A stretch of DNA of 44,981 bases from Rhodocyclaceae bacterium (lineage in GTDB: Bacteria; Pseudomonadota; Gammaproteobacteria; Burkholderiales; Rhodocyclaceae), in the NCBI GenBank assembly GCA_020445665.1, contig JAGRGD010000309.1, forward strand, positions 1-44,981. The letters run 5' to 3'. Made by a program: the position numbers and the translations under genes. This document shows positions 1 through 44,981 of the stretch, piece by piece. Position 1 is the stretch's first letter, and the number at the start of each line of letters is the position of its first letter. The notes under the pieces were generated by a model. It was given only the letters and a program-made list of their open reading frames with translations. It was not told where the DNA came from and did no database searches.

Positions 1-3267
<3,267 letters not shown>

Positions 3268-3268
3268 G

Positions 3269-4729
<1,461 letters not shown>

Positions 4730-4750
4730 TCACGGTTCGCAGCAATGCAC

Positions 4751-4780
4751 CAAGGGCGCCGCAAGGCGCCCTTGCTTCTT
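4751..4780 (+). terminator. rho-independent terminator of gltBD
   Basis: A perfect 10-bp stem (CAAGGGCGCC with GGCGCCCTTG, 4751-4760 and 4765-4774) closes on a GCAA tetraloop and is followed by cttctt. It lies between gltD and the convergent DUF302 gene and could serve both strands. Confidence 0.85.
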
Positions 4781-4806
4781 GGCGGGCTGAAGCGCGCGCT
4801 GTCCCG

Positions 4807-5262
4807 CTACGGCGTTCCGGTGGCCGCGGCGCTGAAGGCCTTCAGTGCCGCGGCGATCCTGTCCACCACCGGGCAGTCGCCGGCCGCGTGCCGGGCGGCG
4901 ATCCAGGCCGGGTCGTTATAGCTGAGCCAGACCTGACCGTCTGCATCCTCCCAGGCCAGTGCCTTGAGCGGCAGGTCGATCGCGACCGACTGGGCACACT
5001 GCATGAACGGCGTGCCGCCCTTCGGGTTGCCGAAGATCAGCAACTGGGTGGGCCGCAACTGGCTGTCGACCGACCGGGCGCCAGCGGCGTGGTCGATTCG
5101 CGCAAAGACCTTCATGCCCTTGTCGGAGACGATCCCCTCGAGCCGGTCCATGGTCGCTGCGACTGACTGGTTGCTGCGGACCGAGACCAGCCCGTTGTCG
5201 GCCTGCGCGGGCGCCGACAGCAGCGCCGATGAAACGAGCAGGATGCTCGCGAGTGCTTTCAT
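4807..5262 (-). CDS. DUF302 family periplasmic protein
   Basis: A protein of 151 residues with a signal peptide (MKALASILLVSSALLSAPAQA) followed by a DUF302 fold, recognised by the segments LIFGNPKGGTPFMQ and the acidic VWLSYNDP. DUF302 proteins are small secreted or cytoplasmic proteins of unclear biochemical role. The start at 5262 is chosen over the upstream ATG at 5292 because AGGGGAGG stands 7 bases before it and the signal peptide begins there. It is a single-gene unit convergent with gltBD. Confidence 0.85.
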   Translation of the reverse strand: MKALASILLVSSALLSAPAQADNGLVSVRSNQSVAATMDRLEGIVSDKGMKVFARIDHAAGARSVDSQLRPTQLLIFGNPKGGTPFMQCAQSVAIDLPLKALAWEDADGQVWLSYNDPAWIAARHAAGDCPVVDRIAAALKAFSAAATGTP

Positions 5263-5337
5263 GACGGACCTCCCCTGTGACGGTTCACCCATTGGACTGT
5301 CGGTGTTCAGCCCGCCTTACAGGCCCGGTGGAAAAAT

Positions 5338-6423
5338 TTATCCGTCCGCAATCAGCCGCTTGCCCAGGGCCAGCAGCGATGGCCCCTGGTTGAGGCCGTC
5401 GACAAAGCGCCGGGGAATGCCGCTGAGCCCGGCGCGCGCACCGGCGAGGGCGCCGGTCAGCATGGCCCTGGCCTGATTCTGACCACCCCCATTGACCGCA
5501 TGCAGCACGGCCGCCTCGAAGCCGTCGTCGAAGCGGGCGGCCAGATAATAGGCAGCGGGCAGCTGATGATAGATCGCGCAGGGCATGCCATAGACCAGCG
5601 AGACCTTCCAGGCCGGCTCGATCGCGACAGCGGGGTCGGTCGCCGCGCGCGCAATGCACGAGGGGGTCAGCAGGGCGTCTGGTGACGCAAAGCGGCCGGC
5701 ACGGGTGGCTTCTGGCCGGTCGGACGCGGGCGCCCCCATGGCCTCCCCGGAGGTGACGGTGTGGAAGGGCAGCTCCCCCGACTTGCACAGGGCCATCAGC
5801 TTGCCGGAGATCGCCCCATCGAGGGCCGCCCCCTCGACGAGCAGGCCGAGCACTTCGCAATAGGCAATGGTCAGGGCGACCACGGTCTGGTCGTCCTGGG
5901 TCAGGATGGTGTTGGCGCTGACGTGGCGTGCGATGGCGCCAGGGTCGCCCGCGTAGCGGATCGCCAGCGCGATGCAGCGCTCGATCGCTTCCGTCGTGTC
6001 GGCCGCACCGGCGCAGGCACCCCAGGGGCGGTTCTGCTGCACGCGTGCCCGCCAGCACTCGCGGATGGACTGGCTGGTATAGCCGCCGGGGCCCCCCATC
6101 GGTTCGCCATCAAGCAAGGGGAAGAAATCGACGTCGAGGCGGCGGCAGAAGTCGGCTTCGTCGTAGCCGTCGCAGGCGATGAGAGACTCGACCATCAGGG
6201 TCAGCAGATGCGCGGCCTGGGAACCGTCGCCGGCAGCGAGCCCGGCGTGGTAGTGGTCGTCATGGGGGGCGGTGTAGCCATCGATCCAGTCCCCGTAGCG
6301 CGACCGCATCTCGTCGAGATCGTAATACCAGTGGGGACCCAGGGCCAGCGCATCGCCGATATAGGCGCCCATCAGGGCACCAAGGGCGCGATCCTCGCGA
6401 GTCTTCGGGGTGGGCGGCGTCAT
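5338..6423 (-). CDS. ADP-ribosylglycohydrolase-fold protein with lost metal ligands
   Basis: This 361-residue cytoplasmic protein resembles the ADP-ribosylglycohydrolase/crystallin J1 superfamily: N-terminal RALGALMGAYIGDALALG, a central helical body, and C-terminal GALAGARAG followed by IPRRF. Active members carry a TDDTQ-like motif near the N-terminus and GGDTDT near the C-terminus, which bind two metal ions. Here those places read GDGSQ (65-69) and GGGQNQ (312-317), so most metal-binding aspartates are missing. It may be a non-catalytic binder or use a different chemistry. Its ATG overlaps the stop of the upstream membrane-protein gene (ATGA), so the two are translated from one message. 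Confidence 0.8.
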   Translation of the reverse strand: MTPPTPKTREDRALGALMGAYIGDALALGPHWYYDLDEMRSRYGDWIDGYTAPHDDHYHAGLAAGDGSQAAHLLTLMVESLIACDGYDEADFCRRLDVDFFPLLDGEPMGGPGGYTSQSIRECWRARVQQNRPWGACAGAADTTEAIERCIALAIRYAGDPGAIARHVSANTILTQDDQTVVALTIAYCEVLGLLVEGAALDGAISGKLMALCKSGELPFHTVTSGEAMGAPASDRPEATRAGRFASPDALLTPSCIARAATDPAVAIEPAWKVSLVYGMPCAIYHQLPAAYYLAARFDDGFEAAVLHAVNGGGQNQARAMLTGALAGARAGLSGIPRRFVDGLNQGPSLLALGKRLIADG

Positions 6424-7538
6424 GGCGACTCCTTCGGGGGTGGGGCCAGGGGTTCGAGCGGACAGCCGCAGTCGCCGCAGAAGCGGTCGCCTTCCTCGAC
6501 CGTCGCCTCGCAGGCGGGGCAGGTCGCATGGGTGTCGCCGCGCGCGCCCGGCGGTGTCGGGCCCTGCTGGGTGTTCGGCAACTCCTCCCAGGGGTCGGCT
6601 GCGGTCTCCACGATCCGCACGCGACGGACCGTGGGCCGCGCCTCGCCTCCGTTATCGTCGGCGTCCGGCTCGGCACCTTCGCTGGCCTGGAGATAGATGT
6701 GGCACAGGCCATTCATCTGGATCACGCCGAGCATCCCGAAGAGCAGCGCCAGGACCAGCAGGAAGCCGATGCTGCCCGCGACGGCGAGGGCGGGACTGGC
6801 CACCGGAAGGTCGCTGGCGCCGAGCCCGACGATCGGCGCCTCGGACAGGATGCCCGCCGCCAGGCCGCCGATGCTGGTGCTACCCGCCAGCACGAGCAGG
6901 CTCGCGACCGAGCCGATCAGGCCGAGCAGGACGCCGAGCAGAATCAGCGACACGAGAACTTCCAGGGGGCGATGACCGGCAATGTCGACCAGCTCGCGCA
7001 CCGCCTCCCGGATGGAGCGTCCCGACCACAGCGCAGGGGCGATCATCGACACCGCCACCGTCAGGCCGAGCAGCAGCAGCGCGGCGCCGAGTACCAGCGC
7101 CGGCACGAGGATGGTGAGGAGGACGGGCCCGAGAATCGGAATCCGGCACATCCAGAGCAGGGCCGCGGCGAGCAACAGGAAAGCGGCGTAGCTCAGCAGC
7201 GCCAGCGCGATGATCGCGAGGAAGCGCACGAGGCAGCCGGCGCCGCCCGACAGCAGCTGGATGAAGCCGCGTTCGTTCTCGCCGCGCGCTGCGTCCATCA
7301 GCGCCAGGCCGGCCGCATTGACGACCGACGCCGCCAGTATCAGCGCAAGCAGGTTGAGACCGACTGCCAGCGATGGGCTGGCGGCCCAGGCGCCGAGCCC
7401 GCTGCCCAGGCCGGCCACGATCGCCACCAGCAGGAATCCGCCGAGCATCACCGTGAGCGCCTGGCGGTTTCGGATCCCTTCAAGGGCGCGGATGACCGCA
7501 CCGTAGCGGCCGGCCGTCAGTCTTTGCATCTTGGGCAT
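6420..7538 (-). CDS. polytopic membrane protein with C-terminal zinc ribbon
   Basis: A 372-residue protein with about six hydrophobic segments in its first 280 residues, then an acidic, low-complexity linker and a zinc ribbon (CPACEATVEEGDRFCGDCGCP) near the C-terminus. No catalytic motif is visible and I do not recognise a characterised family. The gene lies 30 bases downstream of another zinc-ribbon gene and overlaps the ADP-ribosylglycohydrolase-like gene by four bases, so these three are probably one operon. The start at 7538 has GGAG only three bases upstream. An ATG at 7529 is an alternative. Confidence 0.75.
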   Translation of the reverse strand: MPKMQRLTAGRYGAVIRALEGIRNRQALTVMLGGFLLVAIVAGLGSGLGAWAASPSLAVGLNLLALILAASVVNAAGLALMDAARGENERGFIQLLSGGAGCLVRFLAIIALALLSYAAFLLLAAALLWMCRIPILGPVLLTILVPALVLGAALLLLGLTVAVSMIAPALWSGRSIREAVRELVDIAGHRPLEVLVSLILLGVLLGLIGSVASLLVLAGSTSIGGLAAGILSEAPIVGLGASDLPVASPALAVAGSIGFLLVLALLFGMLGVIQMNGLCHIYLQASEGAEPDADDNGGEARPTVRRVRIVETAADPWEELPNTQQGPTPPGARGDTHATCPACEATVEEGDRFCGDCGCPLEPLAPPPKESP

Positions 7539-7568
7539 GCTCCATGGCAGGTGCTGCCGTACGGTGGC

Positions 7569-9059
7569 TTACTGGTTCTTGACGGCACACTCCGGCACCG
7601 TGTCCCAGCGGTCTGGCGCGCAGTGGCTCCAGCGGACCTTCTCGCGACAGATCGCTTTTGCGAAGAAGGACTTCTCCTCACAGACGGCCAGTTCGGCGCG
7701 CAGGGTCACCAGCCACGCCGGCACCGCCGGCTCGGACGGCACGACCGGCTCGGGCGGTGGTGGGGGCGGCTCCGGCTCCGGCTCTGGTTGTGGCGCGGGC
7801 TTGGGCCGCGGCCTGGGCTTTGGCCGGGGCTTCGGTTTCGGCTTGGGTTCCGGCTCGTGCTCCGGCGCGAGGGTCGGTGGCGGGGGCTCCGGCGCGGTGC
7901 TGTCGGGCGGTGTCGTGGTGCTCCCGTCCGCTGGCGTGTCTTCGGCTGCGTCCGCGCCGCTCGCCGGAGCGTCGCGAAGCGAGTCCGACGCGGTGCCTTC
8001 ATCGGTGGAGGGCGCGGGCTCTGACTCGGGCAGCGGGCTCGACTCGCCATCGGTGGGGGGCGTCGCGGGCGCCGTCTCCGGCAGGGGGCGCGGTGTGATC
8101 GGCTCCATCGGAACGATGGGCGGGGGCGCCACGGGCGGCAGTGCCTCAATGGGGGGGGGCTCGGGTGGTTCGCCCCTCGACATCCACCAGGCCGCGCCGC
8201 CTCCGATCAGCGCGAGCACGCCGACCGCGGCCATCACCAGAGGCACCAGGCGCCGACTGCGCTGCGGCATCGGCGGCGCCTCCTGTGCCTGACGATCCAG
8301 CTCGTCGGCACGCAGCTGAACGGTCTCGGCGCTCCACTCGGTGGGCGGCTCGGTCATCGGTTCTGCGGGGCGTAGATCCGGCGTCGGCTCAGGCGCCTGG
8401 GGCGGCATTTCGGAAGGGGGCGCCTCGGCGGGGCCCTGGCCCATGGTCCCCAGCGGCTTGCGCATGATGACGGTGCCGTCAGGGTCGCCGCCCGGGGGCG
8501 GCGCCATGGCCTCCGCCTGGCGCAGCATCTCGAGCGCCGCCGTGGTGGCGGTGTCCTGGCGCAGCGGGCTGCCGGCGGCGTCCGGCGCTGGCGGCGGCTC
8601 GACGGCGTCGGGCGTCACGCTGTCGTCGGGTGGTACGTCGGTCTCGGGCGACTGGGACTGGCGAGCGAAGTCGGAGAACGGACTCTCCGGGTTCCAGTCG
8701 CTCTCCAGCATCATTTCGGTCAGCGGGTCGTCCGGGATCTCGGAGATTCCGCTGGGCTTCCAGGCCTCTGCTTCTTCGATCGGGTCAGCCTCTGCCGGCG
8801 CCTCGTCGGGGCCGCCCTCCGGGGACTCGGCAGCGGGGTAGGCCTGGGTGGTGTCGTAATCCTGGTAGAAGCTGCCCGCGCCTGCCGGGTCCGTCGATTC
8901 GCCCTGCAGATCCGATCCGCACGCAGGGCAGAACGCCTTGCCTGGTGGGAGTTCCGCGTCACAGGTCGGGCAGGGCGTGGTGGCCGCCTGCGCCGCGCCG
9001 CACAAGGGGCAGAATCTGGAGCCGGGACGAATTTCCTGCTGGCAGGCGTTGCAGATCAT
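7569..9059 (-). CDS. double zinc-ribbon, single-span, proline-rich protein
   Basis: A 496-residue protein beginning with two consecutive zinc ribbons (Cys3, 6, 17, 20 and Cys30, 33, 44, 47). Next comes a long acidic, proline-rich linker, one transmembrane helix near residues 270-290 (LVPLVMAAVGVLALIGGGAA), a second proline-rich part with a run of Lys-Pro and Arg-Pro repeats, and a C-terminal globular piece with four cysteines. The layout suggests a cytoplasmic zinc-ribbon head and a stalk reaching through the periplasm. It is the first gene of the minus-strand trio. Function is unknown, and the Pro-rich part makes remote homology unreliable. Confidence 0.75.
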   Translation of the reverse strand: MICNACQQEIRPGSRFCPLCGAAQAATTPCPTCDAELPPGKAFCPACGSDLQGESTDPAGAGSFYQDYDTTQAYPAAESPEGGPDEAPAEADPIEEAEAWKPSGISEIPDDPLTEMMLESDWNPESPFSDFARQSQSPETDVPPDDSVTPDAVEPPPAPDAAGSPLRQDTATTAALEMLRQAEAMAPPPGGDPDGTVIMRKPLGTMGQGPAEAPPSEMPPQAPEPTPDLRPAEPMTEPPTEWSAETVQLRADELDRQAQEAPPMPQRSRRLVPLVMAAVGVLALIGGGAAWWMSRGEPPEPPPIEALPPVAPPPIVPMEPITPRPLPETAPATPPTDGESSPLPESEPAPSTDEGTASDSLRDAPASGADAAEDTPADGSTTTPPDSTAPEPPPPTLAPEHEPEPKPKPKPRPKPRPRPKPAPQPEPEPEPPPPPPEPVVPSEPAVPAWLVTLRAELAVCEEKSFFAKAICREKVRWSHCAPDRWDTVPECAVKNQ

Positions 9060-9155
9060 ACGGCGAGCCGGGAACCGCCAGGGCCGAAGCGTGGCGAAGT
9101 GACTGGGACACCCATTATCGCACCGGCCGCCACGGCGGTGCGTTGCGCGTGCGCG

Positions 9156-11285
9156 TCAGCGTCCGGATGTCGCGCAGGCGGGCTGGCTGGCGGGGACGGG
9201 GGCCGGTTGAAGCTGGCGTCCCTTGCGCCGGTAGAGCATGACCGGTGCGCAGCGGTCCGCGTCGTGATAGATGCCGACACAGTCCAGACACTGGAAGCAG
9301 TCGTCATAGTCGATCGCGCCGCTGACATGGATGGCGTCGTAGGCGCAGTCATGACGGCAGCGCTGGCAGGGCTTGCCGCACTCCTGGCGGCGCGGTAGCC
9401 AGGCCAGCAGGCGGAGCTTGCCGCCGAGAGCCATCATGGCGCCGAGGGGGCACAGGTAGCGGCAGAAGAACTTGTAATAGATCCCGGCCAGCGCCAGCAG
9501 CAGCACGGCATAGGCGACGAACGGCCAGCTGCGGTCGAAGGCGACGGTGATCGAGGTCTTGAATGGCTCCACCTCGACCAGACGCTCTGCCAGCTGCGGT
9601 GCCAGTGCGGCCAGCGCCACGAGTAGCGCGAGCAGGCCGTAGCGCGCCCGAGACAGCACGCGGCCGAGGCCGGCTGGCAGGCGGCGCGGCCGGACGCCGA
9701 GCCAGCGCATCAGGAGCGCGCTGAACTCCTGCAGGGCGCCGAAGGGGCAAAGCCAGCCGCAGAAGGTGCCCCGCCCCCAGATGAAGAAGGTCACGGCGGT
9801 GGCGGCGATCATCAGCAGGGAGACCGGGTCGTACAGGAAGCTGCCGAGGCCGGCGCCCGCGTTGAGCGACTTGATCGCGCCGGTGACCTGGACGATGGAC
9901 AGCTGCCCCTGGGCATACCAGCCGATGTAGCCCAGCGTGAAGGCCAGAAAGCCGAGACGGAAGGCCTTGAGCCGACGCGCGTCCTCGACGATCCAGCGGG
10001 GGCGCGCAAGGACCGTGAACAGCAGCAGCAGCGCGGCGACGATGGTCATCAGCTCGGTCTGCCTTGCCTGCCAGGCCTGCAGCCACTCCGGAGGCGGCGG
10101 TGGCGGGCGGTCGAACCAGCGCTCCGGCGCCCGGTAGTCGATGGTGGCATTGCGGTAAATGAACTCGGGCAGGATGAATCCCTTCTTGCGCACCAGCGAG
10201 AACTCGAAGCGCATCTCGCCGCCGGGGTCGAGGCCGGAGATCGGGGGCAGCGCCACATTGAGCTGGCTGTTGAACTCGGGCAGGCCCGGCGGTTGGCGCA
10301 GGTCGAGATCCAGGTCGCGCAGTTCGAACGGGGTGCCGCCCTGGCTCAGGGTGAGCTTCTGGGGGCTCGTGCCGCGGACGAAGCTGCCGTCGATCAGGGT
10401 CTCGCGACCCGCTGTGGCGATCCAGAGGGCGTGCTGCCCCGCGTCGAGGCGCCATTTGAGCTTGTCGTACCCCTCGTCGCCAAGCAGGGTGCGGCCGATG
10501 CTCGGCACGTTGAGATAGGCCACCCACAGCTCGATGAAGGTGCCATCCGGGTCCGAGCGGGCCTCCGGGTCGTCACCCGCGACGTCGGAATCGGCATACA
10601 GGGCTTCAACCTCGGCGTTGGTCAGGCGCAGGTGGCCGACGGCGCCGCTCTTCACCAGGGCCTGGAAGTCGAGCGGCTCGTAGAGGTCCGCCCTGACAGT
10701 CGCCGGTGGGCCCAGGTCCGCGCCGCCCGCGAAGCCCAGCCTGGCCCGCGCCACGGCCAGCGCACTGGTCAGTACGGTCTGGTTGATGATGCGGATCGAC
10801 GCGGTCGCCTTGGTCACGCCGTCGAGCACCACCCGCCGGCCGTCGCGGGTGCGGCCGGTGCCGCCATAGCGGGAGCTGACCGTGATCGGGGACGACAGGC
10901 TGATGCCCTGGTACTGGGTCAGGAAGGCCTTCAGCGGTTCCTCGCCGAGGCCGCCGAGGAAGACCGGCTCGTGCTGGCGGAGCAGGGCCACGTCGAGGAA
11001 GCTGCCCTTGGCGTCCACCGCCACCAGCAGGTTGATCGGGGTGCCTTCGAAGCCGGGAATCGGGGCCAGGTCGATGGACTCGAAGACGTAGCCCATCGGC
11101 TCGCCGTCCGGGCGCAGCTCGCTGGTGATGGGCCAGGCGGCGATGTCGGTAAGTTTTTCGCCGACCTGCAGCGGTGGCGGGAAATAGGTGGCGACGGCCT
11201 CCCGGTCGAGGTCGCCGGCGACCGCCGACAGGCAGGCCGCCACCAGGGCCAGGGTGGCCAGTGTCAGCCGAAGCACCGGGTTCAT
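9156..11285 (-). CDS. NosR/NirI-family flavin and Fe-S membrane protein
   Basis: A 709-residue protein with a signal peptide, a periplasmic FMN-binding domain and several transmembrane helices carrying CGWLCPFGA and CRYLCPLGA motifs. Its cytoplasmic polyferredoxin tail has clusters at Cys636, 640, 643, 647 and Cys663, 666, 669, 679. The segment DGVTKATAS (155-163) fits the Dxx(S/T)xAT pattern for covalent FMN attachment by ApbE, pointing to Thr161. NosR and NirI relatives move electrons across the inner membrane to support maturation or activity of periplasmic metalloenzymes. No nitrous oxide or nitrite reductase gene is near, so the client here may differ. It overlaps the response regulator by ATGA and is the last gene of the TonB operon. 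Confidence 0.9.
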   Translation of the reverse strand: MNPVLRLTLATLALVAACLSAVAGDLDREAVATYFPPPLQVGEKLTDIAAWPITSELRPDGEPMGYVFESIDLAPIPGFEGTPINLLVAVDAKGSFLDVALLRQHEPVFLGGLGEEPLKAFLTQYQGISLSSPITVSSRYGGTGRTRDGRRVVLDGVTKATASIRIINQTVLTSALAVARARLGFAGGADLGPPATVRADLYEPLDFQALVKSGAVGHLRLTNAEVEALYADSDVAGDDPEARSDPDGTFIELWVAYLNVPSIGRTLLGDEGYDKLKWRLDAGQHALWIATAGRETLIDGSFVRGTSPQKLTLSQGGTPFELRDLDLDLRQPPGLPEFNSQLNVALPPISGLDPGGEMRFEFSLVRKKGFILPEFIYRNATIDYRAPERWFDRPPPPPPEWLQAWQARQTELMTIVAALLLLFTVLARPRWIVEDARRLKAFRLGFLAFTLGYIGWYAQGQLSIVQVTGAIKSLNAGAGLGSFLYDPVSLLMIAATAVTFFIWGRGTFCGWLCPFGALQEFSALLMRWLGVRPRRLPAGLGRVLSRARYGLLALLVALAALAPQLAERLVEVEPFKTSITVAFDRSWPFVAYAVLLLALAGIYYKFFCRYLCPLGAMMALGGKLRLLAWLPRRQECGKPCQRCRHDCAYDAIHVSGAIDYDDCFQCLDCVGIYHDADRCAPVMLYRRKGRQLQPAPVPASQPACATSGR

Positions 11286-11932
11286 GCCTCGATCAGCCCG
11301 GCCCGGACCGCGATCAGGGCCAGCTCCGCGGAGTTGGCGGCGTTGAGCTTCTTCTTGATGTTGTAGAGGTGGGTGCCGACCGTGCTGGGCGACAGGTGCT
11401 GGCTCTCGGCCACCTGGTTCACCGACTGACCGCGGGCGAGCAGCAGAAAGACCGCGAACTCCTTCTCGGTCAACGCCTCGGCCGGGTCGCAGCTGCCACC
11501 GAAGCGCGCCAGCGCGAGCCTGGGCGCCAGCTCGGGGTCCAGGTAGCGCTCGCCGCGCGCGACCCGTGCCACGGCCTGCACCAGCTCCTGGGGGTCGGCC
11601 CGCTTCGACAGGTAGCCGGTGGCGCCGATCTTCAGGGCGCGGGTCGGTACCTGGAGGTCGTCGTGGGCCGACAGCATCAGCACGTGGGCCTGATCGTCGT
11701 GGGCAAGGATGCGTTCGAGGGCGCCGAGGCCGCCGAGGCCGGGCATCGTCACGTCCATCACCAGCGCGTCGGGCGAGCAGGTGTCGTACAGGCGAACCGC
11801 CTCGTCGCCGCTCGCGGCTTCGCCGACGATCGACGCGCCGGCCCCCTCCAGCAGCATGCGGAAGCCCATCCGCACCACCGCATGGTCGTCCGCCAGCATG
11901 AGGCGCAGGCCGTCGAGGGGACCGGCGCTCAT
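11282..11932 (-). CDS. NarL/LuxR-type response regulator
   Basis: A 216-residue regulator: receiver domain with acidic pocket (LADDH) and phospho-acceptor Asp60 (LVMDVTMPG), then a LuxR-type helix-turn-helix (about 150-212). It overlaps both neighbours by four bases (ATGA): the sensor kinase upstream and the NosR-like gene downstream. It is therefore the partner of that kinase. It is related to, but clearly distinct from, the second regulator at 20387. Confidence 0.93.
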
Positions 11933-13332
11933 GGTCGGTCTCCGGTGTTCAGGTGAGACACCGCCCGGAGCGGGGCGTTGGCCTCGGGTGCCGGACGGGG
12001 CAGCGGCAGCAGGGCCGTCACCATCGCGCCGCCATCGGGGCTGGCTTCGAGGCCCAGGCGGCCGTGGAGGGCCTGTACCCGCTCGCGCATGCCGGTGAGG
12101 CCGAAGCGGTTGGCGGCGGCTTCGGCACCGAAGCCCTGGCCGTCGTCGCTGATGGTCAGGGTCAGTTCGTCGTCGTCGCAGTGGGCGGCGACCTCGACGC
12201 GCATCGCGTTGGCGTGGCGCGCCACGTTGGTCAGACTCTCCTGCAGGATGCGCAGTACCGCGAGGCAGAACTCCTCGGGCAGGGCGACCGGCTCGGTGCT
12301 GATCTTCTGTTCGATGACGATGTCGGGATAGAGGCTGGCCCAGTGGTCACAGTACTCGACCAGCGCGGCGGCCAGCCGCCCGCGGGGCAGCGGTTCGGGG
12401 CGGCGCAGACGGGCGAGGATGTGGCGCACCCCGTCCTGCATCTGGCCGGTCATGGCGAGGATGGCCTGGGCGCTGCCGTGAACGCCGGGGGCCTCGCCGC
12501 TGCGCTGGGCGATGGCGCCGGCCATGGCGCGCACGGCCGTCACGCTCTGGCCGATCTCGTCGTGGAGCTCGCGCGCGATCTGCCTGCGCTCCTCCTCGAG
12601 GCGGGCCTGAAGGGCCTGGTTGAAGGCCTGATCTTCTTCGAGGCGGGCGTTGCGCTGCAGGCTAGAGTCGAGCTCGTCGGCCATGCGATTGTAGCGGTCG
12701 GCCAGGCGGTCGAGCTCGACGAGGCCGTGGTGGGGCAGGCGCACGTCGAATCGCCCGTCCGCGGTCTGCTCGAGCGCCGACTCGAGGGCGTGGAGGGGTT
12801 GCAGGGTGCGATTGATGGCGTGGCGCACGGCGAGGCCGAGTAGCACCAGCAGGGCGATCGCCCAGCCGGCGACCTGGACGAGGCTGTCCCAGGCGTCGAG
12901 GGTGGCGCGGGAGCCGTCCGGCACCAGCACCAGTCGCAGGCCGTCCACCTCCCGCACGCTCGGTTCGAAGTGGGGCATCACGAGGGCGGCGAACCACGGG
13001 GGGGCGTCCCGCCCGGCCTTGTAGGTCGAGGCGGGAGAGCGATAGCGCAGGCGCCCCTCGGCGTCGAAGACCTCGAGCGAGTTGGCCCGGACCCGGCCGA
13101 CCGCGGCCAGTTGTTCGGTCAGCTGGGCCGTGTCGCCGCGGGCCTCGGCCTCGTCGACGAGGACCTTCATCCACTGCTCGGCGACACGGGTGGCCGCGTT
13201 GATCTCTTCCTCGATGGCGCCCCGGGTGGTGACGGTCCAGGACAGGCCGACCAGCATCAGGATCAGGGCCGCAGCCCCGGTCACCAGCAGGCCGATCCGG
13301 TCATGGAGTCGATTCGCCACCCGTTTGAACAT
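11929..13332 (-). CDS. NarL-family sensor histidine kinase
   Basis: A 467-residue kinase with two transmembrane segments (about 14-33 and 152-170) bounding a periplasmic sensor domain. A HAMP region (about 172-225), a HisKA_3 dimerisation helix with His257 ([11 protein letters not shown]) and a HATPase domain (N box [12 protein letters not shown] box DDGQGFG) follow. Its start codon immediately follows the stop of the TonB-dependent receptor gene, so the kinase is translated from the same message and probably senses something connected with the receptor's substrate. Confidence 0.92.
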
Positions 13333-15735
13333 CTAGCCTCCCCAGCGGTATCGGACGCCGACGAAGGCCGCCCGCGGTGCGCCCGGCGCCACGAACTGTT
13401 CGTCGGACCATTGCTCGGTGTCGGACAGGAACGCCCCGGACGCGTCGAACGGGTTCTCGGCGAGCGCGCCGGCGGTGGCGTACTCATGGTCGAACACGTT
13501 ATCGATACGGCCGAAGAGGGTCCAGCCGCCGCCCATCTCGTATTCTGCATCCAGATTCACGACGGCGCAACCCGCCACCTTGCCGCTGCCCAGGAAATCC
13601 CGAGTCTCGCCGAAGGCGTCGGTGCTGTCGCCGGCGCGATGGGCGTTGTTCTCGTTGCCGCGGACGTACTGGTCAGAATAGCCGACCACGTCCATGCCGA
13701 TCCGCAGACCCTCCGTAGCACGCCAGTTGAGGGCCAGCTTGAGGGCGTGTTCGGGCATGCCCGGCAGGCGGTCGCCCTTATCCACGTAGATCTCGTCGTC
13801 CTGCCCGTCGGCCGTGCATTGGGTGGCCGTGCCGCGGCTGGAGTTGGCTTCCGACAGCAGGCAGGCGGAAGACTGGAACGTGGCGCGCAGCCAGTTGTAG
13901 TCCACCTTCCAGTCGAGCGTGTTGCCCAGCTTGCCCGCCAGCCCGAGCTCGGCACCTTCCCGGCGGGTCTGGCCGAAGTTGGTGAAGTAGCCTGCGCTGG
14001 TAGAGGTGCCGACGAACAGGATGTCGTCGTGGTTGGTGGTGCGGTAGACGCCCGCATTCCAGCGGATATCGCCGGCCCGGCCCCGCACCCCGGCCTCCCA
14101 GGTGCGCGCGACGACCTGCTCGAGGAAGGGGTCGGCCGCCAGCGCATTGGGCAGCGTGCAGGGGTTCTCCGGGTCGGCACATCCGAGTTCGATCGGCGTC
14201 GGCGCCCGGTTGCCCTGGCTGTAGCCGCCATAGACGGTGAGGTTGCTGGCGGCCTGCCAGGTCACGCCGACAGCGGGGTTCAGCTTGTGGTAGGTGAAGT
14301 CGCCATCCAGGTTGGGCGGCTCGAAGTCGAGCTTGTCGCGGTTGATGACGCGGGTGCGGTTGTAACGCAGCGAGGCCGTTGCCGAGAGGCTGTCGCCGAT
14401 CATCATGGTGTCGGTGATGAAGAGGCTGGTCGTCCGTGTGCGGCCGGAGAGCTTGTTCTCCAGCTCGACGTCGTCTTCCACGTCCACGCCGCGGGTCTCG
14501 TTGAGTTCCCCTTCCTGGGCGGTCTGTTCGAAGCGCGCGTGGCTGCGGTCATGGCTGACGCCCACTGCGTACTGGTGGTTGCCCGCAATGCGACTCCACT
14601 GCAGGGCCACGCCGGCCGCGTTCTGATCCGTGCGGGTGCGGTTGTTGACGCCGGAGTCCTCGCTGCTGCCGCCATTGGCCTGGGAATCGAGGCAGGTGGC
14701 AGCGTCTTCCGAGCCCGGCTCGAACTCGTCGAGCTCGCAGCTCGCGTCGAACGGGCTCTCCTCGAAATCGTCGTTGCCGTCGCCGTTGAGGGTCCGGGCG
14801 CGAGTGCGACGCACATAGAAGTTGCCGGACAGCTGATCGCTGTCGCTGAGCCAGTGGCTGCCGTTCAGGGCCAGGGTGACCGAGCGGTTCCGCGTGTTGT
14901 CAGGGTGGGTAAAGATCGACTCTCGATCGCGTGCCAGCATCGATTCAGGCAGGAGTCCGTTGCCGGTCAGGTCGGTGCTGCCCGCCATCAGGGTCGCGCC
15001 GAGCTCGGTGGCGCCGCTAGCCCAGGACAGGTTGCCGAAGAACTGGCCGACCTCGGAGGGGGAGCGGTCGCGCCAGCCATCCTCGCGGAAGCCCTCGGCC
15101 GACACGAACCAGGACAGGGCGTCCTGGCTGCCGCCATGCTGAACCGCCGCGTTGATGCGTCCGAAGGAGCCGCCGGACAGTTCCACCTCGGTGCCAGGAT
15201 GGGTCGTGCCGCGCTTGGTCCGCAGCGACAGGGCACCGCCCAGGGTGTTGAGGCCGTAAAGCGGATTCGAGCCCGGCACCACGGTGATCGTGTCGATGGC
15301 CGCGCGGGGGATGAGGTCCCAGTTGACGACATCGCCGAAGGGCTCGTTGATGCGAACGCCGTCCAGGTAGACGGACAGCCCCTGGGCCGTGCCGAGAAGG
15401 GGAGAGGCCGTGAAACCGCGATAGTTCAGATCGGCCTGGAACGGGTTGCCCTGGATCTCGTTGACGGTGATGGCGCCGACGTTGCGCTCGAGGGCGCGCG
15501 TGGTCGAGATCCCGCCGGCAGCCTGCAGGGCGGATGCGGGCACCTGCTGCAGGTTCGACGGGACCTGGTCTTTAGGGACGCCGATTCCGGGGAGCAGGGT
15601 GGTGCCGATGATCTCCACTGGCGCGAGGGTCTGGGGCTCGGCCGCTGCGAGCGGGCCGGCGCCAATCAGCGCGAACAGCGCGGCGAGGCGGGTTGGGGTC
15701 GGGCGTGCGTGCGTCTTCATGGTCTTGATGCTCAT
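13333..15735 (-). CDS. TonB-dependent outer-membrane receptor
   Basis: An 800-residue outer-membrane receptor that imports a scarce ligand using TonB energy. It has a signal peptide (cut near residue 32), a TonB box-like segment (TLAPVEIIG, 37-45), a plug domain (about 50-175) and a 22-strand type barrel ending in VGVRYRWGG. A long acidic loop at 317-362 contains an EF-hand-like D319-x-N321-x-D323-x-E325-x-S327-x-x-D330 pattern and two cysteines (333, 348). AGGAA precedes ATG 15735. Ligand cannot be read from the sequence. The neighbouring lanthanide-type alcohol dehydrogenase makes a metal chelate a reasonable guess, but siderophore or cofactor uptake remains possible. Confidence 0.93.
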   Translation of the reverse strand: MSIKTMKTHARPTPTRLAALFALIGAGPLAAAEPQTLAPVEIIGTTLLPGIGVPKDQVPSNLQQVPASALQAAGGISTTRALERNVGAITVNEIQGNPFQADLNYRGFTASPLLGTAQGLSVYLDGVRINEPFGDVVNWDLIPRAAIDTITVVPGSNPLYGLNTLGGALSLRTKRGTTHPGTEVELSGGSFGRINAAVQHGGSQDALSWFVSAEGFREDGWRDRSPSEVGQFFGNLSWASGATELGATLMAGSTDLTGNGLLPESMLARDRESIFTHPDNTRNRSVTLALNGSHWLSDSDQLSGNFYVRRTRARTLNGDGNDDFEESPFDASCELDEFEPGSEDAATCLDSQANGGSSEDSGVNNRTRTDQNAAGVALQWSRIAGNHQYAVGVSHDRSHARFEQTAQEGELNETRGVDVEDDVELENKLSGRTRTTSLFITDTMMIGDSLSATASLRYNRTRVINRDKLDFEPPNLDGDFTYHKLNPAVGVTWQAASNLTVYGGYSQGNRAPTPIELGCADPENPCTLPNALAADPFLEQVVARTWEAGVRGRAGDIRWNAGVYRTTNHDDILFVGTSTSAGYFTNFGQTRREGAELGLAGKLGNTLDWKVDYNWLRATFQSSACLLSEANSSRGTATQCTADGQDDEIYVDKGDRLPGMPEHALKLALNWRATEGLRIGMDVVGYSDQYVRGNENNAHRAGDSTDAFGETRDFLGSGKVAGCAVVNLDAEYEMGGGWTLFGRIDNVFDHEYATAGALAENPFDASGAFLSDTEQWSDEQFVAPGAPRAAFVGVRYRWGG

Positions 15736-15761
15736 TTCTGTTCCTGGAGCAGGAGTCGTGC

Positions 15762-16520
15762 CTAGCCGGCGCGCAGCCGATAGCGCACCGGAACCGTGAT
15801 CTCGAGATCCTCGTCGTCAAACCCCTTGGGGGGTTTGGGAAGCTGGCCGCTGCCCTCGACGAGGGCGACGGCGTGCTTGTCGAGGACCTCGTGGCCACTC
15901 GATCGGAGGACCCGCACCGACCGCAGGCCGCCCGTGCGGGCGATGGTCAGCCGCAGCAGGACCTCGCCCTCCCATCCCCGCATGGCGGCGAGCCGCGGGT
16001 AGGTCTGGGCGCTGGCGAAGCGTTTCGACAGGGCGTCGCCGTAGCGCTCGAGCAGACGCGGGTCCGGTGGGGGCGGGGGCGGCGGAGGCGGCGGGGCCTC
16101 GACCACCGGCACGGGTGGCGGTGGTGGCGCCGGCCTTGGCTCGGGGGCTGGCGGCGGCGGTTCCGGACGGGGCGGTGGCGCGGGCCTGGGCTTCGGTTCC
16201 GGCTTTGGTCTGGGCTTCGGCTTGGGCGCGGGCTTTGGTGTGGGCCGGGGCTTCGGTTGAGCGACCGGCTCCGGCGGCGGTGGCGGTGGGGGCGGCGGCT
16301 CGAACACCGGCGGCGGGACGTCGACGACCGGGGGAGGGACCTCGAAATCGGGCAGCGGCGGCGGCGCGATCATGAAGGCTGCGATCACCCGCTCCGGCGG
16401 CTTCGGCGGCGCCGACCACCGGGGCAGGACCGCGAACAGCGTGCCATGGACGAGCACCGAGATCAGCAGCGCCAGCAGCGTCCTGCGGTTGAAGCGGGGC
16501 GGCTCGAAGGGGCTGGACAT
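15762..16520 (-). CDS. TonB family energy transducer
   Basis: A protein of about 252 residues: a single N-terminal transmembrane anchor (RRTLLALLISVLVHGTLFAV), a very long Pro/Lys/Arg/Glu-rich spacer crossing the periplasm, and a C-terminal TonB domain (YPRLAAMRGWEGEVLLRLTI and later SSGHEVLDKHAV). It couples the ExbBD proton motor to the receptor encoded 26 bases downstream. exbB and exbD are absent from the window. The start at 16520 gives a short cytoplasmic head before the anchor. An in-frame TTG at 16619 would add 33 poorly fitting residues. No good ribosome-binding site precedes 16520, so the exact start is uncertain. Confidence 0.88.
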   Translation of the reverse strand: MSSPFEPPRFNRRTLLALLISVLVHGTLFAVLPRWSAPPKPPERVIAAFMIAPPPLPDFEVPPPVVDVPPPVFEPPPPPPPPPEPVAQPKPRPTPKPAPKPKPRPKPEPKPRPAPPPRPEPPPPAPEPRPAPPPPPVPVVEAPPPPPPPPPPDPRLLERYGDALSKRFASAQTYPRLAAMRGWEGEVLLRLTIARTGGLRSVRVLRSSGHEVLDKHAVALVEGSGQLPKPPKGFDDEDLEITVPVRYRLRAG

Positions 16521-16861
16521 CGGGAGGGAGGCGGCGAGGAGGCTCAAGGCTTGGAGCGGATGGGCGGGGCGCAAGGGGCAAAGTCTGGTGCAAGCGCCAT
16601 GCCAGTGAAAGGGGGGCAACGTGACGGAATGCCAAATTTCTGCTGCAGCCGGCGCTGAAAACCGGCGTCACACCGGGCTTTGTTTCAATGTGGAGCAACT
16701 GGCAAGTTTCGGAGCACCTGCACCCGAGGTGCCGATCAGGCTGAGGCGCGCGCCCTGCAGCGACCCGGCACACCGAAGCGTATGGTCCGCCATGCGAGCG
16801 CCGACAAGCCATTGCGGGCGATTCCGATGACGCGCGTCTGGCGATTTTCGCGAGATCGGGG

Positions 16862-16875
16862 CGGAAAATTTCCCG
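16862..16875. promoter_or_regulatory. palindromic element upstream of the dehydrogenase promoter
   Basis: CGGAAAATTTCCCG is a near-perfect palindrome ending 11 bases before the GG of the sigma-54 -24 box. An almost identical perfect version (18947-18961) stands in the same relation to the kinase promoter. Position and recurrence suggest a binding site for a shared regulator. It is too close to the promoter to be a classic sigma-54 enhancer. Confidence 0.55.
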
Positions 16876-16883
16876 ATTCGGCG

Positions 16884-16901
16884 TTTGGCATGTCCCTTGC
16901 G
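16884..16901 (+). promoter_or_regulatory. sigma-54 promoter of the PQQ alcohol dehydrogenase
   Basis: TTTGGCATGTCCCTTGC has GG (16887-16888) and GC (16899-16900) exactly ten bases apart, matching the consensus TGGCAYR-N4-TTGC. Transcription would start near 16912, giving a 65-base leader. Confidence 0.85.
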
Positions 16902-16977
16902 CAAATCGATTGGCACCCCGCACAGATCCACACCCGGGCGGTCGGGGACGCACCGAAAATAATGAGGAGGTATTTTG

Positions 16978-18759
16978 ATGAAAGACTGGAGCAAGACTTC
17001 CCCGGCCCGTGGCCTGGCCATGGGCGTCATCGCAGCCTCGGTAATGGCGTGGGGCGCTGCCTCCGCTGGCGTGACCGACGCGGACATCCTGAACGATGCC
17101 AAGACCACCGGCGACGTGGTGTCCTTCGGCATGGGCACCCAGGGGCAGCGCTACAGCCCGCTGGACAAGGTCAATACCGGCAACGTGACGAACCTGGTGC
17201 CGGCCTGGACCATGTCCTATGGTGGTGAGAAGCAGCGTGGCCAGGAGGCCCAGCCGCTGATCCACGACGGCCGCCTGTTCGTGACCGCCTCCTACAGCCG
17301 TCTGTTTGTCTTTGATGCCAAGACCGGCAAGAAGCTCTGGAAGTATGAGCATCGTCTGCCCGACGGCATCATGCCCTGCTGCGACGTGGTTAACCGCGGC
17401 GCCGCCCTGTACGACAACCTGGTCATCTTCGGCACCCTCGACGCCCAGCTCCTGGCCTTCGATGTCGAGACCGGCAAGCGCGTGTGGCGTGAAAAGGTGG
17501 ATGAGTACTCCGCCGGTTACTCCATGTCGGCTGCACCGATCATCGTCAATGGGATGGTCATCACCGGCGTGTCGGGTGGCGAATTCGGCGTGATCGGCCG
17601 CCTCGAGGCGCGTGACGCCAAGACCGGCAAGCTGAAGTGGATCCGCCCGACGGTGGAAGGCCACATGGGCTACACCTTCGACGCTGCCGGCAACAAGAAG
17701 GAAAACGGCATCTCCGGCACCAAGAACGCCACCTGGCCGGGCGACCTGTGGCAGACCGGCGGCTCCGCCACCTGGAACGGCGCCACCTACGATCCGGAAA
17801 CCAACCTGATCTTCGCCGGCACCGGCAACCCGGCCCCGTGGAACAGCCACCTGCGTCCGGGCGACAACCTCTTCTCGTCGTCCACGGTTGCGATCAACCC
17901 GGATACCGGCAAGATCGTCTGGCACTACCAGAACACCCCGCACGACGGCTGGGACTATGACGGTGTGAACGAGTTCGTGTCCTTCGACTACAAGGATCCG
18001 AAGACCGGCAAGACCATCAAGGCGGGTGGCAAGGCCGACCGTAACGGCTTCTTCTTCGTCAATGACCGGACCAACGGCAAGCTGCTGAACGCCTTCCCGT
18101 TCGTCAATGGCATCACCTGGGCCAAGAAGATCGACCTGGCCACCGGCCGCCCGGTGTTCGACGACGCCAACCGTCCGGGCAACCCGGCATCCGGCGACGG
18201 CAAGAAGGGCGACATGGTCTTCGCGGTGCCGTCCTTCCTGGGTGGCAAGAACCAGATGCAGATGGCCTACAACCCGAACACCGGCCTGTTCTACGTGCCG
18301 TCGAACGAGTGGGGCATGGAGATCTGGAACGAGCCCGTGTCGTACAAGAAGGGCGCGGCCTACCTGGGTGCCGGCTTCACCATCAAGGCGCTGCACGAAG
18401 ACCACATCGGCGTCCTGCGCGCCGTGGATCCGGTCGCCGGCAAGATCGTCTGGGAGCAGAAGAACTACGCTCCGCTGTGGGGGGGTGTCCTGACCACGGC
18501 TGGCGGCCTGACCTTCTACGGTACGCCGGAAGGCTACTTCAAGGCCCTCGACGCCAAGTCCGGCAAGGAGCTGTGGAGCTTCCAGGTCGGTACCGGCATC
18601 GTCGCGCCCCCGGTCACCTGGGAGCAGGACGGCGAGCAGTACGTCGCCGTGTCGGCCGGCTGGGGCGGCGCTGTCCCGCTGTGGGGCGGTGACGTCGCCA
18701 AGCGGGTGAACTACCTCGAGCAGGGTGGTTCGGTCTGGGTCTTCAAGCTGCACAAGTAA
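16978..18759 (+). CDS. PQQ-dependent alcohol dehydrogenase, lanthanide type
   Basis: A 593-residue periplasmic quinoprotein of the methanol/ethanol dehydrogenase family that oxidises alcohols to aldehydes and passes electrons to cytochrome c. Signal peptide ends near Ala30. The vicinal disulfide Cys134-Cys135 (MPCCDVV), tryptophan-docking propeller repeats and the active-site segment [11 protein letters not shown] are present. Catalytic Asp326 is followed at +2 by Asp328, the extra ligand seen in lanthanide-dependent XoxF, ExaF and PedH; calcium enzymes carry Ala or Ser there. Sequence outside the motif looks more like the ethanol-type (ExaF/PedH) branch, but substrate is inferred. The ATG at 16978 has GAGGAGG eight bases upstream. 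Transcribed from a sigma-54 promoter and followed by two hairpins. Confidence 0.95.
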
Positions 18760-18773
18760 GCGGTGACCCCTGA

Positions 18774-18794
18774 GGGCCCCATCCGATGGGGCCC
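18774..18794 (+). terminator. hairpin 1 after the dehydrogenase gene
   Basis: A perfect 9-bp stem (GGGCCCCAT with ATGGGGCCC) with a CCG loop, 14 bases after the stop codon. It lacks a T-tract, so it may act as an RNA 3'-end stabiliser rather than a terminator. Confidence 0.55.
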
Positions 18795-18798
18795 CGAC

Positions 18799-18840
18799 AG
18801 CGGCACGGCTGCCCTGGCAGCCGTGCCGCTGTGCTTTCTG
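18799..18840 (+). terminator. hairpin 2, probable terminator after the dehydrogenase gene
   Basis: A perfect 14-bp stem (arms 18799-18812 and 18817-18830) with loop CCTG, followed by gtgctttctg. The T-tract is weak but the stem is very strong. It separates the highly expressed dehydrogenase message from the regulators downstream. Confidence 0.7.
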
Positions 18841-18946
18841 GGCGGGGGGGATGAGATGGGTCGCGATCACGCCGGGCAACTGGATGGTGGCCGCTCAGTA
18901 TCCCCGCCGCTGCAGGAGGCGTCGCGGGAGCCACCCCTGACCGGGC

Positions 18947-18961
18947 CGGGAAATTTTCCCG
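18947..18961. promoter_or_regulatory. palindromic element upstream of the kinase promoter
   Basis: CGGGAAATTTTCCCG is a perfect 7-1-7 palindrome ending 16 bases before the GG of the sigma-54 promoter. It is the partner of the element at 16862-16875. Confidence 0.55.
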
Positions 18962-18975
18962 TCCGCTTGGCGTGG

Positions 18976-18992
18976 GTGGCATGCCTGTTGCA
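18976..18992 (+). promoter_or_regulatory. sigma-54 promoter of the MoxYX-like pair
   Basis: GTGGCATGCCTGTTGCA has GG (18978-18979) and GC (18990-18991) ten bases apart and close to consensus. Expected transcription start is near 19003, which leaves 24 bases before the GTG start at 19027. Confidence 0.82.
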
Positions 18993-19026
18993 GCATCAGC
19001 GCAATGTGTCCTGTCTGGAGCACTCT

Positions 19027-20376
19027 GTGGACCTCCGAAAAACCCTGGTGACGCGTGTCGGCCTGTGTGCCCTGGCCCTGCTGCTGGTCTCGGCCGCGGC
19101 GATCCTGCACGCCACCCGCCACGATGTGGCCGAGGAGCTCAAGGCCTCCTCGCGCCTCGTCAGCCTGATGCTGGCGCTGGACGACCGCGAGGCCGGGCCG
19201 GGAGCCATCGAGGCCCTGGTTGCGCAGGGGGGGCTTCGGCACGTGAGCGTTGTCCGTGCCGATGCCCTGGCCGAGCCGGCTGCCGAGACCTCCGGGTGGC
19301 AGCGCTATCTGCTGGGCGACGCGTCGTCGCACTCCGATGCGATAGCGCAGCACCGTGTCACGGTCGCGGGCCAGACCTACGTGATCCAGGCCGATCCCAG
19401 CAGCGAACTGGGGGAGGCACTGTCGAACGCGGCGCTGGCATTCCTCAGCCTGGCGGTGTTCTGTCTCGCCGCGCTGGTCGCCGTCTGGCTGTCGGCCGAG
19501 CGCGCCCTCAAGCCGGTGCGTATCCTCGAGCGGGCCCTGGAGGGCATCGGGCGCGGGCGTGACTGCGGTCGTCTGGGCGGTTTCGAGTTGCGTGAATTTG
19601 CCAGCATCGGTCGCGCCATCGAGCGGCTCTCCGCCGAACTGCAACAGGTGCGTGCCTCGGAGCGATTGCTCGCCCGGCGCCTGATCGATCTGCAGGAGAA
19701 CGAGCGGCGCGAACTGGCGCGCGAGCTGCACGACGAACTCGGCCAGTCGCTCACGGCGGTTGCCACCAATGCCGCGGTGATCGAGCGTCGCGCCGGCCAG
19801 GACAGCGAGACGGTTGTCGCCTGTGCCCACGACATCCGCGCCGAGGCAACCCATATGCTCGACAGCGTGCGGGGCTTGCTGCGGCAGTTGCGTCCCCACG
19901 GCCTGACGGCACTGGGCCTGGAGGCGGCGCTGCAGGATCTGGTGGACGGCTGGCGCGCCCGGGGCGAGCCGCCCCGCATCGACCTGCAGCTGACGCCGCC
20001 GCTGCCGGCACTCGAGGACGCGGTGTCCCTGTGCCTGTACCGGACGCTGCAGGAGACCCTCACCAACGTCATCCGCCATGCCCGCGCCGGTCGGGTTCAG
20101 GTGGCGCTGGGCATCAGCGGGCAGTTGCTGCGGCTGTCGGTGAGTGACGACGGGGTGGGCCGTGCCGGCGACATCGGCGCGCGGATGGGCGGGGGGCTGC
20201 TCGGCATGCGCGAGCGCGTTCACCTGTGCCGCGGCGAACTGGCGCTGCACGATGTACCGGGGGGCGGCCTGAGGGTGATCGCCGAGTGGCCCCTGTGCGA
20301 TGTCCGCGCCGCGGAACCGGGGATGGCGCCACACGGGGCCGGCGCGGTATCCGCCGTGCTGGCGCCGCAGGCCTGA
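19027..20376 (+). CDS. MoxY-like sensor histidine kinase
   Basis: A 449-residue kinase: transmembrane helix (11-29), small periplasmic domain of the LapD/MoxY type (30-133), second helix (134-156), HAMP-like region, HisKA_3 helix with His235 (ARELHDELGQS) and a HATPase domain (QETLTNVIRHA, DDGVGRAG). MoxY kinases control methanol or alcohol dehydrogenase genes in several bacteria, which fits the neighbours. The GTG at 19027 is chosen because GGAG lies six bases upstream, the helix starts at once, and the sigma-54 start site excludes upstream codons. The response regulator follows after ten bases. Confidence 0.9.
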   Translation: MDLRKTLVTRVGLCALALLLVSAAAILHATRHDVAEELKASSRLVSLMLALDDREAGPGAIEALVAQGGLRHVSVVRADALAEPAAETSGWQRYLLGDASSHSDAIAQHRVTVAGQTYVIQADPSSELGEALSNAALAFLSLAVFCLAALVAVWLSAERALKPVRILERALEGIGRGRDCGRLGGFELREFASIGRAIERLSAELQQVRASERLLARRLIDLQENERRELARELHDELGQSLTAVATNAAVIERRAGQDSETVVACAHDIRAEATHMLDSVRGLLRQLRPHGLTALGLEAALQDLVDGWRARGEPPRIDLQLTPPLPALEDAVSLCLYRTLQETLTNVIRHARAGRVQVALGISGQLLRLSVSDDGVGRAGDIGARMGGGLLGMRERVHLCRGELALHDVPGGGLRVIAEWPLCDVRAAEPGMAPHGAGAVSAVLAPQA

Positions 20377-20386
20377 GGAGGGGACG

Positions 20387-21034
20387 ATGATCCGGATTCT
20401 GCTGGTGGATGATCACGCCGTGGTGCGCACCGGCTACCGACGGCTGGTCGATTCCGAGCCGGACATGTCGGTGCTGGCGGAGGCGGCCACGGCCGACGAG
20501 GCCTATGGCCGGGTCGTGGCGGGCGGCATCGATGTGGCGGTGGTGGATCTCAGCCTGCGGGAGAGCAGCGGTATCGATGCGATCCGCCGGATGCTGGCCC
20601 GCAACCCGGCCCTGGGTGTCGTGGTGCTGTCGATGCACGACAGCGCCGGCTTCGTGATGCAGGCCATGCGGGCCGGCGCCCTGGGCTACCTCACCAAGAG
20701 TTGCGAACCCGACGAGATGCTTGCCGGTATCCGGGCCGTGGCGGCCGGGAGACGCTACCTCTCAGCGGAGGTCGCCCAGTGTCTGGCCGGCGCCTCGCTG
20801 GAGGGGGAGCAGTTGCTGCAGCGGCTGACACCGCGCGAGTTCGAAGTGCTGCGAATGGCCGCCGCCGGCGCGACCGCCGAGACCATCGCCGAGCGCATGC
20901 ACCTCAGCCCAAAAACCATTCTGAATCACCTGTCCGCAATTCGCCGAAAGCTCGACGCGGACAACGATTTTGCCCTGATGCACCTGGCGGCCCGGCATGG
21001 TCTGGTCCAGCTAGAGGGTGCGGTCGGGGCGTGA
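20387..21034 (+). CDS. MoxX-like LuxR-type response regulator
   Basis: A 215-residue regulator: receiver domain with LVDDH and Asp54 (VAVVDLSLRES), then a LuxR-type helix-turn-helix (LTPREFEVLRMAAAG through TILNHLSAIRRKL, about 145-205). ATG 20387 is preceded by GAGGAGGGG. It is encoded ten bases after the kinase and is the partner of that kinase. Together with the dehydrogenase and cytochrome it resembles the regulator pairs that accompany quinoprotein dehydrogenases. Its target may be the palindrome shared by the two sigma-54 promoters, which is inference. Confidence 0.92.
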   Translation: MIRILLVDDHAVVRTGYRRLVDSEPDMSVLAEAATADEAYGRVVAGGIDVAVVDLSLRESSGIDAIRRMLARNPALGVVVLSMHDSAGFVMQAMRAGALGYLTKSCEPDEMLAGIRAVAAGRRYLSAEVAQCLAGASLEGEQLLQRLTPREFEVLRMAAAGATAETIAERMHLSPKTILNHLSAIRRKLDADNDFALMHLAARHGLVQLEGAVGA

Positions 21035-21074
21035 CTGTCTTACCCATCGTGGTCTTTTGAGGAGGTTAACCACC

Positions 21075-21455
21075 ATGAACGTCGTAGCAAAAATTCTGCT
21101 GGCCGGATCGGCCGTGGCCCTGTCCAGCATGGCCGTGGCCAGCGAGAACGATCCGGCGATGCTGAAGCTGGCATCGACCAGCGGCTGTCTGACCTGCCAC
21201 TCGATCGAGTCGGGCAAGCCCGGTCCCAAGGGCATGGCACCGATCGGTCCCGCCTGGCAGGACGTGGCCAAGCAGTACCGTGGCAAGCCGGGCGCCCAGG
21301 ACTTCCTGACCCGTGTCGTGCTCGAGGGCTCGAGCCCCTACAGCAGCCACTGGAAGGGCAAGGTCAGCGGCCTGTCCATGCCGCCCAACGCGGTCGCCAT
21401 CAAGGAAACCGATGCGCGTCTGCTGGTGAGCTGGATCCTGTCGCTGGGCGAGTAA
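21075..21455 (+). CDS. class I cytochrome c, candidate electron acceptor of the dehydrogenase
   Basis: A 126-residue periplasmic mono-heme cytochrome: signal peptide (cut after AVA near residue 22), heme motif CLTCH and a likely axial methionine in GLSMPPNAV. Length and layout fit the small cytochrome c551/c552 group. ATG 21075 has GGAGG at 21061-21065. It follows the regulator by 40 bases and ends at a strong terminator. Its place after a PQQ dehydrogenase and its regulators suggests it carries electrons from the quinoprotein towards the oxidase, as ExaB or XoxG do; this is inferred from position. Confidence 0.9.
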   Translation: MNVVAKILLAGSAVALSSMAVASENDPAMLKLASTSGCLTCHSIESGKPGPKGMAPIGPAWQDVAKQYRGKPGAQDFLTRVVLEGSSPYSSHWKGKVSGLSMPPNAVAIKETDARLLVSWILSLGE

Positions 21456-21474
21456 GGCGCTCCCGGCGCCACCA

Positions 21475-21508
21475 TGAAAAAACGCTGCCCGGGGCAGCGT
21501 TTTTTTGT
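21475..21508. terminator. bidirectional rho-independent terminator
   Basis: A perfect stem (CGCTGCC with GGCAGCG, 21483-21489 and 21493-21499) flanked by A6 on the left and T7 on the right. It can stop the cytochrome message on the plus strand and the chemoreceptor message on the minus strand. Confidence 0.93.
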
Positions 21509-21531
21509 CGCGCGTTCGGCGGCGACGGGGT

Positions 21532-23589
21532 TCAGAGGCGGAAGCGCTCGACGCCTTTGAGCATGGTGTCCGCGATGGTCGTCATCTCGCGCGCCGATCC
21601 TGCGGTGGTGCCGGCGGCTCGCTCCATGTGTTCGGTCAGTTCGCGCACCCGGTCGACCTGGGTGCCGATGCTGCGGCTGCTCGAGGCCTGGTCCCGCAAG
21701 GCGCCAGCAATGTCCTCGGATGCCTGCACTGCGGTCCGTGCGCTGCTGTCGATCTCGCGCATGATCTGGCCCGCGCTGCGCACCCGCTCGGCGCCGTTCT
21801 GCACCCGGGTCGAGGCGTCGCGCATGCTGCGCACCGCATCCTGCGCGCCGCCCTGGATGCGCGAGACCATCTGCGAAATCTCGGTGGTGGAGTTGGTCGT
21901 GCGCTCGGCCAGCTTGCGCACCTCGTCGGCGACCACGGCAAAGCCGCGGCCCTGCTCGCCGGCCCGGGCCGCCTCGATGGCGGCGTTGAGCGCCAGCAGG
22001 TTGGTCTGATCCGCGATCTCCTTGATCAGCGAGACCGCTGCGGAGATCTGCTCCGAGTTGCGCCCCAGCTCGTCGATCAACTGGGCCGATTCGCTGACGA
22101 CCTGCTCGATCCGGTCGATCTCGCCGACCGCATCCTCGATCCGGTTGGCGCCTTCGTCGGAGCGGGCGCGTGCCTCGTCGGTGACTTCGTGGGCGTGGTT
22201 TGCCCGCTCCGACACCGTCGCGATGCTCGCCACGATCTGGTCCACCGCCGCGGCCATCGATTCGGTGGCCTCGCCCTGGCCTGCGGCAGCATCGGTGAGG
22301 GAACTGGCGCTGCCGGACAGGCCGTTCGCGGTTCGGCTGATGGTCTGGGCGTTCTGCATCAGGTCGGCGACCAGCACCCGCATGCGACCGGCGGTCTGCT
22401 GCGCCAGGTCGGCGATCAGGTCAATCTCGTTGCGGACGCCCGGCAGCAGTTCGTTGGCGTTGGACGCGGCGGCCGAGAGATCCCCGTTGCCGATCTGCTC
22501 CAGGGTCCGCAGGACACCGCCGACACGCGCCAGGCGGGTGCGGACGAAGAAATAGATGCAGATGGCCAGCAGGGTCGCGGTGATGAGGCCGCCCAGCAAA
22601 ATCATGCGCTGCACCGCCTCGGCCTCGACCAGCAGCTCGTGGCGAAGCACGCCGCTCGCGACGGTCACGCTGGACCAGTGTTTCGGGCGGGTGAACATGG
22701 TGAGCTTCTCGCCCACCTTGCCGTCCGGGCCGGCCCACTGATAGGCGATTCGCCCTTCCTCCTGCTCCGCGAGGGCGGCAAACGGCTTGGTGCCGGCCGC
22801 GTCGGTCTTCTCGATCAGGTTTTCGCCCTGCAGGGTCGGGTGCAGCATCAGCTCGCCGGCCTTCTTGCCGCTGTTGTGCATCACGAAGACATAGCCGGTC
22901 TGGCCAAAGCGAATCGCGCCGATCGACGGCGCCAGCGACTCGACCACGGCGTCCATGTTGAAGCCGATGTAGAGGATGCCGATGATCTCGTCGTACATGT
23001 TCCGGAAGGGCACGTACTTGGTCATGTAGGTCGAGCCGAACAGGTTGGCGATGCCGGTGTAGCTCTCGCCGCGCATGAACTTCTCGTAGCCCGGGTGGTT
23101 CTTGCCCAGGAAGGTGCCGATCGCGCGGCTGCCGTCGGCCTTCTTGAGCGAGGTGGTGATCCGCACGAAGTCGTCGCCACTGCGCGCGAACACGGTGGCC
23201 GTGCTGCCCGTCATCGCGGTGAAGTTGTCCACCTTGGTGAAGTCGAGGTTGAGCGGAATCCCGCCATGGGAAAGCGTGGGGGTGGGCGTGCCGTTGATGT
23301 CGACCCGGCTGGACTCGTCGAGGGTCATCGCATCGAAGACGAACTGCTTCTCGAAGATCTGGTAGGTCTTCTCGGCCTGGGACTCCGAGATCTGGTAGCT
23401 CAGGTCCAGCAGGTCGCGGGCGAGGTACAGCTCGGCGTGAATCTTGTCTTCCGCCTGGCGCAGGGCCGATTCCTTCAACTGGCTGGAGAGCAGGATCGAC
23501 AGCCCGACGATCACGAGAAAGGCCACGCCGGCAGAGATGGCCGTGATCTGGGTGGCGAGGGGAAATCGCTGGGAAAGGGAGGGTTTCAT
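21532..23589 (-). CDS. methyl-accepting chemotaxis protein with Cache sensor
   Basis: A 685-residue chemoreceptor: transmembrane helix (about 15-36), large periplasmic Cache-type domain (about 37-330), second helix (about 335-358), a short HAMP-like stretch and a cytoplasmic signalling domain. The conserved hairpin tip reads [37 protein letters not shown] in pieces around residues 500-535. The Cache domain resembles those that bind small organic acids or similar ligands. It stands alone, is driven by a FliA-type promoter, and shares its terminator with the cytochrome gene. A role in taxis towards substrates or products of alcohol oxidation is guesswork from position. Confidence 0.93.
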
Positions 23590-23619
23590 GGCCGGCTGCC
23601 GACAGTCTGGATGTCGGAG

Positions 23620-23646
23620 CTATCGGCGCATGCGCCTACATCTTTA
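23620..23646 (-). promoter_or_regulatory. sigma-28 (FliA) promoter of the chemoreceptor
   Basis: Read on the minus strand, TAAAGATG (23646-23639), 11 bases, then GCCGATAG (23627-23620) match the flagellar consensus TAAAGTTT-N11-GCCGATAA at 13 of 16 positions or better with exact spacing. It sits about 30 bases before the chemoreceptor start and implies the organism has a flagellar regulon. Confidence 0.85.
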
Positions 23647-23672
23647 GTTAGGCGCCGCGGTTTCTCGGCCCA

Positions 23673-23686
23673 TGACACACATGTCA
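23673..23686. promoter_or_regulatory. inverted repeat TGACA-N4-TGTCA, possible operator
   Basis: A perfect 5-4-5 inverted repeat, with a third TGACA half-site six bases further on. It lies between the two divergent promoters. The short length means chance is possible. Confidence 0.3.
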
Positions 23687-23972
23687 ACAGATGACAATTG
23701 CGTCTTGGGCGGCATTCCCCTTTCATGCGAAAGTTGGCACCTGCGCATGACCGTCGATTGAAAACATCGGGGCACGTGCTACTACTGAAACAAACCAGCA
23801 GGCCCATGAGAGCCGTCCTCGTTGCCCGCTTCCGGTAACGCAGTCGGCCGTTGGCGAACCGTCTGGCCGCTACGCCTTTGCGTGCGGCGCGGAGCCCCGG
23901 AGTGCGTCGGGTCGCGGTATGTGCCGTGCCTGAGTCGGGGGTCCCATGTCCCCGAAGCAGGGAGGAACCGTG

Positions 23973-26555
23973 ATGCGTGCGATACCGATTCTGGGCTATG
24001 TCACCCTCATGCTGGTGCTGCTGCAGCCATTGCAGTCCGGCGCCCAGGCAACGACGGCCGCGGGGGGGCCTGGCTGGCAGCAGGCGGAGGGGCTGCCCCG
24101 GGTCGCCGGAAAGCCGGTGAGCCATGAGCAGGACATTCCCTACTACGAGGCGTGCGCCCGAGAGGGCCTGGATGCCTCCGAGTGCGCGGGGCGCCTGATC
24201 TGGTTCAAGGCCACCGCCGGCAACGAGCGCTTCCACACCTACGTCTTCCAGCAGCGCGTCGGCGTCATGATCGACTGGTTCCGGGTCCTGCGCTCGGACG
24301 AGCGGCTCGACCGCTTCGCCGCCTGGGGCGCGATCAACGACCCGAGCTGCTGCACGCCGGGGGAGCCGGGCTGCCCAGCGAAGTCCCTCGACGAAACCTA
24401 CGGGCTGGACTGGTGCCCCGGCGACGAGGCCCTGCTCGGCTACGTCGGCAAGACCGGCTACCGCGACCCGGCCTGCGACTTCCAGGATGCGCCGCTCAAG
24501 GCGGGCGATCCCCACGGCCCGGCGGACCAGCGGCACTCGGCCTGCGACCTGCGCTTCGGCACCTCCACTGGCGCCCTGGGCATCCGCAAGTTCCCGAACC
24601 CCCGCTTCGATCCGGACCGCTGGGTCGAGGTCAATGGCAGTCTGGGCAGCTGGGAGGGCTATCGGGCCAGGATCGCTGCCGCCGGCGGGGCCCGTGAGCC
24701 GGGCAAGAGCCTGCTGTGGGATGGCTCGATCGAGCCCCCGTTCCTGATCGGCACCTCCTGCGGCGCCTGCCATATCGCCTTCGACCCCCTCAACCCGCCG
24801 GCCGACCCGGCGCGACCCCGGTGGGAGAACATCAAGGGCCTGCTCGGCAACCAGTACACCCGCATCTCGGAGATCATGGTGTCCGGCATGCCGAGCAACA
24901 CGCTCGAGTGGCAGATGTTCGCCCACGCCCGCCCCGGCACCAGCGACACGTCGGCGATTCCTAATGACCAGGTGAACAACCCCGGCACCATCAATGCATT
25001 GATCAATATCCCGCAGCGGCCGGTCTTCGAGGGTGAGTCGGTACTGAAGTGGCGCAAGGCGACGAGCTGCGACGGGCAGCCGGCGCAAACCTGCTGGTGC
25101 GAGCCGGGGCGCGATGGCAAGTGCTGGTCCAAGGGGCTGCAGGACGAGACCGTGCACCACATCCTGAAGGGGGGCGAGGACTCGATCGGCGCGATCGAGG
25201 CCATCCAGCGGGTCTATTTCAACATCGGCTCCTGCTCGGAGCAGTGCTGGGTCAATCACCTGACCGACCTGCGGGTAGTCGATCCGCAACAGCGGGGCTT
25301 CGGCCAGACGCCGTTCGATATCGGTCAGTGCCGCCGCGACTGTCCCAACTTCCGCGCCATCGAGGACCGGCTCGTCAACATTCTCGACTTCTTCCTGTCG
25401 GAGGAGGCGGAGGCGACCGATCTGCGGGAGGCGCGCGAGAACGACCTGCAGCGCTTCAACAGCCGGGCGGTCTATACCGAAGCGGACCTGATCGATGATC
25501 TCGAGCACGACTTCGGCCCCGGTGCCGTGGCCCGCGGGGCGACGGTTTTTGCGGCCAACTGCGCCCGCTGCCACTCGAGCCAGGCGGACGCGGCCGCGGG
25601 GCAGGCCGAAAACCTCGACTTCTACCGCCTCGATGAAGCCTCCGGCCTGCGCGCCGACTGGCTCGGCAACGACAAGCCGACACCGGTCTCGGAGGTCGGC
25701 ACCTTCCGCTGCCGGGCGCTGCACTCGAACCACATGGCGGGACATATCTGGCAGGAGTACGGCTCCGAGACCCTCCGCGCCCAGCCGCCCGACCCGAACA
25801 TCGCCGAGGCGGCCGACGGCGGGCGGGGCTACTACCGCAACATCTCGCTGCTGAACCTGTGGGCCCATGCGCCGTTCATGCACAACAACGCGATCGGCCC
25901 GGAGATCTGCGGCAAGCCGAAGAATGCCGACAACGACTTCTACGCGATGCGGCCACGCTACGTGGATGACAGCAACCTCCGCCTGCTGCCGCCCGACGAG
26001 CAACCCGGCTGCGTCGCCTACGACCCGAGCGTGCGCGGGCGCTTCGCGCTCTACACCCAGTCGATGGAGGCGCTGCTCTACCCGGACCGCCGGATCCCCA
26101 AGGTCACGCTGCTCAACGAGGACGTCACCCTGCGGATCGGGCCGCGCCTGTGGGACGGCACCGAGAAGGAGAAGCTGCTCGGCCTGCAGCTCACGATCCC
26201 GGCCACCATCGACGGGCGCGGGGTCACCGCCGGCACCATCGGCAACTTCCGCCACAAGGACTTCATCGTCGATCCCGTGCAGGCCAAGTTCAAGCCCGAC
26301 GAGGTGGAGGCGCGCCTCGTCAAGCAACTGGGCAGCGACGAGGGGCAGGCGGTGCTGGACGACCTGAAGGCCATCGGCAAGGCGATCCGCGACACCCCCA
26401 ACGGCCTGGTCGAGGCGCTCAAGGCGCGACCGCACCTGGTCAAGCGGGTGTACAGCTCGTGCTTCGCCGAGATCGAGAACGCCGGCCATCGCTTTGGCGA
26501 AGACCTGCCCGACGCCGACAAGAAGGCCCTGATCGCCTTCCTGGCCACCCTGTGA
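23973..26555 (+). CDS. large di-heme c-type cytochrome, uncharacterised
   Basis: An 860-residue exported protein with a signal peptide (MRAIPILGYVTLMLVLLQ, cut near residue 26) and two heme-attachment motifs, CGACH (263-267) and CARCH (530-534). It is unusually cysteine-rich outside the heme sites, with pairs such as SCCTPGEPGC and TCWCEPG, suggesting disulfides. A C-terminal segment (RGYYRNISLLNLWAHAPFMHNN) resembles the distal region of di-heme peroxidase-like cytochromes. I do not recognise a characterised homologue. ATG 23973 has GGAGG seven bases upstream; the ATG at 23946 does not. First gene of a five-gene run. Confidence 0.85.
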   Translation: MRAIPILGYVTLMLVLLQPLQSGAQATTAAGGPGWQQAEGLPRVAGKPVSHEQDIPYYEACAREGLDASECAGRLIWFKATAGNERFHTYVFQQRVGVMIDWFRVLRSDERLDRFAAWGAINDPSCCTPGEPGCPAKSLDETYGLDWCPGDEALLGYVGKTGYRDPACDFQDAPLKAGDPHGPADQRHSACDLRFGTSTGALGIRKFPNPRFDPDRWVEVNGSLGSWEGYRARIAAAGGAREPGKSLLWDGSIEPPFLIGTSCGACHIAFDPLNPPADPARPRWENIKGLLGNQYTRISEIMVSGMPSNTLEWQMFAHARPGTSDTSAIPNDQVNNPGTINALINIPQRPVFEGESVLKWRKATSCDGQPAQTCWCEPGRDGKCWSKGLQDETVHHILKGGEDSIGAIEAIQRVYFNIGSCSEQCWVNHLTDLRVVDPQQRGFGQTPFDIGQCRRDCPNFRAIEDRLVNILDFFLSEEAEATDLREARENDLQRFNSRAVYTEADLIDDLEHDFGPGAVARGATVFAANCARCHSSQADAAAGQAENLDFYRLDEASGLRADWLGNDKPTPVSEVGTFRCRALHSNHMAGHIWQEYGSETLRAQPPDPNIAEAADGGRGYYRNISLLNLWAHAPFMHNNAIGPEICGKPKNADNDFYAMRPRYVDDSNLRLLPPDEQPGCVAYDPSVRGRFALYTQSMEALLYPDRRIPKVTLLNEDVTLRIGPRLWDGTEKEKLLGLQLTIPATIDGRGVTAGTIGNFRHKDFIVDPVQAKFKPDEVEARLVKQLGSDEGQAVLDDLKAIGKAIRDTPNGLVEALKARPHLVKRVYSSCFAEIENAGHRFGEDLPDADKKALIAFLATL

Positions 26556-26569
26556 GCGGAGGACGCGCC

Positions 26570-27475
26570 ATGACTATTCGACATCTCGCGACGATCGCCC
26601 TCGCAGCGCTGCTCGTCACCGCCTGTGGCCAGGAGGAGAAGCGCCAGAAGAAGGCCTTCGAGGTCAATTTCCCGTTCGCCGAGTACGGTGAGTCCTACGC
26701 CGCCAAGCCCGACTTCGCGCAACTCGAGCACGCGCATCCCCTGTCGGTGGACGACCTCTACCGGATCACCCCGGAGGTGCTGTCGGTGCTCGACCAGGAG
26801 CAGGTGGACCAGATCTACGCGCGCCTGTCCGCCGGCCCGATCCCCCAGGGCCCCTACGAGGGCGACCTGTTCTTCCCCAAGAGCAACAACCGCCTGCGCC
26901 TGTCCGAGATCGTCGGCGGGCGGCTCAAGGGGCTGCTGGTCAACGTCGCCGGCAAGAAGCTCGACGCCATCGGCGAGATCCTCTGGAAAGGCAAGGTCTT
27001 CTACCGGGACGAGCGCCTGCTGCGCAACCGCATCGAAGACCTCAGCCCCCTCCGTCGGGTCGGCCTGGTGGAGGACGGCGGCAGCGCCAATCCGCTGCAG
27101 AAGATCGAGGTGGGCGGCAAGGACCAGTGGCTGCTGTTCCCGGCACGCCTCTATTGCGGGCAGAGCCTGCTCGACGGACGCCGCGAGTCGATCATCATCG
27201 ACTACGCCTTCACCGACCGGCTGCCGGGCTATCGACGGATGCCGGATGTGATGGCCGGGCGCGATGGCTTTGCCATCCGCGACGAGATCCGCATGGTCCG
27301 TCCCGGCTTCTACCTCGGGCGTGCCTATATCGACCGGGCCTTCGTCGTGAACTTCGTGCTCTGGAACGACGAAGTCGCCAAGGCTGCCGAGGCCGAGTTC
27401 CGTCGCACCGGCGAGGTCGCGGAGGATTGCTGGAGCGGCACCCAGGCCCGGCGCATTCTGACCGCCACGGGCTGA
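26570..27475 (+). CDS. lipoprotein of the cytochrome block, unknown function
   Basis: A 301-residue protein with a lipobox (LLVTAC, Cys near residue 18, followed by Gly and Gln), so it is probably anchored in the outer membrane. No CXXCH motif, no membrane span and no recognised domain. Only two cysteines remain in the body (LYCGQSL and EDCWSG). It starts 14 bases after the large cytochrome, with GCGGAGGA before ATG 26570, and the next gene follows after four bases. Its place inside a cytochrome operon suggests a scaffold or assembly partner. Confidence 0.8.
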   Translation: MTIRHLATIALAALLVTACGQEEKRQKKAFEVNFPFAEYGESYAAKPDFAQLEHAHPLSVDDLYRITPEVLSVLDQEQVDQIYARLSAGPIPQGPYEGDLFFPKSNNRLRLSEIVGGRLKGLLVNVAGKKLDAIGEILWKGKVFYRDERLLRNRIEDLSPLRRVGLVEDGGSANPLQKIEVGGKDQWLLFPARLYCGQSLLDGRRESIIIDYAFTDRLPGYRRMPDVMAGRDGFAIRDEIRMVRPGFYLGRAYIDRAFVVNFVLWNDEVAKAAEAEFRRTGEVAEDCWSGTQARRILTATG

Positions 27476-27479
27476 ACGC

Positions 27480-29438
27480 ATGCGGCTCGGGACCGTCCGC
27501 CGTCTGGCGGCCTGCCTGCCGGGCCTTGCCCTGGCCGCCGGCATCGCGGCCGTCACTCCGGCCGCGGAGGCAGCGTCGCTGTTTCGCGGCCTGCTCGGGC
27601 CGGATGCGGTCGTGCCGTTCCCGATCGACCGCCTGCTGGTGCGGATCGGCCAGGAGCTGGCGCCGGACGCGCCCTTCGGCGGCCTGCCGCTGGTGCTGAT
27701 CCCCCTCGGCCGCTCGCTGCAGCGCCACGCCGCCGGCGACGCCGACTACTTCCGCTTTCCACGCGTCGTCGTCGCGGTCACCGGAGAGCCCCGCGACACC
27801 AGCGCGCCCCTGCTGCGGGATCGCCTCTACCTGGGCTATCACGAGAAGGCCGCGGTCCTCGAAGTCATCAGCTACGACCCCGCCGCGGGGCGCTTCGTCT
27901 TCGAGGTGGTGGATGACTACCGCGCCGGTGGCAAAGCGCGCCTGCGCCGTGGCAACCGCAGTCTGTGCGTCGCCTGCCATCAGAATGACGCGCCCCTGTT
28001 CCCGCGCCAGACCTGGGACGAAACCAGCGCCAATCGGAGCGTGGCGGCGCTGCTCGGGCTGACCGGCAGGGACTACTACGGTCTCGACTGGCGGCGCGGC
28101 GTGGACGTGGCCAACGCCATCGACGATGCCACCGACCGGGCCAATCTGCTGTCCGTCGCCCAGCGCCTGTGGCAGACCGGCTGCGGGCCGGGCGCGGCCG
28201 GGCGCGCCTGTCGCGCCGAGCTGTGGTGGCTCGCGCTGCGGGGGCGCTTCACTGGCCTGCCGCCCCAGGACGCGGAATTCGAGACCCCCGCGCTGGCCCC
28301 GTTGCAGCAGTGGTGGCGCGGGCTCCAGGGCGGGCTCGCGGTTCCGAACCCCGACATCCCCAACCGCCTGCCCTTCTCCGCGCTGCCCGCCGAGGCGCTC
28401 GCGCATCTCGACGCGTCGGCGCTGCGGCGGGCGGCTGACGTGGGCGCGCCGTTCGACGCCCTGGCGCTGCGAGAACCCCTCGAGCACTGGCAGGTCTCGG
28501 CTCCCGGCGCCCTGGCTCGTGCCGTGGCGGCGGTCGGCGCCTTTCTCTCCGACGCTGATGTCCGGGCACTTGCTGCGCGGACCCGGGGCGGCACCGCGGA
28601 GGTCGAGAGCGAAGCCCTCCGCTGCGACCGCCAGTCCCGCGGCGCACGGGAGGATCTGCGCTGCTGGTCGGGCACCACCCTGCGGATGACGGCCCGCCGG
28701 ACCGGCGATCGGCTGTGGGTCGACCGCCTCGTGCTGCCCGGTGGCATGGTCCGCTACGGCCTGGCCTTCGCTGCCGATGGCGACGATTTCGTGGCCGAGG
28801 GCGTGCCGGCGCGGACCGGCTCGGGCTTTTCGCTACAGCGACTGCACCTCGCGGGCGCACGCCTCGAATGGTCGCTGGTCGACGACCTGGCGCCCCTCGC
28901 CGCTTCGATTCGCGCCCTCGCGGTGGACGACGGCAGGGACGCGGCGCGGGCCCTGTCGCAAGGGGTGCTGAACCGGCGCGAACTGCTCGCGACGCTACTG
29001 GAGGCGACGGACCTGCCGGCACCGGTTGCCGCGTCCGTCGCGCAGCAGCCGGCCAATGCGCCGGTCGGTCGCGCCGAGCCGACCGCGCCCGATCTGGTCG
29101 TCTTCTTCCGCCGATGCGGCGGCTGCCACAGTGACGCCGATGCCTATCCGCCCGACTTTCTGCATGGCCGTGAGACGCGGGTGCGCAGCCGCCTCGATAC
29201 CTGCGCGCCGCGCATCTGGCAGCGGCTCCAGGCCTGGGGCCAGGCCCCGTCCGCCCGCGCCAAGACGCCGATGCCGCCGCCGGCCAGCGCCCAGTCCGGA
29301 GGATTCGCGGCGTCGGCCGAACTGGCCGAGATGCGGCGCTTCCTGGCGGCCCGCCTGCGCGCCGGCGGCCAGCCACCCGAACAACTCGACACCATCGCCT
29401 ACGCCGACCTGCCGGCCTGCGCCAGCTACCGACCATGA
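27480..29438 (+). CDS. di-heme c-type cytochrome, uncharacterised
   Basis: A 652-residue exported protein with signal peptide (cut near AEA at residue 31) and two heme motifs, CVACH (163-167) and CGGCH (546-550). The N-terminal part contains NDAPLFPRQTWDET just after the first heme. The middle is proline- and arginine-rich with no recognised domain. The unusual 380-residue spacing between hemes resembles the large cytochrome upstream (267 residues). The start codon is four bases past the lipoprotein stop, and its end overlaps a possible start of the next cytochrome, indicating translational coupling. Confidence 0.8.
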   Translation: MRLGTVRRLAACLPGLALAAGIAAVTPAAEAASLFRGLLGPDAVVPFPIDRLLVRIGQELAPDAPFGGLPLVLIPLGRSLQRHAAGDADYFRFPRVVVAVTGEPRDTSAPLLRDRLYLGYHEKAAVLEVISYDPAAGRFVFEVVDDYRAGGKARLRRGNRSLCVACHQNDAPLFPRQTWDETSANRSVAALLGLTGRDYYGLDWRRGVDVANAIDDATDRANLLSVAQRLWQTGCGPGAAGRACRAELWWLALRGRFTGLPPQDAEFETPALAPLQQWWRGLQGGLAVPNPDIPNRLPFSALPAEALAHLDASALRRAADVGAPFDALALREPLEHWQVSAPGALARAVAAVGAFLSDADVRALAARTRGGTAEVESEALRCDRQSRGAREDLRCWSGTTLRMTARRTGDRLWVDRLVLPGGMVRYGLAFAADGDDFVAEGVPARTGSGFSLQRLHLAGARLEWSLVDDLAPLAASIRALAVDDGRDAARALSQGVLNRRELLATLLEATDLPAPVAASVAQQPANAPVGRAEPTAPDLVVFFRRCGGCHSDADAYPPDFLHGRETRVRSRLDTCAPRIWQRLQAWGQAPSARAKTPMPPPASAQSGGFAASAELAEMRRFLAARLRAGGQPPEQLDTIAYADLPACASYRP

Positions 29439-29446
29439 GGCCCGCC

Positions 29447-30964
29447 ATGAAAAAGGATCCAACCGATACCCCGCCCGTCACCGGGGGCTGGCGCCGCCTG
29501 GCGCTGCGCACCCTGCTCTGGGCACCCTGGGCCATCGCCCTGGTGGTCGGGCTGGACCTGGCCAGCCGCTTCCTGGCCGACGAGCCGGTCGGGTACGGCA
29601 GTCCGGCCGAGCACTTCAAGTACGGCTCCACCGGCGGCGAGCGGGAGTCGGGCTTTCCCTACTGGATCTGGCAGGCGCTGCCCCAGATCTGCCCGGAGTC
29701 CCTGCCGGGCGAGGGCTACGCCTCCCTCGGCATGATCTACGAGCCCGGCAAGGACCTGCCCGTGGGCGTCTCGAAGCGCTTCCACCTGGGCATCGACCGG
29801 GTCTTCCTGAATTGCGCCGTGTGCCACACCAGCACCGTGAGGGACGCCCCCGATGCGCCGCCCCGGCTGGTGCTGGGCATGCCGGCCCACCGCTTCGACA
29901 TCCGCGCCTTCGAGACCTTCTTCTTCGAGTGTGCCTCGAGCGCGCGCTTCCGCTCCGAGTACATCGTGCCCCAGATCCAGGCCATGGGCGGTGATCTCTC
30001 GTGGCTGGACCGCAACGTCGTCTATCCGGTCGCGATCGGCCTGATGCGGGAGCGCCTGCTGATGCTCAAGGAGCGCTTCGACTTCGTCTTCGACCAGCCG
30101 CCCTGGGGCCCGGGCCGGGTGGACACCTTCAACTCCGCCAAGGTGCTGTTCAACTTCCCGATGCACCAGCTGCCCGAGAAGGAACTTCTCGGCGCGTCGG
30201 ATTTCCCGTCGATCTGGCTGCAGGGGCCGCGCATGCTGAGGGACGACGGCGAGCGTATGGAGCTGCACTGGGACGGCAACAACACCCACACCGAGGAGCG
30301 CAACAAGAGCGCCGCCTTCGGCACCGGCACCACCCCGCCGACCATCGACCTGCGCGCCATTGGTCGCGTCGAGGACTGGCTGCTCGACCTCGCGCCGCCG
30401 GCCTGGCCCTACCCGGTCGATGCCGCGCAGGCCCAGCGCGGGGCCGCGCTCTACGCCGAGTACTGCGCCGGCTGCCACGGGGCCGGCGGGCGGGACTTCA
30501 GCGGCGCGCGGGTTGGCCACGTGACGCCCATCGCGGACATCGGCACGGACCGCTCGCGGCTCGACTCCTATACTTACGAGCTGGCGGTGAACCAGGCGAC
30601 CCTGTACGCCGGCTACCCGCACCGCTTCCGCCACTTCCGCAAGACCTTCGGCTACGCCAACATGCCCCTGGACGGCGTCTGGCTGCGCGCGCCGTACCTC
30701 CACAACGGCTCGGTGCCGACCCTGCGCGACCTCCTCGAGCCGGCGGCCAGCCGCCCGGTGACCTTCTTCCGCGGCGACGACGTCTATGACCCGACCCGGG
30801 TCGGCTTCCGCTCGGACCGCGCCGCCGACGGCGACACGGCCTTGTTCCTGTTCGATACGCGCCTGCCGGGCAACGGCAACCAGGGCCACGAGGGCCACGC
30901 CTATGGCACCGAGCTGGCGGCGTCGGACAAGGACGCCCTCGTCGAATTCCTCAAGACCTTCTGA
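29447..30964 (+). CDS. membrane-anchored di-heme cytochrome c, paralogue 1
   Basis: A protein of 505 residues with an N-terminal membrane anchor (ALRTLLWAPWAIALVVGLDL) and heme motifs CAVCH (123-127) and CAGCH (340-344). The C-terminal part has [19 protein letters not shown], typical of the di-heme peroxidase and RoxA-like cytochrome superfamily. It is clearly homologous over its length to the next gene. ATG 29447 has GAGG six bases upstream. An in-frame ATG at 29435 overlaps the previous stop (ATGA) and is the alternative start. Probably periplasmic, tethered to the inner membrane, and redox active; substrate unknown. Confidence 0.85.
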   Translation: MKKDPTDTPPVTGGWRRLALRTLLWAPWAIALVVGLDLASRFLADEPVGYGSPAEHFKYGSTGGERESGFPYWIWQALPQICPESLPGEGYASLGMIYEPGKDLPVGVSKRFHLGIDRVFLNCAVCHTSTVRDAPDAPPRLVLGMPAHRFDIRAFETFFFECASSARFRSEYIVPQIQAMGGDLSWLDRNVVYPVAIGLMRERLLMLKERFDFVFDQPPWGPGRVDTFNSAKVLFNFPMHQLPEKELLGASDFPSIWLQGPRMLRDDGERMELHWDGNNTHTEERNKSAAFGTGTTPPTIDLRAIGRVEDWLLDLAPPAWPYPVDAAQAQRGAALYAEYCAGCHGAGGRDFSGARVGHVTPIADIGTDRSRLDSYTYELAVNQATLYAGYPHRFRHFRKTFGYANMPLDGVWLRAPYLHNGSVPTLRDLLEPAASRPVTFFRGDDVYDPTRVGFRSDRAADGDTALFLFDTRLPGNGNQGHEGHAYGTELAASDKDALVEFLKTF

Positions 30965-30976
30965 ACGGAGCCGGCC

Positions 30977-32449
30977 ATGACCTGGATCGATTGCACCTCG
31001 CGCCGCTGCCGTCGCTGGATCACCGCCCTGTGCGTGCTGGTGCTGCTCGGCGGTCTCGCCGCCGCCTGGGGCTGGTACGCCTTCTTCCACGAGGAGCCCC
31101 AGCCGGCGTGGATCACCGAAGACCCCGAGATGCGCTTCAAGTACGGCTCGATCGGTGCCGAGAACGACGCCGGCATCCCGTACTGGATCTTCTACGTGCT
31201 GCCGCGGATGTTCCCCGAGAAGCTGCCGGGGCCGGGCGGCTACGCCAGCTTCGGGGTGGCCTGGGAGGAGGGCATGGAGCTGCCGGTGGGCTTCACCAAG
31301 AAGACCATCGGCTTCCCCCGGGTGGCCAACACCTGCGCCGTCTGCCACACCGGCAGCTACCGGGTCAGCGAGGACTCGAAGCCGGTCTTCGTGCCGCTGG
31401 CGCCGAACCACACCCTCGACCTCGCCGCCTTCTTCCGCTTCCTGATCGACTGCGCCAGGGACCCCCGCTTCAACCCGGACAACCTGATGCGCGAGATCAA
31501 CCTGGTCACCGACCTGTCCTTCGTCGATGGGCTGATCTACCGCTTCGTGCTGATCCCGATCACCCAGAAGCGCCTGCTCGAGCGCGAGGAGCAGTTCGCC
31601 TGGCTCTACCACCCCGGCTTCCCCGACTGGGGGCGGGGGCGCGACGACGCGATGAACCTGACCAAGTACTTCATGATCCGCTGGCCGATGGACGACACCT
31701 TCGGTCCCACCGACATGCCGTCCCTGTGGAACCTGGGCAAGTACCGGCCCGAGGCCGGCATGCGCATGAACTTCGCCGGGGACAGCCATGACGCCTACTC
31801 GGTGCTGATCGACTCCGCGCTGGGCCTGCTTGGCGCGCCGCCGAAGGACAACGCCGAGTTCCTCGCGCACATCGACTGGATGCTCGACTACTTCAGTGCG
31901 CAGAAGGCGCCGCCCTATCCGTTCCCGATCGACCGGACCCGGGCGGCGCGGGGACGCGAGGTGTTCCTCGCCGAGTGCGCAGCCTGCCATGAGAGCGCCC
32001 GCACCGGCACCGTGGTGCCGGTCGCCGAGGTGGGCACCAGCCGCGACCGCCTCGACACCTGGAACGAGCGCGCGGCGCGGGAGGCCAACGCGGTGGTGGA
32101 TGAGATGGGCATCGAGCGCAAGGGCCTGGTGGAGGCACCGCTGACCGGCTATGTGGCGGCCTTCCTCGACGGCATCTGGATCCGCGCGCCCTACCTGCAC
32201 AACGGCTCGGTGCCGACCCTGCGCGACCTCCTCGAGCCGGCTGCGCTGCGGCCGGTGCGCTTCCGCCGCGGCTACAACGTGTATGACCCGGCGCGGGTCG
32301 GCTTCGTGACCGAGGGGGCAGAGGCCGAGCGTATTGGCAGCCTGCACGATACCCACCAGAAGGGGGGCGGCAACCAGGGCCACGAGTACGGTACGGGTCT
32401 GGGCGAAGCGGACAAGCAGGCCCTCGTCGAGTACCTCAAGACCCTGTAG
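30977..32449 (+). CDS. membrane-anchored di-heme cytochrome c, paralogue 2
   Basis: A 490-residue protein with N-terminal anchor ([20 protein letters not shown]) and heme motifs CAVCH (120-124) and CAACH (334-338). It shares with paralogue 1 the FKYGS-xG start of the periplasmic domain, PYWIxxxLP, the heme spacing and the [19 protein letters not shown] segment, so the pair arose by tandem duplication. [12 protein letters not shown] segment near the C-terminus is also shared. It starts 12 bases after paralogue 1. Its 3' end overlaps the convergent hybrid-kinase gene by 14 bases. Confidence 0.85.
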
Positions 32450-34298
32450 CGGGGTCGCCGGGTGGCGGGTCCATGGTGCGCGGTGTCGCCGGTGCGACGA
32501 AGGCCTGGAGGGTCTCGGTAAGCCGGGCCAGCGAGTAGGGCTTGCTCAGGTAGGCGTCCATGCCGGCGGCGGTGCAGTCGTCCGCGTCGCCCGAGACAGC
32601 GTTGGCCGTCAATGCAATGATCGGGGTTCGCGCCAGGCCTTCGCGCGCCTCGGTGGCGCGCCAGCGCCGCGTGGCCTCCAGCCCGTCCATGCCCGGCATC
32701 TGGCAGTCCATCAGGACTGCGGCGTAGGCCTCGCGGCCGAGTCGCTCGAGGGCCTCGTGGCCGTCCGTGGCCTCGTCGTGGTCATAGCCCAGCTGGTCCA
32801 GCGCGGCGGCAGCCACGAGCCGGTTGGTGGCATTGTCTTCAACGATCAAGATCCGTGCGCCGCCGGCGTTCGCCAGATCGTTCTCTGCTTCGGTGGCCGG
32901 CGGTTCGGGCGGTGGACTGGCCACCATCGGCAGCGCCAGCGTGAAGCTGGCACCGCTGCCCGGCGGCGTCGCGTCGAGCACCAGGCTGCCCCCCATCAGC
33001 GTCGCGAGCTGGCGGGAGATGCTGAGGCCGAGCCCGACACCGCCGGCCTTGCGGGTGATGAAGCCGTCGAGCTGGCGGAAGGTCTCGAAGATCCGTTCCC
33101 GGTCCGCGGTGGCGATGCCCTTGCCGGAGTCGCGCACGCGGACGCTCCAGCTGTCGCCGTCGGGGTGGCGGTGACAGTCCAGGTCGACGTCGATACGGCC
33201 AGAGGGGCAGTACTTGATCGCGTTGGACAGCAGATTGGAGAGCACCTGCCGGACGCGGTGGGCGTCGCCGAGCAGCCAGCCCGGCAGCGGCGCGGCGTGG
33301 TGGACCTCGAGGGCCAGGCCTTTCTCCTCGGCGCGCGGCCGCATCAGCTGAACCAGCTGGTCCACCAGGTCGGTGGGTGCGAAGGGCGCCGGCATCAGCT
33401 CGAGCCGCCCCGCTTCGATCTTCGAAAAATCGAGGATCTCGTCGATCAGTCGCAGCAGGTGCTCGCCGGAATCCTGGAGCGTGGCGAGGAACTTGCGCTG
33501 ACCCCCATCGAGGGGGGAGCGGCCGAGCAGCTGGGCCATGCCCAGCACGCCGTTCATCGGGGTCCGGATCTCGTGGCTCATGGTGGCCAGGAACATGCTT
33601 TTGGCGAGATTCGCCGCATCGGCCTCGCGGCGGCTCTCCTCCGCCCGTTGAACGCTCTGCTCGAGGTCGATCTGCAGTTGCAGCATCTCCTTCAGGTTGC
33701 GTTCGATGCGGCGTCCGTTGAGATACAGGGACACGATGAAGATCGCGAGCGTGGCCGCCACCAGGTGCTCGAGGTAGGTCTCCCGCAGCGCGTAGCCGGC
33801 AACACTGGGAATCAGCATCGCGGCGAAGAAGCCCAGGTAAGCCGGCAGCAGGGGAGACAGCGACACCAGCCCGGACGAGCCGACCCCCATCAATGCCACC
33901 GCAGAGATGACCGACAGGCCGCTCTCGGCCGGTGGGCACAGCACGCTGCCGAGCATTCCCCAGAGCAGGCCGGCGAGGCTTGCCTCCGCGATCAGTCGCG
34001 GCCGCAGCCGCAGCGCCTCGGCCCGGTGGTCGGCGGCGCGCTGCCAGCGACGTACCGTCAGCCCTCGCCAGCCCGAAAGAGCGAGCACGGCCAGCCACCA
34101 GAGGGCGAGCGGCGTCGGCGACGGATAGGCCTCACGCAGAAGGATCAGCAGCAGGGTGCTGATGAATACCGACACCGGCAGCATGAAGCGGTGCTGGCGC
34201 AGGTGGGCCTCGACCAGTGTCGCCCTGAGTCGCTCCGCGCTGTCCGAGTCGTCGCTCGCCAAGTCCATCGTGTCCTGCCCGAAAGTGGCCTTCGCCAT
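32436..34298 (-). CDS. hybrid sensor histidine kinase
   Basis: A 620-residue membrane kinase with about five or six hydrophobic segments in residues 40-195 (a membrane-embedded input region without a large periplasmic domain), then a HisKA domain with His242 ([15 protein letters not shown]). A HATPase domain ([23 protein letters not shown]) and a C-terminal receiver with phospho-acceptor Asp in [12 protein letters not shown] follow. There is no histidine phosphotransfer domain, so an unlinked one is needed for onward signalling. It lies 39 bases downstream of the AcoR-type gene on the same strand. Confidence 0.92.
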
Positions 34299-34337
34299 GG
34301 TAACGGCCCGAATCCGGCAGGGTGGAGGATCCGGATG

Positions 34338-36185
34338 TCAGGCGGGGGCTTCGGACTGGCGCAGCTTGCGGTACAGCGTGGTCCGGGTGATCCCCAGTTC
34401 GCGGGCCGCTGCGGACACGTTGCCGGCATGACGGTCGAGGCACTCCCGCACCAGCCGCAGTTCCGCTGCGCGCAGGTCGCCACCCGGCAAGGGGGGCTGG
34501 GGTGGCCGGCTGGCGTGGATATCGATGCTGTCCTCCGGCAGATGGTCCGGTCGCAGGGCGGCCTCATCGGGGCCGAGCATCGCGATCGCCACCCTCAGGA
34601 CGTTGCGCAGCTGGCGCAGGTTGCCTGGCCAGGGCTGTCGTCGCAGCAGTTCCCGGGTCTCCGGCGCGATCTGGACGGCCCGGCTGGGGCTCTCGTCGTC
34701 CACCACCCTTGCCACTAGCGCGTCAAAGTCGGCCCGCTCGTGCAGGGGCGGAAGCCACACCGTGAGGCCGTTGAGGCGGAACAGCAGGTCGGCGCGGAAG
34801 CGGCCGTCGGCCACCATCTGCTGCAGGGGGCGGTGGCTGGCGCAGACCAGGCCGATATCCACCGGCACCTCCTCGCTGGCGCCGAGGGGGACCACCGCCC
34901 GCGTCTCGAGGACGCGCAGCAGGACGGCCTGCAGCGCCAGCGGCATGTCGCCGATCTCGTCCAGGAACAGGGTGCCCCCATGGGCCTCGAGGATCTTGCC
35001 CCGGGCTCAGCGGGCGCGGGCGCCGGTGAAGGCGCCGGGGGCATAGCCGAACAGTTCGGCCTCGATCAGCGTGGCCGGGATCGAGGCGCAATTGACGGCC
35101 ACCCAAGGGGCATCCCGGCGCGGGCTGCTGCGGTGGAAGGCGCGGGCAAACCACTCCTTGCCGCTGCCGGTCTCGCCCTGGATCAGAAGCGGGATGTTCC
35201 GATCTGCAATCTTGCGGGCGCGGTCCACCGCGATCCGCATCCGGGCGTCGCCGTGCTCCAGCTCATCGAAGCCGTCGTTGCCCTGTACCGGCGCCGTCGC
35301 CGACAGGGAGCGGGGCCGCCGGCGTGGCGCGGCCCGCAGCCGGACCTGGGCGGTCAGCCAGCGGCCCTGGCGGGTGCGCAGTTCGAGCGGCTGGCCATCG
35401 GCCGGTGAGGCCAGCAGGCGCCGCCACTCGGCGTCGAAGCTGGCTTCGAAGGAGGGCAGGGCGTCGAGGCCCCGCAGCCCCAGTTGCTGTCGTGCGTTGC
35501 GGTTGCAGGCGAGCATCTGGCCCGCCTCATCGAAGACCGCGATCGCCTCCAGCGGACTGCCGAGCATTTCCGGGTAGGGGCTGAAATGCATCGAGACATG
35601 GCCGTCGCCCATGCTCTCCAGCAGTCGGTGCTCGATCATCTCCGCGGTGGAGTGCAGCAGCGCGCGGGCATGGGGGAGCGAGACGCGGACATCGCTGGAG
35701 AGGTCGAGGATGCCGAGCATGCCGCCCGACGGGGCGTGGATCGGTGTGGCGATGCAGGTCAGGAAGCGATTGCGCTCGAGGTAGTGCTCGTCCGCCATGA
35801 CCGACACCGTGCGCGACTCGTGAATCGCCGTGCCGATGGCGTTGGTGCCCATCTGCGCTTCGGCCCAGCCGGCGCCCGGCATCAGCGCCACGCGCTGGGC
35901 GCGTGACACGAAGCTCCCGTCGCCCACGGCACGCAGGATCAGGCCCTCCCGGTCTGCGAGCAGCACCATCGAGGCGTCGTGGTCGAGCTGGCCATGGAGA
36001 TGCTCGATGATCGGCTGGGCATAGGTCACCAGGCGGGCGTTGGCCTCCAGGCGCTCGGCGAGCAGCGCCCGGTCGACCGGTTCACTGCCTAGCGGGCTGT
36101 CCGTCGCGAGGCCCTGCTCGGCACAGCGTGTCCAGGACGAGCGGATCAGGGGGTCGCGGGGAGGGACCGGGTCGGGGCGGCTCAT
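34338..36185 (-). pseudogene. AcoR-type sigma-54 activator interrupted by an in-frame TGA
   Basis: A 616-codon frame encodes an AcoR-family enhancer-binding protein. It begins with a GAF-type sensor half (SSWTRCAEQGL through GMLGILDLSSD), then an AAA+ domain with Walker A GETGSGKE and GAFTGA, and ends in a Fis-type helix-turn-helix (NVSAAARELGITRTTLYRKL). Codon 393 is TGA (35009-35007), six residues after GAFTGA, where relatives usually have glycine (a GGA to TGA change). The frame continues perfectly on both sides. The product would stop before Walker B and the DNA-binding domain. ATG 36185 is chosen by fit to the family start; ribosome-binding site is poor. A sequencing error is the simplest rival explanation. 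Confidence 0.85.
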
Positions 36186-36198
36186 GGGGCCCGGATCT

Positions 36199-36214
36199 GC
36201 AGGAAACATGCCGG
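36199..36214 (-). promoter_or_regulatory. possible sigma-54 promoter of the AcoR-type gene
   Basis: On the minus strand CCGGCATGTTTCCTGCAG has GG and GC ten bases apart (36212-36211 and 36200-36199). The match is good but the implied start near 36187 would give a nearly leaderless message with the chosen ATG, so either the start or the promoter call may be wrong. Confidence 0.4.
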
Positions 36215-36323
36215 ATTGCGCGGTGGCGTGCCGCGATCCGGAGAATCGCGCGGCACCTTGGCCGACGCAGCCGAAGCGCCGGGCAGGGCGGTGCGGTGCG
36301 TGCCCCGTCCGGCGTGACCGCTT

Positions 36324-36361
36324 GCGCAACACCTGTCCCAAAACGGGTCACTCCGTTGCGC
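36324..36361. promoter_or_regulatory. operator-like site 1 (TGTCCC-N5-GGGTCA) in a nested inverted repeat
   Basis: TGTCCCAAAACGGGTCA (36334-36350) is an imperfect palindrome. It is enclosed by a second inverted repeat, GCGCAAC (36324-36330) and GTTGCGC (36355-36361). The same 17-bp core occurs upstream of both sigma-54 promoters near 38 kb. Probably the binding site of the adjacent AcoR-type activator. Confidence 0.6.
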
Positions 36362-36575
36362 TCGACCGGCCCGCCGACTCCGGTCTGGACCATGCCAAGC
36401 GGATGTCGTCGCGTCGGCGCATCCGGCGCGGGCGGCATCTCGACCATGGCTGTTGCCTAAAATGCCCTGATCGCGAAGCATTTGCATCGCAGCATCAGTC
36501 GGCTCGCGCTATCCTGCGGCTGAGACGGATTGTCGCCGATGGAACCGGCGATGCCGCGGCCTGCTTCCCGAGTCG

Positions 36576-37871
36576 ATGATACGAACCTTCCAGAGCCTGA
36601 CATCGCGTTTCCGCCTGTCCCTCGCGCTCGCGGCGGCCGCATTGCCGTTCGTGACCGTGCTGGTGTTCGCGAACGTCTGGGTGTACGGGCCCATGCAGGA
36701 CGACCTGCAGGTCATCTCCGACGAGATCCAGGCGCGCTTCGAGGAAGTCGGCAGCCTGCAACTGCTGCTGGCCCAGAGCGCCATGCCGCCCAACGATTTC
36801 CTGATCCACGGCGGCAGCGACGAGCGCATCCGTTTCGAACTGATGGCGGGGCGCATCGAGAGCATCTTCGGCGACCTGATGCGCTCGACCTCCGTCGCGC
36901 ACGCGGAGGAGCAGCGTCGCCTGAGCGACATGGTGCAGCGCTGGGCCGTGGCGCGGAAGATGGGCGACGCGCTGCTGACCTGGCCGCCGGAGACCCGCCT
37001 GACGGAAGGGGCGGTGGTCATGGAGCGCTTTGACCGGGAGCTCGACCAGCTGACCGAAGACGCAGAAGCGCTGCTGGCCCATGTCCGGGTCGAACTCGAG
37101 GGCGCGCGCGATCAGTCGATCAAGCGGCGCCACGACCTCAACCGGTTCGTCGCGCTCGCGACCGCGATGGCTGGCATTCTCACGCTGGTGCTGATGACGC
37201 TGCTCGGGCGCAACGTCGGCGAGCCGCGCACGGTGCGGCGCAGCGTCGCGCAGCCCCCCTCCTTGCCCCCGTCGCCGAGCCCGCCGAAGGAAGAGGCGCC
37301 CGTGGAGGCGCTTGCGGACGAGCAGCCCTCACCCCGCCAACTGGAGAGCCCGCCAGCGGGCGAGCCAGCAGTCGATCCCTTGACCCGCCTGTGGAGCCGC
37401 GGCAGCCTCCAGCGCCAGCTCGCCATCGAAACCGAGCGGGCGATGGTGCTCGAGACGCCGTCGTCGATCGCGATCATCGAGATCGATGGATTCGACAGCC
37501 TCGAGGAACGCTACGGCGAGGCCGCGGTGGTGCCGGTTGTGCTCGCGGTCTCCGAGCGTCTTCGCCACATCATTCGCAGCACCGATTTCCCGGCTCGCTC
37601 GAATGCCGGCGAGTTTGCCGTCCTGATGCCGGCCACCGATCTGCGCCAGGCGGTGGAACTGGCCGATCGTCTGCGCCGGGAGGTGGCAGACGCGCCGGTT
37701 TCGATCGGGCGCCGCACGGCGTCGATCACGGTCAGTATCGGCGTGGCAGGTGACGGTGTCGGCCGCGCCGGCCAGGTCGGCGCCTCGACGCTGCTGGGGC
37801 GGGCGGATCAGGCGATGCACCGCGCCCGACGCGCCGGCGGGAACCGGGTCGAGCGCAGCGGCGTCCGCTAG
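36576..37871 (+). CDS. membrane protein with degenerate GGDEF domain
   Basis: A 431-residue protein: transmembrane helix (about 15-37), periplasmic domain (38-190), second helix (about 191-210), a proline-rich linker and a GGDEF domain (about 265-431) beginning DPLTRLWSRGSL. The catalytic loop reads Asn343-Ala-Gly-Glu-Phe in place of Gly-Gly-Asp/Glu-Glu-Phe, so diguanylate cyclase activity is unlikely. It may bind a partner or nucleotide as a sensor. The stop codon TAG is part of the CTAG that borders the palindromic insertion, so the original C-terminus may have been altered. It is divergent from the AcoR-type gene. Confidence 0.85.
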   Translation: MIRTFQSLTSRFRLSLALAAAALPFVTVLVFANVWVYGPMQDDLQVISDEIQARFEEVGSLQLLLAQSAMPPNDFLIHGGSDERIRFELMAGRIESIFGDLMRSTSVAHAEEQRRLSDMVQRWAVARKMGDALLTWPPETRLTEGAVVMERFDRELDQLTEDAEALLAHVRVELEGARDQSIKRRHDLNRFVALATAMAGILTLVLMTLLGRNVGEPRTVRRSVAQPPSLPPSPSPPKEEAPVEALADEQPSPRQLESPPAGEPAVDPLTRLWSRGSLQRQLAIETERAMVLETPSSIAIIEIDGFDSLEERYGEAAVVPVVLAVSERLRHIIRSTDFPARSNAGEFAVLMPATDLRQAVELADRLRREVADAPVSIGRRTASITVSIGVAGDGVGRAGQVGASTLLGRADQAMHRARRAGGNRVERSGVR

Positions 37872-37924
37872 GGTCTGTGGACATTTGTATGGCGATCCGC
37901 CATACAAATGTCCACAGACCCTAG
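37868..37924. mobile_element. 49-bp palindromic insertion flanked by CTAG
   Basis: Two perfect 23-bp inverted arms (37872-37894 and 37898-37920) separated by ATC, bordered on both sides by CTAG. Each arm begins GGTCTGTGGACATTTGTATG. The CTAG copies fit the YTAR-type target duplication of IS5-family elements. No transposase fits inside, so this is a minimal miniature element or two fused insertion-sequence ends. The same end recurs at 44932. Confidence 0.8.
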
Positions 37925-38033
37925 GGCGCGACCGGCCTTCGCGCGGGCGCCGCGCCGGGGGGCTTCCGAATTCAGTCTCCCTGTCTTGTGGCGGCGCGTC
38001 GCCACGTTCGGCAACGCTGCGCACTGGAGCACC

Positions 38034-38050
38034 TGTCCAGAATCGGGTCA
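38034..38050. promoter_or_regulatory. operator-like site 2
   Basis: TGTCCAGAATCGGGTCA, with the preceding CACC, matches site 1 at 17 of 21 positions. It ends 81 bases before the GG of the sigma-54 promoter at 38132, a normal enhancer distance. Confidence 0.6.
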
Positions 38051-38129
38051 GCCCGTGGTGCCCGGTCAGGCGTGGGCAATCGGCCGCAATGCCTTGCCCC
38101 GCAAGGGATCTGGGCGTTCGGCAGAGATT

Positions 38130-38146
38130 CCGGCACGCGTCATGCA
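38130..38146 (+). promoter_or_regulatory. sigma-54 promoter of the putative small RNA
   Basis: CCGGCACGCGTCATGCA has GG (38132-38133) and GC (38144-38145) ten bases apart and the GGCACG core. Predicted start 38152-38158, with no ribosome-binding site or credible reading frame downstream. Confidence 0.7.
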
Positions 38147-38152
38147 TTAAGA

Positions 38153-38309
38153 AAATCGTGGATGTGGGTTGTCGGGCGGCCCTCCCTCTACCGCCCTGCG
38201 CCTCGATCCGCGCCTCTCATGGCGCTGCGAGTCCGACCGCCGGCATCCACGATTTCTCCCTCCACGGCGTAGCTTAGGGGCGGCCCGCAGAGCGGGCCGC
38301 CCGATTTTT
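38153..38309 (+). ncRNA. putative sigma-54-dependent small RNA
   Basis: A segment of about 157 bases runs from a sigma-54 promoter to a strong terminator. A long-range stem pairs AAATCGTGGATG (38153-38164) with CATCCACGATTT (38244-38255). Inside it, hairpins form from GGGCGG/CCGCCC (38174-38179, 38191-38196) and from GCGCC/GGCGC (38210-38214, 38221-38225) extended by CTCG/CGAG, making a branched structure. A 37-codon frame from ATG 38162 has no ribosome-binding site and does not look like PqqA. If transcription starts at 38157, the first bases of the long stem would be missing. Function unknown. Confidence 0.5.
38278..38309 (+). terminator. rho-independent terminator of the putative small RNA
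   Basis: A perfect 11-bp stem GGGCGGCCCGC / GCGGGCCGCCC (38278-38288, 38292-38302) with loop AGA, followed by GATTTTTC. Confidence 0.9.
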
Positions 38310-38370
38310 CCCGACGCCGTCCTTCCCCGGATCCAGATCGCCCGCCCGAGCGAGACATGCGTGCCGGACA

Positions 38371-38387
38371 GGTGTCCCAGTTCGAGA
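38371..38387. promoter_or_regulatory. operator-like site 3
   Basis: TGTCCCAGTTCGAGACA is the third copy of the 17-bp pattern. It ends 88 bases before the GG of the ABC-operon promoter, the same arrangement as site 2. Confidence 0.6.
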
Positions 38388-38473
38388 CAGTCTGCGTCAT
38401 CCGGACGCGTCGGCGAGCCGGCCGGGCGGGCCGAATCCGGGGCATGCCGGGGGCTCGGGAAGATATCCCGACG

Positions 38474-38490
38474 TTGGCACGTGGCTTGCA
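38474..38490 (+). promoter_or_regulatory. sigma-54 promoter of the ABC transporter operon
   Basis: TTGGCACGTGGCTTGCA is a full match to the sigma-54 consensus, with GG at 38476-38477 and GC at 38488-38489. Expected start near 38501. Confidence 0.92.
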
Positions 38491-38571
38491 CCGTCGGGAA
38501 CAACGCGGTTATACCGCCATCTCAGTGGCAGGCGCCCGGATAGAGGCGTCGCCCAAGGAAGGAGACTTTCC

Positions 38572-39558
38572 ATGTTGCGTCGTTTGCCCCTCGCGGGTCT
38601 GCTGGCCGTCATTCTGGCCGTCCTCTTGTCTGCTCACGTCCGCGCAGAGGGGGCGACGCTGCGCGTGGGTGTCCTGAAGTACGGCACGGTCAATTGGGAG
38701 CTGGACGTGATCCGCCACCATGGCCTCGACCGGGACAACGGCTTCACCCTCGAGATCACGCCGCTGGCGCTGAAGGATGCCGCGGCCGTCGCGGTTCAGG
38801 GCGGGGCGGTGGACATCATCGTCAGCGACTGGCTGTGGGTCGCGCGCCAGCGCGCGGAAGGGCGCCTGTTTTCGTTTGCGCCATATTCCCGTGCCGAGGG
38901 CAGCCTGATGGTGCGACCGGACGCCGGCGTGACGACCTTCGCCGATCTGAAGGGCAAACGCCTGGGCGTCGCCGGGGGCGCCCTCGACAAGAGCTGGCTT
39001 TTGCTGCGCGCGTACGCGCGGCAGCAGACCGGCACCGACGCGGCCGAACTGGTCGAACCCAACTTCGCTGCGCCGCCGCTCCTCAACCAGCTGGTCCTGA
39101 AGGGGGAACTGCCGGCGACCCTCAACTTCTGGCATTTTGCCGCGCGCCTCGAGGCCGCCGGCATGCGGCGCCTGCTCAGCATCGACGAAGTGCTCGGCGG
39201 CCTCGGCATCGATCGCGAGTTGCCGATGGTGGGCTGGGTGTTCAAGGAGGACTGGGCCGAGGCGAACCGGGCGGCAGTGGACGGCTTTCTGCGCGCCTCG
39301 GATGCCGCCAAGGCCATCCTGCGCGACTCGGACGCCGAGTGGGAGCGGCTGCGCCCCATGATGAAGGCCGAGGACGAGGCCACCTTCGTCGCGCTGCGCG
39401 AGGGCTTCCGGGCCGGCATTCCGCAAGCAGGCGTCGAGCAGGCAGAACGCGCGGCACGGCAGGCCTACGGGGTGCTGGCACGCGAGGGCGGAGAAGCGCT
39501 GGTCGGCAAGGCCACGGAACTGGCGTCCGGCGTGTTCTGGCGGACCGCGGCGCAGTGA
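38572..39558 (+). CDS. NitT/TauT-type ABC transporter substrate-binding protein
   Basis: A 328-residue periplasmic binding protein with signal peptide (cut near HVRA, residue 25). The body has the features of the nitrate/sulfonate/taurine group: LRVGVLKYGTVNWELDVI at the start, VDIIVSDWLWVA and FADLKGKRLGV. The ligand is unknown. It could be an alcohol-oxidation product, a cofactor or a chelate. AAGGAAGGAG precedes ATG 38572. First gene of a seven-gene sigma-54 operon; its TGA overlaps the GTG of the permease. Confidence 0.88.
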   Translation: MLRRLPLAGLLAVILAVLLSAHVRAEGATLRVGVLKYGTVNWELDVIRHHGLDRDNGFTLEITPLALKDAAAVAVQGGAVDIIVSDWLWVARQRAEGRLFSFAPYSRAEGSLMVRPDAGVTTFADLKGKRLGVAGGALDKSWLLLRAYARQQTGTDAAELVEPNFAAPPLLNQLVLKGELPATLNFWHFAARLEAAGMRRLLSIDEVLGGLGIDRELPMVGWVFKEDWAEANRAAVDGFLRASDAAKAILRDSDAEWERLRPMMKAEDEATFVALREGFRAGIPQAGVEQAERAARQAYGVLAREGGEALVGKATELASGVFWRTAAQ

Positions 39559-40379
39559 GCCGCCGCAGCGACGGCGCGACGACGGCAGGCGTGCTGGCGA
39601 ACTCCGAACGATCCGGGTCCGCGGGCTGGCGGCCCCAGCGTGACACGCTGATCCGTGGCGCTTCGCTGCTGTCCTTTCTGCTGATCTGGCAGGTGGCGGC
39701 CGTGCTCGCCCAGGACACCACGGTGCCCTATCCGGCGGTGGTGTTTTCGCGCATCGGCAGCGAGGTGGCGTCGATGGCGCTGCCCCATCACCTGGGCGTG
39801 ACGCTGCTGCGGGTGGCGATCAGCTTCGCGGTGGCGATGGTGATCGGCGCCGCCATCGGCATCGCCATGGGGCGCTGGCCGGTACTCGACCGCTTCCTCG
39901 ACGGCTGGCTGGTGCTGGGGCTCAACATCCCGGCGCTGGTGACCATCATCCTGTGCTACATCTGGTTCGGCCTCAACGACACCGCGGCGATCGTGGCGGT
40001 GGCGATCAACAAGATCCCGACCGTGGTCGTGACGGTGCGGGAGGGTGCGCGCGCCGTGGACCCGCGTCTGATGCAGGTGGCCCACGCCTACCGGGTCAGC
40101 CAGCGCCGAAAGTTCCTGCAGGTGTACCTGCCCCAGATCTACCCCTACCTGTTCGCCGCGGCGCGTGCCGGGCTGTCGCTGATCTGGAAGATCGTGCTGG
40201 TGGTCGAGCTGCTCGGCCGCAGCGAGGGCATCGGTTTCCAGCTCAATGTCTTCTTCCAGTTCTTCGACATCGCCGGCATCCTCGCCTATACGCTGGTCTT
40301 CGCCTCGGTGGTCCTGGTTATCGAAGCCCTCGCCGTGCGGCCCCTGGAGCGCCGCCTGAACCGCTGGAGGCCGCACTGA
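39555..40379 (+). CDS. ABC transporter permease (BinPDT type)
   Basis: A 274-residue inner-membrane permease with about six helices and the cytoplasmic loop that docks the ATPase (GARAVDPRLMQVAHAYRVSQ). Start is GTG 39555, overlapping the previous stop (GTGA). No other start codon in this frame lies before the first helix with better context. It forms the channel for the binding protein upstream and the ATPase downstream. Confidence 0.9.
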   Translation: MSRRSDGATTAGVLANSERSGSAGWRPQRDTLIRGASLLSFLLIWQVAAVLAQDTTVPYPAVVFSRIGSEVASMALPHHLGVTLLRVAISFAVAMVIGAAIGIAMGRWPVLDRFLDGWLVLGLNIPALVTIILCYIWFGLNDTAAIVAVAINKIPTVVVTVREGARAVDPRLMQVAHAYRVSQRRKFLQVYLPQIYPYLFAAARAGLSLIWKIVLVVELLGRSEGIGFQLNVFFQFFDIAGILAYTLVFASVVLVIEALAVRPLERRLNRWRPH

Positions 40380-41146
40380 TGCTGGAGGTCCACGTCGAGG
40401 AGAAACGATACGCCGACCGCGGCGGTCGCCACCACCTGGCCCTGCGGGAGCTGCGCCTGACGGCCCGCGACGGCGAGTTCGTGTGTCTCGTCGGCCCGTC
40501 CGGCTGTGGCAAGAGCACACTGCTGAACATTGTCGGGGGTCTCGATCCGGACGCGCGCGCCAGCGTGAGCCTCGACGGCCGCGCGCGCGGCCGGGATATC
40601 GGCTTCATGTTCCAGGAGCCGCGCCTGATGCCCTGGCTCACCGTGCTGCAGAACGTCTGCCTGGTGCTCGAGGCGGTGGGCGACGGCGAGGCGCGTGCCA
40701 CGGAACTGCTGGAGGCCATGGACCTCGGCGAGGTCCTGCACGCTTTCCCGGGTACCCTGTCTGGCGGCATGCAGCGGCGGGTGGCCCTGGCGCGTGCCTT
40801 CGCCATCGAACCGAAGCTGCTGCTGATGGACGAACCCTTCGTGTCTCTCGACGCGCCGACCGCGGCGCGCCTGCGGGAGATGCTGATCGCCCTCTGGCAG
40901 CGCCAGCGCACGACCGTGGTGTTCGTCACCCACGACCTGCGCGAGGCGTTGGCGCTGGCCGACCGTATCTGTTTTCTGTCGCCGTCGCCGGGGCGCATCG
41001 TGCTCGAGCAGGCGGTTACGCTGCCCCGACCCCGCCGCCCGGAGTCGCCGGAGGTGGGGCGCCTCTACGAGGAACTGCTGTCCCGCGATCCCGACCTGCT
41101 GGCCGGGCTGGCGGCCCACCCCCAGGAAGACCTTGCCCATGACTGA
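40379..41146 (+). CDS. ABC transporter ATP-binding protein (NitT/TauT type)
   Basis: A 255-residue ATPase: Walker A GPSGCGKST (39-47), signature LSGGMQ (127-132), Walker B LLLMDEP (147-153) and switch histidine His185 (VTHD). The start overlaps the permease stop (TGATG) and its end overlaps the next ATPase gene by eight bases, so all are coupled. It powers the importer encoded by the first two genes. Confidence 0.93.
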   Translation: MLEVHVEEKRYADRGGRHHLALRELRLTARDGEFVCLVGPSGCGKSTLLNIVGGLDPDARASVSLDGRARGRDIGFMFQEPRLMPWLTVLQNVCLVLEAVGDGEARATELLEAMDLGEVLHAFPGTLSGGMQRRVALARAFAIEPKLLLMDEPFVSLDAPTAARLREMLIALWQRQRTTVVFVTHDLREALALADRICFLSPSPGRIVLEQAVTLPRPRRPESPEVGRLYEELLSRDPDLLAGLAAHPQEDLAHD

Positions 41147-41909
41147 TACCCGCCCCGTAGTGCTCCTGCAGGTGGACGCCGTCGCCAAGTCCTACGGCGC
41201 CCGCAAGGCGCTGGACGGGGTCTCGATCGCGGTCGGCGCGGGGGAGTTCGTGGCCCTGCTCGGACCGAACGGCGCCGGCAAGAGCACCCTGTTCCAGCTC
41301 CTGTCGGGGCTGTTCGTGGCCGACGGCGGGCGCATCGAGATCTGTGGTCACGACATCCGCAGGTCGCCGGTCCGGGCGCTGGCGCACATCGGCATCGTGT
41401 TCCAGCAGCCGACCCTCGATCTGGACCTGTCGGTCGAGCGCAACCTGATGTTCCACGCCCGCCTGCACGGGATCGGCAGCGGCGAGGCGCGCCGCCGAAT
41501 TGAGCGTGAGCTGACCACCCAGGGCCTGCTCGAGCGGCGCAAGGATCGGGTGCGCGATCTGTCCGGGGGCAACCGTCGCAAGGTCGAGCTGGCCCGCGCG
41601 ATGGTTCACGAGCCCCGCGTGTTGCTGATGGACGAGGCCACCGTCGGCCTCGATCCCGGCTCGCGGGCGACCCTGCTGGCCCAGGTTCATGGCCTGTGCG
41701 AGAGCCGCGGCGTCGGTGTGCTGTGGACCTCCCACCTGGTGGACGAGGCCGAGGCGGCCGACCGTATCGTGCTGCTGCACCAGGGCAAGGTCCGTGCCGA
41801 AGGCACGCCCGCGGCGCTGGTGGCCTCCGCCGGCGCCGAGACGTTGGCCGGGGCCTTTGCCCAACTCACCGAAGGCGCCGCCAAGGCGCCCGAAACCACC
41901 CCTGCATGA
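41139..41909 (+). CDS. ABC-2 type transporter ATP-binding protein, PQQ alcohol dehydrogenase-associated
   Basis: A 256-residue ATPase: Walker A GPNGAGKST (42-50), Q-loop IVFQQPTLD, signature LSGGN (141-145), Walker B VLLMDEA (161-167) and the switch segment WTSHL. It resembles the ATPase regularly found with PQQ-dependent alcohol dehydrogenases (PedA-type) and pairs with the ABC-2 permease at the end of the operon. ATG 41139 overlaps the previous gene. Confidence 0.92.
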   Translation: MTDTRPVVLLQVDAVAKSYGARKALDGVSIAVGAGEFVALLGPNGAGKSTLFQLLSGLFVADGGRIEICGHDIRRSPVRALAHIGIVFQQPTLDLDLSVERNLMFHARLHGIGSGEARRRIERELTTQGLLERRKDRVRDLSGGNRRKVELARAMVHEPRVLLMDEATVGLDPGSRATLLAQVHGLCESRGVGVLWTSHLVDEAEAADRIVLLHQGKVRAEGTPAALVASAGAETLAGAFAQLTEGAAKAPETTPA

Positions 41910-41929
41910 CCCGAGGAAGGAAGAGAGCA

Positions 41930-42904
41930 ATGAAAGCCATTCGTACCCCTGTCGCCGTGCTGGCAATGCTGCTCGCGGGCAGCGTGTGTGCCAAGGGCAC
42001 CGGCTACCTGTTCGTCAGCAGCGAGAAGGACCACGCCGTGACCGTGCTGGACGGCAAGGACCACAAGGTCGTCAAGGTCATCGAGACCGGCGAGCGGCCG
42101 CGCCACCTCCAGTTCTCGCCCGGGCGGGACATCCTCTACGTGGTGGCGAGCGACTCGGGCCGGATCGACCTGATCGACGTGGCAAAGCTCGAGGTCGTGC
42201 GCAGCATCGACGTGGGCGAGGACCCGGAGGCCTTCGACGTGGCGCCGGACGGCAAGCACTTCTACATCTCGATGGAAGAGGACGCGGCGATCTCGGTGGT
42301 GGACTCGACCACCGGCGAGCAGGTCGCCGAGATCGAGGTCGGCGAGGAGCCCGAGGGGGTCAAGGTCAGTCCGGACGGCAAGACCGTCTACGCCACCTCG
42401 GAGGTCGCCAGCATGGTGCATGTGATCGATGTGGGGACCAACGAGATCCGCGCCAACGTCACGGTCGGCAACCGGCCACGCCGCTTCGCGATTACGCCGG
42501 ACGGGGGCGAGGTCTGGGTGACCAATGAGCTGGCCGGCCAGGTGAGCATCCTCGACGGCAAGTCCAACGCGGTGAAGGGGACGGTGCCGTTCAAGCCGAA
42601 GGGCTTCCGTGACGAGGACGTGACGCCGGTGGGCATCGTCATGACGCGGGACGGCAAGACCGCCTACGTGACGCTCGGGCGGGCCAACCACGTCGCGGTC
42701 GTGGATGTGGCCAGCCGCAAGATCGAGGACTACATCCTGGTCGGCAAGCGGGCCTGGGGCGCGACCCTGTCCCGGGACGAGAAGACCCTCTACGTCGTGA
42801 ACGGGCTCTCGGACGACCTGTCGATCGTCGATACCGCCAAGCGCCGCGTATCGAAATCGATCCCGGTCGGGCGCGTACCCTATGGGGTGGTCGTGGATGA
42901 CTGA
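41930..42904 (+). CDS. PQQ-dependent catabolism-associated beta-propeller protein
   Basis: A 324-residue exported protein: signal peptide (MKAIRTPVAVLAMLLAGSVC, cut near Ala22) followed by seven YVTN-type beta-propeller repeats, such as GYLFVSSEKDHAVTVLDGK and VYATSEVASMVHVIDVG. The family is nearly always encoded beside PQQ alcohol dehydrogenases and these ABC-2 genes; its ligand or partner is not established. GAGGAAGGAAGAG precedes ATG 41930. Confidence 0.92.
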   Translation: MKAIRTPVAVLAMLLAGSVCAKGTGYLFVSSEKDHAVTVLDGKDHKVVKVIETGERPRHLQFSPGRDILYVVASDSGRIDLIDVAKLEVVRSIDVGEDPEAFDVAPDGKHFYISMEEDAAISVVDSTTGEQVAEIEVGEEPEGVKVSPDGKTVYATSEVASMVHVIDVGTNEIRANVTVGNRPRRFAITPDGGEVWVTNELAGQVSILDGKSNAVKGTVPFKPKGFRDEDVTPVGIVMTRDGKTAYVTLGRANHVAVVDVASRKIEDYILVGKRAWGATLSRDEKTLYVVNGLSDDLSIVDTAKRRVSKSIPVGRVPYGVVVDD

Positions 42905-42917
42905 CGTGGAAGACAAG

Positions 42918-44096
42918 ATGCGAACGGGACGACTTGCCCGAGGCCTGCTGGTGGGACTGGCTGCCGCGATGGTGCTGCCGGCGGCCGCGGCGCAACTGGA
43001 CTTCGGCTATCTCAGCCTGAGCCGCGACGACCGCTATCACGAGGATCGCCTCTACGTGCGCAATCTGGCCCAGGGCGAAGGCGAGCCCGAGGCCGGGCTG
43101 GCGGTGGCCCTGAAGGAGTCGAAGTTCAACGCCAGGGCGGTCGGTGTCGAGCTGGGCATGGCAAAGGCACGGGCGGCGGACGGCAAGGGACTGGTGGCGG
43201 AACTGGAGCGACTCGCCGCGAGTGGCACCCGCTACTTCCTGATCGACGCGCCCGGTGCGGTCGTGGCCGAGGTGGCCGGCGCCGTCAAGGGGCGCGACCT
43301 GCTGCTGTTCAACGTCTCCGCCCACGACGACGCCCTGCGCCAGGCCCAGTGCCAGGCCAACCTGCTGCACACCGCACCGAGCCACGCGATGCAGGCGGAC
43401 GCGCTGGCCCAGTATCTGGTGTCGCGCAAGTGGCGCTCGGTGCTGATGCTGCAGGGGCCGCTGCCGGAGGACGCGCTGATCGCAAAGGCCTTCGAACGCT
43501 CGGCCAAGCGCTTCGGCATCAAGATCGAGGACAAGCGCGACTTCATCCTCTCCAACGATCCGCGGGAGCGGGACAAGGGCAATGTCGGGCTGCTGACCGC
43601 CAATGAGGACTACGACGTGGTCTTCGTCGCCGACAGCGACGGCGAATTCGCGCGCAGCGTGCCCTACCGGACGGTGCGCGCCCGGCCGGTGGTCGGTGCC
43701 GAGGGGCTTGCCGCCCTGGGCTGGCACTGGTCGTGGGAACGCAACGGTGCGCCGCAGCTCAACTCCCGCTTCGAGAAGGCGGCCAAGCATCGCATGGGCG
43801 AAGCCGGCTGGTCGGCCTGGATGGCGGCCAAGACCGTTGTGGAGGCCATGCAGCGGACGGGCGGCGCCGACTTCGCGAAGATCCGTGCGTATCTGCTCGG
43901 ACCTGACATCACGATCGACGGTTTCAAGGGGCATCGCCTCTCCTACCGGCCATGGAACCACCAGTTGCGCCAGCCGATGCTCTTGGCGACCCACAACGCA
44001 GTGATCGAGCGGGCGCCGATCCAGGGCTTCATGCACCAGAGCAACACCCTCGATACGCTGGGCTTTGACGAGCGGGAGAGCCAATGCCAGTTCTGA
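42918..44096 (+). CDS. ABC transporter substrate-binding protein, PQQ alcohol dehydrogenase system
   Basis: A 392-residue exported binding protein of the branched-chain amino acid receptor fold, of the kind found with PQQ alcohol dehydrogenases. Signal peptide MRTGRLARGLLVGLAAAMVL, cut near Ala26. ATG 42918 is chosen because it has GGAA six bases upstream and a basic N-terminus. An in-frame ATG at 42897 overlaps the previous stop but adds the acidic TDVEDK. Why an ABC-2 exporter-type system should have a binding protein is an open question for this family. Confidence 0.88.
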   Translation: MRTGRLARGLLVGLAAAMVLPAAAAQLDFGYLSLSRDDRYHEDRLYVRNLAQGEGEPEAGLAVALKESKFNARAVGVELGMAKARAADGKGLVAELERLAASGTRYFLIDAPGAVVAEVAGAVKGRDLLLFNVSAHDDALRQAQCQANLLHTAPSHAMQADALAQYLVSRKWRSVLMLQGPLPEDALIAKAFERSAKRFGIKIEDKRDFILSNDPRERDKGNVGLLTANEDYDVVFVADSDGEFARSVPYRTVRARPVVGAEGLAALGWHWSWERNGAPQLNSRFEKAAKHRMGEAGWSAWMAAKTVVEAMQRTGGADFAKIRAYLLGPDITIDGFKGHRLSYRPWNHQLRQPMLLATHNAVIERAPIQGFMHQSNTLDTLGFDERESQCQF

Positions 44097-44118
44097 TGTC
44101 GGCCGCCGGGGTGCGCCG

Positions 44119-44931
44119 ATGACCCCGATCCATGCCCTGCGCGTGCTCGGTGCGGTCGCCGGGCGCGAGGTCGAAAAGTTCGTGCACCAGGGTGGGCGTT
44201 TCTTCTCGGCGCTGGTGCGGCCGCTGCTGTGGCTGGTCGTCTTCGCGGCGGGCTTCCAGAATGTCTTCGGGGTGTCGATCATCCCGCCCTACGAGACCTA
44301 CATCCCGTACCAGGTCTATATCGCCCCCGGCCTGCTGGGGATGATCCTGCTGTTCAACGGCATGCAGTCCTCGCTGGCGATGGTGTACGACCGGGAGATG
44401 GGCATGATGCGCCTGCTCCTCACCGCCCCGGTGCCGCGCTGGTTCCTGCTCCTCTCGAAACTGGTGGCCGGCACGCTGCTGTCGGTGCTGCAGGCCATCG
44501 CGTTTCTCGTCGTGGCCTGGCTGATCGATGTGGATCTGCCCCTCGACGGCATGCTGCTGGCCCTGCCGGCGCTGGTCCTCGCCGGCATGATGCTGGGGGC
44601 GCTGGGACTGGTGCTGTCGGTGCACGTCAAGCAACTGGAGAACTTCGCCGGCACGATGAACTTCGTGATCTTCCCGATGTTCTTCATCTCGCCCGCCCTC
44701 TATCCCCTGTGGAAGCTGCAGGAGTCCGGGGCCGAGTGGCTGCACCAGGCCGCCCGCTTCAACCCGTTCAGCCACGCCGTCGAACTGGTGCGCTTCGCCA
44801 TGTATGGACAGTTCCAGACCACCTCGTTCCTGGTCGTGAGTGGCTGCCTGCTGGTGTTCTTTGCCGTCGCGGTGGTGGGTTATGACCCGCAGCGGGGCAT
44901 GCTGAAGCGGACGGGCGGAAAGGGAGGCTAG
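44119..44931 (+). CDS. ABC-2 type permease, PQQ alcohol dehydrogenase-associated (PedC-like)
   Basis: A 270-residue inner-membrane protein with about six helices and the ABC-2 signature region (LENFAGTMNFVIFPMFFISPALYPLW). It partners the ATPase at 41139. Starts 22 bases after the binding-protein gene. The stop codon TAG is part of a CTAG followed directly by an insertion-element end, so the last residues may not be the ancestral ones. In Pseudomonas, related genes (pedABC) belong to the alcohol-degradation region. Confidence 0.9.
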   Translation: MTPIHALRVLGAVAGREVEKFVHQGGRFFSALVRPLLWLVVFAAGFQNVFGVSIIPPYETYIPYQVYIAPGLLGMILLFNGMQSSLAMVYDREMGMMRLLLTAPVPRWFLLLSKLVAGTLLSVLQAIAFLVVAWLIDVDLPLDGMLLALPALVLAGMMLGALGLVLSVHVKQLENFAGTMNFVIFPMFFISPALYPLWKLQESGAEWLHQAARFNPFSHAVELVRFAMYGQFQTTSFLVVSGCLLVFFAVAVVGYDPQRGMLKRTGGKGG

Positions 44932-44981
44932 GGTCTGTGGACATTTGTATGGCGGTCGCGCTGTGGTCTGCTGGGTTCGAG
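44928..44981 (+). mobile_element. left end of an insertion element, cut by window edge
   Basis: CTAG followed by the same 23-bp end as the element at 37872 (begins GGTCTGTGGACATTTGTATG, 44932-44954). The sequence then diverges from the palindrome, so this is the end of a longer element that continues outside the window. No coding region is visible in the last 27 bases. Confidence 0.7.

Follow-up and report, generated by a model that had tools for sequence, protein, structure and literature searches.

Sigma-54-driven small RNAs are already known, CrcZ, Qrr and GlmY among them. In the parts of the reports available, Qrr and GlmY have sigma-54-dependent promoters with enhancer-binding activators (PMC10162802, PMC6075780), and CrcZ, CrcY and CrcX of Pseudomonas depend on RpoN and an enhancer and are tied to carbon-source use (PMC8657755). 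NfeR1 / alpha-r14 of rhizobia, as described in the available text, exposes anti-Shine-Dalgarno motifs CCUCCUCCC, unpaired, in three hairpins whose stems have diverged; most of its target candidates are ABC transporters, and its sigma-70 promoter comes with LsrB/NtrC (PMC10746234). According to the available sections of a further report, S17 of Bordetella pertussis and bdhR1 (RF02278, Burkholderia) pair with ribosome-binding sites through C/U-rich single-stranded sites, have a terminator and involve Hfq, and S17 lowers many transporter genes as well as a sigma-54 activator (PMC11722255).

Here we describe a predicted small RNA of the Rhodocyclaceae that resembles several of these systems in part. 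With NfeR1, as far as the accessible text goes, it shares identical unpaired anti-Shine-Dalgarno motifs, while the NfeR1 motif, promoter and host are different. With S17 and bdhR1 it has in common the betaproteobacterial host, the C/U-rich single-stranded sites and the intrinsic terminator, but these RNAs have, in the portion of the source at hand, a sigma-A promoter, RNase E processing and another gene neighbourhood (PMC11722255). Qrr and GlmY belong to different bacteria and signals (available parts of PMC10162802 and PMC6075780), and CrcZ, CrcY and CrcX, unlike our candidate as we read it, antagonise Hfq/Crc and have a response regulator, CbrB, as activator (available part of PMC8657755). 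We consider it likely that the segment is the gene for an enhancer-dependent, trans-acting sRNA of about 155 nt, which belongs to a PQQ/alcohol regulon and masks ribosome-binding sites via the motif CUCCCUC.

Results

The window, that is, the whole stretch of 44,981 nt that was analysed, had been predicted to hold an alcohol-oxidation locus. It does encode a PQQ methanol/ethanol dehydrogenase gene (16975-18759), a PQQ-ADH ABC system (PQQ_ABC_bind, PQQ_ABC_ATP and PedC; TIGR03863, TIGR03864 and TIGR03861), a beta-propeller partner gene and a GAF/sigma-54 activator gene. The latter (34338-36341, minus strand) reads as two pieces of 444 aa and 202 aa because of a frameshift in the assembly, with its AAA+ domain interrupted around 34946-35007, and is either an assembly error or a broken gene. 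Its closest NCBIfam model is DhaR, with a score below the cut-off, and we take it to be AcoR-like. Two tandem genes of the RoxA-like di-haem cytochrome c peroxidase family adjoin the alcohol locus (29435-32449). The features that bear on the predicted RNA are as follows (window coordinates).

16711..16900, plus strand: ahead of the PQQ alcohol dehydrogenase gene, an activator-like site at 16711-16724 and, with 1 mismatch, a sigma-54-like site at 16886-16900; each match weak alone
36576..37871, plus strand: GGDEF gene (Pfam PF00990, G000 and four siblings), the upstream neighbour throughout
38026..38040, plus strand: putative upstream activator site GGAGCACCTGTCCAG, with the core CACCTGTCCAG at 38030-38040
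38131..38145, plus strand: putative sigma-54 promoter CGGCACGCGTCATGC, GG-N10-GC with 2 mismatches, kept in homologues
38155..38309, plus strand: predicted small RNA of about 155 nt (covariance model matches in 5 genomes; folding z -4.3)
38153..38255, plus strand: closing helix P1, arms about 38153-38173 and 38235-38255; 7 of 16 pairs changed on both sides among 5 sequences
38174..38196, plus strand: hairpin A, 6 GC pairs with an 11-nt loop CCCUCCCUCUA that holds CUCCCUC (38182-38188); stem pairs invariant
38202..38231, plus strand: hairpin B (CUCG...CGAG)
38256..38277, plus strand: mostly single-stranded CUCCCUCCACGGCGUAGCUUAG with the second CUCCCUC (38256-38262)
38278..38309, plus strand: intrinsic terminator, 11 bp plus T5; hairpin then T-run in 5/5
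38475..38489, plus strand: sigma-54 promoter of the ABC operon, perfect (0 mismatches), also in four siblings
38572..39558, plus strand: ABC substrate-binding protein (SBP) gene, NMT1-like, constant downstream neighbour

The region 38151-38312 is conserved together with its promoter in 5/6 genomes of the genus, which are Rhodocyclaceae MAGs: G000, to which the window belongs, G001, G002, G003 and G005. All five carriers have the same order of GGDEF gene, activator site, sigma-54 site, RNA, terminator and SBP gene, and the sixth member, G004, is without the stand-alone RNA and without the SBP gene too. That the segment stands immediately upstream of the SBP gene in 5/5 genomes, and that in three siblings the SBP sigma-54 promoter comes directly after the terminator with no separate activator site seen there by eye, would fit a structured 5' leader or terminator/attenuator of the ABC operon, in which transcription from 38131 controls read-through into the SBP gene. 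We find this unlikely: in G000 and the four siblings the SBP gene has a perfect sigma-54 promoter of its own past the terminator, the conserved parts of the segment include exposed motifs, and no alternative antiterminator fold was noticed in an unsystematic inspection by eye. The preferred reading stays that of an independent sRNA gene, for which conservation of the RNA, of the promoter and of the activator site, as well as fold, motif exposure and hfq presence, were computed.

Outside the genus the stand-alone RNA fades quickly. BLAST of 61 genomes gave strong matches in the own genus only, the others being 22-34 bases long with E of 0.0026 or worse. A covariance model built from four sequences recovered the fifth, and the five carriers score 126.9-173.4 bits, four of them having trained the model; the best other match among 395 family genomes reached 25.9 bits. 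With a five-sequence model over 399 order genomes G000 scored 151.2 bits and the only other matches had 31.0 and 29.0 bits; the family and order searches cover samples drawn with strict filters. We rejected the weak matches (up to 25.9, and 31.0 and 29.0 bits) as homologues, as by eye they are terminators after coding genes or coding-looking stretches. Two of them carry CUCCCUC before the terminator, namely G085 (25.9 bits), which is an exaC 3' UTR and was the starting point of the exaC analysis below, and L019 of G281 (24.5 bits), where the motif precedes a GC-rich terminator after a gene whose end resembles, by eye, an ammonium transporter. The latter case indicates that the pairing of CUCCCUC with a terminator is not strictly confined to exaC, and the pair may serve further regulons.

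A GG-N10-GC promoter was part of the original prediction and is present at 38131-38145. On the window sequence alone it is no better than chance (49 sigma-54 matches with up to 2 mismatches versus 48.6 expected), and the case therefore rests on the relatives: GGCAYG-N5-TGC is found at the 5' end of the sRNA in 5/5 homologues, 100-102 bp downstream of the activator core. The operator-like site that had been proposed lies at 38026-38040, its core being identical in 5/5 homologues, and it is a predicted bEBP enhancer site of the type also found at exaC promoters. A single match of this kind is weak, since the scan over 12 positions finds six places in the window. The sites that precede the sRNA (38026), the PQQ alcohol dehydrogenase gene (16711) and, on another contig, exaC match at 10/12 positions. 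The sRNA had further been tied to the same activator site as the ABC operon; a TGTCC half-site is indeed in common, but the ABC site seen by eye at about 38366-38390 scores below 10/12 in the scan.

The aldehyde dehydrogenase used as query is ExaC, acetaldehyde dehydrogenase (NCBIfam 950.7 bits, cut-off 900), and exaC of G000 has the same kind of activator site and promoter as the sRNA. A match of the exaC type (E <=1e-240) occurs in 171/390 family genomes, from which 112 loci of 111 genomes were examined, mostly the best-scoring among the matches listed, with some listed ones skipped. Upstream of exaC a sigma-54 site (at least 8/10 positions) is found in 90/111 family loci versus a shuffled mean of 6.9. 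An activator site like GGAGCA-N2-TGTTCC is found in 40/111 versus 1.65 in shuffles, with a consensus picked by eye from some of the loci later scored and shuffles that preserve single-base composition only. The presence of such sites at the sRNA, the PQQ alcohol dehydrogenase gene and exaC makes it most likely that the RNA belongs to the alcohol/aldehyde regulon, as judged from these sequence matches.

From the usual spacing of about 12 nt after the -12 GC, we infer that transcription starts at about 38155-38158, which coincides with the beginning of the conserved closing helix. The foldable segment of the original prediction (38150-38310) has a minimum free energy of -83.6 kcal/mol with z -4.3, and 0/200 shuffles are as low. 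The body has a strong folding energy in G000, G003 and G001 (z -4.6, -4.98 and -2.19) and an unremarkable one in G005 (z -1.05) and G002 (z 0.26), the minimum-energy structure of G002 being a different fold. An 11-bp terminator with T5 had been claimed as well, and the intrinsic terminator found there has an all-GC helix (38278-38302) with T5 at 38305-38309.

Both copies of CUCCCUC are present in 5/5 sRNAs, the first, in the loop of hairpin A, with a mean unpaired probability of 0.97-1.0 and the second, before the terminator, with 0.75-0.85. Two occurrences per about 160 nt compare with 9 in 400 kb of family DNA, both strands. Such an exposed CU-rich motif is what a trans-acting sRNA of the anti-Shine-Dalgarno type would be expected to carry. 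It is improbable, in our view, that the RNA is instead a CrcZ-like protein sponge, whose repeated pyrimidine motifs titrate an RNA-binding protein with no mRNA pairing: two identical unpaired motifs, an enhancer-dependent promoter and the carbon-source context agree with it, but there are just two motifs and they are pyrimidine-rich. The Hfq/Crc motifs of CrcZ are A-rich, and we know of no betaproteobacterial protein with specificity for such pyrimidine motifs. The comparison with CrcZ, made already in the original prediction, is apt as regards the promoter class, but neither as regards the motif nor the way in which the RNA probably acts; the exposed motifs here are CUCCCUC, and no Rfam match above threshold links the RNA to the CrcZ family.

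Compensatory changes, proposed as a check on the stems of the sRNA, were looked for among the homologues and found at 7 pairs of five related sequences, all in the closing helix (shuffled mean 2.8; 1/500 shuffles as high). In the structure as a whole, pairing holds for 91.8% of cells. Covariation scores 0.179 versus 0.111 shuffled (0/500) and at most 0.064 with slid partners, to be read with the fact that the structure comes from the same alignment of five related sequences, and such sequences may beat shuffles without structure; the covariation is modest. That the segment encodes a small peptide is highly improbable: GTG/ATG frames of 35-39 aa are closed within it in G000, G003 and G002, mechanical frames overlap it in G000 and, for G003 and G001, continue into the SBP gene, but the closed frames of G005 and G001 have 19 aa only, indels separate the homologues and base changes track helix pairing, and since the short frames are not conserved, coding is unlikely and the earlier statement that no gene fits agrees with the lack of a conserved ORF. 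Taken together, promoter, activator site, a fold with both-sided base changes and terminator in 5 genomes support the predicted sigma-54-driven structured sRNA, as far as sequence comparison goes.

No Rfam family reaches its gathering threshold anywhere in the window. Of the weaker matches, mmgR/suhB RF00519 (27.5 bits, threshold 41) appears in the sibling G005 and one exaC 3' UTR, with none listed for G000, and SorY RF02651 (23.8 bits, threshold 111) in an exaC 3' UTR only. Like the sRNA, both have a GC terminator after a CUCCCU or CCUCC stretch; the similarity by covariance model is weak. The model of the betaproteobacterial toxic sRNA RF02278 gave no match at E up to 5. The sequences of Qrr and GlmY differ from that of the sRNA. 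Among the publications listed for Azoarcus, Aromatoleum and Rhodocyclaceae, and for UTR-derived sRNAs together with aldehyde dehydrogenase, none describes the sRNA.

Sub-threshold miRNA matches at 37862-37934 were rejected, as they arise from a perfect palindrome with 27-nt arms around ATC (37868-37924), which overlaps the end of the GGDEF gene and recurs at 44932-44954. Its core GGTCTGTGGACATTTGTATGGCG has 52 copies in G000 (27 forward, 25 reverse), frequently some 100 bases from where a contig starts, is found twice in G003 and has 0 copies in the other four genus members. We read it as a palindromic repeat specific to the species, at which the assembly seems to break.

The motif and terminator also occur together at the 3' end of exaC. 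A covariance model applied to 73 loci around relatives of the SBP gene returned the four siblings and weak matches (15.0-25.7 bits) in eight Aromatoleum/Azoarcus loci; these eight are exaC 3' UTRs with CUCCCUC before a GC-rich terminator, all upstream of an SBP-gene relative. CUCCCUC lies between the exaC stop codon and a T-run in 32/112 loci from 8/29 genus groups, G004 included. Among the 89 exaC loci with a T-run within 200 nt it is present in 32, versus 2.6 on dinucleotide shuffling, where 100 rounds gave at most 7; L147 was scored negative although it has the motif, because an earlier T-run cuts its stretch. Counted by terminator, the motif accompanies 30/79 exaC terminators, 0/11 other terminators of the same loci and 0/22 terminators of control DNA (400 kb from eight family genomes), which gives a Fisher p of 1.3e-4 for exaC against control. 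The sRNA class of this comparison required the motif, so that its 5/5 holds by construction, and the double motif in the five was counted separately. A general habit of these genomes to join motif and terminator found no support in 0/33 other terminators, a small control.

Other elements were seen in the same 3' UTRs. In L118, L119, L120, L122 and L123 the stop codon is separated from the CUCCCUC terminator by one or two near-copies of the last bases of the gene (GCGCTCGG-TTCTTCTGAGCGCG), each of which can form a hairpin with a pyrimidine-rich loop; these copies are absent in L121, L171, L178 and L182. L131-L136, L140-L142, L144 and other g61 loci have, in place of the CUCCCUC module, a conserved element GTAAGGCAAGGTGTTRCGGGGCG with a terminator, CUCCCUC being found in 0/16 g61 loci.

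Within the genus the two forms are distributed in a complementary way. The exaC 3' UTR is readable in three carriers of the stand-alone RNA, G000, G002 and G005, and is without motif and T-run in each; in G004, with no stand-alone RNA, it has both. In G001 the contigs end, and in G003 neither an exaC at the level of E <=1e-240 nor a DUF779 neighbour was found. This pattern of three plus one genomes suggests, from sequence, that the stand-alone RNA has replaced the 3'-UTR form.

Discussion

The sRNA might work in the following way, for which we infer transcription, activator identity, Hfq binding, repression and targets. A GAF-type sigma-54 activator would bind 38026-38040 and let sigma-54 RNA polymerase start from 38131-38145 during alcohol/aldehyde oxidation, and the transcript would terminate at 38309. 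The closing helix and the two hairpins would form a rigid scaffold that presents one CUCCCUC in the 11-nt loop, the second one being single-stranded before the terminator. By pairing with GAGGGAG-type ribosome-binding sites where translation of the target mRNAs starts, with Hfq as a probable partner, these motifs would block the loading of ribosomes. Since CUCCCUC is complementary to ribosome-binding sites of this type, pairing with translation start regions, and hence masking of the ribosome-binding site, appears to be the most likely mode of action on the structure model. Hfq is encoded in 6/6 genomes of the genus.

A pattern search for targets (GGAGGGAGA-N2-10-ATG) in 5 genomes gave 8 matches versus 4 for the reversed control, 2/8 being the antisense of the sRNA itself, and thus no clear enrichment and no convincing target set. 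The best lead is the DUF779 gene directly after exaC in G000 (GGAGGGAGAACCATG; Pfam PF05610), whose candidate site is only imperfectly matched in G002 and G005, with little left of it in G004.

Functionally, the sRNA is probably akin to the CUCCCUC-terminator element at the exaC 3' end of many Rhodocyclaceae, and could correspond, as a stand-alone gene, to a 3'-UTR sRNA. In MAFFT alignments of the exaC 3' UTR module the motif does not line up across the variable spacers, so module and sRNA may be homologous or may have converged. As a tentative scenario, possible though we would not bet on it, the module left the exaC mRNA in this genus, acquired an enhancer and a sigma-54 promoter of its own within the regulon it came from, duplicated its seed and was lost from the exaC 3' UTR. 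If true, this would be a natural case of a 3'-UTR sRNA that becomes an independent gene with its signal unchanged.

In Rhodocyclaceae the sRNA would be an additional, RNA-based layer of the PQQ alcohol/aldehyde regulon. With a stand-alone gene in five genomes and an exaC 3' UTR form in many others, it would offer a testable case for how 3'-UTR sRNAs become independent, a question that can be addressed by experiment since the 3'-UTR form is present in strains of Aromatoleum and Azoarcus.
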